A stretch of 64,000 nucleotides of DNA from Nostoc sp. HK-01 (lineage in GTDB: Bacteria > Cyanobacteriota > Cyanobacteriia > Cyanobacteriales > Nostocaceae): positions 3,785,501 to 3,849,500 of the forward strand of contig AP018318.1 in assembly GCA_003990705.1 (NCBI GenBank). The letters are read 5' to 3'. Of this stretch, positions 1 through 64,000 are shown piece after piece (the stretch's first letter is position 1; each line of letters opens with the position of its first letter). The notes under the pieces were generated by a model, which did not search any database, was not told the origin of the DNA, and saw only the letters and a list, made by a program, of their open reading frames with translations. The position numbers were made by a program, and so were the translations under genes.

Positions 1-477
1 CTATGTATTAACTAACTTATCAAATGCTGGTACTGAGAGAAAAAATAGTTCGGGGATTTCGGGCGATGTCTACGACGATGCTCCCCCTACGCACTTTTAG
101 CAAAAATGTTTAGGCTTCTAGCAAGTTCGTCAAACAGGCGGGCAAGCGGATATCTTCTCCTCTCATTTGTTGCCTTAAAATAGACACTAAACTCTTGAAA
201 TTGTAAAGTAGGCAATGAATACTATGGATAATTCTCCATTAGAGGTTCACTTTAAGTTTGATACAAGTAGGTCGCAGGGGGCAGGAGGCAGGGAGTAGAG
301 GGAAAGAATTCAAAACCATTAATTTTGTATCAAGATTTTCGTGAATTGGTCTAGCATAGCAGCTAAATTCCGCATCCCGACATCTGACACCCTAGAGTAT
401 CGATTCACTAATCAAAAACCTACACCTGTCAGGAGGGGTTGGGGGAGAGGTTCTTTCAGGATTACTGAATTGATGTT
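1..477. other. Intergenic, repeat-containing, no gene seen
   Basis: No credible reading frame is seen on either strand. The stretch holds cyanobacterial dispersed-repeat fragments: a GGCGATGTCTACGACG-type piece near 62-77, a purine-rich GGGGGCAGGAGGCAGGGAG tract near 277-296, and one copy (327-349) of a 23-bp sequence that recurs at 20608-20630 (inverted) and 58342-58364. It lies downstream of the CHAT gene, which is read leftwards and stops at 478. Confidence 0.6.
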
Positions 478-2022
478 CTAGCGATTCAACGGTGTCCAAT
501 TACCAGAAGGAACAAACGCCGCCCAAAATTGCGGATGCTCATACTCCTGACTATTGAGCATTTCCAACTGTGCAGCACGTAACGCTTCATGTCTCCCCTT
601 AAGAGCCTGCAAGTTCTGGTAATACTTCACCATTAAATCTTTCGTCGCCGCATCATCCACCAGCCACAAACTTAAAACCTGAGTTTGAGAACCAGCAATT
701 ACCAAAGCCCGACGCAAACCATAAACACCATCGCCAACTTTGATATCACCCTTCCCAGTATCACAAGCTGACAGCACCACCAATTGATTAGAACGCAAAT
801 CTAAGCCAGCTACTTCCAACGCTGTCAACACGCCATCATCATTGTTGTTGATTGCTTGTTTGCGTTTATTGAACCCAGCCAACGCTAACCCAGAACGCAA
901 CAAGGGATTTTCAACTTGTAAAATTTTTGGGGCGCGTGGAGTTCCTTCAAAATCTGTTGATGCGTTGAGATTTTGTTCAGCATCAGTGATAAAGAAACCG
1001 TGAGTAGCCAAGTGTAAAATATTGGGACTTTGTAGTTGTTTAACTGCGGTTTCTGTGGCATCTTTACCTAATAGTAATTTGGCATTCGGCAAAATCTTTT
1101 TAATAGCATCAGCTTCTTCTTTAGTAGCAGCTAACGCTTCAAATTCTAGGTTTGCTAAATCACCAGAACGTTGATTTTGAGAACCTCTGACACCATCTGT
1201 CTTAGCAGAGGCTACCGTTTGTCCTTGGTTGTTGTAGTCAATATCTGCCAGCACTACAGGTGCAGAAGCATTTTTAACATTTGATTGAAACCGTAATAAA
1301 TCTCGCCCACTGGTGAGGTAAGAAAAAGCATAACGCTCAATTAAAAATTTATCTTGCTCATCCTTTAATGCTTCAAAGGGAATTAATGTTAATTGCCCAT
1401 CAGGAGAAATTAAAAGATGACTCGCATCACCCAATAAATGACGGATGGGTGCGACTAATTTTTCATCTAAACTGCGGGCGAGTTTTTTAAATGTTCTTCC
1501 AGTGGCTAAATTTGCACGGAAATCAATGGCTAATTGATCAATTTCTGCTGCTTCACCTAAATCAACCCACTTTGGTTCACCCCTAGAGCGCAACACTGCT
1601 GCTGCATAGTGGGGTTTACCAAATTTTTGAGCATCTGTTTTGGCTTTAACGTTGAATGGTCGATACTGGATAATTTCTACCAAGGCTGCATCTTTGGGGA
1701 TTTTGGCTTGAATGGCTGCTAACTCTATTGGTTGTGTTTGTGTACGAAATTCGGCACTTTTAGCACTAATAGTTGCTTCTAACTTTTCTTTCTCGGCATC
1801 TAGTTGCTCAAGCTGAGTTTTAGGGTTAGTAGCTTGTCTTAGTGATTGGGAGAATACTAAGACTGAGAGTTGCTGTTGTATTTGCAACCACTGAGCAAAT
1901 AATTTTTGAGTTTTAACTGGCAAACTTAACAATAACCCTGTTGTCATCGCACCTGCTACCATCCAAGGTGTTAGGCAGATACCCGCAGCGTTAATCGCAC
2001 TGAGTAATTTTTTCACTCTCAA
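478..2022 (-). CDS. CHAT-domain protein, probably 5'-truncated
   Basis: The C-terminal half is a CHAT (caspase-HetF-associated, peptidase clan CD) domain, with the His motif LATHGFF near residue 340 and the Cys motif VVLSACDTGKG near residue 420. In cyanobacteria such domains usually follow long TPR arrays; here there are none. The protein begins with a hydrophobic segment (about residues 10-33), then the helical linker that normally joins TPR to CHAT. No ATG start exists near the N-terminus: the frame is open back to a TAG at 2044-2046, with only TTG (2022) and GTG (2016) before the first ATG at 1962. I infer a 5'-truncated descendant of a TPR-CHAT gene, still possibly expressed as a membrane-tethered CHAT protein. 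The protease fold is secure; substrate and activity are unknown. Confidence 0.75.
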   Translation of the reverse strand: MRVKKLLSAINAAGICLTPWMVAGAMTTGLLLSLPVKTQKLFAQWLQIQQQLSVLVFSQSLRQATNPKTQLEQLDAEKEKLEATISAKSAEFRTQTQPIELAAIQAKIPKDAALVEIIQYRPFNVKAKTDAQKFGKPHYAAAVLRSRGEPKWVDLGEAAEIDQLAIDFRANLATGRTFKKLARSLDEKLVAPIRHLLGDASHLLISPDGQLTLIPFEALKDEQDKFLIERYAFSYLTSGRDLLRFQSNVKNASAPVVLADIDYNNQGQTVASAKTDGVRGSQNQRSGDLANLEFEALAATKEEADAIKKILPNAKLLLGKDATETAVKQLQSPNILHLATHGFFITDAEQNLNASTDFEGTPRAPKILQVENPLLRSGLALAGFNKRKQAINNNDDGVLTALEVAGLDLRSNQLVVLSACDTGKGDIKVGDGVYGLRRALVIAGSQTQVLSLWLVDDAATKDLMVKYYQNLQALKGRHEALRAAQLEMLNSQEYEHPQFWAAFVPSGNWTPLNR

Positions 2023-2188
2023 CTCACAAGCTTGTAGGTTTGGCTATGAAGTAAATCATGCCGTCTTCAGCGCTTTCCGCAAAGCAGTTGTGATAAAAGT
2101 CAAAAAACTTTTTATTCTTCTTTGCATCTTTGGGCTTTTGCGTGAGACAAAACCACATCCCACAACACCCAACGCAGAAAATTTCCTG

Positions 2189-2440
2189 ACGCTTCCACTT
2201 CAAAGCCTCACCTTTCACTCTTTGAACCTCAACGTTCGAGTAAAAAGGTTCAACTTTCAGCTTCATAACTCCATCGTTCCACCTCAGAACACGAAACTTC
2301 AAGCTCAAAATAAGAACGTTTTCACTTCAAACAAGAATGTTCTTACTTCAAACAGGAACGTCTTCACTTCAAACAAGAACGTTCTCACTTGAAACAGGAA
2401 CGTTCTTACTTCAAACAAGAATGTTGCCGTTTAAGTAAGT
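2189..2440. repeat. 21-bp minisatellite, about 11-12 units, graded
   Basis: Units start every 21 bp at 2189, 2210, 2231, 2252, 2273, 2294, 2315, 2336, 2357, 2378 and 2399, with a decayed unit at 2420. The last five full units are nearly identical (core ACTTCAAACAAG followed by AACGTTCTT); the first six diverge increasingly to the left. The period is 3 x 7, so all reading frames stay open and give a spurious heptad repeat (VFTSNKN type) on the + strand. A related 21-bp array lies at 49254-49505. Confidence 0.9.
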
Positions 2441-2580
2441 CGGTGAGAATAAACCTAACCATATAACAGAATGTAGAATCGGCATAACCCTTGTGATTGC
2501 TACCCTGCGGGAACGCTACGCGAACATTCCACTTCGTTTCATTCGCAATGACATAGCGTGTATTTAAGCCGTTCTACTTA
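2434..2580. mobile_element. MITE-like element, copy A
   Basis: About 147 bp with no coding capacity. Its left end (AAGTAAGTCGGTGAGAATAAA-like, from 2434) and right end (TAAGTAGAACGGCTTAAAT, reading 2580 to 2562) match the two ends of a second element at 20432-20608, which lies in the opposite orientation. The two ends are imperfect inverted repeats of each other (TAAGT..CGGCGT..AAA). The interior carries a CCCTGCGGGAACGCTACGCG repeat. Non-autonomous mobility is inferred from end conservation; no target-site duplication was established. Confidence 0.5.
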
Positions 2581-2851
2581 GAACCTGAAATGTCAAAATT
2601 CGATGTAGACGAGAAGCGGCTTGTCGCCAGACATCGCATTTGCTAAAAATTGTAGTGACTGTCTTTAAAGTTAAGCGATCTTCATCCGTATATCTGTTGG
2701 GTTGCGCTTTGCTACACCCAACCTACGTTAAATACTGAAAAGCCGAGATGAGGAGAAGCAAGTGGCGTTAGAGCCTTTAATTCTTGCTCCCCTTCCCTTG
2801 TAGGTAAGGGGTTGAGGGTTAGGTTGGAGGAAGGTTGCACACGGCGTAATT

Positions 2852-3907
2852 CTAACCAAACTGCTCAATAATACCGCCGCCTAAAACTTTTTCCCCGTCA
2901 TACCAAACCGCTGCTTGTCCAGGAGTAATGCTGAACTGTGGTTCATCAAATACCAAGCGGACGCGGGAATTTTCCAGAGGAATTACTGTTACTGGTACAG
3001 GCTGAGAACGATAGCGGACTTGCACTTCGGCGTGAATGGGGGTGGCTGGTTCAGCGATGGAAACCCAATTTACTCGGCCTACTGTACATTCTGGCTGAGT
3101 TACCTGGGTGCGATCGCCCACCACGACACGATTATTTACAGCATCTAATTCCACCACATACAATGGTTCCGCTGCCGCAATTCCCAAACCTTTGCGCTGA
3201 CCAATTGTGTAATGATGTACACCATCATGCTGTCCCAAAACTTTGCCTGTTGTATCCACAATATCGCCTTGTTTGGGAGCGAGATACTTATCTAAAAATG
3301 CCCGCATGGAACCGTTGCTTTCCACTAAGCAGAGGTCTTGACTTTCGGGCTTATCGGCGGTTTTCAAATTATATTCAGCCGCAATCCGGCGGGTATCTGC
3401 TTTTTCCATTTCTCCCAAGGGAAATACAGAAGCTGCGAGTAAATCTTGAGACAAATCATACAAAAAATAAGACTGGTCTTTGTTGCGGTCAGCTGCCCTT
3501 AATAATTGATAACGATTAGTTGCTTCATCATAGCCAATTCGGGCATAATGACCTGTAGCAATGCGATCGCATCCCAATTGTTCACGGGCATATTCCACCA
3601 TTGGGCCAAACTTCACCGTTTTATTACACTGCGAACAAGGCAACGGTGTAATGCCGATACTGTAACCAGATACTAAATAATCAACAATATTTGTCTGAAA
3701 GACATCCCGAATATCGACAACTTCATGGGGTATCCCCAGTTGTTCGCAAATATCAGCCGCGTCGATCATTCCTTCAGAGCAACATTGCCCTTTGCCTTTC
3801 ATTAGCCAAAGGGTTAAACCAATCACTTCATAGCCCTGATTATGCAGGATAGCAGCAGCGACAGAACTGTCAACGCCACCGGAAAGACCAACGACAACTT
3901 TTTTCAT
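2852..3907 (-). CDS. mnmA: tRNA-specific 2-thiouridylase MnmA
   Basis: Catalyses ATP-dependent 2-thiolation of the wobble uridine (s2U34) of tRNAs for Lys, Glu and Gln in the cytoplasm. The 351-aa length is normal. The PP-loop is SGGVDSS at residues 9-15. The two catalytic cysteines are visible: C94 in the CSQCNK motif and C193 in the SQDLC motif. The C-terminal beta-barrel with the IGQRKGLG and [10 protein letters not shown] motifs is complete. The ATG at 3907 immediately precedes the PP-loop strand, so the start is secure. It is transcribed away from the SPOR-like gene and appears monocistronic. Confidence 0.97.
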
Positions 3908-4218
3908 ATCTCTAATTTTTTTAGACTAGCAGCTGCTGACGATAAAATTATCCAAAACTTTCACGTGATTCAGCACTAAAACAGTACTCAGAGCGCGAGT
4001 AGAGGCTTTTCACACAAGCACAACACGGCAGCCGCGCGACTGCTCAATTGTAGCATATATATCTCAAACCCTTACTAGTTAAGCACTTGGGTTACTAAAT
4101 GAATAATTCGTCATGACAACAACTAAAATTTTGTCAGTATAGCGATCGCTAAATAAGTTAGGGCAGAGACTAATCATCAAATATGGATACTTAAAGGCTT
4201 TCAAACCTGTTCCCTAAT
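3908..4218. other. Divergent promoter region, nothing else seen
   Basis: A 311-bp gap between divergently read mnmA and the SPOR-like gene. It must contain both promoters, but no convincing -35/-10 pair or operator could be assigned by eye. One HIP1-like GCGATCGC lies near 4142-4149. Confidence 0.4.
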
Positions 4219-5115
4219 ATGTATCCATTGCCACCTGTCCCTGCTGAATTTATGCTTAGACTATATAGCTTGAAAAATGTTGTTACTACTATGTCCATAC
4301 AGTTATCAGGTCAGTTTATGGCATTGCCAATAATACCGTTAATTTTGGGAAGTTCCTTAGCAATTATTTCCCATACTCAGCCAGCCCAAGCACAAATCAA
4401 CAGTCATCATATTTTGCTGTCACAACAAACAGTAATTGAGACATTACCACCACCGCCAGATACTTTAGTCACTCCTGAAAATCAACAAACTTTACCCCAA
4501 TTACAACCAGGGCAAATTCAGCAATATGAGCCAAATCCGCTGATTTACCCATCCACAGACAGTCAATCTCAGCCACAGCCTGTAATTGTTCAACCAAGTC
4601 AGCCAAATCAATACAGCCAGAACTTTGAACGCTACTTTGTATATGTTGATAGCGATAATTACCAAACCCTGCAAAGAGTCCGCCAAATTGAACCAGGGGC
4701 TTATATCCGGCAATATCAAGGACGTTCTATTATTCAGTCAGGAGTATTTAACAGAGCATCTAACGCTCAACAGCGTGTCAGACAATTAGAATCATTCGGG
4801 ATTCGTGGCGCACAGGTTGTCAGCTTTGCTAACGGACAGGAAATACAGACTTTTAGCAATAACACCAGAGGATCTTCTGAAAATAAAAAGAATAGATACT
4901 ATGTTGTTATTCCAGGGAAAACCCAAGACTTGCCGATAATTGCTGACACAATTATCCGTAAAAGTGGATATTCGAGTTTAGTTCAAGAAAGACAAAAGCC
5001 ATACGGACCCCATGTAGCGGTAGGGCCGTTTGCAGAACGCGGTGATGCGGACAGATGGAATAAATATGTACGGGATTTAGGATTTGGTGATTCCAGAGTT
5101 TATTACAGTAGGTGA
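4219..5115 (+). CDS. Secreted SPOR-like repeat protein
   Basis: A 298-aa exported protein of no assigned function. Hydrophobic N-terminal sequence ending in QPAQAQ is a Sec signal peptide. An upstream ATG at 4219 gives a 24-aa pre-extension; ATGs at 4291 or 4318 would give a more ordinary signal peptide. After a Pro/Gln-rich linker (about residues 65-135) come two SPOR-like alpha/beta units, one around residues 137-215 (RYFVYVDSDN, then IQSGVFNRASNAQQRVRQL) and one around 225-298 (RYYVVIPG, then VAVGPFAERGDADRW). The tandem 'xxxGPFxxxxxAxxxxxxL' pattern is typical of SPOR domains that bind denuded peptidoglycan glycans. The assignment is by pattern only. It is followed 109 bp later by nnr on the same strand. 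Confidence 0.7.
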   Translation: MYPLPPVPAEFMLRLYSLKNVVTTMSIQLSGQFMALPIIPLILGSSLAIISHTQPAQAQINSHHILLSQQTVIETLPPPPDTLVTPENQQTLPQLQPGQIQQYEPNPLIYPSTDSQSQPQPVIVQPSQPNQYSQNFERYFVYVDSDNYQTLQRVRQIEPGAYIRQYQGRSIIQSGVFNRASNAQQRVRQLESFGIRGAQVVSFANGQEIQTFSNNTRGSSENKKNRYYVVIPGKTQDLPIIADTIIRKSGYSSLVQERQKPYGPHVAVGPFAERGDADRWNKYVRDLGFGDSRVYYSR

Positions 5116-5224
5116 GTGCTGATTAATGAGTGCTGAGTTAAAAGTTAAAAAGTAAAGAGTTTATGCCAATTTTATAACCTTTAACTCAACTACTATTAGC
5201 AGATGAACTGGGAAATTTTTAATA

Positions 5225-6817
5225 ATGGAAAACGCATCTCCTATTAATATCAATCACTCTCAAAATAGGCAAGAATATATTTCTCAAGTTGTAGTCACCG
5301 CTGGGCAAATGCGGGATATTGAAGGGCGGATATTTGCCGCTGGAATGCCTGTAGCTGCTTTGATGGAAAAGGTAGCGGGACTGATTACCCTTCGTATTCA
5401 AGAGTTGTTTCCCTTGTCTAGGAATATTTATCGTGTAGGGATTTTAGTTGGCCCTGGTCATAATGGTGGCGATGCGTTGGTTGTCGCCCGTGAATTACAC
5501 TTTCGTGGGTATGAAGTTTGGATATATTCGCCTTTTTCTAAGTTAAAGGAATTAACTGCTCAACATTGGCAATATGCTCAAAGTTTGGGTATTTCTTGTT
5601 ACGAAACTCTTGAACAATTGCCGAATTGTGATTTTTTAATTGATGGTTTATTTGGGTTTGGGTTAGAAAGACCGCTTACTGATGCGATCGCTTCCGCAAT
5701 TAATCATTTTAATGAATGGCAAAAACCGATTATTAGTATTGATATCCCTTCGGGTTTGCATACCGATACGGGCGAGGTTTTAGGGACAGCGATTTGCGCT
5801 ACTTACACCTTATGCTTGGGCTTGTGGAAGCTGGGTTTATTGCAGGATCATGCTTTAGAGTATGTTGGCAAAGGGGAATTAATTGATTTTGATATTCCGT
5901 TTGCAGATGTAGAAGCAATATTGGGAAATACACCGAAAATTAAACGGATTACTAGAAAAACTGCACTTGCTAGTTTACCTTTGCCGCGTCCAGCAGTGAC
6001 ACATAAGTATAAAGCAGGACATTTATTATTAATTTGTGGTTCGAGACGTTACGCTGGCGGGGCAATTTTAACAGCTTTAGGGGCGCGGGCTAGTGGTGTG
6101 GGGATGCTCTCAGTGGCTGTTCCTGAATCGTTAAAATCTATTTTGGTGTCGCACTTACCAGAAGCATTAATTATTGGTTGCCCAGAAACCGAGAGTGGGG
6201 CAATTTTACAACTACAATTACCAGAAAATACAGACTTAAGTTCTTTTAATGCGATCGCCTGTGGCCCTGGTTTAACCCGCGAAGCGACTCCCATTGTCCA
6301 AAAAGTTATTGAGAGCGATCGCACTTTAGTTCTCGATGCCGATGGTTTAAATATTCTGGCACAACTGGGAACTATCCCCACCTTACAACAGCGCCAAGCG
6401 GCAACTGTACTTACACCTCACACTGGCGAATTTCAAAGATTATTTCCTGATGTTTCTGATGCCAAACATGACAGAATCCAAGCTGTCAGGGAAGCCGCAG
6501 CCCAAACTGGCGCAGTAGTATTATTAAAAGGCGCGAGAACTGCAATAGCCAATTCTCAAGGTGTAGTCTGGATTAATCCCGAAAGTAGCCCAGCTTTAGC
6601 TCGTGGTGGTAGTGGTGATGTGCTGACGGGTTTACTGGGAGGATTATTAGCACAAGCAGCTACAAAACAACTTCCTATAGAAAATATTGTAGCTACTGCG
6701 GCTTGGTGGCATTCTCAAGCTGGAATTTTAGCAGCACAAGAGCGTACAGAACTAGGTGTAGATGCGTTGACATTAACACAATATTTAATGTCTGCTGTCA
6801 GGATTCAACAGTGCTAA
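5225..6817 (+). CDS. nnr: Bifunctional NAD(P)HX epimerase/dehydratase
   Basis: Repairs hydrated NAD(P)H. The N-terminal YjeF_N/NnrE domain (about residues 25-225) epimerises R- to S-NAD(P)HX and shows GPGHNGGDALVVARELHFRG with the nucleotide-binding glycines. The C-terminal NnrD domain (about 250-525) is ribokinase-like and dehydrates S-NAD(P)HX at the expense of ADP/ATP; it shows GSRRYAGGA, the ACGPGL turn and the catalytic GGSGDVLTG loop (about 461-469). The 530-aa length is that of the usual bacterial fusion. The ATG at 5225 precedes a short variable leader. It is transcribed with the SPOR-like gene. Confidence 0.95.
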   Translation: MENASPININHSQNRQEYISQVVVTAGQMRDIEGRIFAAGMPVAALMEKVAGLITLRIQELFPLSRNIYRVGILVGPGHNGGDALVVARELHFRGYEVWIYSPFSKLKELTAQHWQYAQSLGISCYETLEQLPNCDFLIDGLFGFGLERPLTDAIASAINHFNEWQKPIISIDIPSGLHTDTGEVLGTAICATYTLCLGLWKLGLLQDHALEYVGKGELIDFDIPFADVEAILGNTPKIKRITRKTALASLPLPRPAVTHKYKAGHLLLICGSRRYAGGAILTALGARASGVGMLSVAVPESLKSILVSHLPEALIIGCPETESGAILQLQLPENTDLSSFNAIACGPGLTREATPIVQKVIESDRTLVLDADGLNILAQLGTIPTLQQRQAATVLTPHTGEFQRLFPDVSDAKHDRIQAVREAAAQTGAVVLLKGARTAIANSQGVVWINPESSPALARGGSGDVLTGLLGGLLAQAATKQLPIENIVATAAWWHSQAGILAAQERTELGVDALTLTQYLMSAVRIQQC

Positions 6818-6923
6818 TCTAGTGCATTCAATGAGAGCAATCACTATTAAATATATTGCTTAAAGTACTAATTTCGATACACTGAGTTTAATTATGGGGA
6901 TTTCCTTATTCCCTTTTAAAATT

Positions 6924-7853
6924 TTACCTTCGGCTTCTTCTAATTTCATCAAATACCAATACCCCTGTTGCGAATAGTAAAGGTAAAAAATAGTATATGC
7001 CGCGATAAGCCAGCATTGAGCCTAAAACAGCCGCCGCAGAAACTTTAGCTGAAATAATTAATAAAATTACTGTTTCAAATACACCTAAACCACCGGGAAC
7101 ATTACTCACAATCCCCGCGAACATTGCTAATAAATAAATTCCTAAAAAGTCTAGATAAGATAAAGCTATGTTGGTAGGTAATAAAGCATAAAGTACCGCT
7201 GCGGCCAACATCCAATCAAAGCTAGAAATAATGATTTGCATCAAGGATATTTGCCACGATGGAAAGCGAAATTCATGGTTACGAATAATTAATGTGTGTT
7301 TAATAAATAAACTGCTAATTAAATAAATAATAATTAAGGTGAGAAATACCACACCAATAGGACGTACGGTAGTAAATTGTAAATGTAGTTGTGTAGGAAT
7401 ATTTAAAGGGTGAATCAGAAAGAGTAACCCAGCAACCGCAAACATTCCTAACCAAAAAGTGAAATTAACAAAGGCAATTATTTGGGCGATCGCAATTGGT
7501 GAGACTTGCCATCTAGAATAAAAACGATAGCGGATAGCACTACCTGTCAACAAGGCAAAACCGATAGTATTGCTGAAGCTAGAACTAATAAAATTAGTCA
7601 AAGCAATTTTTTGCCAGTGTAGGGCATGATGAATATAAGCAAAGCCTAAAATATCATACCCAACCATCACTAAATAACCTAAAGCCGTCAACAAAATTGC
7701 CCAAATCAGGCGTTGTTTGGGAATTGCAGCGATCGCCGCCAGAATATCATGATAATTATACTCGCGTAGTTCGTTAGCGATCGCCCATACAGACAACACC
7801 AGCAGCAACAAGCCAAATAAAGAACTAAAGTTAATTCGCAGCTTTTTGGGCAT
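6924..7853 (-). CDS. UPF0104/YbhN-type flippase-like membrane protein
   Basis: A 309-aa polytopic inner-membrane protein with about 7-8 hydrophobic helices, including a first helix FGLLLLVLSVWAIA and the family's GLGVFE motif (FAGIVSNVPGGLGVFETVILLI, about residues 248-265; shown here for its position). This is the domain that forms the N-terminal flippase half of MprF. A DUF2156 lysyltransferase-type gene corresponding to the C-terminal half lies about 2.9 kb away (10768-12438) on the other strand. A role in moving an aminoacylated or glycosylated lipid across the membrane is an inference from the family and the context. Confidence 0.82.
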   Translation of the reverse strand: MPKKLRINFSSLFGLLLLVLSVWAIANELREYNYHDILAAIAAIPKQRLIWAILLTALGYLVMVGYDILGFAYIHHALHWQKIALTNFISSSFSNTIGFALLTGSAIRYRFYSRWQVSPIAIAQIIAFVNFTFWLGMFAVAGLLFLIHPLNIPTQLHLQFTTVRPIGVVFLTLIIIYLISSLFIKHTLIIRNHEFRFPSWQISLMQIIISSFDWMLAAAVLYALLPTNIALSYLDFLGIYLLAMFAGIVSNVPGGLGVFETVILLIISAKVSAAAVLGSMLAYRGIYYFLPLLFATGVLVFDEIRRSRR

Positions 7854-7968
7854 TCTTTAAATCCTATTCGCAAATATTCCATTACCTTGACACAGCATTG
7901 TCATATCACAGGCTTAAGCTTTGGATGGAAAACAATCACAGCTTAAATAAGTAATGTAGCAACTTTCC

Positions 7969-8802
7969 ATGACAGATGATGACTGTTTTGAAGATGCCTT
8001 AATAGGTTCCTCAATTCACCTGCGGCGAGGAATAAATCTACAAGTTTGCCATAGTCCTGGTGTGACTCCGTCGATAGTTTTTATCCACGGAGGAATGGGC
8101 AATCATTTTAACTTTAGAATGCAATATGAATTTGCCCAAAATCAAGGTTGGGAAGTTCTAGCTTATGATTTAGCTGGACATGGAAAGTCTAGCTGTTACT
8201 CGCGTTATTCTATCGGACGACATTGCCGAGATTTAGGGCGATTATTACATAAGTTTGGCATTATATCGCCTGTGTTATTTTGTCATAGCTATGGCGTTCC
8301 TATCGGTTTAGAATTTGCCCAACACCATCAAGTAAGTGCCATGATTGCTATTGCTGGTGGAACTCATGATTTAGCACCTTGGTGGGAAATTCCGTTGATG
8401 AAGTTAATGGCTTGGGGTGGAAGATATCTTTATCATTTACCAAGAGTGCAAGTCTTCAATAACTTTCTCTCAACTTCCTACCGTCACAGCGTCATGGAAA
8501 GATTTTTTGCGGAAAATCCTATACCAACTGATTTTGATGCTTACAAAGCCTTAGAAATTTTTTGGGACTATAACTTTTTTGTTCGTCATCCACTACCGCA
8601 GAATTTGCATATTCCAACTTTAGTAATTACTGCGGGAAAAGACCCCATGTTTACCCAACAAATGGGGGATGAGTTAGCGAGTCACTTTGTGAACAGTACT
8701 CACTTACATTTTGCCCAAGCTGGACATCTCGTGATGGCAGAGTGTGCAGAGTTAGTTAATCAGGCGATCGCAAATTGGTTAAACCAACAAGTTTATTTTT
8801 AA
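7969..8802 (+). CDS. Alpha/beta-fold hydrolase
   Basis: A 277-aa cytoplasmic alpha/beta hydrolase. It shows the oxyanion-hole HGGMG near residue 40, a nucleophile elbow CHSYG with Ser107 (Cys replaces the first Gly of GxSxG), a late acid in AGKDPMF and a catalytic His in AQAGHLVM near residue 252. Substrate unknown. The ATG at 7969 is the only good start. The stop lies 9 bp before the lipoprotein esterase gene, so the two are probably co-transcribed. Confidence 0.85.
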   Translation: MTDDDCFEDALIGSSIHLRRGINLQVCHSPGVTPSIVFIHGGMGNHFNFRMQYEFAQNQGWEVLAYDLAGHGKSSCYSRYSIGRHCRDLGRLLHKFGIISPVLFCHSYGVPIGLEFAQHHQVSAMIAIAGGTHDLAPWWEIPLMKLMAWGGRYLYHLPRVQVFNNFLSTSYRHSVMERFFAENPIPTDFDAYKALEIFWDYNFFVRHPLPQNLHIPTLVITAGKDPMFTQQMGDELASHFVNSTHLHFAQAGHLVMAECAELVNQAIANWLNQQVYF

Positions 8803-8811
8803 CTTCTGACT

Positions 8812-9759
8812 ATGAACTACAAAAAAATCCTACTACTAATTTCAGTAATATCTTTAGTTGGTTGTAAATATTCTCCAGGTGTAGCGGCGAAACTACCAGA
8901 AACAATCACAGCTTCCTTACCAGCGCAGCCAAATGCTAATATCTTAGCTACTCCCCTCACCTATAAAATTGAGTCTTACGACAGCCAAGTAATGCTAGGA
9001 AAACGTACATACGGCGTTTCTTTACCCCCTGGCTATGAACAAAATTCCCAACAACGTTACCCCGTAATTTTTCTGCTTCATGGTGGACATGGTGAACCCA
9101 TTGATTGGTTCAGCGATAAAAAAGGACAAGCACTCAAAACACTAACCAAACTCTACACCACAGGGAAATTACCACCTAGTATTATTATCACGCCCGATGG
9201 TAATGACAAACGTGGCTCTAGCCCTTATTTTGATCCCCAATATATCGACGGCCCCAATGGTAAAGTTTCTACAGCCGTGGGATATGAACTGGTAAAAGTA
9301 GTGCAGAGTCGTTATCGCACTTTACCAAATCCCGATTTTTGGGCGATGGGTGGATTATCTTCTGGCGGTTGGGGGGCAATGAATGTCGGGTTGCATAATT
9401 TGCAGAACTTTTCAATTTTATTTAGCCATAGCGGTTATTTTAAAGATAATAGTGGAGCGCAAAATAGCCCAATAATTTATATCAAAACTCTGCCTAAGCA
9501 AGCAAAAAAAAGATTGCGAATTTATCTAGACTCAGGTCTATCTGATACCGAAGAGCTTGATGATGCTAAAGCATTTATGCAAGTTCTTAACCAAGAAAAA
9601 GTTTACAATCAATTTCGACAATTTCCTGGCAGTCATACTTGGCAATATTGGCGAGAACATTTAACAGATTCTCTAACATTTGTTGGCGAACAATTCCGGA
9701 TTGCAGAAATTGCACATGCTGCTGATAATTTAGGTGTTAATCAGCAAACACATAAATAA
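8812..9759 (+). CDS. Lipoprotein esterase, copy 1 (esterase D/feruloyl-esterase type)
   Basis: A 315-aa exported esterase. The N-terminus ends in a lipobox, LVGC, with Cys18 as predicted lipidation site. The esterase fold shows VIFLLHGGHG, a conserved ITPDGNDKRGSSP segment, the nucleophile elbow GLSSG with Ser183, and a C-terminal GSHTW with the putative catalytic His. Starts 9 bp after the alpha/beta hydrolase. It is a tandem paralogue of the next gene, with near-identical blocks around the active site. Substrate unknown; acyl esters of cell-envelope polysaccharide or lipid are plausible. Confidence 0.87.
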   Translation: MNYKKILLLISVISLVGCKYSPGVAAKLPETITASLPAQPNANILATPLTYKIESYDSQVMLGKRTYGVSLPPGYEQNSQQRYPVIFLLHGGHGEPIDWFSDKKGQALKTLTKLYTTGKLPPSIIITPDGNDKRGSSPYFDPQYIDGPNGKVSTAVGYELVKVVQSRYRTLPNPDFWAMGGLSSGGWGAMNVGLHNLQNFSILFSHSGYFKDNSGAQNSPIIYIKTLPKQAKKRLRIYLDSGLSDTEELDDAKAFMQVLNQEKVYNQFRQFPGSHTWQYWREHLTDSLTFVGEQFRIAEIAHAADNLGVNQQTHK

Positions 9760-9765
9760 TAAGAT

Positions 9766-9795
9766 TACCCACTTCTTAAAGAAGTCGGGGATATT
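9766..9795. repeat. CCCACTTC/GAAGT-GGG hairpin, possible IS200/IS605 end remnant
   Basis: Between the two tandem esterases lies ACCCACTTCTTAAAGAAGT followed by CGGGG, a short stem with a TTAAA loop. Sequence of this kind is found at right ends of IS200/IS605-family elements in cyanobacteria, as I recall. No transposase or TnpB remains here, so it would be a scar; it could equally be an intergenic processing or attenuation hairpin. Confidence 0.35.
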
Positions 9796-9820
9796 AGCCT
9801 CTTTTACGAGCTATAAATAC

Positions 9821-10723
9821 ATGAAAATTTCTAAAATTTTTCTAAGTTTAGCAGGTGCGATCGCTATTCTTAGTACTACAACATATTACTATGTTTTTAT
9901 CTTAGGTGCGCCACAATTAGATCCACCCCAAAAACAAGCAGATACAGGCTTAAAATTTCAGATAGAAACTTTCAATTCCCAAGCTATGGGTACAGTTCGC
10001 CAATATGGTGTGATTTTACCTCCTAACTATCAGAAAAATCCCCAAACCCTCTATCCAGTTATATTTTTATTACATGGTGGCCATGATGATGCGCGCGCTT
10101 ATGCTGATAAATATGCCATCATAAGCGTATTACATGAATTATATAAAACTGGCAAATTACCACCATCAATTATCATTACACCAGATGGTAATGATAATCG
10201 CGGTTCTAGCCCTTTATATGACCCCGATTATTATGATGGGACTAATGGCAAAATTGCGACTTTAATTGGTTTAGAATTAGTACAAGTTGTTAAGTCACGC
10301 TACCGGACTTTAGAGCAACCAAAATTTTGGGCTTTAGGAGGTCTATCTTCTGGTGGATGGGGAGCATTTAATATTGGGTTACGCTATCTCAACAACTTCA
10401 ATATATTATTTAGTCATAGCGGTTACTTTACCGATAACAGTGGAGCGCAAAATAGTCCTTTACAAATAGTTCAACAGCTATCAATTGTTGATGAAAAACG
10501 ACTAAGAATATATCTTGATGCAGGTTTGAATGATTCTAATTTGTTGGCTTCTACTAAAGCTTTTCACCAAGTCCTAAACAAATTAAATATAGCTAATGTC
10601 TTCTATGCTTTTCCTGGAGGCCACGGTTTATCTGGTGCAGATATTGGCTGGAATTACTTTCACAAGCATTTAAAAGATTCCCTCTCTTATGTGGGAGAAC
10701 AATTTAAAGCAGCTAAAAAATAG
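9821..10723 (+). CDS. Secreted esterase, copy 2
   Basis: A 300-aa paralogue of the preceding lipoprotein esterase: same order of LLHGGH, ITPDGNDNRGSSP, GLSSG (Ser176), SHSGYFTDNSGAQNSP and a late GGHG with the putative catalytic His. The longest frame opens at a GTG (9734) inside the previous gene, but the ATG at 9821 directly starts a signal-anchor (KIFLSLAGAIAIL) and is preferred. Unlike copy 1 it has no lipobox, so it is probably anchored by the N-terminal helix or released. Tandem duplication with different envelope localisation is inferred. Confidence 0.87.
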   Translation: MKISKIFLSLAGAIAILSTTTYYYVFILGAPQLDPPQKQADTGLKFQIETFNSQAMGTVRQYGVILPPNYQKNPQTLYPVIFLLHGGHDDARAYADKYAIISVLHELYKTGKLPPSIIITPDGNDNRGSSPLYDPDYYDGTNGKIATLIGLELVQVVKSRYRTLEQPKFWALGGLSSGGWGAFNIGLRYLNNFNILFSHSGYFTDNSGAQNSPLQIVQQLSIVDEKRLRIYLDAGLNDSNLLASTKAFHQVLNKLNIANVFYAFPGGHGLSGADIGWNYFHKHLKDSLSYVGEQFKAAKK

Positions 10724-10767
10724 TTACGTGGATTTTAGTAGATAAATATAATAATTTAAACTAACTA

Positions 10768-12438
10768 ATGATTAAGAATTTCAAAACTCAAATTGGACTT
10801 TGGAGCGTAGCTGTCCTAACTGGGTTAGTGGGAATAGTCAATGTTTTATCCGCAGTTACACCAAACTTGTATGGGCGGAATCATTGGTTAAAGGAATTTT
10901 TACCATTTGAAATTCGTGCAAGCGGTCATATATTTGCTGCCCTAACAGGCTTTGTTTTGCTAACATTAGCGACTAATTTATTACGCCGCAAGCGTGTTGC
11001 TTGGCTATTATCAATTAGTTTATTAATTATTTCGATTTTTAGCCATCTACTCAAAGGATTAGATTATGAAGAAAGTATATTGTCTGGTATCTTGCTAGGA
11101 CAATTAATTTTGATGCGCCATGTGTTTACAGCCCAATCAGATAGACCTTCAATTGCTAGAGGTGTGCGGGTATTGATTGGGGCTTTGCTATTTACCTTGG
11201 CTTATGGAACAGTGGGATTTTATTTATTAGATGGTAAATTTACAGAAAATTTTAATTGGCGAGAAGCCATAATTCAGACTTTGGCAATGTTTTTTGCTGA
11301 AGATAATTGGGGGTTACAACCTACTACTAAATTTGGAGAATTTTTCGCTAATTCTATATATGTAATTGCTGCCAGCACAGTTACCTTTGCAGTCGTGATG
11401 CTGTTGCAGCCTGTATTTTTGGCAAATCCAGCAACTTCTATTGAACGACAAAAAGCCAAAGAAATTGTTGAACATTATGGTTGCTCTTCGTTAGCAGCAT
11501 TTACACTGTTAAGTGATAAAAGTTACTTTTTTAGTCCTTCTGGTAAAAGTGTGATTGCTTATGTACCAAAAGGACGGGGTGCGATCGCTCTTGGAGATCC
11601 CATCGGCCCAATTGAAGACCGCAAAGAAGTAATTGTGAGTTTTCAGCAGTTTTGTCAACGCAACGATTGGTATCCAGCCTTTTATCAAACTTTACCCGAC
11701 GATATCGACCTCTATACTTCGCTAGGATTTAGGGTACTGAAGATTGGCGAAGAGGCGATCGTTGACTTGCAGAACTTTACTCTACAAGGTAAAGCGGGTA
11801 AAAACTTTCGCCCATCAATTAATCGGTTAACGAAACTTGGATATCAAGTCAACTTTTATCAACCGCCCATAGCAAATGACTTGTTACATCAACTCAAACC
11901 TGTGAGCGACGAATGGTTAAAGATGGCGCAAGGCTCAGAAAAACGCTTTTCTTTAGGGTGGTTTGACGAAACTTATCTGCGTAATTGCATAATTGCGGTT
12001 GTGCATACTCCAGAAGGTGGGATCGCGGCTTTCACCAACGTTTTACCAGAGTATCAGCTAAACGAAATCACCATTGATATGATGCGCCATCGTTCCACAA
12101 TGGAAAATGGGATGATGGACTTTTTATTTACTTCCCTGCTGCAACATTTTAAAGAAGAAGGCTACGATAGCTTTAATTTTGGACTTTCCGCTTTGGCTGG
12201 AGTTGGTGACAATCCAGAGTCACGCCGCTTAGAGAAAGTTCTACACTATCTTTACGAACATTTGAATCACTTTTACAACTTCCAAGGCTTACACGCCTAC
12301 AAAGACAAGTTTCGTCCTAGTTGGGAACCCCGTTATTTGGTTTATCCTAGTTTAACAGCTTTACCCAATGTCGTTGTCGGCTTAATTCGCGCCGACTCAG
12401 GCGATCGCCTCCTCGATTATTTCAAACCAGGAGCCTAA
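10768..12438 (+). CDS. MprF-type phosphatidylglycerol lysyltransferase (DUF2156)
   Basis: A 556-aa protein. About six hydrophobic helices occupy residues 10-215, followed by a soluble GNAT-like DUF2156 domain (about 230-545) with the family blocks RGAIALGDPIG, KAGKNFRPSINRL, and FKEEGYDSFNFGLSALAG, ending YKDKFRPSWEPRYLVYP as in MprF synthase domains (residue blocks given separately; each is under 20 aa). Known members transfer lysine from Lys-tRNA to phosphatidylglycerol. The N-terminal flippase domain of MprF is missing but a stand-alone UPF0104 protein is encoded at 6924-7853. It follows the esterases by 44 bp on the same strand. Confidence 0.88.
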   Translation: MIKNFKTQIGLWSVAVLTGLVGIVNVLSAVTPNLYGRNHWLKEFLPFEIRASGHIFAALTGFVLLTLATNLLRRKRVAWLLSISLLIISIFSHLLKGLDYEESILSGILLGQLILMRHVFTAQSDRPSIARGVRVLIGALLFTLAYGTVGFYLLDGKFTENFNWREAIIQTLAMFFAEDNWGLQPTTKFGEFFANSIYVIAASTVTFAVVMLLQPVFLANPATSIERQKAKEIVEHYGCSSLAAFTLLSDKSYFFSPSGKSVIAYVPKGRGAIALGDPIGPIEDRKEVIVSFQQFCQRNDWYPAFYQTLPDDIDLYTSLGFRVLKIGEEAIVDLQNFTLQGKAGKNFRPSINRLTKLGYQVNFYQPPIANDLLHQLKPVSDEWLKMAQGSEKRFSLGWFDETYLRNCIIAVVHTPEGGIAAFTNVLPEYQLNEITIDMMRHRSTMENGMMDFLFTSLLQHFKEEGYDSFNFGLSALAGVGDNPESRRLEKVLHYLYEHLNHFYNFQGLHAYKDKFRPSWEPRYLVYPSLTALPNVVVGLIRADSGDRLLDYFKPGA

Positions 12439-12493
12439 TTAATTGACGGTGTTGGGGGATAAATTTTGAATTTTATTAGCTTAAGTATAATTG

Positions 12494-12536
12494 CGTAATT
12501 CGTAATTAGATCAGGAATGAAAAATTACGAATTACG
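12494..12536. terminator. 14-bp perfect inverted repeat between convergent genes
   Basis: Arms CGTAATTCGTAATT (12494-12507) and AATTACGAATTACG (12523-12536) around a 15-nt loop. It lies between the convergent lysyltransferase and DnaJ genes and may terminate both. The AATTCGTAATTA core also occurs after polA (26077-26087), so it is also a dispersed repeat. Confidence 0.55.
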
Positions 12537-12545
12537 GATGAAGAA

Positions 12546-13556
12546 TTACAACTTAACTTGTTGTAAATGACTGCGAGGGTTATATGTACGTATCGCCCTA
12601 ATTTTTTCATAATACTCGCGTTCTTGTGGGCTGAGGTCTTTTGGTGGGGCGATCGCCACTTTTACCATTTGATCGCCACGTCCACCTTTAGGTAGTGGCC
12701 AGCCTTTACCCCGTAAACGTAACGATTGACCAGAACGCACTCCCGCAGGTAGCTTAACATTGACATTGCCATCGGGTGTAGGCACATCAATCGAAGCTCC
12801 CAAGGTGGCTTCATCGGGTGTAATTGGCACTTCACAAACCAAATTATCGCCTTCAATTTGGAAGAACGAGTGGGGTTGCAGTTCAACTTTTAAATATAAA
12901 TCTCCCCGCTGTTGCGTCATGGGGTTGATTTGACCTTTACCCCGCACCCGCAAACGAGTACCGGGTTTAGCACCAGCGGGAATGCGAACGTCAATGGTTT
13001 CATTGCCCAAACTAAAGCGCTTCTGTACACCAGCAAAGGCTTCCGCAAAAGTCAAGCTAATTGTCGCTTCCGTATCTGGAGCAGCACCAGCACCAACATC
13101 TTGGAAACCAAAATCGTTAAAACCGCTGCCAAAACCGCCACCAGGTCTACCTGTAGCCGTGCGATAAGAGTAGTTTTGTCTACCAGTCGAGCGAGTACCA
13201 GGCGCACCACCACCAAAGCGGCCTAACAACTCATTAATAAATTCATCAAAACTGCCGTATTGGCTGAAATCGAAACCATTCATATCAACCCCAGCACCGC
13301 CGCCAGGGAAACCTTCACCCACTTGTTTCCAATATTGACCAAACTGGTCATATTTTTTGCGCTTATCTGGGTCAGATAAGACTTCGTAGGCTTCGTTTAC
13401 TTCTTTAAACCGGGCTTCTGCTTGTTTGTTCCCTGGATTAACATCAGGGTGAAACTTGCGGGCTAGTTTACGAAAGGCTTGCTTAATTTCTTCTGGAGTG
13501 GCAGTCTTACTAACTCCCAAAAGTGAATAATAATCTTTGAAGTCGGTTGCAGCCAT
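12546..13556 (-). CDS. DnaJ/CbpA-type J-domain co-chaperone without zinc finger
   Basis: A 336-aa type II Hsp40. J domain at residues 7-72 with the HPD motif ([10 protein letters not shown]); a Gly/Phe-rich linker at about 75-160; then the C-terminal client-binding beta domains. No CxxCxGxG zinc finger is present, which separates it from canonical DnaJ. It is expected to stimulate DnaK. The ATG at 13556 is preceded by a strong Shine-Dalgarno AGGAGG about 8 nt upstream on the coding strand. Confidence 0.93.
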
Positions 13557-13770
13557 CTACCAGCCTCCTGTAGAAATTTCCTTTAAGTTTTTTTGTAAGA
13601 TGGGAGATTTATATTTTGCTAGGTATAATGCCCAGCAATGAGATTCTGATTTTAAATTAACAAACAATACACCAAATCAAGTGGGGTTCTTGCTCACTAC
13701 ACCAGCGCAATTTCCGTACTCTGGAAAAAGGGAGTGAAGTCTGAAGTCTGAAATTTCATGCTTTAGCCTC

Positions 13771-13801
13771 CTGCCTTTTGCCTTTTGCCTTTTGCCTTTT
13801 G
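13771..13801. repeat. Heptanucleotide STRR (TGCCTTT)n
   Basis: Four tandem copies of TGCCTTT ending 6 bp before the stop codon of the ATPase gene. A short AGTCTGA doublet lies just upstream (about 13740-13752). Short tandemly repeated repetitive sequences of 7 bp are a known hallmark of heterocystous cyanobacteria. Confidence 0.85.
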
Positions 13802-13806
13802 ACTAT

Positions 13807-14505
13807 TCACCCTATTTTAATCAAGTCGTCTAATCCTTCTTCTAAACTAGGTGGAGCGTCCCGGAGTTGACGGTGCATCCGCAAGATTACTTCTTCGGGA
13901 ACTTGGCGATCGCGGCGTTTATTTCGTGCTAAACACAGCCATACTGGGGTAGTAATCCAAATTCCTACGATTTGAGTAAAGCCCAAGTTACGGCTGAAGG
14001 CGATAAGTTCGCGGCGGTGGCTTCTTTGAGCATTCGTAGCATCAAAAATCGCTGATTGATTAGCGGCAACAGTTTGTTGGAGTTGCCGTTCAACTTCTTG
14101 CCAAACCAGAAACCAAGGCCCTTGAATTATTTCATCCCCAAACAATTGCCCCCGGATAGCATCTGTAGAAATCAGCTGCATCTGGGGGCATTCAGCAATT
14201 AATTGTTTTGCCACAGTTGACTTACCGCTACCCGGAAGGCCAATGAGTAGTATAAGTTGTGTTAGCGGTAGCGGGGCGTTCAGCCCGTGCTGAGTGCTGA
14301 GGAGCCACTGCGTTGGGAGGGTTCCCCGACTTGTTCGCCGAAGGCGTTCCCGAAGGGTCGCAAGTGGCATTGCTGAGTCAGAAGCTAACAGAGAACAGTG
14401 GTAATCAGTTATACTCATAACTCCAAGTTTAAAACTCAGCACTTTTAACTCAGCAAGAAGTTGCAAGGGGGGTTTCCCTCCGGGCAAACTTCGGTGATTC
14501 AGCAC
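13807..14505 (-). CDS. AAA_33-type P-loop ATPase/kinase with repeat-derived N-terminus
   Basis: The core (about residues 84-232) is a small polynucleotide-kinase-like P-loop protein: hydrophobic strand LILLIGLPGSGKST (Walker A), ISTDAIRGQLFG, a Walker-B-like AIFDATN with a following RR, and a helical lid. It probably phosphorylates an unidentified small substrate or RNA. The first ~83 residues do not look like family sequence: the DNA there is two palindromic intergenic repeats (near 14302-14372 and 14455-14490). Possible starts are GTG 14505, ATG 14418 and ATG 14370; none is adjacent to the Walker strand where homologues normally begin. It starts 3 bp from the glgC stop, so the two are probably one transcript. 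Confidence 0.75.
   Translation of the reverse strand: MLNHRSLPGGKPPLQLLAELKVLSFKLGVMSITDYHCSLLASDSAMPLATLRERLRRTSRGTLPTQWLLSTQHGLNAPLPLTQLILLIGLPGSGKSTVAKQLIAECPQMQLISTDAIRGQLFGDEIIQGPWFLVWQEVERQLQQTVAANQSAIFDATNAQRSHRRELIAFSRNLGFTQIVGIWITTPVWLCLARNKRRDRQVPEEVILRMHRQLRDAPPSLEEGLDDLIKIG
14302..14372. repeat. Palindromic dispersed repeat inside the ATPase reading frame
   Basis: Outer inverted arms GCCACTGCG and CGCAAGTGGC enclose GGGTTCCCCGACTTG and GTTCGCCGAAGGCGTTCC. The same element, same orientation and arms (GCCAGTGCG / GCAACTGGC), sits in the intergenic DNA at 29087-29152. Here it is translated as part of the N-terminus of the P-loop protein. Confidence 0.8.
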
Positions 14506-14507
14506 TT

Positions 14508-15797
14508 TTAAATAATTGTGCCATCAGGAATCACAGCGTTTTTCAAAACAACGACAATACCGCTACGGATGTAAAAGCCTTGACCTTCACGGTCAGCTTC
14601 TTGCACGTTATCTTTGTTGATGATTTTCACATCGTGACCAATGCGAGCATTTTTATCAATAATTGCCCGACGAATAATGGTATCTGTACCAATACCTACG
14701 GGAATGTCATTTTTTTCGATGCTGCATTGACGTTCGACAGAAGCTTGATAAAAGTCTGCACCCATGAGCAAAGATTCCTCGATGACACAGCCCGATTCAA
14801 TTCGCGATCGCACACCTAAAACTGAATGTTGAATGCGGCAGTTTTTCAAAATACAGCCTTCACCAATAATTGATTCGGTGACATGACATTCTAATAATTT
14901 GGTAGGTGGTAGATAACGTGGGCGCGTGTAAATCGGGGCTTCTTCATCGTAGAAGCTAAAAGGTGGTTGTGGTTGCTGGGTCAAGGCTAAATTGGCATTA
15001 TAAAATGCTTCAATAGTCCCAATATCTTCCCAGTAATCATCAAATAAATAAGCTTGAATGTTGTAATCTTGGGCGGCATCAGGAATAATTTCTTTGCCAA
15101 AATCAGTCCTTTCTAATTTTTCCCGCAACAACTTGATCAAAACTTCTCTTTTGAAAACATAAATCCCCATTGAGGCGATGTATGGCTGTTGTTGGGCTTG
15201 TTCTTTATTTAAACCCAAGACAGTGGTATCAACCTGCATTTTAGTTAAAGCCTCACCTTTGGGCTTTTCACTAAAATCAATAACTCGACCAGCTTGATCA
15301 ATTTTCATCAAACCAAAATCAGAAGCCCGGCGATCGTCAATGGGTATTACTGAGAGCGTAATATCAGCATTGGTGTCTCGATGGCGCTGAATAAATTGGC
15401 GGTAATCCATCCGGTAAAGATGATCACCAGAAAGAATCAAATACTCATCTACATCCCATTCCTCCAACATCCATAGATACTGACGCACCGCATCGGCTGT
15501 ACCTTGGAACCAGTTTGGGTTTTCTGGTGTTTGCTGTGCAGCTAACACTTCCACAAACCCTTCACTGAATCCACTAAAATTATAGGTACGCGCAATGTGA
15601 CGGTTCAGAGAGGCTGAGTTGAATTGTGTCAGGACGTAGATTTTAAAAATTTCCGAGTTAATACAGTTACTAACAGGGATATCGATTAAACGATACTTCC
15701 CTGCGACGGGTACTGCTGGTTTTGCTCGGAGTTTGGTTAAAGGGTAAAGGCGGGTGCCTGCGCCACCACCGAGAATGATTGCTAAAACTTTTTTCAC
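14508..15797 (-). CDS. glgC: Glucose-1-phosphate adenylyltransferase GlgC
   Basis: Makes ADP-glucose from ATP and glucose-1-phosphate, the committed step of glycogen synthesis. The 429-aa length and sequence match cyanobacterial GlgC: N-terminal [20 protein letters not shown] at residues 10-29, the sugar-nucleotide site [11 protein letters not shown], the catalytic [10 protein letters not shown], and a left-handed beta-helix C-terminal domain binding the activator 3-phosphoglycerate. The start is GTG (15797), which places the hydrophobic first strand at the N-terminus as in homologues. The downstream P-loop gene begins within 3 bp. Confidence 0.97.
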
Positions 15798-16196
15798 AAA
15801 ATTTCTCCCGACTGCCTTTCAACTCTCACTCCCAGTTTATGACTGTATGTAGCCTCTGATAAGGGGGGATCGAAGATTCTCAGAAATGAATTTGGGAAAA
15901 TCACGTAAAAAGAGAATGGCAAAGTCTTTTGGTATCAATGTTTGATGATTCGTTCAGATATTCATCTAAGTGGCAGCAGCAATCTTGAATATCTCAGATC
16001 CAAAAATTAGTTCACCCAATTTTCTCTATGAGAAACAGTGCAATGAAATTAGTAGTATGAGGAGCGTGCATACTGTGACATACTTGCTCATAAATCTTAA
16101 CTGCATAATATCTGTCTCTAGTGGGCTAAAGTCAAGCGATGCAACAGCGTATTTTATTTACAGGTTATGCAACAACCCCATCATCGTTTATAAAAC
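15798..16196. other. Divergent intergenic region, promoters only
   Basis: A 399-bp gap between divergent glgC and the CheB-CheR hybrid kinase. A 76-codon frame at 15970-16200 runs into the next gene, has no ribosome-binding site and no cyanobacterial-like composition, and is not called. No operator or riboswitch was recognised. Confidence 0.5.
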
Positions 16197-19100
16197 ATGA
16201 ACCCTAGGCGGCCAAAAAAACCTCAGTCTTCTACTCCTGACCAAGAGCATGAGGAAAATCAAAATGAATTATTTCCCATTGTGGGGATTGGTGCATCTGC
16301 CGGAGGTTTAGAAGCATTTACCCAATTACTTAGCCATTTGCCTAGTGATACTGGTATGGGATTTGTGTTGATTCAACACTTAAGCCCCGACCAAAAAAGT
16401 TTGTTGGTTGAGATTCTGTCACGAGCTACTCAGATGCCGGTAGTGCAAGCAGAAAATGAGATGGTGGTAAAACCGAATCATGTTTATGTGATTCCCCCCA
16501 ATGCCATGATGACCATCTCGGAGGGAAAACTACAACTGAGTCCGCGTCAAAAGATTCGCAGTCAGGTTATGTCAGTTGATACGTTCTTTTTTTCCTTGGC
16601 GCAAGAACGGGGAAGCAAAGCTATTGCGGTGGTGCTGTCTGGGGGCGATGCGGATGGTGCTAGGGGTTTAGAAGCAATTAAGGAAGCAGGAGGGATTACC
16701 TTTGCCCAATGTGAAGAATCGGCACAAGTGAGTAGTATGCCGAATACGGCGGTGGCTTCTGGTCAGGTAGACTTTGTGTTAACACCACAAGCGATCGCTC
16801 AAGAATTAGCCAAAATCAGTCATCATCCTTATGTTAGTTATCCCACCCCCGAAAAATCGGCTGACGTTATCCCCACAGATAGCAATGCTCTTTCTATCAT
16901 CTTTAGTTTATTAAAAGCTACTACGGGGGTTGATTTTAACCACTACAAACAAACCACCCTCAAGCGGCGGATTCTGCGACGGATGATTTTATATAAGTTA
17001 GAGAGATTAGAAGATTATGTACGTTATCTTCAGGATCATCCGGCAGAAGTGACAGCCTTGTATTACGATGCACTAATTACGCTGACGAGTTTTTTCCGCG
17101 ATCCTGAAGCGTTTGAAGCTTTAAAAACCAAAGTATTTCCGATTATTACCAAAGAACAATCGAGTGATTCTGCCATTCGCATCTGGGTGGCGGGATGTTC
17201 CACGGGTGAAGAAGCCTACTCGATGGCGATTTGCTTACAGGAATATTTGCACAATCAGGGAATTAATCGCCCTATCCAAGTGTTTGCTACTGATGTTAAT
17301 GAGATAGCCATTGAGAAAGCGAGAATCGGTATTTACAAGCATAACCAATTAATCGATGTCTCAGCCGATCGCCTCCAGCGCTTTTTTGTCCCTGTAGAAG
17401 GTGGCTATCAAATTAGCAAGCCAGTGCGGGAAGTGTGCGTTTTTGCCAGACAAAACCTAATTGGTGATCCGCCTTTTTCGCGCCTAGATTTGATTACCTG
17501 TCGCAATGTACTGATTTATTTGGGTTCTGGTGTTCAAAAGAAACTGCTTCCCATTTTCCACTATGCTCTGAAGCCACAAGGCTTTTTAATGCTAGGCACA
17601 TCAGAGACAGTCGGCGAGTTTAGCAACTTGTTTGCTTTGATTGACCGCAAGTACAAAATTTATTCTGGCAAAATGGCTGCTACTCGGCCGACGATTGATT
17701 TAGTTCCCAACAATTATGCCATCGGAGCTACCAATCCGCCGCCACTAGTCAGAGAAGAGATGGGGAATGACTTAGAAATTCAAAAAGTGGCTGACCGGAT
17801 TATTTTGAACCAATACACACCAGTTGGTGTAGTGATTGACAATGATCTAGAAATTGTGCAATTTCGGGGACAAACTAGCCCTTATTTGCAACTACCATCA
17901 GGCAGACCCAGTTTTAATCTGCTGAAGATAGCTAAAGAAGAATTACGGCTAGAACTACGTACTGCTATCCACCAAGCGAAAAAGCACGGAATAGCGGTGA
18001 CTAAAGAAGGTATGCAAATTCGAGACGCAGATCAAGTCAAACGGATCAGAATTGATGTGATCCCATTTGATGCGCCTGTAGTCGATACAGGACGCTACTT
18101 TTTGGTGATGTTTGCAGAGATGAGCGCGATCGCCACTTCTATGTTAGGTGTTGCTGGCGATGAGTCAAGCCCAGCCACCAGTAATCGCACCCGCAATCGC
18201 GCACGCAAACCAACCGATGACCAAAAGGAAATTAACCAACTCAAACAAGATTTAGCCACAACTAAAGAATATTTACAATCAATTATTGAAGAACAACAAG
18301 CCACTAACCAAGACTTGAGAGCCGCTAACGAAGAAATTCTCTCTAGTAACGAAGAATTACAAAGCACCAATGAAGAACTAGAAACGGCTAAAGAAGAAAT
18401 TCAGGCAACTAATGAAGAATTAAACACAATTAACGACGAACTGCAACGCCGCAATCTTGAATCAACTCAAGTCAGTAACGATTTACAAAATCTCCTGAGC
18501 AGTATCAATCTGCCAATTATTATGCTAGGAGGCGATTTACGCATTCGTCGCTTTACTCCTGTAGCCGAAAGAATTTTTAACCTGATTCCTTCCGATGTCG
18601 GGCGACCATTTAGTGATATTAATCACAACTTAAATATTCCTGACTTAGAGCAGCAGATTATCGAAGTCATCCGCACACTCAACTTTAAAACTCAAGAGGT
18701 ACAAGACCAAGAGGGACACTGGTATGATTTACGCATTCGTCCCTATCGCACAATAGACAACAAAATTGACGGTGCTGTAGTGGTTTTGGTGGATATTGAC
18801 GAACTCAAACGCAGCGCCAGACAAATCACAGCAGCTAGAGATTACGCCGAAGCAATTGTCGCCACTGTGCGAGAATCTTTGGTCGTGTTAGATACAGATT
18901 TACGCGTAATTACCGCTAATCAGTTTTTCTACGAAAAATTTCAGGTATTGCCAGCAGAAACCGAACAGTGCTTGATTTATGAAATCGGCAATGGGCAGTG
19001 GAATATCCCGCAATTGCGATCGCTCCTAGAAGAAATTCTGCCCCACCAAAGCCAATTTCAAGACATGGAAATTGAAAATGAATTTGAGCAAATTGGGCAG

Positions 19101-20420
19101 AAAATTATGCGGCTGAATGCGCGGAAACTGACGCACATCCATGATGCACCAATGATCCTTTTAGTCATTGAAGATATTACTCAACAAAAGCAGTTAGAAA
19201 TAGAACGGACTCAACTGTTGGCTCAAGAACAATCTGCTCGTGAAACAGCTGAAAAAGCCAATCGTGCCAAAGATGAATTTTTATCAATTCTTTCTCATGA
19301 ACTGCGAAACCCTCTGAATGCGATGCTGGGTTGGGCTAACTTACTGCGAACTCATCAATTGGATGAACAGACAGTGAATCAGGGTTTAGAAGCCATTGAA
19401 CGCAGCGCCCAGGCTCAAGCCCATCTGATTAGTGATTTGTTGGATATTTCCCGCATTAGCTCAGGTAGACTGCGAATGGATGCTCAATTTATTGAGCTTG
19501 TGCCGATTATTGAAGATGCGATCGCGGTTGTTCGTCTAGCAGCAGAAACCAAAAACATTCAAATCAACACAAGTTTAGCACCCTCAAGCAGACCGATAGT
19601 CGGTGATCCAGTTCGCTTACAGCAAGTTGTCTGGAATTTACTTTCTAATGCCATTAAATTTACCCCAAATGGAGGGAGAATTGATGTCCAATTAACATAC
19701 GCTGCTTTTCAAGCGCAAATTCAAATCAGCGATACAGGTCAAGGTATCAATCCTGAATTTCTCCCTTATCTTTTTGACCGTTTCCGTCAAGCTGATGGTA
19801 GCAGAACTCGCTCAAATCCTGGGTTAGGATTAGGGCTTTCGATTGTGCGTCACTTGGTAGAACTCCACGGCGGTACAGTAGAAGCCCACAGCCCAGGAGA
19901 AGGTCAAGGCGCAACATTTACCGTCAAGCTACCACTACAAAATAACCAAAACGAAATTTCAGATATATCTACTACATTGCCATTTTTCACCAGAAACAGT
20001 CTGCCAGAAATCTCAACTGATAAACTTCCCTCCCTAGTAGGTGTGCGGGTACTGGTGGTGGACGATGAACCAGATATACGTCAGTTATTTCAATTAGTTT
20101 TAGGAGAATATGGAGTTGATGTCACAGCAGTCGCCTCAGCCAGCGCCGCACTATCAACACTGATGGCCAATCCTGGGGGGTATGATGCACTTTTGTCTGA
20201 TATCGGTCTCCCAGGAGAAGACGGTTATACACTGATTCGGCAAATCAGAGCGCTGAGTCCCGCAGTCGGTGGACAAATTCCCGCCGCCGCCCTTACAGCT
20301 TATGCTGGTCATACAGAATATACCGAAGCTTTGGCCGCAGGATATCAAATGCACCTAGCTAAACCGATTGAACCTCAGCAATTAATAGTTTTAGTTGCCG
20401 CTTTGACGGGGCGTGTTTGA
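16197..20420 (+). CDS. CheB-CheR-PAS hybrid histidine kinase with C-terminal receiver
   Basis: A 1407-aa multidomain signalling protein. CheB methylesterase at about 25-215 (GIGASAGG with the nucleophile Ser, QHLSP, and SGGDADGA); CheR methyltransferase at about 225-490 (AGCSTGEEAYS SAM site, CRNVLIYLG); a long Asn/Glu-rich coiled coil at about 675-765; two PAS-like domains at about 770-890 and 895-1010; HisKA with His1034 in SHELRNP; HATPase_c; and a receiver at about 1283-1405 with phospho-acceptor Asp1335. CheB and CheR lack their usual regulators, as is normal for this fusion family. The ATG at 16197 starts a charged leader. It is convergent with a second hybrid kinase that ends in a very similar HisKA-HATPase-REC module. 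Confidence 0.93.
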   Translation: MNPRRPKKPQSSTPDQEHEENQNELFPIVGIGASAGGLEAFTQLLSHLPSDTGMGFVLIQHLSPDQKSLLVEILSRATQMPVVQAENEMVVKPNHVYVIPPNAMMTISEGKLQLSPRQKIRSQVMSVDTFFFSLAQERGSKAIAVVLSGGDADGARGLEAIKEAGGITFAQCEESAQVSSMPNTAVASGQVDFVLTPQAIAQELAKISHHPYVSYPTPEKSADVIPTDSNALSIIFSLLKATTGVDFNHYKQTTLKRRILRRMILYKLERLEDYVRYLQDHPAEVTALYYDALITLTSFFRDPEAFEALKTKVFPIITKEQSSDSAIRIWVAGCSTGEEAYSMAICLQEYLHNQGINRPIQVFATDVNEIAIEKARIGIYKHNQLIDVSADRLQRFFVPVEGGYQISKPVREVCVFARQNLIGDPPFSRLDLITCRNVLIYLGSGVQKKLLPIFHYALKPQGFLMLGTSETVGEFSNLFALIDRKYKIYSGKMAATRPTIDLVPNNYAIGATNPPPLVREEMGNDLEIQKVADRIILNQYTPVGVVIDNDLEIVQFRGQTSPYLQLPSGRPSFNLLKIAKEELRLELRTAIHQAKKHGIAVTKEGMQIRDADQVKRIRIDVIPFDAPVVDTGRYFLVMFAEMSAIATSMLGVAGDESSPATSNRTRNRARKPTDDQKEINQLKQDLATTKEYLQSIIEEQQATNQDLRAANEEILSSNEELQSTNEELETAKEEIQATNEELNTINDELQRRNLESTQVSNDLQNLLSSINLPIIMLGGDLRIRRFTPVAERIFNLIPSDVGRPFSDINHNLNIPDLEQQIIEVIRTLNFKTQEVQDQEGHWYDLRIRPYRTIDNKIDGAVVVLVDIDELKRSARQITAARDYAEAIVATVRESLVVLDTDLRVITANQFFYEKFQVLPAETEQCLIYEIGNGQWNIPQLRSLLEEILPHQSQFQDMEIENEFEQIGQKIMRLNARKLTHIHDAPMILLVIEDITQQKQLEIERTQLLAQEQSARETAEKANRAKDEFLSILSHELRNPLNAMLGWANLLRTHQLDEQTVNQGLEAIERSAQAQAHLISDLLDISRISSGRLRMDAQFIELVPIIEDAIAVVRLAAETKNIQINTSLAPSSRPIVGDPVRLQQVVWNLLSNAIKFTPNGGRIDVQLTYAAFQAQIQISDTGQGINPEFLPYLFDRFRQADGSRTRSNPGLGLGLSIVRHLVELHGGTVEAHSPGEGQGATFTVKLPLQNNQNEISDISTTLPFFTRNSLPEISTDKLPSLVGVRVLVVDDEPDIRQLFQLVLGEYGVDVTAVASASAALSTLMANPGGYDALLSDIGLPGEDGYTLIRQIRALSPAVGGQIPAAALTAYAGHTEYTEALAAGYQMHLAKPIEPQQLIVLVAALTGRV

Positions 20421-20431
20421 AGTGCTGATAC

Positions 20432-20608
20432 TAAGTAGAACGGCGTAAATATTTGTAGTTGGGATGAGGCAGGAGGCAGAGAGCAGCGCGTTGCGGGGGT
20501 TCCCCCCGTTGTAGCGACTGCGGAGAGGCAGAAGGCAGGAGGGAAGAGGATGGTAGCCTTGTTTACCTTTCTGAACTTATTTTTGTTTTTTCACGCCGAC
20601 TTACTGAC
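20432..20608. mobile_element. MITE-like element, copy B
   Basis: About 175 bp between the two convergent hybrid kinases. Left end TAAGTAGAACGGCGTAAAT (20432-20450) differs at one base from the end of copy A (2580-2562); right end, read inward, is AGTAAGTCGGCGTGAAAAA, matching the other end of copy A at about 17 of 20 positions. The interior holds a different payload: AGGCAGGAGGCAG tracts and a GGGGGTTCCCCCCG palindrome. Confidence 0.5.
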
Positions 20609-20630
20609 CATTTCACGAAAATCTTGATGC
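20608..20630 (-). repeat. Dispersed 23-bp repeat, inverted copy
   Basis: Reads GCATCAAGATTTTCGTGA then AATGG on the minus strand. Copies at 327-349 and 58342-58364 differ at a few positions. All three are intergenic. Confidence 0.6.
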
Positions 20631-20716
20631 AAATTCATTGGTTTTTAATTCTTTCCCCCTGCACCTCTGCACCCCTGCGGCCTTCATGATCAGTATTTCA
20701 CCAGACACGATATTAC

Positions 20717-23065
20717 TTATACCTTTATATCTGCTATTAGGCTGGCCACCACAGTAGCTAAGTGGGTTGGTTCGATGGGTTTGGGTATATGTGTTTGATA
20801 ACCTGCGGCGATCGCTTTGAGCCGATCTTCTTCTCGTGTAAAGGCTGTAACCGCTACAGCCGGAATATGAACACCTACTTCCCTTTCCCACTGCCTAACT
20901 TTTTGCATAAAATTATAGCCGTCTTCTTGGGGCATACCAATATCAGAAAGAATTACCGTGGGTTTCCACGCCAACACTTCTTTTAATGCCTCGGCGGCTG
21001 AACCACAGGTGCGTACTTCTGCTCCCTGCTGTATAAGTACTGCGGAAATAATATCTCTAGCGTCGGTTTCGTCATCAACTACCAGCACGCGCACACCCTC
21101 CAGCCTGTGTAAGTTTTTCGGCTCTACAGGTTTTATTGGTGCGGTGCTGATGTTCTCTTGACTAACCATCACCGGCAGTTGAATTGTGAAAGTTGCACCC
21201 TTACCTTGACCTTCACTATCAGCTTGTACTGTCCCGCCGTGCATTTCCACTAAATGACGGGCGATCGCTAAACCTAGCCCCAAACCGCCAAACTCTCTTG
21301 TAGTTGAGCCATCAGCTTGACGGAAGCGTTCAAAAACGTGTGGCAAAAATTCTGTCTTGATGCCCACACCAGTATCGCGTACGATAATTTGCACCTGGGA
21401 GTTAGCCTGCTGAAGTTGCACTTCAATACGCCCACCTTGGGGTGTGAATTTGACAGCGTTTGAGAGGAGGTTCCAGACAACCTGTTGCAGCCGATTTGGG
21501 TCGCCTAATACCAGATCAACCTGGGCAAGTTGTAACTGTAAATCGATGTTTTTAACTTCAGCGGCGTGACGCACCGAATCGATCGCACAGACAATCACAG
21601 TAGCTAAATTTAGCGGCTGTGGTTCGAGGCGGAGTTTGCCAATAATAATCCGCGATGTATCGAGGAGGTCATTTACCAATTGTGCCTGGATTTTGGCATT
21701 GCGTTCGATAATGGCGATCGCCTGTTGGGTTTTTTCTGGGTTAAGTCTCCCGGTAATGAGCAACTGCGCCCAGCCGCAAATGGCGTTAAGAGGGGTTCTC
21801 AGTTCATGGGAGACAGTAATTAAAAACTCATCTTTGAGACGATTAGCGGTCTCTGCTAAAGTCCGCGCTGCTTCGACTTGCGTTAAGTGTTCGTCTCGCT
21901 CACGCTGACGCTGCGCCAGCAGGTCAGCAGACATTTCTAAAGCTTTGCCTAACAAAGCTACTTCCTGAATGCTTGAGGGACTGATGCAGGGATATTCACC
22001 TTGAGCCAAGGCTTCTGCGGCATCAGCAGCTTCCGCGATGCCTTGGGAAATTCGGTGTGAGAGCATAAAGGCACCTACACCACTTACCACCAGTAACACC
22101 AAGCCAGAGCCAATAACAAGCCACATAGCACGGCGAGGCGGATTTTCAATCATCTCAATCGGCACAACAACAGCGGTTGTCCAATCAAAGAAGCTGGCTC
22201 GCTTGAAGGCAAGGTAAACTGGCGCTCCTTCTAAGGTTGTATCGCGGTAAACTCCCTCGGTTGTGGCGGTGATTCGCTTTAGAAAAGATGGTGTACTAGG
22301 CTTTCCTACAAAGCGCCCAGGGCTGCGAGTCCTGGCTACAACCATACCGCGACCGTCAACAACAGTACGTGTCCATTCTCCATCAACAGGTGTCTGGGTT
22401 TTGATGACACTGGCGAGTGCTTGCGGGGTAATCACGGCATTAAGTACATACCTGAGCTTGCCATCGCGGATGACGGGAACACGAATGGGGAACGCCAATT
22501 TCCGCTTCACACCTCCAAGGACAAGATAACCCACAGTGGGTTGGTGTGTTTTAACAACACGGCGCAGACTTTCCGGTTCATTTACCAAAGGTAGTGACGC
22601 ACCAAAAGGATAAGAGGTGTTCACCAGTTGTCGTCCGTCTGGGGTGAGGAGGATCACATTGAACCAAGTTGGCTGCGTCTGGACTGTGCGCTTTGCTTCG
22701 TTATAAAATGCTTTTAATTCATTGTTGTCGAGTCGGTCAGAGGCTGCCAGTGCTTGGAGTGTCCTGGTGGTACTGGAAACTTCGCGCTCTACATCTTGAG
22801 TAAGGTTACGTGCTGCTAAAACCAAACGGCGTTCTGATGCTGCACGCTCATTGAGAGAGAGTTTGTAGACAACAGCAACAGCAAAAAAGACAACAGGAAG
22901 TAATGTCCCTGCCACCAGTAACACCAGATGCCATTTTAGGGTCAGTGTGCGATCGCCGAAAACATTCAAGCTGAAATTTATACTTTGATTACGCAAGCCG
23001 GCTCCCAAATCGAGGGGGAGTTTGGTTTTATTTGATCTTCTCACGCTCTTTTGCTGAAAGCACAC
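20717..23065 (-). CDS. Cache-sensor hybrid histidine kinase with C-terminal receiver
   Basis: A 782-aa membrane sensor. A transmembrane helix at about 46-68 (HLVLLVAGTLLPVVFFAVAV) precedes a periplasmic double-Cache-like region (about 75-310), a second helix (about 313-335), HAMP (about 337-390), HisKA with His420 in SHELRTP, HATPase_c (about 530-640), and a receiver (about 660-780) with Asp708. The start is GTG: 23065 or 23044; there is no nearby ATG. Ligand unknown; Cache domains usually bind small amphipathic molecules. Converges with the CheB-CheR hybrid kinase. Confidence 0.9.
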   Translation of the reverse strand: MCFQQKSVRRSNKTKLPLDLGAGLRNQSINFSLNVFGDRTLTLKWHLVLLVAGTLLPVVFFAVAVVYKLSLNERAASERRLVLAARNLTQDVEREVSSTTRTLQALAASDRLDNNELKAFYNEAKRTVQTQPTWFNVILLTPDGRQLVNTSYPFGASLPLVNEPESLRRVVKTHQPTVGYLVLGGVKRKLAFPIRVPVIRDGKLRYVLNAVITPQALASVIKTQTPVDGEWTRTVVDGRGMVVARTRSPGRFVGKPSTPSFLKRITATTEGVYRDTTLEGAPVYLAFKRASFFDWTTAVVVPIEMIENPPRRAMWLVIGSGLVLLVVSGVGAFMLSHRISQGIAEAADAAEALAQGEYPCISPSSIQEVALLGKALEMSADLLAQRQRERDEHLTQVEAARTLAETANRLKDEFLITVSHELRTPLNAICGWAQLLITGRLNPEKTQQAIAIIERNAKIQAQLVNDLLDTSRIIIGKLRLEPQPLNLATVIVCAIDSVRHAAEVKNIDLQLQLAQVDLVLGDPNRLQQVVWNLLSNAVKFTPQGGRIEVQLQQANSQVQIIVRDTGVGIKTEFLPHVFERFRQADGSTTREFGGLGLGLAIARHLVEMHGGTVQADSEGQGKGATFTIQLPVMVSQENISTAPIKPVEPKNLHRLEGVRVLVVDDETDARDIISAVLIQQGAEVRTCGSAAEALKEVLAWKPTVILSDIGMPQEDGYNFMQKVRQWEREVGVHIPAVAVTAFTREEDRLKAIAAGYQTHIPKPIEPTHLATVVASLIADIKV

Positions 23066-23158
23066 TAAGTAATTTGTGAGCTTTCATCATTTGGATTATA
23101 ACTACCGATTAATCTTGTGCTAGTGATAGTCCTTAAATATTTTCTTTAAGATATATCT

Positions 23159-26077
23159 ATGTCTGAAACTTCTACTTCTCTAACCACAACACGCCCGACG
23201 TTCATCTTAGTTGATGGACATTCTTTAGCATTTCGTTCTTACTTCGCTTTCGCCAAAGGAAGAGATGGCGGACTGCGGACTAAAACAGGGATACCAACGA
23301 GTGTCTGCTTTGGTTTTCTCAAATCTTTGTTGGAAGTCATGGCGACCCAACAACCACAAGCAATGGCTGTGGCCTTTGATTTGGGTTTACCAACTTTCCG
23401 CCACGAAGCTGACGATACTTACAAAGCCGACCGTCCAGGAACACCAGAAGATTTTGTGCCTGATTTGCAAAATTTACAAGAGTTACTCGACGGTTTAAAC
23501 CTGAAGATTTTTACTGCGCCTGGTTACGAAGCGGATGATGTGTTGGGAACGTTATCACAAAAGGCCACGGCTGCTGGATATAAAGTGAAAATTTTAACAG
23601 GCGATCGCGATTTATTTCAATTAATTGATCCAGACAAAGAAATTACCGTTTTAAACTTTAGTCCCGATGCTCTAAAACGCGCTACAAATAGTATTACCGA
23701 ATTTAGTACCGCCCAAGTTAAAGAAAAATTAGGCGTATTACCTACACAAATTGTCGATTTTAAAGCTCTGTGTGGTGATAAATCAGATAACATTCCTGGA
23801 GTCAGGGGAATAGGCGAAAAAACCGCAGTTCAGTTGCTGAGTACTTATGGTTCTTTGGAGAAGATTTACGCTGCACTCGCTGAGATTAAAGGTGCAACTC
23901 AGAAAAAACTCATCGAAGGTGAAGAAGATGCTAAAAAGTCGCAATATTTAGCCCAAATAGTCACAGAGGTTCCCCTAGAAGTTAACTTAGAAAACTGCAA
24001 ATTAACTGGATTTGATACAACTGTTCTCACTCCTATTTTAGAGAAACTAGAATTCAGTACTTTTTTAAAGAAAATCAACGAACTTCAACAGAAATTTGGT
24101 GGTGTAGTTCCAGAAACTCCCGCAACATCAGCAGCACAAATTACTGATGATGATGATAGTGATTTATCATTTTTTACTGCTGCGGAGACAGCCGCATATC
24201 AACAGCAACCTGTTTCAGAAATTCAACCACAAATTATTAATACCCCAGCCAAACTTACCGAATTGGTAAATTTGCTGCAACAATTTACTGACTCTGCAAC
24301 ACCAGTGGCGTGGGATACAGAAACCAGCGATTTAGAACCACGGGATGCGGCTTTAGTTGGAATTGGTTGTTGTTGGGGAACCCAACCAGATGAATCAGCT
24401 TATATTCCTCTGGCGCATAAAAACGGCGAAAATCTAGATAAAGAAATAGCACTTGCAGCGCTACGTCCAATTTTAGAAAGTGTTGATTATCCTAAAACAT
24501 TTCAAAATGGCAAATTTGACCGCTTAGTTTTTCGCTGTCAAGGAATTAACTTAGCGGGAATTGTTTTTGACCCCATGTTGGCTAGTTATGTTTTGAATCC
24601 AGATACTAGCCATAACTTAACTGATTTGGCTTTACGATATTTAGGTTTATCTATCCAAAATTATGCCGAATTAGTTCCCAAAGGCAAAACCATTGCTGAC
24701 ATAGATATTTTGGCTGTAGCCAATTATTGTTGTTTACAAGTTCATGCAACATGGCAATTAGTACCGAAATTACGCGAAGAACTCGATAAGTTTCCAGCTT
24801 TATCACAACTATTACTCGAAGTAGAACAGCCATTAGAAACAGTTCTCGCAGAGATGGAATATACAGGTGTCAGCATAGATTCTGCTTATCTGCGAGAACT
24901 ATCACAACAGTTAGAAATAGATTTAGCCAAGTTAGAAGCACAAGCAACTGAAATAGCCGGAGAAAAATTTAATTTGGGTTCTCCAAAACAGTTAAGTCAG
25001 ATATTGTTTGAAAAATTAGGATTAAGTACTAAATATTCCCGCAAGATTCAAACTGGCTATTCTACTGATGCAGCGACTTTAGAAAAGCTATTAGAAGTGG
25101 ATCACACTGGGTTTGTTGAGGCAATAATTGAGTACCGTACTTTAGCAAAATTAAAATCTACTTATGTAGATGCGCTACCAGCATTGGTGCGTCCAGATAC
25201 TCATCGGGTGCATACTGATTTTAACCAAGCCGCCACATCAACAGGGCGTTTGTCTTCTTCTAATCCAAATTTGCAAAATATCCCCATTAGAACAGCTTTT
25301 AGTCGCCAAATTCGCAAGGCATTTTTACCAGAAAAAAATTACTTAATGGTAGCGGCTGATTACTCACAAATTGAGTTGAGAATTTTGGCACATTTGAGCC
25401 AAGAACCGTTGTTGGTGCAAGCATATCAGCAAAATGAAGATATTCACACAGTCACGGCTCGATTAGTTTTTGAAAAAGATGATGTTTCCGCAGATGAAAG
25501 AAGAGTAGCAAAAACAATTAACTTTGGCGTAATTTATGGTATGGGTTCGCTTAAATTTTCGCGTTCAACAGGCATAGATAAAAACGTGGCTAACGAATTT
25601 ATTAAGCGATTTAACGAACGTTATGCTCAAGTTTTTGCTTATTTAGAGGGAGTAAAAAAACAAGCGATCGCTCAAGGTTATGTTGAAACAATTCTCGGTC
25701 GTCGGCGTTATTTTGATTTTACTAATAACAGTTTACGCAGGTTAAAAAATAGTAATCTTGAAGATATTGACTTGAGTAAATTAAAAAATTTAGGCCCTTT
25801 TGATGCTGGGTTACTCCGTTCGGCTGCCAATGCACCCATTCAAGGCTCTAGCGCTGATATTATTAAAATCGCAATGGTGAGATTGCATGAAATTTTAAAA
25901 CAATATCAGGCACGTTTATTATTACAAGTTCACGATGAATTAGTGTTTGAAGTTCCCCCTCACGAATGGTCAGAATTGCAACCGCAAATTAAATCAGTTA
26001 TGGAAGGTGCAGTGTCTTTGAGTGTGCCGTTACTGGTGGATGTGCGTGCGGGGGATAATTGGATGGAGACAAAGTAA
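23159..26077 (+). CDS. polA: DNA polymerase I
   Basis: Repair and Okazaki-fragment-processing polymerase, 972 aa. The N-terminal 5' nuclease domain (about 10-310) shows VDGHSLAFRSYF and the acidic GYEADDVLG and DKSDNIPG motifs. The 3'-5' exonuclease domain retains DTETSD with Asp386 and Glu388, so proofreading is probably active. The polymerase domain carries motif A (ADYSQIELRILAHLS), motif B (KTINFGVIYGM) and motif C (VHDELVFEVP). The ATG at 23159 gives the expected N-terminus. A rho-independent terminator follows at 26094-26128. Confidence 0.98.
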   Translation: MSETSTSLTTTRPTFILVDGHSLAFRSYFAFAKGRDGGLRTKTGIPTSVCFGFLKSLLEVMATQQPQAMAVAFDLGLPTFRHEADDTYKADRPGTPEDFVPDLQNLQELLDGLNLKIFTAPGYEADDVLGTLSQKATAAGYKVKILTGDRDLFQLIDPDKEITVLNFSPDALKRATNSITEFSTAQVKEKLGVLPTQIVDFKALCGDKSDNIPGVRGIGEKTAVQLLSTYGSLEKIYAALAEIKGATQKKLIEGEEDAKKSQYLAQIVTEVPLEVNLENCKLTGFDTTVLTPILEKLEFSTFLKKINELQQKFGGVVPETPATSAAQITDDDDSDLSFFTAAETAAYQQQPVSEIQPQIINTPAKLTELVNLLQQFTDSATPVAWDTETSDLEPRDAALVGIGCCWGTQPDESAYIPLAHKNGENLDKEIALAALRPILESVDYPKTFQNGKFDRLVFRCQGINLAGIVFDPMLASYVLNPDTSHNLTDLALRYLGLSIQNYAELVPKGKTIADIDILAVANYCCLQVHATWQLVPKLREELDKFPALSQLLLEVEQPLETVLAEMEYTGVSIDSAYLRELSQQLEIDLAKLEAQATEIAGEKFNLGSPKQLSQILFEKLGLSTKYSRKIQTGYSTDAATLEKLLEVDHTGFVEAIIEYRTLAKLKSTYVDALPALVRPDTHRVHTDFNQAATSTGRLSSSNPNLQNIPIRTAFSRQIRKAFLPEKNYLMVAADYSQIELRILAHLSQEPLLVQAYQQNEDIHTVTARLVFEKDDVSADERRVAKTINFGVIYGMGSLKFSRSTGIDKNVANEFIKRFNERYAQVFAYLEGVKKQAIAQGYVETILGRRRYFDFTNNSLRRLKNSNLEDIDLSKLKNLGPFDAGLLRSAANAPIQGSSADIIKIAMVRLHEILKQYQARLLLQVHDELVFEVPPHEWSELQPQIKSVMEGAVSLSVPLLVDVRAGDNWMETK

Positions 26078-26093
26078 TTCGTAATTAGAAGTT

Positions 26094-26128
26094 GAGGGGA
26101 AGCAGAATGTATTCCCCTCTGCTTTTTT
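26094..26128. terminator. polA terminator
   Basis: Stem GAGGGGAA (26094-26101) with TTCCCCTC (26112-26119), 10-nt loop, followed by TGCTTTTTT. Works for polA; as the genes are convergent it probably once also served the gene now ending at 26804. Confidence 0.8.
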
Positions 26129-26153
26129 AACGCAGGCGACAGAATTTGCGATC
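26127..26153. repeat. 27-bp direct repeat, left copy (att-like)
   Basis: Perfectly identical to 26804-26830. Read on the minus strand it is the last eight codons plus stop of the GHL10 gene (DRKFCRLR-stop), here stranded next to the polA terminator with no gene attached. Confidence 0.95.
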
Positions 26154-26160
26154 ACTGAAA

Positions 26161-26442
26161 TTATCCCAACAAACGCTTTAACTTTTTGTAGACATCATCA
26201 TCATTGCGTTTACCCACTAAAATTATTTCTACTAAATCTTCTTCAGGAAAAAAACGATAAACAATGCGATATTCGCCACTATCAACTCGATAATAACCTT
26301 GATAGCCAGATAACTGCTGACTATCAGCAGGTAAAGGCTCAATATTCAAAGCCAATACTTTTTTCGCAATCTGCGCTGCTATTTTTGGCTGCAAACCATT
26401 CAAAAAATCTAGAACAGTTCCTAAACCATCAAGCCTCGCCAT
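26161..26442 (-). CDS. RelE/ParE-family toxin
   Basis: A 93-aa basic protein of the RelE/ParE fold: N-terminal helices (LDFLNGLQPKIAAQIAKKV), then DSGEYRIVYRF and a VGKRNDDDVYK C-terminus typical of RelE mRNA interferases. It overlaps the upstream antitoxin-type gene by 14 bp, a normal toxin-antitoxin arrangement. Both genes lie between perfect 27-bp direct repeats, so the module appears to have been inserted. mRNA-cleaving activity is inferred from the family. Confidence 0.85.
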   Translation of the reverse strand: MARLDGLGTVLDFLNGLQPKIAAQIAKKVLALNIEPLPADSQQLSGYQGYYRVDSGEYRIVYRFFPEEDLVEIILVGKRNDDDVYKKLKRLLG

Positions 26443-26722
26443 TCGCTAAACGCTCCAGTGCAGATGTAAAATTCTCAGTACCAACCATTGTTGATTGATT
26501 CAGAGCTACTTCAGCCGCTTGACCTAATAGCATATCCTCCAATTCATTCACTCGATTAATTAATTCTTGATAATTTTCTGATGACACCAATATTGGTTCT
26601 GCTGCTGTGAGGTGTTCAATTGCGTATGCAAACAATTCTGACAAGTCACAATGATGGGACTGTGCTAAGGCAAGTGCTTTTTCTAGGGTTTTAGTATCAA
26701 GTTGCAGTTCGACTTTTTCCAT
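26429..26722 (-). CDS. Antitoxin of the RelE-type module
   Basis: A 97-aa acidic protein, first in the operon and overlapping the toxin by 14 bp. It has a helical N-terminus (VELQLDTKTLEKALALAQSHH), a central helix with LINRVNELEDMLLGQAAE, and a C-terminal tail ending SALERLANGEA that is likely to wrap the toxin. No clear ribbon-helix-helix or HTH motif was seen, so DNA binding is uncertain. ATG at 26722; autoregulated expression from a promoter in 26723-26800 is expected. Confidence 0.75.
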   Translation of the reverse strand: MEKVELQLDTKTLEKALALAQSHHCDLSELFAYAIEHLTAAEPILVSSENYQELINRVNELEDMLLGQAAEVALNQSTMVGTENFTSALERLANGEA

Positions 26723-26803
26723 GCAGGCTGATGTAGAAGTGTTGATGCTAGGGTGATTCTAGCATCTGGGATAGTTGACGATCTTTGTGCGTCAGTTCTG
26801 TGA

Positions 26804-26830
26804 TTAACGCAGGCGACAGAATTTGCGATC
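26804..26830. repeat. 27-bp direct repeat, right copy (3' end of GHL10 gene)
   Basis: Identical to 26127-26153. It begins exactly at the stop codon TAA and extends eight codons into the gene, so the toxin-antitoxin insertion leaves the protein intact. Confidence 0.95.
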
Positions 26831-28303
26831 GCTATCATTTTCAGGATACTGCCAAGAATAAGCAAAATGGCTGACTCCCGCTAGTTGAGGCGCAAATTTG
26901 CGTAATGCTTGCATTTGGGCTTCTAGTGATGGGCGAGTGGTGGTTGATTGTCCCCAAGCCCCTGCCAAGGCGGGAATAATTTGTGTCCCTGGTTTTGCCG
27001 CACTGATCACCCGTTGCACTTGGTTTGTAATACAACTAACATCACTGCAAACTGCATAGGCCATAGCGTGCCACTGCAAGTTACTGGGAAATCTATCCCA
27101 AGGTTGCAAGCGGGAATCATAACCTTGTCCCACCATTTGATTACCATCTGGGAAAAATACCACTCCCGATGGAATGCCTACTTGCTGTGCTGGATAACTG
27201 GCTAAAGCGACAAAATCTAAGATGCCTTGCATAGCGTGGGCAACCATCAATTGCCAGAGTTCAACTTGCAAAGTTGGTTGTCTGTCGGCAGCTGGTAAAA
27301 GTGACTTTTGCTGTGGTGGCGGAGTCCTACCTTGCCACATCGGTTCCCCTTCTTGGGGATAAAGTTTATCGACTTGATCGATATCTGCTACGGTGACGTA
27401 TCCCTTCATAAGGAACCGCCGCATCAAATCTAACCCTTTATTATTCAACGCCCGACGAAATAAAGCTTCTTGCGTAGCTGGGGTAAATAGCCATAAATCA
27501 GTGACTTTTGTCGCAATTGAATCAGTACCGGTTTGTCTGGGATAACGCACATAATCAAATAGCAAACCATCTGGTCGACGACGTAGCACTTGCTGCACCA
27601 TCTGGAAGTAATCGCGTTTGGCCTGCATGTTGTAGGGGTCAATAAATACTTGGGAACTGTTTTCTACAACATATAAGCTGGTTTGTCCTTTACCATTCCG
27701 AGCGATCGCTGGTTCTCGATCTGCACGTTGGGCATAGGTATAGCCAAAATTGGTAGTAAACATCCAAGAATAAACCTTTAATCCCCGTTCCCGCCCTTTT
27801 TGAATGGCGATGGAGAGTAAATCAATCTTTTCTGTTCCAGGTGTACGCACTACAGAAGGCCAAGCTGTGGGGTTATCGGCTGCGGGTAGTAGTACTTGCC
27901 CATCATAAAAGGTTTCTATATAAATTTGGTTATAGCCACGATTGACCATGCGATCCATAATTTGGTCAATTAACCCTGGTTGAATGTCACAGGGATAAAG
28001 ACGCAACCAAACAGCTTGAATTTTTGGCCAATTACGACTGCGACATTCTTTTAAATCTTGGGCGTGTTGGCGTATTAATTGCTGGTAGCGGCTTTGAGCA
28101 TCGCGATCGCCTTTTAGTGCCAACAAACGTAATTTTTCTTTTGTTTGCGCTGCTGTGGTCGATAACAGGCAATCTTGTTTGACTTGCGCTTGTACTGGTT
28201 GGCTGATCAAGTTAGGCATTAACAGGCTACTGCTAAAAATCACAGCGAACAAGCGTTGCCAGAATAATTTTGCTTTGAAATGTTTTGCGGGACGGTGAGA
28301 CAT
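26804..28303 (-). CDS. GHL10-type glycosidase-like secreted protein
   Basis: Exported glycoside-hydrolase-like family 10 protein. ATG at 28303 is preferred over an upstream GTG at 28330 and gives 499 aa. A signal peptide (hydrophobic AVIFSSSLLMPNLIS, cleavage after PVQAQ) leads into a TIM-barrel domain: WLRLYPCDIQPGLIDQIMD, YNQIYIETFYDGQ, GLKVYSWMF, and LLFDYVRYPR near the likely catalytic acids. Natural substrate unknown. Its final eight codons and stop are part of a perfect 27-bp repeat whose second copy lies 677 bp away beyond the toxin-antitoxin genes. Confidence 0.85.
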   Translation of the reverse strand: MSHRPAKHFKAKLFWQRLFAVIFSSSLLMPNLISQPVQAQVKQDCLLSTTAAQTKEKLRLLALKGDRDAQSRYQQLIRQHAQDLKECRSRNWPKIQAVWLRLYPCDIQPGLIDQIMDRMVNRGYNQIYIETFYDGQVLLPAADNPTAWPSVVRTPGTEKIDLLSIAIQKGRERGLKVYSWMFTTNFGYTYAQRADREPAIARNGKGQTSLYVVENSSQVFIDPYNMQAKRDYFQMVQQVLRRRPDGLLFDYVRYPRQTGTDSIATKVTDLWLFTPATQEALFRRALNNKGLDLMRRFLMKGYVTVADIDQVDKLYPQEGEPMWQGRTPPPQQKSLLPAADRQPTLQVELWQLMVAHAMQGILDFVALASYPAQQVGIPSGVVFFPDGNQMVGQGYDSRLQPWDRFPSNLQWHAMAYAVCSDVSCITNQVQRVISAAKPGTQIIPALAGAWGQSTTTRPSLEAQMQALRKFAPQLAGVSHFAYSWQYPENDSDRKFCRLR

Positions 28304-28530
28304 ACCTGCAAGGTAGATGTACAAATTCACAGGAATTGGGTATTAGTGTGTATCAATTGTTATAGTCGAAAAATAAGGGCTTGGAAGCCTAATTTGGAAG
28401 ACTGCCAAAACCCCATTACTGTTGCTAGATTTTTTTTAGGTTCTTCTATTCAGCAATGCCGTAATATCCACAGGTATTTCTCAGAGGTAAAATTTTAAAC
28501 TCAGATATAACTTGGTAAAAATAAATAAAT

Positions 28531-28562
28531 CAAGAGTCCAAAGTAATAACTCTGGACTCTTG
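28531..28562 (-). terminator. psb27 terminator
   Basis: Ten-bp perfect stem CAAGAGTCCA / TGGACTCTTG with a 12-nt loop, followed on the minus strand by a T-rich run (GATTTATTTATTTTT). It lies 26 bp beyond the psb27 stop codon. Confidence 0.85.
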
Positions 28563-28587
28563 ACTTTGAAAAAATATAACGGAATAG

Positions 28588-28989
28588 TTAAGCACCACGC
28601 TTTAATGCAGACTCTACTTGCTGAAACTCCTGTTCTAAACGGGTTTTCAGCTTTTGAGGAACTGGACGGTTTGGGTAAGAACTGTAGTGTCCCGCCAGAG
28701 AGTTGAGGGCGGTACGCATGGTTGTAAAAGAACTTAAACCCGAAATCGAACCAGCCCGTTGATAGCGGGCAGAAAAATCGTTTATTTTTTGACGCGCATC
28801 TGCCTGTAGTTCTGCTCTATCTGGTGAACTTTCAGATACTTCTAGGGCTTTTCTCAAGGTACTGACTACAGTCAATGTGTCTTGACGATAGTCCCCCGAC
28901 AAACTATCAGGACTAGAACAGCCAATTAAACCAATGGCTAAAACCAAAACTAAGGCAAGCAGACGCGACCAATAGCGTTTCATAAGCAT
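28588..28989 (-). CDS. psb27: Photosystem II assembly lipoprotein Psb27
   Basis: A 133-aa thylakoid-lumen lipoprotein that binds CP43 during photosystem II assembly and repair and delays assembly of the oxygen-evolving complex. Signal sequence with lipobox LIGC (Cys24). The mature part is the four-helix Psb27 bundle, with YRQDTLTVVSTLRKAL, DFSARYQR and YPNRPVPQKLKTRLEQE as conserved blocks. ATGs at 28989 and 28983 are both possible. It has its own terminator and appears monocistronic. Confidence 0.96.
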   Translation of the reverse strand: MLMKRYWSRLLALVLVLAIGLIGCSSPDSLSGDYRQDTLTVVSTLRKALEVSESSPDRAELQADARQKINDFSARYQRAGSISGLSSFTTMRTALNSLAGHYSSYPNRPVPQKLKTRLEQEFQQVESALKRGA

Positions 28990-29054
28990 TATCTGAAACT
29001 ACACGTAAATCACCGTCCATCCTATCTTGGATTGGTATCTTGGGGATCATGAGG

Positions 29055-29086
29055 AAAGTCAAAAGTCAAAAGTCAAAAGTTAAAAG
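29055..29086. repeat. Heptanucleotide STRR (GTCAAAA)n
   Basis: Four copies of GTCAAAA with one variant, directly followed by the palindromic repeat at 29087-29152. Confidence 0.85.
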
Positions 29087-29152
29087 GAGCCAGTGCGTTG
29101 GGCGGCTCTGCCGACTTGTTCGCCGAAGGCGTTCCCGAAGGGTAGCAACTGG
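29087..29152. repeat. Palindromic dispersed repeat, intergenic copy
   Basis: Arms GCCAGTGCG and GCAACTGGC surround CCGACTTGTTCGCCGAAGGC. It is the same element as at 14302-14372 inside the ATPase frame. Confidence 0.8.
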
Positions 29153-29155
29153 CGT

Positions 29156-30313
29156 TCAAAAGTAATATAATTCTCTACTCAGCACTTTTTGATAGAGAGT
29201 ATCGCGTTGTTGATAAGGTCGTTTTAAAGATGCGATCGCATTTTGCAAACTTTCCACTTCCATACAAGTTCCACCCACAGCACCCGCCATTGTGGTAATG
29301 TGTTCTTCCATTAAAGTGCCACCAATATCATTGCAACCCCAAACTAAAGCTTCTTTCGCCCCAGCTAGTCCCAACTTTACCCAACTTGGTTGATGATTAG
29401 GAATCCAATTCCCTAAGTAAATCCGGGCTACAGCCCCTAATAACAAAGCATCAGCTAAGATTGGTTGATCGCGCCCCACTCGACGGCGTAAGGATTTCGG
29501 CGCTTCTTGACCAACAAAGGGTAAGACAATAAACTCGGTAATTTTTGCTGGATAGCCTTGATTAATGGCAGTTTGTTGCAGCGATCGCAATTTTTCTAAA
29601 TGACCAATTTGCTGTTCTGGGGTTTCGATATGTCCCGATAGCATGGTGCTAGTGGTGGGTAAACCTAATTTATGGGCTGTGGAGACAATTTCTAACCAAG
29701 TAGCTGTGTCAATTTTCTCTGGACACAATACTTTTCTGACTTCATCATCTAACACTTCGGCGGCTGTACCTGGCATAGAACCAACACCAGCATCACGCAA
29801 AGCCGCAATCACAGTTGCATAATCTAACCCATCAAGTCTGGCGATAAACTGCACCTCTTGGGGCGAAAAGGCGTGTAAATGAATGTGAGGAAATGCTTGT
29901 TTAATAGTTGCAACTAATTTGAGGTAATAAGGTAAAGATTTACCGTTAATCTGGGCTTGGGGGTTTAATCCACCCTGCATACATATTTCTGTCGCCCCCC
30001 GACGAACTGCATCTTGTGACTTTTCTAAAATTTGCCCCCAATCTAACCAATAAGCACCCGCATCACCATCATCTCTGCGGAATGCACAAAAACTACAATG
30101 CTGTTCGCAAATGTTAGTAAAGTTAATATTGCGGTTGATGATATAAGTTACAGTGTCACCTACCTGATTGTAGCGGAGTTGATTGGCGGTGCTACGAATG
30201 GCGGCGATCGCCTTGGGGTCAGTTTGTTTTAACAACGCTACCCCCTCTTGAGGAGATAAATCGTACCCCAGTAAGGCACGCTCAAGAATGTTTTCAATAG
30301 AAGTGTTTATCAC
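29156..30313 (-). CDS. cofH: FO synthase subunit 2, CofH
   Basis: Radical-SAM enzyme (385 aa) that, with CofG, makes 7,8-didemethyl-8-hydroxy-5-deazariboflavin, the antenna chromophore of cyanobacterial photolyases and the F420 precursor. The [4Fe-4S] cluster motif [10 protein letters not shown] places cysteines at 69, 73 and 76. Other family blocks: [20 protein letters not shown] and [12 protein letters not shown]. The start is GTG at 30313. CofG is not in the window. Confidence 0.95.
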
Positions 30314-31374
30314 AATTAATAGCTAAAACTTATAAAAATACTTTTGACTGTTGTGCTGGCTGTTGGTTTAAGTCTATAGCTTTTATTAAGCCCTATTTCG
30401 TTGCCTCTGGGGATTAAATTTTTTATCATTAAAAATCTCAGCTTAATTACTTAAGAAAATTTGCTAATCGTAAAATTACTTATCATTACTAATTTTATGG
30501 CTTTTAGGCAAAAATTCAGTAGATTTACGGAAACGATTTATGGGTTCTTCAGGTAGACTCTATTAACTCCTGAGTTATTACCTACTTAGTTTTACATAGT
30601 AGTATTAATTCTGTAATTACCTAATCTTTGCACCTACTCGTTAGGTGCATTTGTTTTCTCAGTGATTTACTGATACCAGCCCCATAAGTCTGAGGGATGC
30701 AGGGGAAAAATCACAGGGTTAGGGAAGGGTACAGGTTTTGATAAAGCTGCGATCGCAGTTGCTAATATCTGGAATTTTTGGATGTATTTTAAACTGAGTT
30801 AGCGCTTCACTGATATAAAATAAGCAAACTTAAATTTACAAATCAAGTCAAAATAGCAATAATTTAACTTATACATGGTGCAGCTATGAAAGTTTTGTTG
30901 GGATTGCAATCACAATTAAAAACTGAAAATTAGAGAATTGCTTTTTTAAAGTTTTCAGTAAATTTTATTTTAAAAAAGTTCACAATACTCATCTATGACA
31001 ACCACCGTTAAATGAGCATTTTTTGCCAAATGCCTCAGCATTTGTCATGCTACATCTATTCCCCTACACATATAGTAGAATTTTATATTTTCATTCTTTA
31101 GCTCATCGTATCCGGAAAGTTACAGAAGCAGTTTAAGTATAACGCAATAACAGAAGTTGTTGGCAAATTGGCATGACAACTTTTACTATTACAGTTTTTA
31201 ATTTAGTAATATTTTGATTAACTTCTATTGAAGCAGGAGATTTGGCGACTACATAGAACGCTGGGTTCAACCTTAAACTTATCTAGCGTGATATGGAAGT
31301 GAAATAAGCACGTTTTTTATTGATTTATTTAGCAAATTATATAAATCAACTTCAGCCCAATAACTTTTTTAAGT
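30314..31374. other. Long AT-rich intergenic region with a gene relic
   Basis: About 1.06 kb with no intact gene. It contains a decayed copy (30749-30933) of a junction found downstream at 34018-34184, and a CAAATGC/GCATTTG hairpin near 31027-31045. The rest is AT-rich sequence without recognised signals; the promoter for the glycosyltransferase at 31375 must be in its right part. Confidence 0.7.
30749..30933 (+). pseudogene. Relic of a GT2-GtrA gene end and the next gene's start
   Basis: Homologous to 34018-34184 at roughly 85-90% identity by eye and without gaps over the first ~140 bp. Residues IWNFW..FKLS, then a TAG where the intact gene has Trp, then the native stop (30821-30823). The 62-bp spacer to an ATG (30886) is the same length as between the intact genes, and the ATG opens a frame that starts MKVLLG and stops after 15 codons. 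Most differences are A here versus G in the intact copy. Confidence 0.85.
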
Positions 31375-32778
31375 ATGTTGACAAAAGCTATTCCTCAAAA
31401 AATATTTGTTACTGTTTTTATCTTGATTGCTCTCCATGTAACACCAGATGGCGCTCAAAACGCTCGTTACACTGATGCCATTCAATCACTTGTTGATTTT
31501 GGCACCTTTGCACTTCAGCCAGGATATCGTTCTCATATTGATATCCTACAAGTTAAAGACCATTTTTATGCCGTAATTCCGCCTGGAGTACCGATTTTAT
31601 TGTCGCCTTTATATTTTATTTATCGAAATTTAATGAATTCCCTAGGTGTTCCTGTAAGTGAATCTTATTGGGCTGGGTTTACCATGCTTTCTAATATTAC
31701 TATCATGGCTCCTTTGTTGGGAATTGTAGCTGTAATGATGTTTAAAATACTCAAAAGTTTTACAGGAGACCTGATTAAAAAACTGTGGTTAGTGTTTATT
31801 TTTATCTTTGGTTCTTTAAATTTCTTTTATTCAACTAACGGGATTTGGAGTCATGCCTATACAATGTCATTTATTTTTATAGCTTTTTACCTTATTGTTA
31901 AGCAAAAAAATAGTTTTTTAATTGGTTTATGTCTCGGCATGGCTCAAATGCTTGATTATATTGCCATATTGCCAATCTTTCTTTTATTAGGTTTTTGGTT
32001 GTATGTAAATCTGAAAAATAAATCAAAAAATATTTTTCAAAAAATAATTTTAATTGGTTGTGGATATTCAATATTTTTAGCTATTATTCTGTACTATAAT
32101 TATTCAATTACAGGTTCAATATTTACAACACCTAATTCACTTTTCTTTAAGCAATTAAGTCAAGCTAAAGAAGGTAAAAATTTAGCTCACGCCTTTTTTA
32201 AATTGCCTACGCTTGAAATTTTATGGGGATTAACATTTAGCCCTTATAGAGGAATTTTTCTCTATTTTCCTATGACATTTCTTTTTGTTATCTCTTTACT
32301 AAAAAATAAAACTATAAAAAACAGCGTATGTTTATTTTCGGGGATATTTGTTTTATGTGTATTAATTTATAATTCTACTTACTATGCCTGGTCTGGTGAT
32401 GTCTGCTTTGGCCCCCGGCATTTAGTAGTTGCTACACCGTTTATTGTTATTCCAATTGTGTATTGTAAAACTAAATATATTAAAATATTAGGAACTTTAT
32501 CAATTTTCATCAATCTAGCCGGAGTATCAACCAACCCATCTGATAATTTATTGACAAATTTAGTGATGTTTATTTCCAGAGGACTATTTCTCCACTGGCT
32601 AGATTATGGATATAAAACTATATTGCCCACATATTTTAATGTTCATGTTTCTCTAATGACACCTTTCTTTATTTACCTGGCAATTTTTAGTTTAATTTAC
32701 ATAATTTGGCAACCACTAATTAAAGAGTACCAAGTAACCCAAAGTCTAAACATGCAAGAAAAGCTACAACAGTATTAA
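31375..32778 (+). CDS. Polytopic membrane glycosyltransferase-like protein (GT-C)
   Basis: A 467-aa membrane protein with about ten hydrophobic helices. An early luminal loop with TPDGAQNARYTDAIQSLVD and a VIPPGVPILLSPLY motif recalls GT-C enzymes that use polyprenyl-phosphate sugars, but no family signature is decisive. The gene is visibly more AT-rich than its neighbours, with long A/T runs, and sits between a duplicated junction relic and the GT2 gene, which suggests later insertion. It probably works with the two following genes on envelope glycan or lipid glycosylation. Confidence 0.65.
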   Translation: MLTKAIPQKIFVTVFILIALHVTPDGAQNARYTDAIQSLVDFGTFALQPGYRSHIDILQVKDHFYAVIPPGVPILLSPLYFIYRNLMNSLGVPVSESYWAGFTMLSNITIMAPLLGIVAVMMFKILKSFTGDLIKKLWLVFIFIFGSLNFFYSTNGIWSHAYTMSFIFIAFYLIVKQKNSFLIGLCLGMAQMLDYIAILPIFLLLGFWLYVNLKNKSKNIFQKIILIGCGYSIFLAIILYYNYSITGSIFTTPNSLFFKQLSQAKEGKNLAHAFFKLPTLEILWGLTFSPYRGIFLYFPMTFLFVISLLKNKTIKNSVCLFSGIFVLCVLIYNSTYYAWSGDVCFGPRHLVVATPFIVIPIVYCKTKYIKILGTLSIFINLAGVSTNPSDNLLTNLVMFISRGLFLHWLDYGYKTILPTYFNVHVSLMTPFFIYLAIFSLIYIIWQPLIKEYQVTQSLNMQEKLQQY

Positions 32779-32856
32779 GGATTACCACTAAAGCAATATA
32801 TGCTGACTAAATCTCATCTCTTGTTAGTTATGTTTTTCCCCAATTGATTTAGCTCC

Positions 32857-34092
32857 ATGAGAAATAACCAAAATAATACATTATTAACAGTGCCATCTGG
32901 CAATTTACAGATTCCAGAATTTCCGCCTCAGAATGTAACAACAGACAAGACAAATATTTATTTCTCTCTAATAATTCCCACTTATAAAGAGCGTGACAAC
33001 ATCGCCAAGGTCATCAAGATTCTATGCGAACTGATAGAGGAATTTATCTCAGAAGATTACGAGCTAATTGTGGTAGATGATGATAGTCCAGACCGCACTT
33101 GGGAAGTAGCGCAATCAATGATGGCAGAATATCCTAACTTGCGGGTGATGCGTCGCCAACAAGAACGGGGATTATCTTCAGCAGTTATCCGCGGGTGGCA
33201 AGCTGCTAGGGGGAGTGTTTTAGGCGTAATTGATGGAGATTTACAACACCCGCCAGAAGTGTTGGCGCAGCTGTTACGTGGTATTGCACAGGGCGCAGAT
33301 TTGGCTGTGGCGAGTCGTCATATAGAAGGTGGCGGTGTCAGCAGTTGGAGTGCTGTCAGACGTTTTTTGTCTCGTGGCGCTCAAGTGTTGGGTTTGATTT
33401 TCTTACCTGGGGTATTAGGGAGAGTTTCTGACCCGATGAGTGGTTATTTTATGGTGCGTCGGAGTTGTATTGCAGGTGTAACGCTTAATCCTGTAGGCTA
33501 CAAAATTCTCCTAGAGGTGATTGGACGGGGAAATGTAGGAGAAATCGCAGAGGTTGGTTATGTATTCTGCGAGCGCCAAGAAGGTGAAAGCAAAGTGACA
33601 TGGAAACAATATATAGAATACTTACATCACTTATTGCGCTTACGGCTAACTACAAAACAGGTGGGACAAAAATCTTCTTTTCCCATTAGTCGATTTCTCC
33701 GCTTTGGCTTGGTCGGACTAAGTGGGGTATTTGTGGATATGGCAATACTTTATCTACTTAGCGACCCAACGACTTTAGCTTTACCCCTAACACGTAGTAA
33801 AATTATTGCTGGTGAAATTGCAGTTTTTAATAATTTTTTGTGGAATGATGCTTGGACATTTGCTGATGTGAGTCAGAGACAGCAAGAATGGCATCATCGT
33901 CTGAAGCGGTTTTTGAAATTTAATCTTGTTTGCTTGGCAGGATTGGGAATAAATGTGTTGGTGTTAAATTTAGTGTTTAATTTTGTGATTCCCAATCGTT
34001 ATATTGCTAACTTAATTGCGATCGCAGTTGCGACTGTCTGGAATTTTTGGGTGAATTTAAAACTGAGTTGGCGCGTCACTGATGTGAAATAA
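32857..34092 (+). CDS. DPM1-like GT2 glycosyltransferase fused to GtrA
   Basis: A 411-aa fusion. The N-terminal GT-A domain (about 35-265) has FSLIIPTYKERDNI, the nucleotide-sugar motif VVDDDSPDRTW and the metal/acceptor motif DGDLQHPPE, typical of polyprenyl-phosphate mannose/glucose synthases. The C-terminal GtrA-like domain (about 280-405, four helices) is thought to move the charged polyprenyl-phosphate sugar across the membrane. Probable product: a polyprenyl-phosphate hexose used by the neighbouring membrane transferases. The next gene starts 62 bp later. A broken copy of the 3' end lies at 30749. Confidence 0.9.
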   Translation: MRNNQNNTLLTVPSGNLQIPEFPPQNVTTDKTNIYFSLIIPTYKERDNIAKVIKILCELIEEFISEDYELIVVDDDSPDRTWEVAQSMMAEYPNLRVMRRQQERGLSSAVIRGWQAARGSVLGVIDGDLQHPPEVLAQLLRGIAQGADLAVASRHIEGGGVSSWSAVRRFLSRGAQVLGLIFLPGVLGRVSDPMSGYFMVRRSCIAGVTLNPVGYKILLEVIGRGNVGEIAEVGYVFCERQEGESKVTWKQYIEYLHHLLRLRLTTKQVGQKSSFPISRFLRFGLVGLSGVFVDMAILYLLSDPTTLALPLTRSKIIAGEIAVFNNFLWNDAWTFADVSQRQQEWHHRLKRFLKFNLVCLAGLGINVLVLNLVFNFVIPNRYIANLIAIAVATVWNFWVNLKLSWRVTDVK

Positions 34093-34154
34093 GCGAACTT
34101 AAATTTACAAATCAAGTCAAAATAGCAATGAGTTGACTTGTAAATGGCGCGGCT

Positions 34155-35942
34155 ATGAAAGTTTTTTTTGGGAGTGCATCAAAATTTTACAAACATATTA
34201 TCCTGTTTTTCTCTGCCTTTGCTAACCATCGCGTGCCTTTAGCAGACGAAACTTCTCCCTCAAACCCGATAGCGGGGAATTGGCATTTTGTGACCAATAG
34301 TCGCTGGTTTCATCCTTTGCTGTTATTGCTGTGGTTGATGATTGGTCTGGGTTTGCGTTTAACTAATTTAACAGCCAAACCCCCTTGGACTGATGAATTT
34401 TCGACTTTAGTGTTTAGCTTGGGGAATAGTTTTTTACCAGTACCCTTAGACCAAGCGATCGCACCTGATATTTTATTACAACCATTGCAACCCCAAGCAA
34501 GTGATACTATCCAAGATGTTTGGGCGCACTTGAGCCATGAAACCAATCATCCGCCACTGTATTTTTTCTTAGCTCACTGGTGGATGCAGTTATTTCCGAC
34601 ACAACAAGGTCTAGTTTCATTATGGGGCGCGCGATCGCTCTCGGCAATTTTTGGTGCTGCATCAATTCCCGCCATCTATGGTTTAGGCTGGCTAACTTTT
34701 CGTTCTCGCTTGATTGCACATATCGCTGCTGCCATCATGGCGGTATCACCTTACGCTATCTTTCTCGCACAAGAAGCGCGTCATTACACTTTGGCAATTT
34801 TGTGGGTAATTGCATCTTTTGCTTGCTTAATTATCGCTACGCGCCACATCCAAAATCGGACACAATTACCCATCACCACAGCACTAGCTTGGGTAGTTAT
34901 TAATGCTTTCGGGATTGCAACCCATTACTTTTTTGTTCTTACCCTTGGTAGTGAAGCCTTAGTTTTAATTTTCCTCGCTTGGCGACAAAGTAATTTTACA
35001 TCTCCACCGTGGCGGCGGATTTATGCGGTTGCTGCTGGTACTGCTGTCTCAGGAATAGTTTGGGTACCAATATTTTTACAGAATAATTATGGTGATAAAT
35101 TAACAGATTGGATACAACAACCGCGCCAAGGATTTGAATGGTTAAACCCATTTTTTCAGGCTTTTGCAGCTTGGGTAACAATGCTTTTCTTGCTCCCCAT
35201 CGAATCACCACAGTTAGCAATTATTTTAATTTCTGGGCTGGTGATGTTGATTTTCTTTATTTGGTTTTTACCAATATTTATCCGCGGCATCAAAGTTCAA
35301 TTACAACGACCAGAAACTCAGGTTTTATGGGGAATTATTTTAGCGGCGATCTCTTTATTTTTTGTCTTTACTTATTTTTTAGGAATTGATTTAACTAGAG
35401 GCGCTCGTTATAACTTTGTGTATTTTCCCGCCGTCATTCTTTTACTTGGGGCAAGTTTAGCAGTTCGTTGGCAAACTCAGGAGAAAAATTATAAAATCAC
35501 AGGCAAACAAGCTTTAGCAATAATTTGGCTCATGGGATTTTGTAGCGCAGTAACTGTGATTTGTAATTTAGGCTATCAAAAATACTATCGCCCTGATTTA
35601 TTTTTACAACTTATCAGACAAACATCTCAAGTTCCAGTCGTGATTGCAACTACTCAAATTACCCATGTTCAAATGGGTGAAATGATGGGTATTGCTAGAG
35701 AGTGGAAAATTCAAAATACGCCATCAGCATCACTCCAGTTTGTCCTTGCACATCAAGACCAAGACCCGAATACTTCTACAAATACCCTCAATAATATTTT
35801 AAAAAACCTACCAAAACCCTTTGATTTGTGGTTAGTAAATTTCCGCGCACCCACAGCAGCAGAAACAGAAAAATGTCTTGCTGAAACTAAATCTCTACCA
35901 GCAGTCAACGGCTACGAGTACAAAATTTATCATTGTCAATAG
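34155..35942 (+). CDS. GT39/PMT-type membrane glycosyltransferase
   Basis: A 595-aa integral membrane protein with about 11-13 helices and a large extracytoplasmic loop. The first-loop motif PPWTDEFSTLVFSLG contains the Asp-Glu pair expected of GT-C catalytic centres; HETNHPPLYFFLAHWWMQL is a typical RgtA/PMT acceptor-loop block. It probably transfers a sugar from the polyprenyl-phosphate donor made by the preceding gene. The ATG at 34155 is plausible, since the relic at 30886 preserves the same start context. Confidence 0.85.
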   Translation: MKVFFGSASKFYKHIILFFSAFANHRVPLADETSPSNPIAGNWHFVTNSRWFHPLLLLLWLMIGLGLRLTNLTAKPPWTDEFSTLVFSLGNSFLPVPLDQAIAPDILLQPLQPQASDTIQDVWAHLSHETNHPPLYFFLAHWWMQLFPTQQGLVSLWGARSLSAIFGAASIPAIYGLGWLTFRSRLIAHIAAAIMAVSPYAIFLAQEARHYTLAILWVIASFACLIIATRHIQNRTQLPITTALAWVVINAFGIATHYFFVLTLGSEALVLIFLAWRQSNFTSPPWRRIYAVAAGTAVSGIVWVPIFLQNNYGDKLTDWIQQPRQGFEWLNPFFQAFAAWVTMLFLLPIESPQLAIILISGLVMLIFFIWFLPIFIRGIKVQLQRPETQVLWGIILAAISLFFVFTYFLGIDLTRGARYNFVYFPAVILLLGASLAVRWQTQEKNYKITGKQALAIIWLMGFCSAVTVICNLGYQKYYRPDLFLQLIRQTSQVPVVIATTQITHVQMGEMMGIAREWKIQNTPSASLQFVLAHQDQDPNTSTNTLNNILKNLPKPFDLWLVNFRAPTAAETEKCLAETKSLPAVNGYEYKIYHCQ

Positions 35943-35971
35943 TCAGTTCTTTTCCTCCGCTTACCTTAGCG

Positions 35972-36580
35972 CTACTCTGCATTAAAAAACTCCGGTACAC
36001 CCACAGACGATAAACCTGCGATCGCCCGTAAATTTTGACAGCGAATTAACTCCGTAAAATTTAACCCAGAACCTCCTTCTATTTTGGCTACGGCTTCAAT
36101 TGCAGATAGTAAATGTTGCGCCGCTTCAGCTTCTAAATAACCCCGACGTTGGGCTACTTTAATGGCTGCTATATCAGCATTTAACTCCGACTCTGATGAT
36201 TTGTTACTACGCCAAATACGCAAAGCGGCGATCGCACTTAATCCCCCAGCCACCGCCACACCCACAGCATCTGACTGCGACGATTCAATTAATCCAGCCA
36301 ACAATCCCAGCAGCACGACACCTTGATCAATATTTGGTTTAAACCATTTCACCCCAATTAACCAGCTAACCTTCTGCAACAGCAGTAAATCTCGTTGTGG
36401 TTTGGTTAAGCGCCCCCACAAGTCAAAATTAATGTATATCGGTCTATCTTGATTCCAAGGCAAGGGAAAAGTAGCATCAATGACCTTGGCTTGCTGTGGT
36501 TTACTGACTATTTTGGTCGTCATTCTCCCAGAAGCCGGCATCACATCTAATAACCGACGAATTTCCGCATTTGGTTCCAT
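35972..36580 (-). CDS. DUF3318 family protein
   Basis: A 202-aa cyanobacterial protein resembling DUF3318. N-terminal RRLLDVMPASGRM, a central block FPLPWNQDRPIYINFDLW, then two hydrophobic stretches (about residues 103-130) and a helical C-terminus. The pattern recalls membrane-associated proteins with a peptidase-like scaffold, but no HExxH is present. Function unknown. ATG at 36580 is supported by the conserved start of the family. It is convergent with the glycosyltransferase at 34155. Confidence 0.8.
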   Translation of the reverse strand: MEPNAEIRRLLDVMPASGRMTTKIVSKPQQAKVIDATFPLPWNQDRPIYINFDLWGRLTKPQRDLLLLQKVSWLIGVKWFKPNIDQGVVLLGLLAGLIESSQSDAVGVAVAGGLSAIAALRIWRSNKSSESELNADIAAIKVAQRRGYLEAEAAQHLLSAIEAVAKIEGGSGLNFTELIRCQNLRAIAGLSSVGVPEFFNAE

Positions 36581-36661
36581 CTTTGTGTTCTTTGCGCCCT
36601 ACTCTGCGAGAAGCCGCTTACGCGTCTATGTGGTTCGTTGTTCTGAAAAATTGAGAGGTTC

Positions 36662-36694
36662 AGATACCCGAATTCTCAAAGAATTCGGGTATCT
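36662..36694. repeat. 15-bp perfect palindromic hairpin
   Basis: Arms AGATACCCGAATTCT (36662-36676) and its exact complement (36680-36694) with a CAA loop. No T-tract follows on either side, so it is more likely a mobile palindromic repeat than a terminator. Confidence 0.85.
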
Positions 36695-36813
36695 CGTCCT
36701 TTACAGAAATTAAGAGTTGTAAAAAAACAGACGTATTTATGAAAATACTAGATAAACAGATCTATATTAATTCGGGCTGATATGCTGCCTGCTGAGATTA
36801 AATTTTAAATTAC

Positions 36814-37074
36814 ATGGACGCTTTTGCTCCCATCCCACCTGAATGGACATCTGAGGCAGTTCACTCTTATGAATTTTGCTGTCCTACTTGCCATTCTAGT
36901 AGTCGAGAAGCATTACAAGTTTGGATCAATCGGCGATCGCCTGTGATCTCAGAAGAACACCGCCGCAAATGGCAAGAGTTTTATAAATGCCATTGTGGTT
37001 GTGCATGGTGGGCTTGGAGTAGCGACAGGCCCCCATCGGATTTGGCTAAACCCGAAGAAGATTATCCCCAATAA
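36814..37074 (+). CDS. Zinc-ribbon-like miniprotein
   Basis: An 86-aa protein with two Cys pairs, CCPTC (about residues 23-27) and CHCGC (about 60-64), spaced as in a zinc ribbon, separated by a Trp/Arg-rich helix and followed by WWAWSS. No enzyme motif is seen; nucleic-acid or protein binding is possible. ATG at 36814. A strong bidirectional terminator follows 3 bp after the stop. I do not know a named family. Confidence 0.75.
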   Translation: MDAFAPIPPEWTSEAVHSYEFCCPTCHSSSREALQVWINRRSPVISEEHRRKWQEFYKCHCGCAWWAWSSDRPPSDLAKPEEDYPQ

Positions 37075-37106
37075 AGAAAACCCCACGTAACAGTGGGGTT
37101 TTCTTT
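37073..37106. terminator. Bidirectional rho-independent terminator
   Basis: AAAGAAAACCCCAC pairs with GTGGGGTTTTCTTT around a 6-nt loop. T-runs lie on both strands; it separates the miniprotein gene from the convergent porin gene. Confidence 0.93.
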
Positions 37107-37139
37107 ATTTATCTATCTCATCTCATCCAAAACTAGATT

Positions 37140-38777
37140 CTAGAACGAGAAGGTAGTACGCAGTGTACCAACGTAGATGGTATCGTTTCTGCTGTTGTTT
37201 TCTGGGTTGAAGATTACCAACAAACCAGGGGTAACTTGAATGTTGTTGCTAACTTTGATTTTATACAGACCTTCTAAATGGTAAGTACTTTTTCCATCTC
37301 TACGAGTAGCATCAGGATTTTCTGTGACTGTTGGTGGTTGACCAAACACGATACCAAGTACGTTACCTTTTTGGCCAAGGTCTCTGAGTGCTAAGGTACC
37401 AGCCCAGTAGACGACATCTGCATCTCTACCTCTGTTTGCACCAGTTTCAGCTACTGCATTGGAATAGCCAGCCCAACCACTAAGTGTCAACTTATCGCTA
37501 GGTTTAAAGCTCGCTTGTATACCGTAGTGATTACCTGTAGTAGCAGTACCAGTTCCAAAGGGGCTGATAGCATTTAGACTACCGTTACCTCCGGTGAAGT
37601 TGACAGCGTTACTTGCAGTACCAGCAGGTGAAGTGGTAGCACCGTCATAAGTATGGGCATAAGCCAGACCCAGATTAAAAGCTTTGCTGGGTTTAAATTC
37701 TATTTGTCCAAAGGCTGTATAGTCACCGTTGAACAGGCCAAAACCGTCATTAGGAGTACTAGACTTGGATGCTAAATAAGCACCAGTTAAGCTAATTGTA
37801 CCTTTAGGGTTAAAGGTGACTGTTAAGGCAGAACCGCCAGATCCTAGACGATAAATGGGGCTAAAACGTCCATAGCGCGAGATTGAACCTGTACCACTGC
37901 TTCTAAAGTCTGGGTTGAAGACGTTGACGTTCTCCCATAATTCCCCGGTATTGGCATCAATTTTGACACGAATAGAATCGCTTAAATTGAAAGCGTAGTT
38001 AATTTTGTCAACCTGAACTTGGTTGTCAGTCGGGTCTGCAAAAGACAAGCGGGTTTGGTTTGTACCAGTTACATCTCTATTGTTGACGATATTACCTGCT
38101 TGTAACCGGACTTGCAGTTGATCTGTGCCTGTAAAGCTACTTAATAAGTTTAAACGCGCTCGGTAGTCAAAAGTCGTATTAGACGTTAAATCTCTTGTTG
38201 GTGTACCAGGATTGCGTACCGCTACATTGTCACCAAAGGCTTGAGATGCGTCGAAAATCACTTCACCAACTAACTTGGTGGTGGTAGAGAATTGGTTTGC
38301 TTCTAATTCTGCTGTACGTGCTTCTAGTGCATCTACCCGACCACGCAGAGTTGCGAGTTCCGCAGAAAATTCTTCTTGTAAACGCTGTAATGTGGCTAAG
38401 TCTTCTTTGGTGACTAAATCAGCTGTGGCTGTAGCGATTAGTTCGTTAACTCTATCTAAACAAGCATTCAAACCAGCAGCAAACTCATAACGAGTTAAAG
38501 CCCGGTTGCCGCGATATGTGCCGTTGGGATAACCTGCTATACAACCGTAACGTTCTACTAAAGACTGTAAGGCTTGGAATGCCCAATCTGTTGGCTGTAC
38601 ATCCGAAAACTGCGAAACAGATGTTACCTGTGCCATGCTATCAGATTGTTCGGACAACTGAGCAACAGTTGTGACTTGTTCGTTAGCTTCACCAGCTAAG
38701 GCACTGTTAGCAGTTAATACAGTCGCAGCTAGAACAGCTGGACTGAACTTCAGAACATTCCAGAAAGATTTAGTCAT
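37140..38777 (-). CDS. SLH-domain OprB-type outer-membrane porin
   Basis: A 545-aa porin. ATG at 38777 (an upstream GTG at 38795 is unlikely) starts a signal peptide ending in ANSALA. An SLH domain at about 58-115 (FSDVQPTDWAFQALQSLVERYG, then GYPNGTYRGNRALTRYEFAAGL; separate blocks) attaches to cell-wall polymer; a coiled coil at about 125-170 follows, then the OprB-like beta-barrel, ending in the aromatic LRTTFSF. Cyanobacterial members mediate uptake of inorganic ions or small solutes. A Crp-type regulator lies 125 bp upstream in the same direction. The leader contains a GTGTGAG site complementary to the Yfr1-like RNA at 58.1 kb. Confidence 0.93.
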   Translation of the reverse strand: MTKSFWNVLKFSPAVLAATVLTANSALAGEANEQVTTVAQLSEQSDSMAQVTSVSQFSDVQPTDWAFQALQSLVERYGCIAGYPNGTYRGNRALTRYEFAAGLNACLDRVNELIATATADLVTKEDLATLQRLQEEFSAELATLRGRVDALEARTAELEANQFSTTTKLVGEVIFDASQAFGDNVAVRNPGTPTRDLTSNTTFDYRARLNLLSSFTGTDQLQVRLQAGNIVNNRDVTGTNQTRLSFADPTDNQVQVDKINYAFNLSDSIRVKIDANTGELWENVNVFNPDFRSSGTGSISRYGRFSPIYRLGSGGSALTVTFNPKGTISLTGAYLASKSSTPNDGFGLFNGDYTAFGQIEFKPSKAFNLGLAYAHTYDGATTSPAGTASNAVNFTGGNGSLNAISPFGTGTATTGNHYGIQASFKPSDKLTLSGWAGYSNAVAETGANRGRDADVVYWAGTLALRDLGQKGNVLGIVFGQPPTVTENPDATRRDGKSTYHLEGLYKIKVSNNIQVTPGLLVIFNPENNSRNDTIYVGTLRTTFSF

Positions 38778-38786
38778 GATTTTTCT

Positions 38787-38797
38787 CTCACTCACAC
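38787..38797 (-). promoter_or_regulatory. Candidate Yfr1 pairing site in the porin leader
   Basis: On the mRNA strand the leader reads GGTGTGAGTGAGAG ending about 10 nt before the ATG. GTGTGAG pairs with CTCACAC and, after one bulged base, GAG pairs with CTC of the conserved loop of the candidate RNA at 58099-58186. Occupation would cover the ribosome-binding region. Known Yfr1 targets in Prochlorococcus are OprB-like porins. Confidence 0.5.
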
Positions 38798-38902
38798 CAA
38801 ACTATTGCAACTTAATGGATATATTTTGTTGCTTATTCTTTTAAGGGAATATACTCACTATCACCTCGATAAATATACCAGATACTTTGCTATAAAGACA
38901 AG

Positions 38903-39529
38903 TCAATAAACATTGTTTTTCACTATAGTTTGTCTAGTAAATTTATTTGGTAAACGCAAAATAATCCGCCGCTTGTATCTTAATAAGACATCTTCTTCTT
39001 CAAACTGTTGTAATAGTCTTGTAATTGTCACCCTAGTTGTATTTAAAACTTCTGCTATTTCCTGATGGGTGATGTTGATATCGATAACTTTATCTTTATC
39101 TTGTTCGACATTGCGACCAAACTTATCACTCAGCCATAATAAAAATTTCCATAAGCGCAGGGAAATTGGTTTGAGATGAACTATGCTTAAAAGTTCTTCT
39201 GACTGTTGAATATGGTTAAATAAACCTTCAATCTCTTGATGCCACAAATAAGATGGTACAATACTGACCTCTACACTGGTAAGGCACTCAATTTGGTAAG
39301 GTTTAATTTTCGATAAAGGAGAGCCAATTAAATCTCCTGGCCCCCAATAACCTAAAGTGATGAATGTTCCATCTTCAGCCCAAGTTAGGGTACGTACTGC
39401 ACCCCTGTCTATGCGCCATATTACCTCATTTCGTAGGGGAATAATTTCTTTTCTGGCAAAGATTTTGACTGATAGTTGTTCGCTTACAGATGCCGTAGAG
39501 AATGTTGGTGTCAAACTGGTGGATGTCAT
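38903..39529 (-). CDS. Crp/Fnr-family transcriptional regulator
   Basis: A 208-aa regulator. The N-terminal cyclic-nucleotide-like beta-roll (about 20-110) has GAVRTLTWAEDGTFITLGYWGPGDLIG; the long dimer helix follows; the C-terminal winged helix (about 140-195) has the recognition helix in THQEIAEVLNTTRVTITRLL. The residues that bind cAMP in Crp are not obvious, so the ligand is unknown. It is upstream of the porin gene on the same strand and may regulate it. Confidence 0.9.
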   Translation of the reverse strand: MTSTSLTPTFSTASVSEQLSVKIFARKEIIPLRNEVIWRIDRGAVRTLTWAEDGTFITLGYWGPGDLIGSPLSKIKPYQIECLTSVEVSIVPSYLWHQEIEGLFNHIQQSEELLSIVHLKPISLRLWKFLLWLSDKFGRNVEQDKDKVIDINITHQEIAEVLNTTRVTITRLLQQFEEEDVLLRYKRRIILRLPNKFTRQTIVKNNVY

Positions 39530-39692
39530 TATAAATTTTATGGTATGTAGTGAATGTTTTGACAGGTTTACAAGGCGATCGCAGCAATTATGCTAATTAT
39601 TTAAGTGATTTTTGGTAATATTTAACAGCTAGTTGCTTGATAAATTCAAAATAATTTGTAGATAAATAATAGATTGCTGATTATGTGGCTAA

Positions 39693-41933
39693 TTAAATAT
39701 ATTGATGTGGTTTATTAGCGGAGATGGAAGATTTTGCGATCGCAATAACTGCTGGTTTAGGGGGTGCATTAGGGGTTTTATCAGGCCAATTAGAACCAAT
39801 GGGAACTTGACGAGTTTGTAATAATTCTTCGCCTGTGGTAGCGGTAACTATAAATTGTCGGATCTCGATCGCTTGGTCTTTACGAGTCCCATTTATTTCA
39901 CCAGGGTGTTGTATGGATAAAAACATCGTTGTCTGATCATTTGTGAAACAGGGGCCAGTAGTTTCACATTCCATTGGTGCTGTGGCAAATAAAAAAGCTT
40001 TACCTGCATCTGTACCACTGGTAGGAATAAACCATACAGAGTTATTGCCAAATAACCCAGACAAGCTAACAGATTTTCCTGGTTCAGCGTTACGGTTATT
40101 TACCGCATGATTGAGTTTGGCGGTGGAAATATCTGTTACCATCCAGACGTTACCTTGAGGATCTAGTAATAAATTATCTGGATTGGCAAAACCCATACCG
40201 CCTGCGGCTGGTTCTCCACCTGTGGCTAACATTTGCCAATGAAAAGTCATGGCGGCGGGGTCGTTGTTATCTTCGGTTAAACGCATCACCCAACCATATT
40301 CATAACCTGCTTCACCTTTGGGACTTTTAAAAACTCGCAGATCAGAACCACCTTGTTTGTCAGGCGCACCAGAAGTAAAACTGATGTATAAATCCCCATC
40401 AGGGGCAATTTCCGTATCTTCTGGACGCGCTGTGCAGGTAGCACCAGCTGCATTGGCGGCGTAATGTGCATCAATTAAAATTGCGCCTTGCTGTTCTTCG
40501 GTGTTACCAGTGTAAAGGTCTGCGAGTTTTTGATATTTTTGTTTGTATTGTGCGATCGCCTCATCTTTGGTGATGGTTAAATAACCCGCTTTCAGGTCGG
40601 ATTTTTCTGCTTTAGCACCTAATGGCAACAAAATAATATTACCAGCAATACTACTAGGAATACTTGGGTTAACCGGGGTTTCTGCTTGGAGTGCTATCCA
40701 GCTACCTGTACCATCGGCGTTGAATTTGGCTGCGTACAGCATTCCCTGTTGTAATAACTGAGAATTAGCCTTGTCTTGGGGATTCGTTACCTGATCGCGG
40801 CTGACAAATTTGTAGATGTGACCTCCGCGGCGATCGCACCCTGAATAAAAAGCTAGTGGTTTCCCGGCTTCTACTCGCACACCCACAGCTTCATGGCGAT
40901 AACGTCCTAACCAAGTATGTTTTGTACCGTAATCTTGGCGGTTAGCAGGGTCAATTTCCACAATCCAACCATATTTATTCCCGGCTAAACCAAACACATT
41001 CCCTTGACCGAATAATTCCTCATCACCCAAAGCAAACGGTAGTGTGCTAGGGTCAAAAGCTGTACCATCGGCATACACTGGTTCTGGGACTTGGGCTTGA
41101 AAATTTTCTTCGGCGCTGAGAACTGTACCCCAAGGTGTTGTTCCCCCCGCACAGTTAGCAAAAGTGCCGATAATGCGATCGCCAAGTTTATCTATATATC
41201 CCTGACCTATTTGTTTGCGAAATACTGCAACCGCGGGGCCAGTAGCTTTTAAATAGCGATTATCTGTTAAGCCAGAAATACCACTAATCCTTCTATCTGC
41301 TGGGGAATTAGTTCTTTCCCACTGACCATTAGCTGTTTTACGCAGCGAAATCACCCCTAAACCTTGGTCTAATAAAGCTGCTTGACAAATTTCTGCAATT
41401 TTAGGTTTTACTGGGTCATTATCTGGCAAAGCATAAGCATTAATCGCACTTTTTCCTAAGTTTGTGCTTGCTAAAGCTACTTTCACATCGGCAAATGGTA
41501 ACGATTTACCAATCACTTGCTGATATGTTTCCATCCAAGGAATAGCGCTGATATATTCAAAGTTCACTGCTAGATAACCAGCATTTTCTCCCGTCGGTAT
41601 AAACGATAAATAGTCGTTGTTGTACCCAAAGCGCGAATCACCAACTTGATCACCCCAAGCAGCAATTACTTGATATTGAAACCCTTCTGGCAGTACCAAG
41701 TCATCAACTACTTCATAACTACTATATTGGACTTGCTGCTGTTCTGGGTTAAAGCCTGCGGTTTCTAAGGGTATTGGCCCCTTAATGGGTTGAAACGAAA
41801 ATACAGATTCCCCTACTGATGATGTGCTTTTTTGCGTCGTAGTATTTTGACCGCAACTTGTAAGGTTAATAAGCGCTAATGCACTAGCGCTACCTCCCAT
41901 TAATAGTAAGAAATCTCGACGCTGAATAGTCAT
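39693..41933 (-). CDS. phoX: PhoX-type alkaline phosphatase (DUF839)
   Basis: A 746-aa secreted phosphatase of the PhoX family, which hydrolyses phosphomonoesters using Ca and Fe cofactors. A twin-arginine signal (QRRDFLLLMGGSASALAL) is followed by a Cys in LTSCG. Family blocks include GGTTPWGTVLSAEENF, YGWIVEIDP, GRYRHEAVGV and CTARPEDTEIAPDGDLYIS (each a separate stretch). Context supports the call: the phoU-sphS-sphR cluster is immediately upstream and a PHO-box-like pair lies about 50 bp ahead of the start. ATG at 41933. Confidence 0.92.
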   Translation of the reverse strand: MTIQRRDFLLLMGGSASALALINLTSCGQNTTTQKSTSSVGESVFSFQPIKGPIPLETAGFNPEQQQVQYSSYEVVDDLVLPEGFQYQVIAAWGDQVGDSRFGYNNDYLSFIPTGENAGYLAVNFEYISAIPWMETYQQVIGKSLPFADVKVALASTNLGKSAINAYALPDNDPVKPKIAEICQAALLDQGLGVISLRKTANGQWERTNSPADRRISGISGLTDNRYLKATGPAVAVFRKQIGQGYIDKLGDRIIGTFANCAGGTTPWGTVLSAEENFQAQVPEPVYADGTAFDPSTLPFALGDEELFGQGNVFGLAGNKYGWIVEIDPANRQDYGTKHTWLGRYRHEAVGVRVEAGKPLAFYSGCDRRGGHIYKFVSRDQVTNPQDKANSQLLQQGMLYAAKFNADGTGSWIALQAETPVNPSIPSSIAGNIILLPLGAKAEKSDLKAGYLTITKDEAIAQYKQKYQKLADLYTGNTEEQQGAILIDAHYAANAAGATCTARPEDTEIAPDGDLYISFTSGAPDKQGGSDLRVFKSPKGEAGYEYGWVMRLTEDNNDPAAMTFHWQMLATGGEPAAGGMGFANPDNLLLDPQGNVWMVTDISTAKLNHAVNNRNAEPGKSVSLSGLFGNNSVWFIPTSGTDAGKAFLFATAPMECETTGPCFTNDQTTMFLSIQHPGEINGTRKDQAIEIRQFIVTATTGEELLQTRQVPIGSNWPDKTPNAPPKPAVIAIAKSSISANKPHQYI

Positions 41934-41984
41934 TTATATCGGTAAAGCGATATTTATTGTGCTTGCGGACACTTTAATCATGCA

Positions 41985-42003
41985 AGGTTAAGAATAGGTA
42001 AAA
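41985..42003 (-). promoter_or_regulatory. Putative PHO box upstream of phoX
   Basis: Two SphR-type half sites 11 bp apart: CTTAACCT (complement of 41985-41992) and TTTTACCT (complement of 41996-42003). A third repeat at the expected position is poor. Cyanobacterial PHO boxes consist of PyTTAAPyPyT/A octamers at 11-bp period. Confidence 0.55.
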
Positions 42004-42118
42004 ATTTAGTGAAATCTAACTTAGTTAAGCAAGTTTTAACTTTTTGGGTAATCCAAAATAATAGGAAGTTCAAATCCGCTAATTCTTCAAAAATTCGGAT
42101 ATTTCTTTACTTATGAGC

Positions 42119-42168
42119 AAAAAAAGCGAGAATTGGCATGTGTAATTTCCAATTTTCGCTTTTTTTAA
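42119..42168. terminator. phoU/sphRS operon terminator
   Basis: AAAAAAAGCGAGAATTGG and CCAATTTTCGCTTTTTTT pair with one mismatch, flanked by A- and T-runs on both strands. It lies about 75 bp after the phoU stop. Confidence 0.9.
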
Positions 42169-42241
42169 AGTTGTATTTAGTAACACAATATTTGCTAAAT
42201 AATCAATTCCGTAATTGGGAACAATCTATCATCAATTGTGT

Positions 42242-42907
42242 TTAAGTGCGTTGACCAGTAACAATATATGCTACTCTTTGACCAATATTAGTAGCATGAT
42301 CAGCCATACGTTCCAGACAACGAATTGCCAGCGCCAACAGGATAATTGGCTCTACAACTCCAGGTATATCTCGTTGTTGAGCTAGAGTTTGATAAAGGCG
42401 ATCGTAAGCATTATCAACAGCATCATCTAGATGCTTAATTCCCCGGCCACCAGCTTCATCTAAATCTGCCAAAGCTACCAAGCTAGTTGCTAACATCGCC
42501 TGTGCATGGTGTGACATGATTTCAATTTCTGGCAAAGATGTATGAGGCTCATAAGGAAAGAGTTTAATGGCAATTTTAGCTAAATCTTTAGCATAGTCAC
42601 CTATGCGTTCTAAATCTCGGACTAATTGCATGAAAGCACTTAAACAGCGCAAATCTTGGGCTGTTGGCGCTTGTGTCATAATTGCTGTGCAGTCTGATTC
42701 TATTTGTCTATAAAAACGGTCAATTTTTTTATCTAATTTGGGTAGTTCTTCAGCAGCTATTAGGTTACGAGCAAATAACGCTTGGTGGCTGAGGCGAAAT
42801 GATTGTTCTACCAAAGCTCCCATACGTAAAACATCTCGTTCTAAGCGCCTGATAGCGCGTGCTAACTGAGAACTGTCAGGGTTGGAATTATAAACGACAG
42901 CTTCCAC
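42242..42907 (-). CDS. phoU: Phosphate signalling protein PhoU
   Basis: A 221-aa helical-bundle protein that restrains phosphate-starvation signalling. The two PhoU repeats carry the metal-binding-like motifs ERIGDYAKDLAKIA (about residue 95) and ERMADHATNIGQRVAY near the C-terminus. The longest frame starts at TTG 42970 inside sphS; the GTG at 42907 (VEAVVYNSNPD) avoids the overlap and suits the family's N-terminus. Third gene of sphR-sphS-phoU. Confidence 0.92.
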   Translation of the reverse strand: MEAVVYNSNPDSSQLARAIRRLERDVLRMGALVEQSFRLSHQALFARNLIAAEELPKLDKKIDRFYRQIESDCTAIMTQAPTAQDLRCLSAFMQLVRDLERIGDYAKDLAKIAIKLFPYEPHTSLPEIEIMSHHAQAMLATSLVALADLDEAGGRGIKHLDDAVDNAYDRLYQTLAQQRDIPGVVEPIILLALAIRCLERMADHATNIGQRVAYIVTGQRT

Positions 42908-42935
42908 ACTTGTATTCTCAAAAGTGAAGATACTA

Positions 42936-44261
42936 TTAACTATAGTCTTGGCTTTGAGAGTTCGCCACAACTTCGGGAAGTATCACCTGCATCCAAGCAC
43001 CACCTGTTTGGGGGTGATTCATGGCTTTGATGGAACCACCGTGAGCTAAAAGAATTTGTCGGACGATCGCTAATCCTAAACCATTACCGACAATCGATCC
43101 AATAGAATTATCGGCTAAGGACGAATGTGTTCGGGCTTTATCGCCGCGATAAAATCGCTCAAAAATATGCGGTAAATCTGCTTCCGAAAAACCTGTACCT
43201 GAATCAATTAAATTTAGTTCTAAGGTGGGATGTAGAGAATTATCTTGATGATTGTCTTCTAAAAATCTAATTTTTGCTTCCACTTGAATGTTTGTGCTAG
43301 GAGAACTGTATTTAATACTATTGTCTAGCAAGTTGAGAAAAACTTGATAAATCCGGGCTTGATCGGCTTTAATCCAAATGTCTTCTGGCCCCGAATAGTT
43401 CAGAGAAAGATGTTGTCTTTGTGCTAAAGGTTCTAAAGTTTCCCACACCGATGCAATTAGCGATCGCACTTCGACTTTTTCCAGATGCAATTGCATTTTG
43501 GGGTTGGCTTCAATTTGTGTCAGTTCTAACCAGCCTTGAACTAAGCTAATTAGTCTGTCAACTTCTTGCATCAAACGGTCAACCCAGCGATTTAACGGCG
43601 GTTCTAATCGATGTTGTAAGGTTTCTGCAACGAGACGAATGGAAGTTAACGGTGTTCTGAGTTCGTGAGCTAAATCAGAAAATGAGCGATCGCGTTCTTG
43701 ATTTACGTCTAGCAGTGGTTGACGATTTTCTAGAAATACACCAACTTGTCCATTGGGTAAGGGCAAGCCAGATGCCCGTAAAGTCATAGACTTGATGGTG
43801 GGTAATTCTGCTGGATTGTCGGATGAGGGATGAAATAACCACTCTTTAGTTTGGGGTTTTTGGCGATCGCGTATTTGCTCAATTAATCTGTCTAATTCAT
43901 AGGAGCGTACTAACTCTAATAACAAGCGTACTTGTCCTGGTTGCCATCTTTGCAGATATAAAATTTCTCTTGCTTGTTGGTTACACCACAGCAGTTGATT
44001 TTCTTCATCTACTTGCAAATATCCCATTGGTGCAAAATCCAACAGGTCTTGATATGTTTGCAGGGATTTTTGCAAATCTTGGCGCTGCTGCTGTAATGTC
44101 TTGATTTCCTGACGCAAACGGGGTAAAAGCGGTAAGGCTAAATCAGTAGATTTAGAGTAGGGTTGCAAAACTCTCTCTAGGTAACGGTTTAGTTGAACCT
44201 GTTGCCAAATCCAAAAACCGATACCTACGGCCAAACCTAGAATAAATCCCAATAAGAACAT
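42936..44261 (-). CDS. sphS: Phosphate-sensing histidine kinase SphS
   Basis: A 441-aa PhoR-type kinase. An N-terminal membrane segment (about 3-24) and basic linker precede a PAS domain (about 75-190), HisKA with the phospho-acceptor in DLAHELRTPLTSIR, and HATPase_c ending with GNGLGLAIVRQILLAHGG. Short membrane-anchored N-terminus is characteristic of SphS, whose sensing depends on PhoU and the Pst transporter. It lies between sphR and phoU, 58 bp after sphR. Confidence 0.93.
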   Translation of the reverse strand: MFLLGFILGLAVGIGFWIWQQVQLNRYLERVLQPYSKSTDLALPLLPRLRQEIKTLQQQRQDLQKSLQTYQDLLDFAPMGYLQVDEENQLLWCNQQAREILYLQRWQPGQVRLLLELVRSYELDRLIEQIRDRQKPQTKEWLFHPSSDNPAELPTIKSMTLRASGLPLPNGQVGVFLENRQPLLDVNQERDRSFSDLAHELRTPLTSIRLVAETLQHRLEPPLNRWVDRLMQEVDRLISLVQGWLELTQIEANPKMQLHLEKVEVRSLIASVWETLEPLAQRQHLSLNYSGPEDIWIKADQARIYQVFLNLLDNSIKYSSPSTNIQVEAKIRFLEDNHQDNSLHPTLELNLIDSGTGFSEADLPHIFERFYRGDKARTHSSLADNSIGSIVGNGLGLAIVRQILLAHGGSIKAMNHPQTGGAWMQVILPEVVANSQSQDYS

Positions 44262-44319
44262 TATGAGTCCCAGTTGCTAGTTGCGTCGTGATTAATAAAC
44301 TAACAACTATCTTCATCGA

Positions 44320-45072
44320 TTATCCGAATCGATAGCCAAATCCTCTCACAGTCACAATATATTCGGGATGGCTAGGATCTAATTCTAATTTCTCTCGTAA
44401 CCAGCGAATGTGAACATCCACAGTTTTGCTATCCCCAACGAAATCTGGCCCCCAAACCTGATCCAACAACTGCTCCCGCGACCAAACTCGCCGCGCATAA
44501 CTCATAAACAATTCCAACAACCGGAATTCTTTTGGGGAAAGGTTCACTTCTTGACCCCGCACTAACACACGACATTCTTGGGGGTTTAAGGTAACATCTT
44601 TGTGTTTCAGAACTGGTAGCTGCGGTAGAGTGCTTAAACGTTGGCGACGCAGCAGTGCGCGACACCGAGCCACTAATTCCCGCATACTAAAAGGTTTGGT
44701 GAGATAGTCGTCTGCACCGACTTCTAAACCCAACACGCGATCGGTTTCACTACCCTTAGCACTGAGCATCAAAATCGGCACTGGATTGCCTTGATGGCGT
44801 AGCAAGCGGCAAATATCTAGACCATTGATTTGCGGTAACATCAAGTCAAGAATTACCAAATCAAAGGGAAACTCGCCTGAATTGGCTTCAAAGTTTTTGA
44901 GATACTCGATCGCTACCCGCCCATCTGGTGCTGTTACGACCTCATAACCTTCCTCTTCCAAGGCTACAGATAGCATCTCTTGGATTAACTCTTCATCTTC
45001 TACCACTAGAATCTGGCTGGTGTGTCCGATATCTGCTCTAGCAGAATACTTGGTCGATTCACTGGTGTACAT
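44320..45072 (-). CDS. sphR: Phosphate-response regulator SphR
   Basis: A 250-aa OmpR/PhoB-type regulator. The receiver (about 20-140) has the phospho-acceptor Asp in LVILDLMLPQINGL and the switch Lys in DDYLTKPF; the winged helix (about 155-248) ends VRGFGYRFG. It binds PHO boxes when phosphorylated. ATG at 45072 is preferred over an upstream GTG at 45081. First gene of the operon with sphS and phoU; divergent from the coiled-coil pair. Confidence 0.94.
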   Translation of the reverse strand: MYTSESTKYSARADIGHTSQILVVEDEELIQEMLSVALEEEGYEVVTAPDGRVAIEYLKNFEANSGEFPFDLVILDLMLPQINGLDICRLLRHQGNPVPILMLSAKGSETDRVLGLEVGADDYLTKPFSMRELVARCRALLRRQRLSTLPQLPVLKHKDVTLNPQECRVLVRGQEVNLSPKEFRLLELFMSYARRVWSREQLLDQVWGPDFVGDSKTVDVHIRWLREKLELDPSHPEYIVTVRGFGYRFG

Positions 45073-45647
45073 TGATATCACAAAAGTCTGCCCTGTGCTT
45101 GTATCAATATGAGAATTGAGTCAATTATCTAACTTCTCGGTGCATTTACAGTCGCACCGTCGCAAATTAATTTGCAAAAAGTAACATATGTAACAGCTAT
45201 ATCTACAAATATTATAAAGCAGATTTATTGCATATTGGCAAGAAAAATTCTTTGTCAAACTTAGAGCGACAGTTATGATAAAGCTTGCTTTTACTGATTA
45301 TTAAGTGGCAAAGTTAGGTGATTTTACACCGCCACATCGCTGAAAAACAAGCTTTTTACCACGCCCTACATATATTCTCATTCCAGCAGCCATTCTCTAT
45401 TGACAAGGGCTAATGAGTTTGAGTATAGTTGTTAGTACAAAAATACTACCACTTTCCCAGTAGAAACCATACTTACAAAAAGCAGTACGGTAAATTTACA
45501 TCGTAATCCAGTTTCAGTATTTCTTCATTCCAGTATTTGTACTGAACAAAAACTACTGTTTTAAAGGTTACTCTGATGTCTGCATAGGGTAGCTATTGGT
45601 ATGGTTTGTTACCCCATCAATTCATTGCTAATTAAGGGAGTTCGAGT
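45073..45647. other. Divergent regulatory region between sphR and coiled-coil pair
   Basis: 575 bp without genes. It contains a palindromic TAGTACAAAAATACTA near 45432-45450, a repeated CAGTATTTCTTCATTCC / CCAGTATTTGTACTG stretch near 45512-45545, and a GTA-N8-TAC motif at 45599-45612. Both promoters must be here. Confidence 0.5.
45599..45612 (+). promoter_or_regulatory. NtcA-like GTA-N8-TAC motif
   Basis: Sequence GTATGGTTTGTTAC, embedded as GGTA...TACC. It lies 36 bp ahead of the first coiled-coil gene. No -10 element sits at the usual ~22-bp spacing, and the position would make an activated transcript nearly leaderless, so a repressor role or chance is equally possible. Confidence 0.3.
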
Positions 45648-46631
45648 ATGACTTCAGTTGCAGTTAAAGATAGCAAACAGCAACTAATACAAGCATTTCA
45701 ACAAATTTTAACTGAAAGAAAAAAATTAGAATCAAAAATTGCTACTAAACAAGAAGAAGCAGAAAAAGTCAAAAACCAAGAAATTTTAACTGCGGCTTCT
45801 ACATATACAGTTGATAGCATTGTTAAAGGTTTAGCTGATTTACAATTGGAATTTGGGAGTATTGTCAATTCTCTGTCAGAAAAGTTAGCTAAAGAAAACT
45901 CCAAGTTAGATGAACTAAACAGAGGTATAGAAATTGCCACTCAGCATCTGCAAGAATTACAAAAAATCAGAATTGTTGCAGACACATTAGATATTCTCAC
46001 TCAAGAACATCAAGAAAAGTTAAAAACTCTTGAACAAGATACTACCAGTAAGCAAGAGGCAATTGAAAAAGAAATTGCTCTCAAGCGTAAAGAATGGCAA
46101 AAGGAACAGTCAGAGTATGAAGAAGCAGTCACAGCATACAATGATGTGACTAATAAAGAACGCCAACAAGAACAAGAAGAATATCAATATAAACTAGAAA
46201 CTACTCGCAAGCTTAATACAGATGCTTATGAAGCTAAGAAACGCAACTTAGAAAGAGATATTCAAGAGAAAACACAAGAAAAAGAAAAAGATTGGGCTGA
46301 ACGGGAAAAAATTCTGTCTAGTAATCAATCTCTGTTTAAAGAATATCAACAAAAAGTTACAGCTTTTCCTGGTGAATTGGAAGAAGCAGTTAAAAAGGCG
46401 AGAGAAGAAGCAATTAAAGAAACCAGTCAAAAAGCTAAAATCGAAGCTGATTTATTTGAGAAAGAATGGGAATCTAGCAAGCAAAGCTATGAACAAAAAA
46501 TTCAAAGCTTGGAAGAAACCATTACAAAGCAAGTAGAGCAAATAGAAAGTATTTCTACACAACTACAGGCTACTCTGAAGCAAGCACAAGATTTGGCAAT
46601 GAGAGCTTTTGGTAATTCTGCTGCTAAATAG
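45648..46631 (+). CDS. zicK: Coiled-coil filament protein, probable ZicK
   Basis: A 327-aa, Glu/Lys/Gln-rich protein that is almost entirely alpha-helical coiled coil (about residues 5-315) with no signal or membrane segment. It shares with the next gene a helical N-terminus, a VADTLDIL block (about 107), a KEWQKEQSEYEE block and a C-terminal IQSLEETI...QDLAMRAF block. In Anabaena PCC 7120 the adjacent pair ZicK/ZacK co-assembles into heteropolymers that keep the trichome straight; that pair, as I recall it, also lies divergent from sphR. The name rests on that recalled synteny and on the pairing. Ribosome-binding site AAGGGAG precedes the ATG. Confidence 0.65.
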   Translation: MTSVAVKDSKQQLIQAFQQILTERKKLESKIATKQEEAEKVKNQEILTAASTYTVDSIVKGLADLQLEFGSIVNSLSEKLAKENSKLDELNRGIEIATQHLQELQKIRIVADTLDILTQEHQEKLKTLEQDTTSKQEAIEKEIALKRKEWQKEQSEYEEAVTAYNDVTNKERQQEQEEYQYKLETTRKLNTDAYEAKKRNLERDIQEKTQEKEKDWAEREKILSSNQSLFKEYQQKVTAFPGELEEAVKKAREEAIKETSQKAKIEADLFEKEWESSKQSYEQKIQSLEETITKQVEQIESISTQLQATLKQAQDLAMRAFGNSAAK

Positions 46632-46673
46632 GCATTTCTTATCTAAATAGTTGCGAATAATAGGAGGTTTATA

Positions 46674-47759
46674 ATGGCTAGTAAAAAACTCACAGATAAG
46701 AATACAAAAGCAGAAATTTTGCAAGCCTATGAAGAGTTGATAAAGGAAGCTTCAGGACTCAAAACCCAAATAAATCAAGCTACAAAAGCTAATCGGAATG
46801 TCGATGTAGATATAGAAAAGCCAAAAGTAGAACAAAATACAATTATGACTCAGCCAGCAACTATCCAACAGAAGATGAATTTCACAATTGAAAGTTTAGC
46901 TAAAATTCAATTAGGCTTCGGTAGTGCGGCAAATGAGCTATCAGAACAGTTAACCACACAAGCTTCTAAATTAGGAGAAATTAGGCAATCTGTAGAAACT
47001 GAAATTACAGCCTTAAAACAACTACATAACTTAGAAGTTGCAGAGGATACATTAGATATTTTGATTACAGCCTATGAAGATAATTCTAAGGCATATCAGG
47101 AAGAATATAGTCAACGTTATGAAGTCTTATCACAAGATATACTTGAGCAACGTATTGCTTGGCAAAAAGAACAAGAAGAATATAAGCAGTCAATTAAAGA
47201 ACGCAATGATAGTTTAAATAAAACCAGACAACGAGATACAGCAGGGTATAAATATGATTTAGAACTGCAACGCAAATTGGAATCTGATGAATATGAACAA
47301 GTGCAAAAAACTTTATACAAGCAGTTAGAAGAATTTCAACAAGCTACAGAAAAACAATGGAATGAACGTGAAAAACAAATTGTAGAACGAGAAACGCAAT
47401 TTGCAGAAGCTAAAGCTAAGGTAGAAGCATTCCCGAAAGATAAAGAAGCAGCCTTGAAAAAAGCTACAGAAGAAGGTAAGGGTATTGCTCATTATCAGGC
47501 GAAAGTAAAATCAGATTTATATGGGAAAGAAGTAGAGGGACAAAAGCGTTTTTATGAGCAGAGGTTACAATCCCTAGAACAAACTATCAACAATCAAGAA
47601 ACACGTATTCAGAATCTTTCTAAACAGTTAGACTCGGCTTTGAAACAAGTTCAAGATTTGGCAGTTAAGGCTATTGAAGGTACTGCAAATGTCAATTCTT
47701 ATCAGGCTATTAAGGAGATAGCTTTAGAACAGGCAAAAAGCCAGGTAAAAAATAAATAG
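46674..47759 (+). CDS. zacK: Coiled-coil filament protein, probable ZacK
   Basis: A 361-aa coiled-coil paralogue of the preceding gene, 42 bp downstream, preceded by an excellent Shine-Dalgarno AGGAGGT. Shared blocks: VAEDTLDIL, IAWQKEQEEYKQ, a VEAFPKDKEAALKKA turn matching VTAFPGELEEAVKKA in the partner, and RLQSLEQTI...QVQDLAVKAI. The C-terminal ~25 residues are an extra Lys-rich tail. Cytoplasmic heteropolymer with its partner is inferred. A strong hairpin terminator follows at 47783-47808. Confidence 0.65.
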   Translation: MASKKLTDKNTKAEILQAYEELIKEASGLKTQINQATKANRNVDVDIEKPKVEQNTIMTQPATIQQKMNFTIESLAKIQLGFGSAANELSEQLTTQASKLGEIRQSVETEITALKQLHNLEVAEDTLDILITAYEDNSKAYQEEYSQRYEVLSQDILEQRIAWQKEQEEYKQSIKERNDSLNKTRQRDTAGYKYDLELQRKLESDEYEQVQKTLYKQLEEFQQATEKQWNEREKQIVERETQFAEAKAKVEAFPKDKEAALKKATEEGKGIAHYQAKVKSDLYGKEVEGQKRFYEQRLQSLEQTINNQETRIQNLSKQLDSALKQVQDLAVKAIEGTANVNSYQAIKEIALEQAKSQVKNK

Positions 47760-47782
47760 TTAGGATACAAATAAAATAATTT

Positions 47783-47808
47783 AGAGACGTAATTACTATT
47801 ACGTCTCT
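47783..47808. terminator. Bidirectional hairpin terminator
   Basis: Perfect 11-bp stem AGAGACGTAAT / ATTACGTCTCT with TACT loop, T-rich on both sides. Serves the coiled-coil operon and, on the other strand, the tiny gene at 47848-47961. A related hairpin lies at 48053-48078. Confidence 0.88.
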
Positions 47809-47847
47809 ATTATTTAGGCATAATTGATTATGAGTTTTTATTGATAA

Positions 47848-47961
47848 TTAGGGATCGGTTTTATTTGGTTTACCGTTGTTCAAAGGTTTCTTGCGAGGAG
47901 TGCTAGTTTCATTAGATTTTTTATTAGGTTGTGGGTTAGCATTCGATTTTTGATTAGACAT
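47848..47961 (-). CDS. Tiny basic protein, member 1 of a new pair (37 aa)
   Basis: ATG at 47961, stop TAA at 47848. A 37-residue hydrophilic protein, rich in Asn, Lys and Pro, ending in KKPLNNGKPNKTDP. The 41-aa gene at 48165-48290 begins with nearly the same 14 residues (11-12 identical). The DNA of the shared block differs at several synonymous positions, which argues for selection on protein. No Shine-Dalgarno is obvious. Each tiny gene is followed by a similar AGAGACGT hairpin. No homologue is known to me; probably intrinsically disordered. Confidence 0.6.
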   Translation of the reverse strand: MSNQKSNANPQPNKKSNETSTPRKKPLNNGKPNKTDP

Positions 47962-48052
47962 AAGACTGCGGAAATTAACGATAAGTTTACATACAACAAG
48001 GATATTACTGAATCCAGAAATTAGTTAAAAAATTTACATACAAAAATAAAAA

Positions 48053-48078
48053 AGAGACGTGATTATAATCATGTCTCT
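48053..48078. terminator. AGAGAC hairpin terminator between the tiny genes
   Basis: Near-perfect palindrome AGAGACGTGATTATAATC followed by ATGTCTCT. On the minus strand it is followed by TTTTTTATTTTTG, so it terminates the tiny gene at 48165-48290. Confidence 0.85.
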
Positions 48079-48164
48079 AAGTCGAGAAGAAACCCAATAT
48101 TGTAAAAATTAAAAGTCTTATTACCTGTGATTACTATAATTAGTTAGGTTAGTTTTATACTAAA

Positions 48165-48290
48165 TTATTCTGGTTTATCAAGTTTGTTAGATTTCTGTTG
48201 ATTGATTCTGTCAATTTTCCCAATAGACTGAATAGCACCAGGTTCTGTTTTCCTTGGTTTACCGTTATTAAGTGGTTTTTGACGAGTCAT
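48165..48290 (-). CDS. Tiny basic protein, member 2 of a new pair (41 aa)
   Basis: ATG at 48290, stop TAA at 48165. A 41-residue Lys/Asn/Gln-rich protein beginning MTRQKPLNNGKPRKTEP, i.e. the conserved block is N-terminal here but C-terminal in the paralogue at 47848-47961. The remainder (IGKIDRINQQKSNKLDKPE) is unrelated and hydrophilic. A weak GAGA lies upstream as possible ribosome-binding site. Own downstream terminator at 48053-48078. Function unknown. Confidence 0.6.
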   Translation of the reverse strand: MTRQKPLNNGKPRKTEPGAIQSIGKIDRINQQKSNKLDKPE

Positions 48291-48423
48291 AAGAATAATC
48301 TCACTGTTGGTAGAATGTTTACTACTTGAACTACAACAGTGTAAATAGCTATTCCGGAAATTACATACGGCTAAACAGACATAACCTGAGTTTGTCTAGC
48401 CGCAATTTTGAATCAAGCTATTT

Positions 48424-49197
48424 TTAGGCGAAGGAGGAAAAGTCCAGATTTGGGGGTACGTCTTGAATGCGTCCTGGCCCGATCGCTCGCAGTGCTTCTG
48501 GGAGTAAAATATCGCCAGTGTACAAAGCGCGTCCCACAATTGCACCTGTGACACCTTGCGCTTCTAAGGCTAACAAACTCAACAAATCAGTCACAGAACT
48601 CACACCACCAGAAGCAATTACTGGAATAGAAATAGCATGGGTAAGTTCGCGTAATGCTTCGATGTTGGGGCCACTGAGAGTTCCATCGCGGTGAATATCG
48701 GTGTAGATAATGGCTGCTGCACCTAATTCTTGCATTCGCACCGCTAGTTGGGTGGCTAAAACTTCCGAGGTTTCTAACCAACCGCGAGTTGCTACTTTAC
48801 CATTACGCGCATCAATGCCGATAATTATTTGTTGCGGAAATTCTTGACAAAGTTCTTGGACTAGCTGGGGTTGTTCAACAGCGACAGTTCCCAGAATTGC
48901 CCATTGTACACCCAAGTTAAACACTTGCTGCACGCTAGAACGATCGCGCAATCCGCCACCAACTTCAATTGGTACTGATATTGCTTGAGCGATCACTTCA
49001 ATCGCTTTCAAGTTTACTACTTTACCTGCTTTTGCTCCATCTAAATCTACTAAGTGCAATCGAGTTGCACCTTGATCTACCCATTGTTGAGCAACATCAA
49101 CAGGATTTTCGCTAAAAACTTGCGATTTTTCATAGTCTCCTTGATACAGTCGCACACAACGACCTTCAAGTAAATCAATTGCTGGAATTACGTCCAT
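48424..49197 (-). CDS. hisA: Phosphoribosylformimino-AICAR-P isomerase HisA
   Basis: A 257-aa (beta/alpha)8 barrel catalysing the ProFAR to PRFAR Amadori rearrangement in histidine biosynthesis. Catalytic acids are visible: Asp8 in [20 protein letters not shown] and Asp in [16 protein letters not shown]; both phosphate-binding sites (EVGGGLRD and ASGGVSS) are present. ATG at 49197. Upstream lies the second 21-bp minisatellite. Confidence 0.97.
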
Positions 49198-49253
49198 TTA
49201 ACTTTCCTTTTAAAAAATAGGGAGTAAGGAAAAAAGTGTGAAGTATGAAGTGT

Positions 49254-49505
49254 GAAGTTTCGAGTTCTGAGGTTGAAGTTCCAAGTTCAAAGGTCGAAGT
49301 TTCGAGTTCTGAGGTTGAAGTTTCGAGTTCTGAGGTTGAAGTTCCAAGTTCAAAGGTCAAAGTTTCGAGTTCTGAGGTTGAAGTTCCAAGTTCAAAGGTC
49401 GAAGTTTTGAGTTCTGAAGTCGAAGTTTCGAGTTCTGAGGTTGAAGTTCCAAGTTCAAAGGTCGAAGTTTCGAGTTCTGAGGTTGAAGTTCCAAGTTCAA
49501 AGGTC
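49254..49505. repeat. 21-bp minisatellite, 12 units of two alternating types
   Basis: Exactly 12 units of 21 bp in the order B A B B A B A B B A B A, where A contains TTCCAAGTTCAAAGGTC and B contains TTTCGAGTTCTGAGGTT, all starting GAAG or AAAG. Few point changes occur. All frames stay open, yielding SELETSTFELGTST-type artefacts on the minus strand. Unit A matches the 2315-2419 array unit at about 12 of 21 positions at the same phase. Confidence 0.95.
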
Positions 49506-49518
49506 GAAACCATAATAT

Positions 49519-49839
49519 CTACTCCTGCCTCCTGCCTCCTGCCTCCTGCCTCTTGCCTTTTAATTCCTTCACAGCTTGGCGAAAACCAATTACAAGCAAG
49601 ATGTTAGCTAGGGTTAAAAATACTTCAGCACCACCGTGTAGCCAATCTACATTTGCTAAAGTTTCTCCATAATGCACCTTAGCGTAAATCCCTACCGGAA
49701 TGGTCACGCCCACAAATACAAGTGTGCCGTAAAATCCATATAGTGCTAAACGTGGCATTTGCTGACTACGGCTAATAAACCACAAGAAACCCAAATAGGG
49801 AAATAGAGAAAGGGCAAATAGGGTTTCTTTCGAGATCAT
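49519..49839 (-). CDS. DUF3593 membrane protein
   Basis: A 106-aa protein with three hydrophobic helices (LFALSLFPYLGFLWFI; LALYGFYGTLVFVGVTI; AEVFLTLANILLVIGF), conserved in cyanobacteria and plastid-bearing plants. Function unknown. It overlaps the DUF2499 gene by 4 bp, so the two are translationally coupled. Its last ten residues (RQEAGGRRQE) are encoded by a CCTGCCT heptanucleotide repeat that runs on into the intergenic region. Confidence 0.85.
   Translation of the reverse strand: MISKETLFALSLFPYLGFLWFISRSQQMPRLALYGFYGTLVFVGVTIPVGIYAKVHYGETLANVDWLHGGAEVFLTLANILLVIGFRQAVKELKGKRQEAGGRRQE
49522..49563. repeat. Heptanucleotide STRR (CCTGCCT)n overlapping a gene end
   Basis: About five copies of CTCCTGC ending in TCTTGCCTTTT. 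It lies inside the last codons of the DUF3593 gene, next to the 21-bp minisatellite. Confidence 0.85.
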
Positions 49840-50183
49840 GGTTCTGATTTAATAGATGGGACTGCAATAGTATCAGTGGAATTTTTTACAGACTTGGTGG
49901 AACGCCAAATCCACACCGCAGCTGCCCACAGGGTAAAATTACCAACTAAGGTCATGGTAGCTTGTAGCGTTACCAGCCATTCTAAAGAGTCTGCATTGTC
50001 AAAATAATGCCAAGTACAAGCACACATAGCACTCACTAAAGCTGGTAACATAGCCAGGGACAATCCCCACCAACTACGATTACCAGTGAGTTCGCCGTAA
50101 GTCCAGATTAACCAAATCGCGGCAATCCACTCAATAACGCTAGAAATATGAATAATCCAAGTGGGAATTGATAGGACGTGCAT
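49836..50183 (-). CDS. DUF2499/Ycf49-type membrane protein
   Basis: About 115 aa with three hydrophobic helices: STPTWIIHISSVIEWIAAI-like start, SLAMLPALVSAMCACTWHY and the C-terminal TLVGNFTLWAAAVWIW. Belongs to the Ycf49-like family of cyanobacteria and plastids; function unknown. The start at ATG 50183 is preferred; a TTG 18 bp upstream lies in a GTCAAAA repeat. Coupled to DUF3593 by a 4-bp overlap. Confidence 0.85.
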   Translation of the reverse strand: MHVLSIPTWIIHISSVIEWIAAIWLIWTYGELTGNRSWWGLSLAMLPALVSAMCACTWHYFDNADSLEWLVTLQATMTLVGNFTLWAAAVWIWRSTKSVKNSTDTIAVPSIKSEP

Positions 50184-50226
50184 AGGAAAGTTAAAAGTCA
50201 AAAGTCAAGGGTCAAAAGTCAAGAGT
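50184..50226. repeat. Heptanucleotide STRR (GTCAAAA)n
   Basis: About five units of GTCAAAA with variants (GTTAAAA, GTCAAGG, GTCAAGA), immediately upstream of the DUF2499 start codon, hence inside its 5' leader. Confidence 0.8.
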
Positions 50227-50361
50227 TAATCGTCCTCTGATTCTCCCTTCAGTTCATCTTCCCACAAGGAAATTCATCTTTTGTCGACAAGATGGCTGAC
50301 TTTCTATGAACTACTAAGAAAAAGTTGATATTCTAAAATCCAAACTCTCAATATGGGAACT

Positions 50362-51399
50362 ATGCGGGCGTTATTGTCTGGTTATTATGGCAAAGGTAAT
50401 GGTGGTGATGAAGCTTTACTGGCGACGCTTCTACAAATGTTGCCATCTCATGTCACGCCTGTGGTGCTTTCTGGCAATCCAAAAGAAACGCGCGATCGCT
50501 ACAATGTAGAAACTCACAACCGTATGGCTATGCTACCTGTACTGCAAGCTTTACGTTCTTGTGATGCTTTTATTTGGGGCGGTGGGAGTTTAATTCAAGA
50601 TGTCACCAGTACCATTAGCCCTCTGTATTATGGGGGATTGATGACATTGGCGCAAACAATGAATTTGAAAACCATTGCTTGGGCGCAAGGTATTGGCCCT
50701 TTGGTGCGTCCGCAAACTCGTTGGTTAGCAAAACGCAACTTTGCTGGTTGTACCAAAATTAGTGTACGCGATCGCGCCAGTGCTGCTTTATTATCAGATT
50801 GGCAAATTCCCCATATCATTGCACCTGATCCGGTTTGGGCGTTACAAGGAAAATCAGTACCAGGATTAGCAGATTTACCTGCGCCAAGAGTTGCTGTAAC
50901 ATTGCGATCGCATCCTCAATTGACAGCAAAACGCCTAGCTAACCTCACAAAAGCATTAGTGGATTTTCAAACAGCTACCCAAGCATTTATTTTACTGTTA
51001 CCATTTCAAAAAAGTGAAGATTTAGGCATTGCCCAAGCCATTCAACCTCATCTTGCAGATGTTAGTAAGATATTGTGTTTAGAAGATCCACAACTTTTAA
51101 AAGGTGTATATCGTGGTGTTGAAATGGCAATTGGAATGCGATTACACAGTTTAATTATGGCTGCTGCTGAAGGTTGTCGCTGTTTTGCCCTCAGTTATGA
51201 TCCCAAAGTTAATCGTTTAATGGAAGATTTAGCGATACCTGGATGGGATTTAGATAATTTACCAGATGATGCAAATATTATTAGTAAAACTTGGCTGGAA
51301 CATTATGCAAATGGTGAGCCACTTTTATCAGCACAAATTCAATCTTTAATAGATCGTGCCTTAACGCACCGCGATTTGTTGAGTGAAGCTTTAAGTTAA
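50362..51399 (+). CDS. csaB: Polysaccharide pyruvyl transferase CsaB
   Basis: A 345-348-aa transferase that adds pyruvyl ketals to cell-wall polysaccharide, which anchors SLH-domain proteins. Family blocks: GYYGKGNGGDEALL near the N-terminus, IWGGGSLIQDVTS (about 77), WAQGIGPLVRPQTRWL, and AIGMRLHSLIMAA near 265. ATG at 50362 gives the usual start; an ATG 9 bp upstream is also possible. Functional link: an SLH porin is encoded at 37140-38777. Confidence 0.93.
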   Translation: MRALLSGYYGKGNGGDEALLATLLQMLPSHVTPVVLSGNPKETRDRYNVETHNRMAMLPVLQALRSCDAFIWGGGSLIQDVTSTISPLYYGGLMTLAQTMNLKTIAWAQGIGPLVRPQTRWLAKRNFAGCTKISVRDRASAALLSDWQIPHIIAPDPVWALQGKSVPGLADLPAPRVAVTLRSHPQLTAKRLANLTKALVDFQTATQAFILLLPFQKSEDLGIAQAIQPHLADVSKILCLEDPQLLKGVYRGVEMAIGMRLHSLIMAAAEGCRCFALSYDPKVNRLMEDLAIPGWDLDNLPDDANIISKTWLEHYANGEPLLSAQIQSLIDRALTHRDLLSEALS

Positions 51400-51413
51400 A
51401 ATTTTGAATAGTA

Positions 51414-51677
51414 ATGAATAGAGAAAATTTTATTTATGATAGTAAGTGTGACAACTTACAAAAAGCTCTTGATATTTATACAAATGGAGGTCGAATTTTA
51501 TGTGCAGTATGCGGTTCTGAATTAATCATAATTGGTTATGAAGATAAAACTTTAATCACAAAATATCAATTACAGCCTGGCATTTATTGTCCAGTTAGCT
51601 CAAAACATATATGTGCAAAATTTATTTTTGCAGATCATTTTGAAGAATTTAGACAAAAATTTGGTTATAACGAATAA
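51414..51677 (+). CDS. Small AT-rich Cys-containing protein
   Basis: An 87-aa protein starting 14 bp after csaB. It has a CAVCG pair (about residues 35-39) and two further cysteines (about 65 and 74) in CPVSSKHIC, suggesting a metal-bound fold. Codon use is more AT-rich than csaB. I do not recognise a family; the small acidic, helix-ended form could be an immunity-type protein, but this is a guess. Confidence 0.6.
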   Translation: MNRENFIYDSKCDNLQKALDIYTNGGRILCAVCGSELIIIGYEDKTLITKYQLQPGIYCPVSSKHICAKFIFADHFEEFRQKFGYNE

Positions 51678-51792
51678 TTTAAGTAATTACTTATAGTTTA
51701 TCTGAGATAAACAAAATAATCCTCAAAATAAAAATTATTACAAATGAGAAATAATTACTCTGAGCGATCGCTTATAAATTTAAACTAGAATA

Positions 51793-52593
51793 ATGCTATC
51801 AAATTCTACTAATTTATTACGACTATCTCAAGGACAACTCAACTTACTAGAACGTTGTCCCCGTCAGTTTCAGCATACTTATTTAGAACAACTCAATTCT
51901 CCTTCAGATCCAGAACACGAAGAAAGACAAACTTTAGGTAGCCGCTTTCACTTGCTAATGCAGCAACAAGAAATAGGTTTACCAATCGATAGTTTATTAC
52001 AAGCAGACCCGCAACTGCAAAGCTGGATGTCTGCTTTTGCCAATGCTGCACCAGAAATTGTCACACCTCTAAGACATAATCAAACCTTTCGGGACAGTGA
52101 ACACTACCGCACCCTACAATTTCAAGATTATTTACTAACTGTTATTTATGATTTATTAATTGCAGATAACAAACAAGTACAAATTTTAGATTGGAAAACC
52201 TATCCAAAACCACCAGATAAAAGCAAATTAGCCCAAAATTGGCAAACACGTCTTTATATGTACGTGTTAGCTGAAACTAGCGAATATTTGCCAGAAAATA
52301 TTTCTATGACTTACTGGTTTGTTCAGTCTCAAGGCAGACCACAGAATATAAAATATACTTATAATAATAGACAACATCAGCAAACAGAAAAAGACCTTAA
52401 TGAACTGTTAAATTATCTGTCTAATTGGCTAAAGCTTTACCAAAATGGTCAACCATTTCCGCAAATAATTAAAAGTAGTAAAGCTTGCGATTACTGTCAG
52501 TTTGCTATTCGTTGTCAACGCACACCATCCACTGAAGGTAAAATCACATCTCCACTTCCAACTATTGATAGTATTCAAGAAGTATCTCTTTAA
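51793..52593 (+). CDS. PD-(D/E)XK nuclease, RecB/Cas4-like with Fe-S cysteines
   Basis: A 266-aa nuclease of the RecB/AddB C-terminal type. Cys22 in LLERCPRQF and a C-terminal CDYCQFAIRC triad (about 232-241) form the expected four-Cys [4Fe-4S] set. The catalytic core shows GSRFHLLMQ (motif His), LLTVIYDLLI (Asp), ILDWKT (D-x-K) and TRLYMYVLAE. As a stand-alone protein it may act in DNA repair, and it precedes GNAT and RecJ on the same strand. Cas4 is unlikely, as no Cas genes or CRISPR are near. Confidence 0.85.
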   Translation: MLSNSTNLLRLSQGQLNLLERCPRQFQHTYLEQLNSPSDPEHEERQTLGSRFHLLMQQQEIGLPIDSLLQADPQLQSWMSAFANAAPEIVTPLRHNQTFRDSEHYRTLQFQDYLLTVIYDLLIADNKQVQILDWKTYPKPPDKSKLAQNWQTRLYMYVLAETSEYLPENISMTYWFVQSQGRPQNIKYTYNNRQHQQTEKDLNELLNYLSNWLKLYQNGQPFPQIIKSSKACDYCQFAIRCQRTPSTEGKITSPLPTIDSIQEVSL

Positions 52594-52700
52594 ATAATAA
52601 TTACTATATGGGTTTAAACTCAGCAATCATTACTTTAGTCTATAACTAAATACATTATATTTAGCATATTTTTAAAATCTCATATTTTGAATATTAAATC

Positions 52701-53330
52701 ATGACTAACTTTGACGAAAGCGATTCAATTTATGTTCGTGAATTAGGAATTGATGATATCGCTCCCATATACCATTTGGGCGAAGAATTATTTACAAGCG
52801 ATTTATATCCATATCTATACCGTACTTGGGATGAATGGGAAGTAATCGGACTTTATAATACAGATCCAGAATATTGCTTAGTAGCTGAAACAAATGGAGA
52901 ACTAGCAGGATTTATTTTAGGAACTATTATTACTAAAGCCTCTTGGACTTATGGTTATATTTTGTGGCTAGGCGTTAACCCAAAATATCAGCGTCAAGGC
53001 GTAGCAGACAAATTAGTTGATAAAGTCGTTGCTCGGATGATTGAAGATGGGGCAAGATTCATGTTAGTAGATACTGATCCCACCAATGTAGCCGCAGTGA
53101 AATTTTTTAATCGTAAAGGATTTGGTAACATCCGGCAACATATTTTCTTGTCGATGAATTTAAGTAAACATCCGCATTATGGCAGACTAATTGATTACGA
53201 ACATCAAAAAGCAGAAAGAGCAGGTTACAGGCGATCGCGTCCGACAATTCGTCCAAGAAAATCGGACGGTGTTGCTAATGAATTAGTCCTCAATCCTTTA
53301 GTAAATGAACCTATAAAAACTGAAGAATAA
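52701..53330 (+). CDS. GNAT N-acetyltransferase
   Basis: A 209-aa acetyltransferase. The acetyl-CoA site is LWLGVNPKYQRQGVADKLV (about residues 90-108), and the later DTDPTNVAAVKFFNRKGF is the RimI-like alpha4/beta5 block. The C-terminal ~45 residues are basic (GYRRSRPTIRPRKS). Substrate unknown. It ends 9 bp before recJ. Confidence 0.88.
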   Translation: MTNFDESDSIYVRELGIDDIAPIYHLGEELFTSDLYPYLYRTWDEWEVIGLYNTDPEYCLVAETNGELAGFILGTIITKASWTYGYILWLGVNPKYQRQGVADKLVDKVVARMIEDGARFMLVDTDPTNVAAVKFFNRKGFGNIRQHIFLSMNLSKHPHYGRLIDYEHQKAERAGYRRSRPTIRPRKSDGVANELVLNPLVNEPIKTEE

Positions 53331-53339
53331 AAATAACAA

Positions 53340-55670
53340 ATGACTAATGACCAAACACAGTGGCTTTTAGCACCAACTGAACAACCACCAGATTGGTTTA
53401 TTGCCGCAGTAAACCCTTACATACCTGCATCAAGTGGATTATATGCTGCACAATTATTGTGGCAAAGAGGTATCAAAGATATTCAACAACTAGCAGCTTT
53501 TGTTAACTATCAAACCTATCAACCTGCTAGTCCTTTTGAATTTGGATCAGAAATGCACCTAGCAATAGAAAGATTACAGCAAGCACGTAATACTAGTGAA
53601 AAAGTTGCTATTTGGGGAGATTTTGATGCTGATGGTATCACTTCCACTGCCGTGTTATGGGATGGTTTAGGACAATTTTTTGAGCAATATACCCACTTAA
53701 CTTACTACATTCCCAATCGCCTCAGAGAATCTCACGGACTGAATAATTCAGGAATTGAGAATTTAGCAAAACAAAATTTTAAATTAATAGTTACTTGTGA
53801 TACGGGTAGCACAAATATTGATGAAATTATTTATGCCAAACAGTTAGGTATAGATGTTATTGTTACTGACCATCACACCTTACCCGCCCAACGTCCACCA
53901 GTTACAGCAATTATTAACCCCCGTTATTTACCAAGCGAACATCCGTTATTTCATCTTTCTGGGGTAGCAGTAGCTTACAAGTTGGTAGAAGCACTTTATC
54001 AAACTCTGCCCAATGTACCGCAAGATGCACTGGAGAATTTATTAGATTTAGTAGCAGTGGGGTTAATTGCCGACTTAGTACAACTCAAGGGAGATTGTCG
54101 GTATTTAGCGCAATTGGGAATCCAATGTTTACAAATAGACTTTAAACAACCACCAATAGCGCGACGCAGGCCAGGTGTAGGGCGATTATTAGAATTGTGC
54201 CAAAAAAGTGGCGATCGCCCCACAGATATTTCCTTTGGTTTGGGGCCGCGCATCAACGCAGTCAGTCGCATTCAAGGTGATGCAAGTTTTTGTGTAGAAT
54301 TATTGACCAGCCGTGATGCCAAACACTGCAATCAATTGGCTGAAGAGACAGAACTTGCCAACACTCGCCGCAAGTCATTACAAAAAGATGTGCAAACCCA
54401 AGTAGCTCAAAAACTCACCCAATTAGATTTATCAACTACCAGCGTCATCGTTCTCGAAGATCCCCAATGGCCAGTCGGCGTGTTAGGTTTAGTCGCCGGA
54501 CAAGTAGCCCAAGAAACAGGCCGTCCCACAATTTTGTTAAGCACAGAAGAGAGTTTGGATAACTCCACTCCTCTAGCCCGTGGTTCAGCCCGTTCCATCA
54601 ATTCTGTTGATTTATATCAACTAGTCAAAGACCAAGCACATTTATTACATCGTTTTGGCGGACATCCCTATGCTGCGGGTTTGAGTCTACCAGTAGAAAA
54701 TATACCTTTATTTACCCAAGCAATTAATCAGCAGTTGCGGCAATCTTTGGGTAGTACAGAATTGATGCCTACAGTTCAAGCAGATTTAAAAGTTACCGTA
54801 GCAGACTTAAGCAAAGAATTATTTTTAGAACTGAAACTGCTAGAACCTTGCGGTATGGGAAACCCAGTCCCAAAACTACTCATCCAAAACTGCTGGTTTG
54901 AAAACGCTTGGCATCGCAATCAGCAAGACTGGCAAGGAAAAAAAGTACAGTACATTAAAACAGATTTTGACATTCGGGATGAATCAACTAAAAATCCTTT
55001 TCCTGGTGTGTGGTGGGGACATTATAAAGATGAATTACCTATAGGTAAATCTGATTGCATAGTCGAGCTAGATTACAACAGTTTCAAAAAACGCTATGAA
55101 ATTAGATTAATCGCCGTCCGCCCCAGTGCTAACTCAGAACTCAATCAACAATATTCAACACAAATTCTCGACTGGCGCAACCAAGAATACTCAGTACTTC
55201 CCACATCCCACTCACCACTCATCCTCGAAGAATGCCCTACTAGCTGGGATGAAGTACGCATTTGGTGGCAACGTTCTCTTTACAATCATCAAAAATTAGC
55301 CCTGGCTTGGTCTAAACCTCACCTACAACCACCCCAAGAAATTTGGCAGACTCTAGTTGGCATAGCTAAATATCTGAGTCGTACACAACAACTAGTTACC
55401 CGCACACAACTACTAGCAAAATTAAGCATAGGCAACCAAAGCTTACTGTTAGGCATCAAAGCTTTAAAATATTGGGGATTTATCGTCACAAGACAAGACC
55501 GTTCTTTACAAATTAGCCAAAATCCCCAAACAATTTCCGCCAACCTAGCGGATGCAGCCGTCACTCAATTTTTAGCCGCAGTCAGCGAAGAACAATTTCA
55601 GCAACAGTATTTTTCTGAAGTACCTTTATCTACTATTGTGGCGATCGTTAATAGACCTTTTCATTTCTAA
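53340..55670 (+). CDS. recJ: Single-strand-specific exonuclease RecJ
   Basis: A 776-aa DHH-family 5'-3' ssDNA exonuclease used in recombination and mismatch repair. Motifs in order: GDFDADGITSTAVL (about 97-110), VTCDTGSTN, TDHHTLPAQRP, and DHHA1-domain FGGHPYAAGLSL near 440. The C-terminal ~200 residues (winged-helix-like) are an extension common in cyanobacterial RecJ. ATG at 53340, 9 bp after the GNAT stop; likely co-transcribed with it and the PD-(D/E)XK gene. Confidence 0.95.
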   Translation: MTNDQTQWLLAPTEQPPDWFIAAVNPYIPASSGLYAAQLLWQRGIKDIQQLAAFVNYQTYQPASPFEFGSEMHLAIERLQQARNTSEKVAIWGDFDADGITSTAVLWDGLGQFFEQYTHLTYYIPNRLRESHGLNNSGIENLAKQNFKLIVTCDTGSTNIDEIIYAKQLGIDVIVTDHHTLPAQRPPVTAIINPRYLPSEHPLFHLSGVAVAYKLVEALYQTLPNVPQDALENLLDLVAVGLIADLVQLKGDCRYLAQLGIQCLQIDFKQPPIARRRPGVGRLLELCQKSGDRPTDISFGLGPRINAVSRIQGDASFCVELLTSRDAKHCNQLAEETELANTRRKSLQKDVQTQVAQKLTQLDLSTTSVIVLEDPQWPVGVLGLVAGQVAQETGRPTILLSTEESLDNSTPLARGSARSINSVDLYQLVKDQAHLLHRFGGHPYAAGLSLPVENIPLFTQAINQQLRQSLGSTELMPTVQADLKVTVADLSKELFLELKLLEPCGMGNPVPKLLIQNCWFENAWHRNQQDWQGKKVQYIKTDFDIRDESTKNPFPGVWWGHYKDELPIGKSDCIVELDYNSFKKRYEIRLIAVRPSANSELNQQYSTQILDWRNQEYSVLPTSHSPLILEECPTSWDEVRIWWQRSLYNHQKLALAWSKPHLQPPQEIWQTLVGIAKYLSRTQQLVTRTQLLAKLSIGNQSLLLGIKALKYWGFIVTRQDRSLQISQNPQTISANLADAAVTQFLAAVSEEQFQQQYFSEVPLSTIVAIVNRPFHF

Positions 55671-56079
55671 ATCATAGATAGTGCTAATTACACCCATAGA
55701 ATTTTTAAATTTTAACGATTCACACTAGCTTATACGCTCATCATACTAATAGTGCATATATCCTTAATAAATAACTTGATGTATAGGAAATTTACCTCAT
55801 ATCTGAGCATTTGCTGAGTTAAATGTAGTTGTTATGGGGAAAAACTTTTGATAGTTTTTAGGGGTCAAGGAGGTGCAACCAATGTCCCCATCTAATTTGT
55901 TAACCTTAACACAACTTTATATATAGTTCTCAAAGCTAGATTTATCCGAGTTTTTTCCTAATCAAAGCTTCACATAAATTTCGGTAAATTTAGCAAGCCG
56001 AGAACCAAAAACTACGAGTTAGAAATAATGTAGCAATCTTGCGTTTATCCAGTTTGAGAAGATAATTTCCCAATTTCCC
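55671..56079. other. Intergenic with a micro-ORF behind a perfect ribosome-binding site
   Basis: 409 bp. Besides the micro-ORF at 55882-55926 it is AT-rich leader, with the promoter of the PEP-CTERM gene expected in its right part. No other signal recognised. Confidence 0.5.
55882..55926 (+). CDS. Possible 14-codon micro-ORF
   Basis: ATG at 55882 to TAG at 55924-55926, peptide MSPSNLLTLTQLYI. A full-length Shine-Dalgarno AAGGAGGTG (55867-55875) sits 6 nt upstream, the best in the window. GGGG (55861-55864) and CCCC (55886-55889) could pair across it. It may be a leader peptide or sensor for the downstream PEP-CTERM gene, or an unrelated small protein. Confidence 0.35.
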   Translation: MSPSNLLTLTQLYI

Positions 56080-56793
56080 ATGACAACAAAACTATTCCAA
56101 ACTCTAGCAGCAGCTACCACATTAGCAGGTATCGTAGCCACCGCAGGCGCAGCAAATGCAGCTTCACTCTCTTACTCTACTCAATACCAATACAAACCTA
56201 CAGATGAAGCAGCATCAGCTGATGGTTACTATAAAACAGATATCGACGATACAATCAGCGTTCAAAAGTTCAACTCAAAACTAGGTACTCTCAAAAGTGT
56301 AACGATAGATTTTCTCGGTAACTTGAAGGGAGATGCGAATTTTAACAACACAGGCAACAAAGCTACTAATGTTCTGGTCAATTTTGCAGGTAATTTGAGA
56401 TTGGAACTACCAGAAGGTGTAGAGCGCTTTAACATCAGCCCAACACAGTCTTATAATTATACCGTCGCTGCCAAATCTAGCAAGCAAGTTAATGGGCTGA
56501 GTGCTACTCTAGCACAAACAAAAACAATCGATAGTACCGACGAATTTTTCCAATATTTTCTTGGCGCAGGAACAGCAGACTTTAAGTTATTTGCAGATGC
56601 AACCTCAAGTGTTAAAGGTTCAGGTAATTTTTCCTATGGCATTAATACATACGCTGCCGCAGGTTTAACTGTCACCTACGAATACGATCCCAAAGCTGTA
56701 CCCGAACCTTCTGCTGCAATTGGTCTTGGTTTAGTAGCAGGAATTGGTTTAATGTCCCAACGCAAAAAAAGCTGGCTCAAAGCGTCTAACTAA
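56080..56793 (+). CDS. PEP-CTERM-sorted secreted protein
   Basis: A 237-aa exported protein of unknown function. A signal peptide (AAATTLAGIVATAGAANAA) is followed by a beta-rich Thr/Ser/Asn body and a C-terminal PEP-CTERM signal: VPEPSAAIG, a hydrophobic helix GLGLVAGIGLM, and basic SQRKKS. The family is sorted by exosortase, probably to the surface or matrix. The exosortase gene is not in this window. The ATG at 56080 is clear. Confidence 0.87.
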   Translation: MTTKLFQTLAAATTLAGIVATAGAANAASLSYSTQYQYKPTDEAASADGYYKTDIDDTISVQKFNSKLGTLKSVTIDFLGNLKGDANFNNTGNKATNVLVNFAGNLRLELPEGVERFNISPTQSYNYTVAAKSSKQVNGLSATLAQTKTIDSTDEFFQYFLGAGTADFKLFADATSSVKGSGNFSYGINTYAAAGLTVTYEYDPKAVPEPSAAIGLGLVAGIGLMSQRKKSWLKASN

Positions 56794-57205
56794 TTGGTTG
56801 AAATGGATGATTTTTCTCACCTGATTTAATCTACTACCAATTAAATACCAAAAAGCACATTTCATAGTTACAAAGGTGTGCATTTGTTAGACTGCTCTTC
56901 ATGCCGATTATTACTGTCAAAATCATATTTGATTTAACTGTGAAAAACCTGGACAATAAGTCTGGGTTTTTTATTTTGGGGTAAGAGTGCAGAATACAGA
57001 AGTCAGAATTAATTAGAGTTTGATCATCAGTACTATGAGAATAGGAAAATCTTGATCTAGGAGACTCCCGATTTATTCATGATTCTGACTTTTGACTCAT
57101 AAATTCTTACATTTTAGTTGACAATTGCAACGCCTAGACTGAATCATCTTGTGCCAATGCCTGCTACCCTCATACTGGAAGTTCACAGGTTAAAAATTTA
57201 CATAT
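56794..57205. other. Intergenic, terminator and HAD-gene promoter
   Basis: 412 bp without genes. Contains the terminator at 56943-56974. The remaining 230 bp include the promoter of the HAD gene, with nothing else recognised. Confidence 0.5.
56943..56974 (+). terminator. PEP-CTERM gene terminator
   Basis: AAAAACC-TGGAC pairs with GTCTGGGTTTTTT across an AATAA loop, followed by ATTTT. Confidence 0.75.
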
Positions 57206-58060
57206 ATGGCATCGCCTGAAAATCAAGCTCTACCTACACAAGATATTAAGTTACTAGTTTTAGATATAGATGGTACGATCGCCGGAAAATCTAATTCCTT
57301 AAGCAAACCTGTCAAACAAGCGATCTCCGCAGCCCAAGCCAAAGGAATTCATGTCGCAATTGCTACTGGACGTATGTATCGTTCCGCTTTACGCTTCCAC
57401 CAAGAAATTGGCTCTAACCTGCCATTAGCAGCTTATCAAGGAGCCTGGATTCAAGACCCAAACAACCAGAAAATACATCGTCATTTGCCTATAGCTAAAG
57501 AACTAGCCCACCAACTACTAGACTATTTTGAACAACCCCAGTGGCGATCGCTTCTTTCTATCCACTTTTACATCAATGATGAACTTTATGTGCGGGAGTT
57601 AACCAGAGAAACCAAAATTTATGCACAACGATCTGGAATTACCCCAATTGCTGTGGGTGATTTGCGCCAAATCTTAATTGAACATGAACCAACAAAAATT
57701 CTAGCTTTGTGCGATGACACAGAAGCGATTGATCGGTTACTGGGAAATTTGCGCCGTCAGTACACACCCGCAGAACTTTACCTAACAACTTCTGTTGCTA
57801 CCTTTTTTGAAGCCACAAATCCTGCTGTCAACAAAGGGGCGGCTGTACGTTATTTTGCTGAAGAACTTCTAGGTTTACAAAGAAACAATGTGATGGCTAT
57901 TGGTGATAACTTTAATGATGTAGAAATGTTGGAATATGCTGGTATTGGTATAGCGATGGGTAATGCACCAAAAAACGTGCAGGCGATCGCCCAGTGGATA
58001 GCTCCTAGTGTAGAAAAAGATGGAGCCGCGATCGCCATCAAAAAATTTCTACTCTCTTAA
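57206..58060 (+). CDS. Cof-type HAD phosphatase
   Basis: A 284-aa Cof/class IIB HAD hydrolase, probably dephosphorylating sugar phosphates or a cofactor intermediate. Motif I VLDIDGTIAG (Asp20 nucleophile region), motif II AIATGRMY, motif III Lys in NKGAAVRYF, and motif IV MAIGDNFNDVEMLEYAG with the metal-binding Asp pair. The C2 cap lies between motifs II and III. Monocistronic. Confidence 0.92.
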   Translation: MASPENQALPTQDIKLLVLDIDGTIAGKSNSLSKPVKQAISAAQAKGIHVAIATGRMYRSALRFHQEIGSNLPLAAYQGAWIQDPNNQKIHRHLPIAKELAHQLLDYFEQPQWRSLLSIHFYINDELYVRELTRETKIYAQRSGITPIAVGDLRQILIEHEPTKILALCDDTEAIDRLLGNLRRQYTPAELYLTTSVATFFEATNPAVNKGAAVRYFAEELLGLQRNNVMAIGDNFNDVEMLEYAGIGIAMGNAPKNVQAIAQWIAPSVEKDGAAIAIKKFLLS

Positions 58061-58098
58061 AGATTGCTATTTAAGCTTTTGTACATCATGAAATCAGA

Positions 58099-58186
58099 AA
58101 GAACACCGACGACTGGCCGTGTTTCGTCTCGGTGTTCTTGCTGGTTCGCTCCTCACACAACTGAAAGTATAGTCGAACTACTTTCA
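58099..58186 (+). ncRNA. Candidate Yfr1-type small RNA
   Basis: A strong 5' hairpin (11-bp stem AAGAACACCGA / TCGGTGTTCTT, 58099-58139), an unpaired stretch containing CTCCTCACAC (58149-58158), and a second hairpin (8-bp stem TGAAAGTA / TACTTTCA, 58162-58186). Yfr1 of cyanobacteria consists of two stem-loops around the ultraconserved ACUCCUCACAC; 10 of 11 bases match here. The expected poly-U terminator is weak, and the 5' stem is longer than in Prochlorococcus. Porin mRNAs are known targets, and the leader of the porin at 38777 has a matching site. Confidence 0.55.
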
Positions 58187-58341
58187 TGGGTCAATAGCTA
58201 CGATAAAAATTGTTATATTTCTTGTCAGAAACACTACTGATTGAATACCACGCTTATTTCTAACAAAATCGCGTAGCTGTTTCTAGAAAATTCAACTTTA
58301 TAACTTCAATAAATTATTTATTCATACCAGTTTTTGTATGT

Positions 58342-58364
58342 GTATCAAGATTTTGGTGAATTGG
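58342..58364 (+). repeat. Dispersed 23-bp repeat
   Basis: GTATCAAGATTTTGGTGAAT followed by TGG; differs from the 327-349 copy at one position. Third copy inverted at 20608-20630. Confidence 0.6.
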
Positions 58365-58407
58365 GATAACTCCTTTGAATTTGTGAGTTTTAGGCAACGA
58401 TAAAAGT

Positions 58408-59286
58408 TCACAGTTCCCACGGAGCAGTAACTCCTAGTTTTTCTACTAGCAAAAATCTCAACAAATGTTGAGTAATGATCACCAAACCTAACCGAGCTTG
58501 AGCTAGTTCAGGTGAATAAATTTTTACATCACCCCAAATGCGGCACTGACACCAGAAGTTTTCTAGCGCTTGACTCAACTTCAAAGCTGCTTTTTGCCAG
58601 TTAATTGCATCACTATTACTCGCACATGCCAAGTTGTCCACTACTTGTACTAACTGAGCAAGTAAATCTTTCTCAGTTGAGAGATTGAGCCAAAGTTGCT
58701 TGTCATGATTCAACCAAGGTATTGGCTGTTGAGGTAATAGCTGCCCAAATGCAGGATGATTATCTGGTAAAGGTTCCCTCAGTTTGATTAATCCCTCTCG
58801 ATGACCTAGCAATATTAATGAACAACAGCGTGCATGGGAGTATTGAACAACAAAAATATTTGCAGGGTTGTGGTCTTTAAATTTTGAGTTTATTTTTTCT
58901 GTTCCCATCTTTCCGTCTTGTCCCAAGCATCCCATCACCAGGTGTTGTAACCAAGTTGCCAAAAAAGGAGGAGTTAATTCTAAATAAATCCAACCGGGTG
59001 GAACAATTTTGACCTGACAAACGTCGCCACTGGTCGCCGATAATTTAGATCTGATACTATCGGCTATATCCATAGCGGTGCAATTATGAGATTTTGATAA
59101 CTGCTGTGCCACTCCTGAGATATACAAAATTTTGCTGTTATCTCTATCTTTATATAGATGATTTTTTTTAAATTCTATGAATTGCTTTTTTTCTACCTGT
59201 GTAATTTCACTTAGTGTATTAAACAACAAGACATATATTAACTGCTTAATTGACGAATAATTGCTGATTATTAACTGACTCTGCAC
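58408..59286 (-). CDS. ArgS-related protein lacking the catalytic core (DALR domain)
   Basis: A 292-aa protein with the two ends of arginyl-tRNA synthetase but no class I core: the N-terminal ArgS additional-domain-like part (about 1-110) and a C-terminal DALR anticodon-binding domain (about 145-290, with VVQYSHARCCSLI and CQCRIWGDVK, ending FLLVEKLGVTAPWEL). HIGH and KMSKS motifs are absent, so it cannot charge tRNA; tRNA binding is possible. The start is a GTG (59286) with no ATG nearby. Conserved stand-alone relatives occur in cyanobacteria. Confidence 0.75.
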   Translation of the reverse strand: MQSQLIISNYSSIKQLIYVLLFNTLSEITQVEKKQFIEFKKNHLYKDRDNSKILYISGVAQQLSKSHNCTAMDIADSIRSKLSATSGDVCQVKIVPPGWIYLELTPPFLATWLQHLVMGCLGQDGKMGTEKINSKFKDHNPANIFVVQYSHARCCSLILLGHREGLIKLREPLPDNHPAFGQLLPQQPIPWLNHDKQLWLNLSTEKDLLAQLVQVVDNLACASNSDAINWQKAALKLSQALENFWCQCRIWGDVKIYSPELAQARLGLVIITQHLLRFLLVEKLGVTAPWEL

Positions 59287-59597
59287 TAAATACGATAAGA
59301 ATATCTTTTGATTATTTCTCTAACAGTGGCTTGTCATCTTTCTTTAGATATAAGTTTTATCTATATAAAGAAAAATGAGAAGAGCATAAAATTTAATAAA
59401 TATTCTATGAATAGTAAGTAAACTTTACTACCATGATTGTACAGTAAGAAGTATAACAAAAGAGTAGGGGCAAAATTGCTTTCTACTCTTTGGATGGCTG
59501 ACGCTGTTAGGCGTTAAGCCTACCCGTCAACACAAAGACACTCCTTGCACCTTGTTTTATAACGTCTTTGTCTTCAGCCGAACGCTCTTTGTTACCT
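59287..59597. other. Divergent intergenic region
   Basis: About 310 bp between the ArgS-like gene and the Crp-type regulator. AT-rich, with a GTACAGTAAGAAGTATAAC stretch near 59437-59455 but no intact GTA-N8-TAC site. Contains both promoters. Confidence 0.4.
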
Positions 59598-60317
59598 ATG
59601 CAATCTCCATCCTCCTTTTCTGAGGCATCACGCCCTTTTTTGACTTGGCAACGTATTCTTGATTGGGCTCAAGAACACTATCGTTGCCGCACCTTTAGCA
59701 AAGATGAGCGCATTCCAGCTAGACCTGGATTGCTGTATTTGGTGCAAAGAGGTGCGATCCGTATGGTAGGTACTGCTCAAGTTAGTGCTACTGCCAGTCA
59801 GCTAACATCTCGACGCATTAACAGAACTCCAGAAGAAGCTTTCTTGGGTTTTGTGGGAGCAGGACAACCATTTGAAATTGTGGCTCAGTCACCATTCACC
59901 CTCCAGGCATACGCGCACGTTGACCAAACTGCGGTGTTATGGATGTACTGGCATGATTTAGACAACTGGCCTCACTTCCGGCGCGAAGTTATGGATGCCT
60001 TTAGGTATCAGCATCAACGTAAATTGTTGTGGCTGAGTGCTTTAGGCCAACGACGCACAATTGATCGACTCTTAGGATTCCTCACATTGTTAATTGAGGA
60101 ATATGGTGAACCGGCAATGAGCGAAACTGATCCCGATGTGATTCGAGGCTATTGTTTGCCTTTCCCTTTAACTCATGCCCAAATTGGTAGCGCGATTGGC
60201 TCTACTCGTGTAACTGTCACCCGCTTAATGGGCAAATTGCGTCAAAGAGGTTTAATCCTCACTCAAGGAGATAATCTCATTTGCTTGCCAGCAGAATCAA
60301 TTAATAGAGCCAGCTAA
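59598..60317 (+). CDS. devH: Crp-family regulator, probable DevH
   Basis: A 239-aa NtcA-like regulator. The N-terminal effector domain (about 25-125) has the RPGLLYLVQRGAIRMVG strand; the C-terminal HTH (about 185-235) has THAQIGSAIGSTRVTVTRLMGKLRQRGLI, whose recognition helix GSTRVTVTRL is identical to that of NtcA. The unusual N-terminal domain matches my recollection of DevH, needed for the heterocyst glycolipid layer in Anabaena. ATG 59598 is used; a TTG at 59568 extends the frame without support. Confidence 0.7.
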   Translation: MQSPSSFSEASRPFLTWQRILDWAQEHYRCRTFSKDERIPARPGLLYLVQRGAIRMVGTAQVSATASQLTSRRINRTPEEAFLGFVGAGQPFEIVAQSPFTLQAYAHVDQTAVLWMYWHDLDNWPHFRREVMDAFRYQHQRKLLWLSALGQRRTIDRLLGFLTLLIEEYGEPAMSETDPDVIRGYCLPFPLTHAQIGSAIGSTRVTVTRLMGKLRQRGLILTQGDNLICLPAESINRAS

Positions 60318-60416
60318 GACGCTTTTAGAGTTCCTGTCACGGCATCTATTAGAACTTAACCCCGATCAGTCATCAGTAAGTTGGCGCAGCAACACCTCCT
60401 TACTGTTGTGTTTGAC

Positions 60417-60445
60417 CAATCTGTTTGACCACCACAAACAGATTG
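60417..60445. repeat. 11-bp perfect stem-loop after devH
   Basis: CAATCTGTTTG / CAAACAGATTG with a 7-nt loop, no T-tract. May be a transcript-end or processing hairpin of devH. Confidence 0.7.
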
Positions 60446-60788
60446 TGCGTAATCGGGTAGTTTCTAGATAAAAAAGCCTCTGTGTGAAGTTTGTTTCTTG
60501 TACAAGATATTCACAAGGCAAAAATAATAGTTCTTGGTAGAGAACTTATTAATTCTCTTGTTTGCCTTTCAACAGCAGGAACTAAATTGAACCATAAAGA
60601 TAATGCTTGTTTAAGGCAAAAGCGTAGTAGATTCCAGTAATAAAGATCAGCCAACTTTATCTAAAGTTTGGGTGGTCTTGAAAAAACTCACAATTAGAGT
60701 CGAAAGTATTGATTACCCAAGACTTTTTCAGTGCAATTGTCTATCTTGTTGTTATCAGTGGTGCAGTGGAAATACAGTTGATTCACAC

Positions 60789-60818
60789 AATTGGAGCCTA
60801 ACCCTAGGCTCCAATTGT
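60789..60818. terminator. 13-bp stem-loop between devH and pstS-like genes
   Basis: CAATTGGAGCCTA and TAGGCTCCAATTG with a four-base ACCC loop, followed by TCAATTTT on the plus strand. The pstS-like gene ends about 150 bp to the right. Confidence 0.7.
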
Positions 60819-60970
60819 CAATTTTGCCTGTACGTAGCAAAGTACTGAACATAAATTTACGCGGTTTGAGAAAAAAGTTGCAAACGGCGTTAAATTTAGT
60901 ATGTTTCAGACTTTTAATGATCAACATAGACCTAATTTATGCTTGGACTGCGATAAATCGCCAATCTTGA

Positions 60971-62005
60971 TTAGCGCAGTCTGACAAATCCGGCTTTAGC
61001 AATTAATTCTTGACCTTGATTTGTGAGCAGCAAATTGGCGTAAGCTTCTCCGGCTTGCTGATCACTTTGTCCATTTTGTTTCACAATGACAAATAAACGT
61101 CTGGTGATGGGATATTCACCAGTTTGAAATGCTTCTGTATTCAGTTGGTTACGCTGTTGCGGGCATTTTTCTAAGGGAATATAAGGTTTTTTGTAAGGTT
61201 CAACAAATTTGTCTGGCTGTCGTCCTAGTGGTAAAGCCTTGATGCTACACTGTCCAACTACTTCTGGTGCTGAGGCATAGTAAATTGCACCAGGGTTTTT
61301 GGCTATTTCTTTTAAGGCATTAGTTGTAGTATCAATAAATTGCACATTGCTACCAAATTTTTCTCCACCTAGAACGTTCTCATCAAAAAACTCGATAGTT
61401 CCGCTGTCTTCTGGACGGCGAGAGTATGGTGTTATTGGTAGCTTTGTTCCGCCTAATTGCTCCCAATTAGTAATTTTACCTGTGTAGATATCTTTTAGCT
61501 GGGCGAGGGTTAATCCAGGCAGATTGAGATTAGGGTGAACAGCGATCGCAATTCCGTCAATTGCTACTGGAACAGCTTTGATTGTAAATCCCAATTGTTT
61601 TGCTTGTTCGTTTTCTTCTGGTTTCAAGGCGCGGGAAGACTGAGAAAATGCTAACTGATTACCTAGTAGCATCTTAATTCCTGTACCAGAACCGGGTGCA
61701 GCTTCTATCGGCTCGGTGTAGCGTAGTTGAAATCTAGGCCAAACAATTTTTACTGCTGAATCTACTTGTTGACGGATGGGGGCCCAAGTAGTACTACCCC
61801 CATAACTAAATAATCCTGTGGGAACATTGGGTACTTGGGAAAAAGTATCAGTACTTGGTGTGTCTACCCGTGTTCTATTAAAATAACCAGCTTTTATACC
61901 ATAGCTGTGAGAAAACCACCACAACAAACCACCCACTAGTCCCAAGGTGATTGCTAGTGTTAGAACCAAAACTTTAGTTTCGTTAGTTCTATGTTGTTGC
62001 GTCAT
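60971..62005 (-). CDS. Membrane-anchored PstS-like phosphate-binding protein
   Basis: A PstS-family substrate-binding protein. Phosphate-binding blocks: SYGGSTTWAPI, APGSGTGIKMLL, FSQSSRALKPEE and YTGKITNWEQLGG. An N-terminal hydrophobic helix (VLVLTLAITLGLVGGLLWW) anchors it; there is no lipobox. ATG at 62005 (344 aa) is chosen over ATG 62047 because a PHO box ends only 5 bp before the latter. Binds phosphate in the periplasm or senses it, probably under SphR control. No pstCAB genes are nearby. Confidence 0.85.
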   Translation of the reverse strand: MTQQHRTNETKVLVLTLAITLGLVGGLLWWFSHSYGIKAGYFNRTRVDTPSTDTFSQVPNVPTGLFSYGGSTTWAPIRQQVDSAVKIVWPRFQLRYTEPIEAAPGSGTGIKMLLGNQLAFSQSSRALKPEENEQAKQLGFTIKAVPVAIDGIAIAVHPNLNLPGLTLAQLKDIYTGKITNWEQLGGTKLPITPYSRRPEDSGTIEFFDENVLGGEKFGSNVQFIDTTTNALKEIAKNPGAIYYASAPEVVGQCSIKALPLGRQPDKFVEPYKKPYIPLEKCPQQRNQLNTEAFQTGEYPITRRLFVIVKQNGQSDQQAGEAYANLLLTNQGQELIAKAGFVRLR

Positions 62006-62051
62006 AGTTGGTTGTATGGTTTTTTTCCCTTGAAAGTAATTTCTCATTTTA

Positions 62052-62081
62052 TGGGTAACTCTAGGTTAAAGTTTCGTTAAA
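62052..62081 (-). promoter_or_regulatory. PHO box upstream of the PstS-like gene
   Basis: Three octamers at exact 11-bp spacing on the minus strand: TTTAACGA (62074-62081), TTTAACCT (62063-62070) and GTTACCCA (62052-62059). They fit the cyanobacterial SphR-binding consensus of tandem PyTTAAPyPyT/A. The sphR/sphS/phoU genes lie in this window. Confidence 0.75.
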
Positions 62082-62193
62082 CTCTAATTCTCTAGGTACA
62101 ATTATTTTGGTACGAAATATGCTACACAGTACCTCGATCTAATTCCTGAAATTACTGGCTGCGGGTGACAAGTAGAAATGTGCTTGGTTTTAT

Positions 62194-63558
62194 TTAAAAC
62201 ATCATAGATAAGAATTTATATATAAGCTGAAATAGTGTTGTAACGGCAATAGCTATTAAACTGCCAGCAAGTCCTAGTATGACTATTTGTTGAATATCCA
62301 TTCCTGCTTGCAAGGAAGGAATGAAAAGAACGATCGCAAAGGTAATTGCTGCAACAATTAACAAATTTGTGGTTTTAATCCAGCGTCGAGTTTGAGCAAA
62401 AATGATGACACCCAAAATCACCATTGTGATCATCACAACGATTATGGGTAATGGGATGAGGCTAAATAGAGCGATCGCAATTAATGCACTTTCAAAGCCG
62501 CTAACAGCTGCCCCTGATAATAACTCCCTAGTAGAAAAAGCGGAATTTGACTGTATTACCTGGGGTTGAGGTGGTGTGTTTCCCAGAGTTGTTGGGGGTA
62601 TGAACTGGGGAAAAAGGTCTTTTAGCACCTCCTCGGCGGATTGAAAGCGTTGACTGACCGCAGGCAAAAGCATTTTATCTAAAACATCAGCTAGGTGGGG
62701 GTTAATATTCACATGCGATCGCCATGTCCACTGGTTAATCAATGGGTCGAATAACTGTGTGGCTGGTTCACCTGTGAGCAAGGTAACAGCAGTCACAGCC
62801 AAAGCATATAAATCGGTGCAGGGAAATACTTGATTCCCAGTCATTTGTTCTGGGGGTGCAAATCCGGCTGAATAAATTCCTGTGGATGCGGCAACCGCAC
62901 CTGTTGCGACATTTGTGACTTGCTTAACTGCACCAAAATCCAAGAGAAATAGTTTCCCATCCTGGCGGCGCATGATATTAGAAGGCTTGATATCTCGATG
63001 AATAATACTTTTATCATGGACAAACTTGAGTACTGTCAGGATTTCTTGCAACATATATAAAATTTCTGCTTCAGAAAATTTACCCTTTTGCGTTAGTTCT
63101 TCCTCAAGATTTAGCCCATCAATATATTCTTGTACTAAGTAAAAAAACTGTTCTTCGTGACTTGGCTGATTAAAGCCAGGAACAGTAATTTGAAAAAAAG
63201 CGTATAGTTCTGGTATTTGTTCGTGTTCTCTGCCAATTTCGGCTAAGACATCTGCTTCTCTTTCAAATAGTTGTTGGGCGATTCGCAGTTGATTGGCACT
63301 GATGTTTTCCGCAGGTTGGAACTGTTTGACTACACAGGCACGAATTCCTGGAATACGGCGATCGCGTGCAAGAAAGGCGGAAGCAAATCCTCCCCGACCC
63401 AGCAATTTGGTGGACATGTATCTACCATCAAGGATGAGTGGCATTCCGCAGGTAGCACAGTATTTTTGCTGGGCTGTTTTTAAGGTTGTCGCTTCATCTA
63501 GGTCGGCAAAATAGTTTTTCGGGCGGGGGCAGCGTGGACGGGTGCAGTAAGCTTCCAT
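62194..63558 (-). CDS. Membrane Ser/Thr protein kinase with N-terminal zinc ribbon
   Basis: A 454-aa Hanks-type kinase. Cysteines 5, 10, 34 and 37 form a small zinc ribbon ahead of the kinase domain (about 45-310): GRGGFASAF glycine loop, VVKQF lysine, HRDIKPSN with catalytic Asp189, DFGAVK and APPEQ. The C-terminal ~100 residues hold three or four membrane helices (SALIAIALFSLIPLPIIVVM onwards). Substrate and ligand are unknown. It lies 190 bp upstream of the PstS-like gene on the same strand; a shared function is only a possibility. Confidence 0.9.
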   Translation of the reverse strand: MEAYCTRPRCPRPKNYFADLDEATTLKTAQQKYCATCGMPLILDGRYMSTKLLGRGGFASAFLARDRRIPGIRACVVKQFQPAENISANQLRIAQQLFEREADVLAEIGREHEQIPELYAFFQITVPGFNQPSHEEQFFYLVQEYIDGLNLEEELTQKGKFSEAEILYMLQEILTVLKFVHDKSIIHRDIKPSNIMRRQDGKLFLLDFGAVKQVTNVATGAVAASTGIYSAGFAPPEQMTGNQVFPCTDLYALAVTAVTLLTGEPATQLFDPLINQWTWRSHVNINPHLADVLDKMLLPAVSQRFQSAEEVLKDLFPQFIPPTTLGNTPPQPQVIQSNSAFSTRELLSGAAVSGFESALIAIALFSLIPLPIIVVMITMVILGVIIFAQTRRWIKTTNLLIVAAITFAIVLFIPSLQAGMDIQQIVILGLAGSLIAIAVTTLFQLIYKFLSMMF

Positions 63559-63562
63559 GTTA

Positions 63563-63637
63563 GTTTTGAGTCAATAGTCCACAGTTAGTAGTCAATAGCC
63601 TGTAGCCCTTAACTAGTGACTATTGACTATTGACAAG
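63563..63637. repeat. Heptanucleotide STRR (AGTCAAT/TTGACTA)
   Basis: Several AGTCAAT copies at left and GACTATT copies at right form a spaced inverted pair in the leader between the kinase start and the LysR gene end. Confidence 0.7.
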
Positions 63638-63639
63638 TA

Positions 63640-64000
63640 TCAGCCCTCGTCAGAGGAACTGGGTGTTGCTACATCTAATGTATTAACTACTAGCTTTTTT
63701 TCTGATAATTTTATCAGGTCTTGGTTCCATCCTGGAGTAGCAAACTGCGGCAAAATTTCTTGACTAAATGCCTCCGCTGCTTTAGATCTATACCGATTGG
63801 GATTAAAAATCAGCCACAGTGTGCGTTTAACGATCACTCCTTCAATGGGGGAGCAGTGTAGCACACCCATTTGTAATTCTTTAGCGATCGCTGATGTCGA
63901 AACGAAGGCAGCCCCTAAGCCTGATTGCACAGCATTTTTGATGGCTTCTATGGAGTTGAGTTCCATTTCTATCTTAAAACGTCTGGTATCAATCTCGCAG
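63640..64000 (-). CDS. LysR-type regulator, RbcR-like, C-terminal part
   Basis: Only the last ~120 residues are in the window; the frame stays open to the right edge. The segment [19 protein letters not shown], followed by [16 protein letters not shown], then [21 protein letters not shown], is the effector-binding domain of the CbbR/RbcR/CmpR group that controls carbon-fixation genes. RbcR is favoured by the [18 protein letters not shown] stretch but NdhR or CmpR is possible without the N-terminal part. Confidence 0.7.

Follow-up and report, generated by a model that had tools for sequence, protein, structure and literature searches.

How does a small toxin-antitoxin (TA) pair come to lie between polA and the GHL10 gene of Nostoc sp. 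HK-01, fenced by two identical copies of the 3' end of the latter gene, which is itself intact? An earlier note on this DNA, of which a stretch of 64,000 bp (the window) was analysed, had explained the arrangement by site-specific integration of a minimal, possibly trans-mobilised addiction cassette into the gene end. Here, the locus is compared with 217 genomes of the family and with other loci of the same TA family.

The repeat and the enclosed unit

The window contains a perfect 27-bp direct repeat (same strand, spacing 677 bp, no mismatch; Table 1), for which a chance origin is rejected, since none of 100 shuffles of the window yielded a match to the 27-mer at up to three mismatches. On the minus strand, the right copy reads GAT CGC AAA TTC TGT CGC CTG CGT TAA (DRKFCRLR plus stop) and represents the exact end of the GHL10 open reading frame. 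Coordinates and identity of the two copies bracketing the RelE-type pair are thereby confirmed, as is the assignment of the right copy in the earlier note to the last eight codons and stop codon of GHL10. The left copy, regarded there as an orphaned gene end beside the polA terminator, indeed follows polA and a hairpin with T-run, a context similar to that of the GHL10 stop in two relatives (G003, G004). Thus, the duplication of the GHL10 end is real.

Table 1. Features of the polA-GHL10 locus in the window (positions refer to the window)
Feature	Positions	Strand	Basis
polA (DNA polymerase I), left neighbour	23159..26077	+	ORF; TIGR00593 3e-300
Hairpin and T-run leading into left copy	26094..26126 (about)	+	Sequence; loop 26102-26111 inverted in Nostoc sp. 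LEGE 06077
Left (orphan) copy of GHL10 3' end	26127..26153		Sequence comparison; 30 bp with full HIP1 site in Nostoc sp. LEGE 06077
RelE/ParE-type toxin gene, 93 aa	26161..26442	-	ORF; Pfam PF05016 ParE_toxin; E. coli RelE chains
Antitoxin gene, 97 aa, overlapping toxin start	26429..26722	-	ORF
Inverted repeat GATGCTAGGGTGATTCTAGCATC upstream of antitoxin	26744..26766		By eye from sequence; probable operator
Right copy, last eight codons and stop of GHL10 gene	26804..26830		ORF and repeat comparison
GHL10 gene, intact, right neighbour	26804..28330	-	ORF; Pfam GHL10

In Nostoc sp. LEGE 06077 (G007), the repeat comprises 30 bp (TTAACG...GCGATCGCT) and ends in a complete HIP1 site (GCGATCGC). The base just past the 27-mer is G in both copies of this strain and in the right copy of the window, whereas an A at this position renders the HIP1 site of the window's left copy incomplete. 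In its original form, the repeat therefore probably spanned 30 bp or more. It starts at the stop codon, where similarity of the gene ends begins, and ends at HIP1 (HIP1 plus T in LEGE 06077), a site found 61 times in the 64-kb window versus 0.36 expected occurrences.

At up to two mismatches, the 27-mer is present in 9 of the 217 family genomes and doubled only in HK-01 and LEGE 06077; apart from the one additional copy in each of these two strains, its sites are all GHL10 3' ends. Likewise, among the 34 polA-GHL10 intervals of at least 60 bp (7 gaps under 60 bp left out), a copy of the genome's own GHL10 end is confined to HK-01 (27 bp) and LEGE 06077 (30 bp), and never exceeds 13 bp in the other 32. 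The 27-bp repeat is therefore not shared throughout the family, nor does it seem, from these genomes, to be an attachment site of general use. An arrangement common to all relatives, which according to the earlier note would have spoken for simple gene duplication, is not observed.

The open reading frames between the copies are those of toxin and antitoxin as well as part of a 60-aa frame overlapping GHL10, and nothing else. An integrase-sized frame is absent from the 677-bp unit, as already noticed in the earlier note, and the unit's neighbours are polA and GHL10. On the basis of its sequence, the toxin is assigned to the RelE/ParE superfamily (ParE_toxin, PF05016, 6.6e-07, 30.3 bits over a cut-off of 23; closest solved chain E. 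coli RelE, 8.4e-05). For the antitoxin, no Pfam match was obtained at a threshold of 0.001, DUF6364 being matched below threshold only; antitoxin matches, some of them weak or partial, occur in 119 of the 217 genomes, and GHL10 matches, a few of them weak, in 214. The inverted repeat GATGCTAGGGTGATTCTAGCATC probably represents the operator of the TA pair, and a similar half of it (GGTGATTCTAGCAT or GCTGATTCTAGCAT) is found in G201, G204, G208 and G210.

The polA-GHL10 junction as a hotspot for small cargo

In many Nostocaceae, polA and GHL10 are convergent neighbours. Among the matches listed for the 217 genomes, at least 41 such junctions (convergent, less than about 9 kb wide) in 40 genomes were examined, the stop codons being separated by as little as 1 bp (G098 to G101) and by as much as 8170 bp (G203). 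Their content varies: 11 genomes carry a gene which we take to be alpha/beta hydrolase-like, four genomes congeneric with HK-01 share a conserved small-gene pair, and two contain, by our own reading of the sequence, a different RelE/ParE-like pair; further cargo types are also present. Hence, the junction is a hotspot that repeatedly gains and loses small cargo.

Junctions under 100 bp account for 10 of the 41, all of them in other genera. The near-empty sites that the earlier note proposed to look for thus exist, but not in the same genus: of ten same-genus relatives, LEGE 06077 has the same arrangement, six have other cargo, and in three polA and GHL10 are unlinked in the assembly, so that no junction free of cargo was found among these ten.

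The sequence contexts of the GHL10 stop were compared in twelve relatives, drawn from the genus of HK-01 or the nearest one listed. The context of the right copy, TGATTA(A/G)CG ahead of the stop, recurs in G001, G005, G006, G010, G012 and G013, and that of the left copy, a terminator T-run directly adjoining the stop, in G003 and G004. Neither type is seen in G002, G008 and G009, and LEGE 06077 displays both. Thus, both flanks of the repeat resemble native GHL10 3' contexts and look like two alleles joined.

Possible relics of the TA pair are found at the same place in two further species. The interval of G009 contains, in the same orientation, a 37-bp match (95 % identity) to the toxin end and the adjacent TTGCAG, with no copy of the GHL10 end over 10 bp. 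In G005, a weak and short match of 21 bp (one mismatch) to the toxin start lies about 29 bp from the GHL10 stop on the same strand, polA not being adjacent in this assembly. These matches suggest that the TA pair once resided here in other species without the left copy.

Recent sharing between HK-01 and LEGE 06077

The TA genes of HK-01 and LEGE 06077 differ by 2 synonymous changes at about 127 sites (none in the toxin, two in the antitoxin), corresponding to a synonymous divergence (dS, calculated with our own Nei-Gojobori script) near 0.016. By contrast, dS amounts to 0.375 for polA, 0.255 for GHL10 and 0.363 for an upstream gene, presumably sensor-kinase-like. From this difference (near 0.016 versus 0.25-0.38 in the flanks), the cassette is judged to have been shared recently between the two species. 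Among 376 overlapping 650-bp windows of the aligned segments, divergence is lowest in those that cover the cassette. Horizontal sharing of the module is thus supported, whereas the site-specific integration and trans-mobilisation considered in the earlier note are not supported.

The tract of low divergence is bounded by differences at positions 26053 and 26849 and takes in the 49-bp spacer between polA and the repeat. The sole difference in this spacer is the hairpin loop, which by eye is inverted in LEGE 06077 and carries two changes. Since two independent insertions of the cassette should have left the spacer diverged, homologous recombination that exchanged the intergenic allele as a whole provides a better fit than two site-specific insertions. 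In part, the low divergence of the spacer may also reflect constraint on the hairpin stems and the T-run.

All five changes between the two toxin genes are nonsynonymous, too few to judge selection. Across genera, the toxin is under purifying selection, with more synonymous than nonsynonymous change per site (for example, 25 versus 9 changes in comparison to Nostoc sp. CMAA1605).

Proposed origin of the duplicated gene end

Based on the features of the junctions, we consider it somewhat better than an even bet that the repeat is the scar of a recombination event joining two alleles of the polA-GHL10 spot, which is also the least complicated account. One allele would have been nearly empty (polA, terminator, GHL10 end), the other would have carried the TA pair adjoining the GHL10 gene; either of the two could have been the recipient. 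One end of the exchange would have been homologous, within GHL10 or polA, and the other illegitimate, most likely at the 9-bp HIP1 motif GCGATCGCT within the GHL10 end. Such an exchange would yield, in this order, polA, the terminator, the GHL10 end as far as HIP1, the TA pair and the complete GHL10 gene, so that the target is duplicated and the gene kept whole. This allele would later have passed between the two species by ordinary homologous recombination. The putative addictive character of the TA pair may favour its retention, and excision between the copies would give back the empty junction without a scar.

The limits of the repeat in LEGE 06077 (stop codon on one side, HIP1 plus T on the other) are both as predicted for such an allele hybrid, and GCGATCGCT at this one junction is a candidate microhomology. 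Because HIP1 is so common, its presence there could also be due to chance. A donor allele with an intact TA pair beside GHL10 and no left copy was not found among the junctions examined. The repeat probably has one origin in the two genomes that carry it, and the exact event is thus seen without replicate. The repeat, the hotspot, the near-empty junctions of other genera, the recent sharing and its boundaries are observed; the joining step, its direction, the role of HIP1 and addiction are what we infer.

A related process, homology-facilitated illegitimate recombination, is described for competent bacteria (PMC3240628), mostly with microhomologies of 3-10 bp and with deletion; three of four illegitimate junctions in that description are without microhomology. 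The Nostoc locus would likewise combine one homologous and one illegitimate end; unlike it, the products described there carry deletions, and the Nostoc case is deduced from a single junction without a visible donor. The same source attributes the duplications seen in 56 of 60 clones to single crossing-over with a circle that had been shortened; the gene ends duplicated in this way measured 109-950 bp. By analogy, a single crossover with a shortened circle is another possible route to the duplicated GHL10 end.

Repeats at other loci of the toxin-antitoxin family

Instead of by the joining of alleles, the TA pair could have inserted as an addiction module by a mechanism of its own, duplicating its target, here the GHL10 end, over a long and variable stretch, a mode of insertion proposed for restriction-modification systems. 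We regard this as possible yet rather improbable. It draws on bracketing repeats around related toxin genes: exact repeats of at least 30 bp occur at 5 of 57 toxin loci (LEGE 06077 included) versus none of 1114 control placements at the same loci, and imperfect repeats of at least 35 bits at 11 of 58 loci versus 9 of 534 placements. The loci, 62 in number, were reduced to 59 by manual removal of L237, L245 and L247, and by a length rule to 57 (exact) and 58 (imperfect). A toxin match was obtained for 92 of 93 sequences; L237, the top row there, was an artefact of a toxin located near the locus start.

The first of these comparisons initially hinted at bracketing repeats being special to this TA family, a view weakened by inspection of the loci. 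Eight of them have repeats of at least 17 bp. Four (L226, L227, L229, L242) have a common antitoxin type and HIP1-rich repeat surroundings, L236 contains a duplicated antitoxin-like sequence and L233 a dispersed repeat; L204 is the LEGE 06077 locus, and L194 is described below. Moreover, repeats of at least 25 bp are found around other small genes at 1 of 30 PF05016 loci and 1 of 30 DUF29 loci, in a rough comparison using best-scoring rather than random loci and assuming the match to lie mid-locus. These results thus do not demonstrate that the tendency is peculiar to this TA family.

Also in favour of insertion by the pair's own mechanism is L194 of Anabaena lutea FACHB-196 (G015), where a TA pair lies between a DUF29-type gene (named after PF01724 hits at related places) and a gene whose 3' part is present as a 139-bp copy of 87 % identity on the other side of the pair. 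The duplicated neighbour is a 507-aa frame which we assume to encode an NAD(P)HX epimerase/dehydratase. In G017 and G195, the distance between these neighbours is 116 and 142 bp, respectively, and the gene end is present once. Judged from these sequences, L194 represents a real parallel, i.e., a second scar in the same TA family in another genus. Against a process tied to the TA pair, however, G167 and G175 possess, at this locus, about 17-18 bp of the orphan end of this gene, followed by other cargo.

Several further repeats were noticed alongside. At L216, a TA pair of the same family lies between two 73-bp palindromic, MITE-like copies of 85 % identity (2522-2594 and 3312-3384). At L309 of HK-01 (C1, near 4972758 and 4973626), a TA-like pair lies between perfect 36-bp direct repeats (1110-1145 and 1978-2013); G003 has both repeats too, with 4 and 3 mismatches to the 36-mer, but they enclose other sequence. 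Five other TA-like loci of HK-01 have no comparable repeat above 14 bp.

The window itself harbours a second direct repeat (30748-30917 and 34017-34186; 171 aligned bp, 87 % identity, exact 34-bp core). Its right copy comprises the 3' end of gene 32857-34092, presumably glycosyltransferase-like, and following sequence, its left copy being an orphan that adjoins an extra frame of 467 aa (31375-32778). The corresponding site of G002 measures 82 bp as against about 2.1 kb in the window, which suggests a further insertion accompanied by duplication of a gene end. In addition, positions 49254-49508 contain short tandem repeats that include exact runs of 45 and 69 bp.

Other explanations

An origin within the genome, by break repair or template switching that placed a 30-bp copy of the GHL10 end between polA and an already resident TA pair, would yield the same product, and the relics in G009 and G005 suggest such an older residence. 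However, a simple 30-bp patch would not bring along the terminator context that precedes the left copy and resembles the native ends of G003 and G004, making this explanation unlikely.

The site-specific integration favoured by the earlier note, with an integrase acting in trans on the GHL10 3' end and the copies as attL and attR, accords with the perfect 27-bp identity at the 3' end of a restored gene and with the recent sharing of the cassette. However, the unit contains no integrase-sized frame, and the reuse of the 27-mer expected in the earlier note was not borne out, since neither the 217 genomes (at up to two mismatches) nor the 32 other intervals contain it beside any other cargo. Furthermore, the shared tract is unbounded by the repeat on its left, running beyond it, and seven relatives of the TA pair located elsewhere (G201, G204, G208, G210, G116, G165, G006) have no flanking direct repeat over 12 bp. 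A dedicated site-specific integrase is thus unsupported and its involvement very improbable.

Transposition by an insertion-sequence enzyme in trans with a long target duplication would account for a short unit bracketed by a direct repeat, but is the least probable of the readings considered and scarcely credible: inverted repeats at the unit ends are not above chance (45 and 59 of 500 shuffles as good), so that transposon or MITE ends are rejected, the unit's DNA has one match in its own genome, itself, and DNA homology to the seven copies elsewhere, reaching the operator region in four of them, breaks off on one side at the toxin stop or close to it, the outer ends not being shared. Carriage by plasmids (searched with DNA), phages or viral contigs (both searched with the toxin protein) was likewise dismissed, no match being found in sets from which records near the window genome may be absent.

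Comparison with known systems

The recombination scar proposed here is, by analogy, closest to insertion with long target duplication (Nobusato et al. 2000; Furuta et al. 2010), which is described for restriction-modification systems in PMC3874152, PMC1643837, PMC3154945 and PMC3031569. In these descriptions, too, direct copies of a host sequence, varying in length, flank a small selfish module, and the sequence is single where the module is absent. At the Nostoc locus, the module lies between copies of 27 bp (HK-01) and 30 bp (LEGE 06077), and the target is single-copy where the module is absent (at most 13 bp in 32 intervals, 27-mer doubled in 2 of 217 genomes). It differs in that the module is a RelE/ParE-type TA pair rather than a restriction-modification system, in that the duplication measures 27-30 bp versus the order of 100 bp in the restriction-modification description, and in that it coincides with a gene end and a HIP1 site, unlike that description; at the Anabaena lutea locus, the duplicated part measures 139 bp. 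On these grounds, the Nostoc case appears to belong to this kind, with an unusually legible scar.

In Microcystis aeruginosa PCC 7806, a RelE/ParE-type TA pair is fenced by identical direct repeats of 152 bp (PMC7935541), likewise a cyanobacterial type II pair between identical direct repeats. In contrast to the Nostoc copies, those repeats start 14 bp past a stop codon, hold inverted repeats and are, in the description given there, not presented as a gene end. For enterobacteria, the TA insertion loci relA-mazG and folA-apaH are reported to be plastic, the mechanism of integration being stated as unelucidated (PMC7167474). These resemble the polA-GHL10 junction as fixed intergenic spots with cargo differing among strains, but the Nostoc locus, in cyanobacteria, has a visible insertion scar compared with what is described for them. 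Integrase-dependent genomic islands differ by an integrase gene, absent in and beside the Nostoc unit, and by reuse of the att site, and transposons or MITEs with target duplication by their terminal inverted repeats. Among the titles and abstract openings listed in a literature search, none describes this polA-GHL10 TA locus.

Implications for the integration of toxin-antitoxin pairs

The locus combines a TA pair with a readable insertion scar and recent sharing between species; related junctions are near-empty or hold other cargo, and the TA family offers a second scar in another genus. The question of how TA pairs integrate thereby becomes testable. Taken as a single case, it may be an ordinary outcome of recombination at a variable spot. 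As a tentative and rather doubtful generalization, one may speculate that small cargo of Nostocaceae, TA pairs included, enters by recurrent recombinase-free duplicative insertion at gene 3' ends, aided by short abundant motifs such as HIP1 and leaving the host gene whole. If true, such insertion would explain the integration of TA pairs in general.
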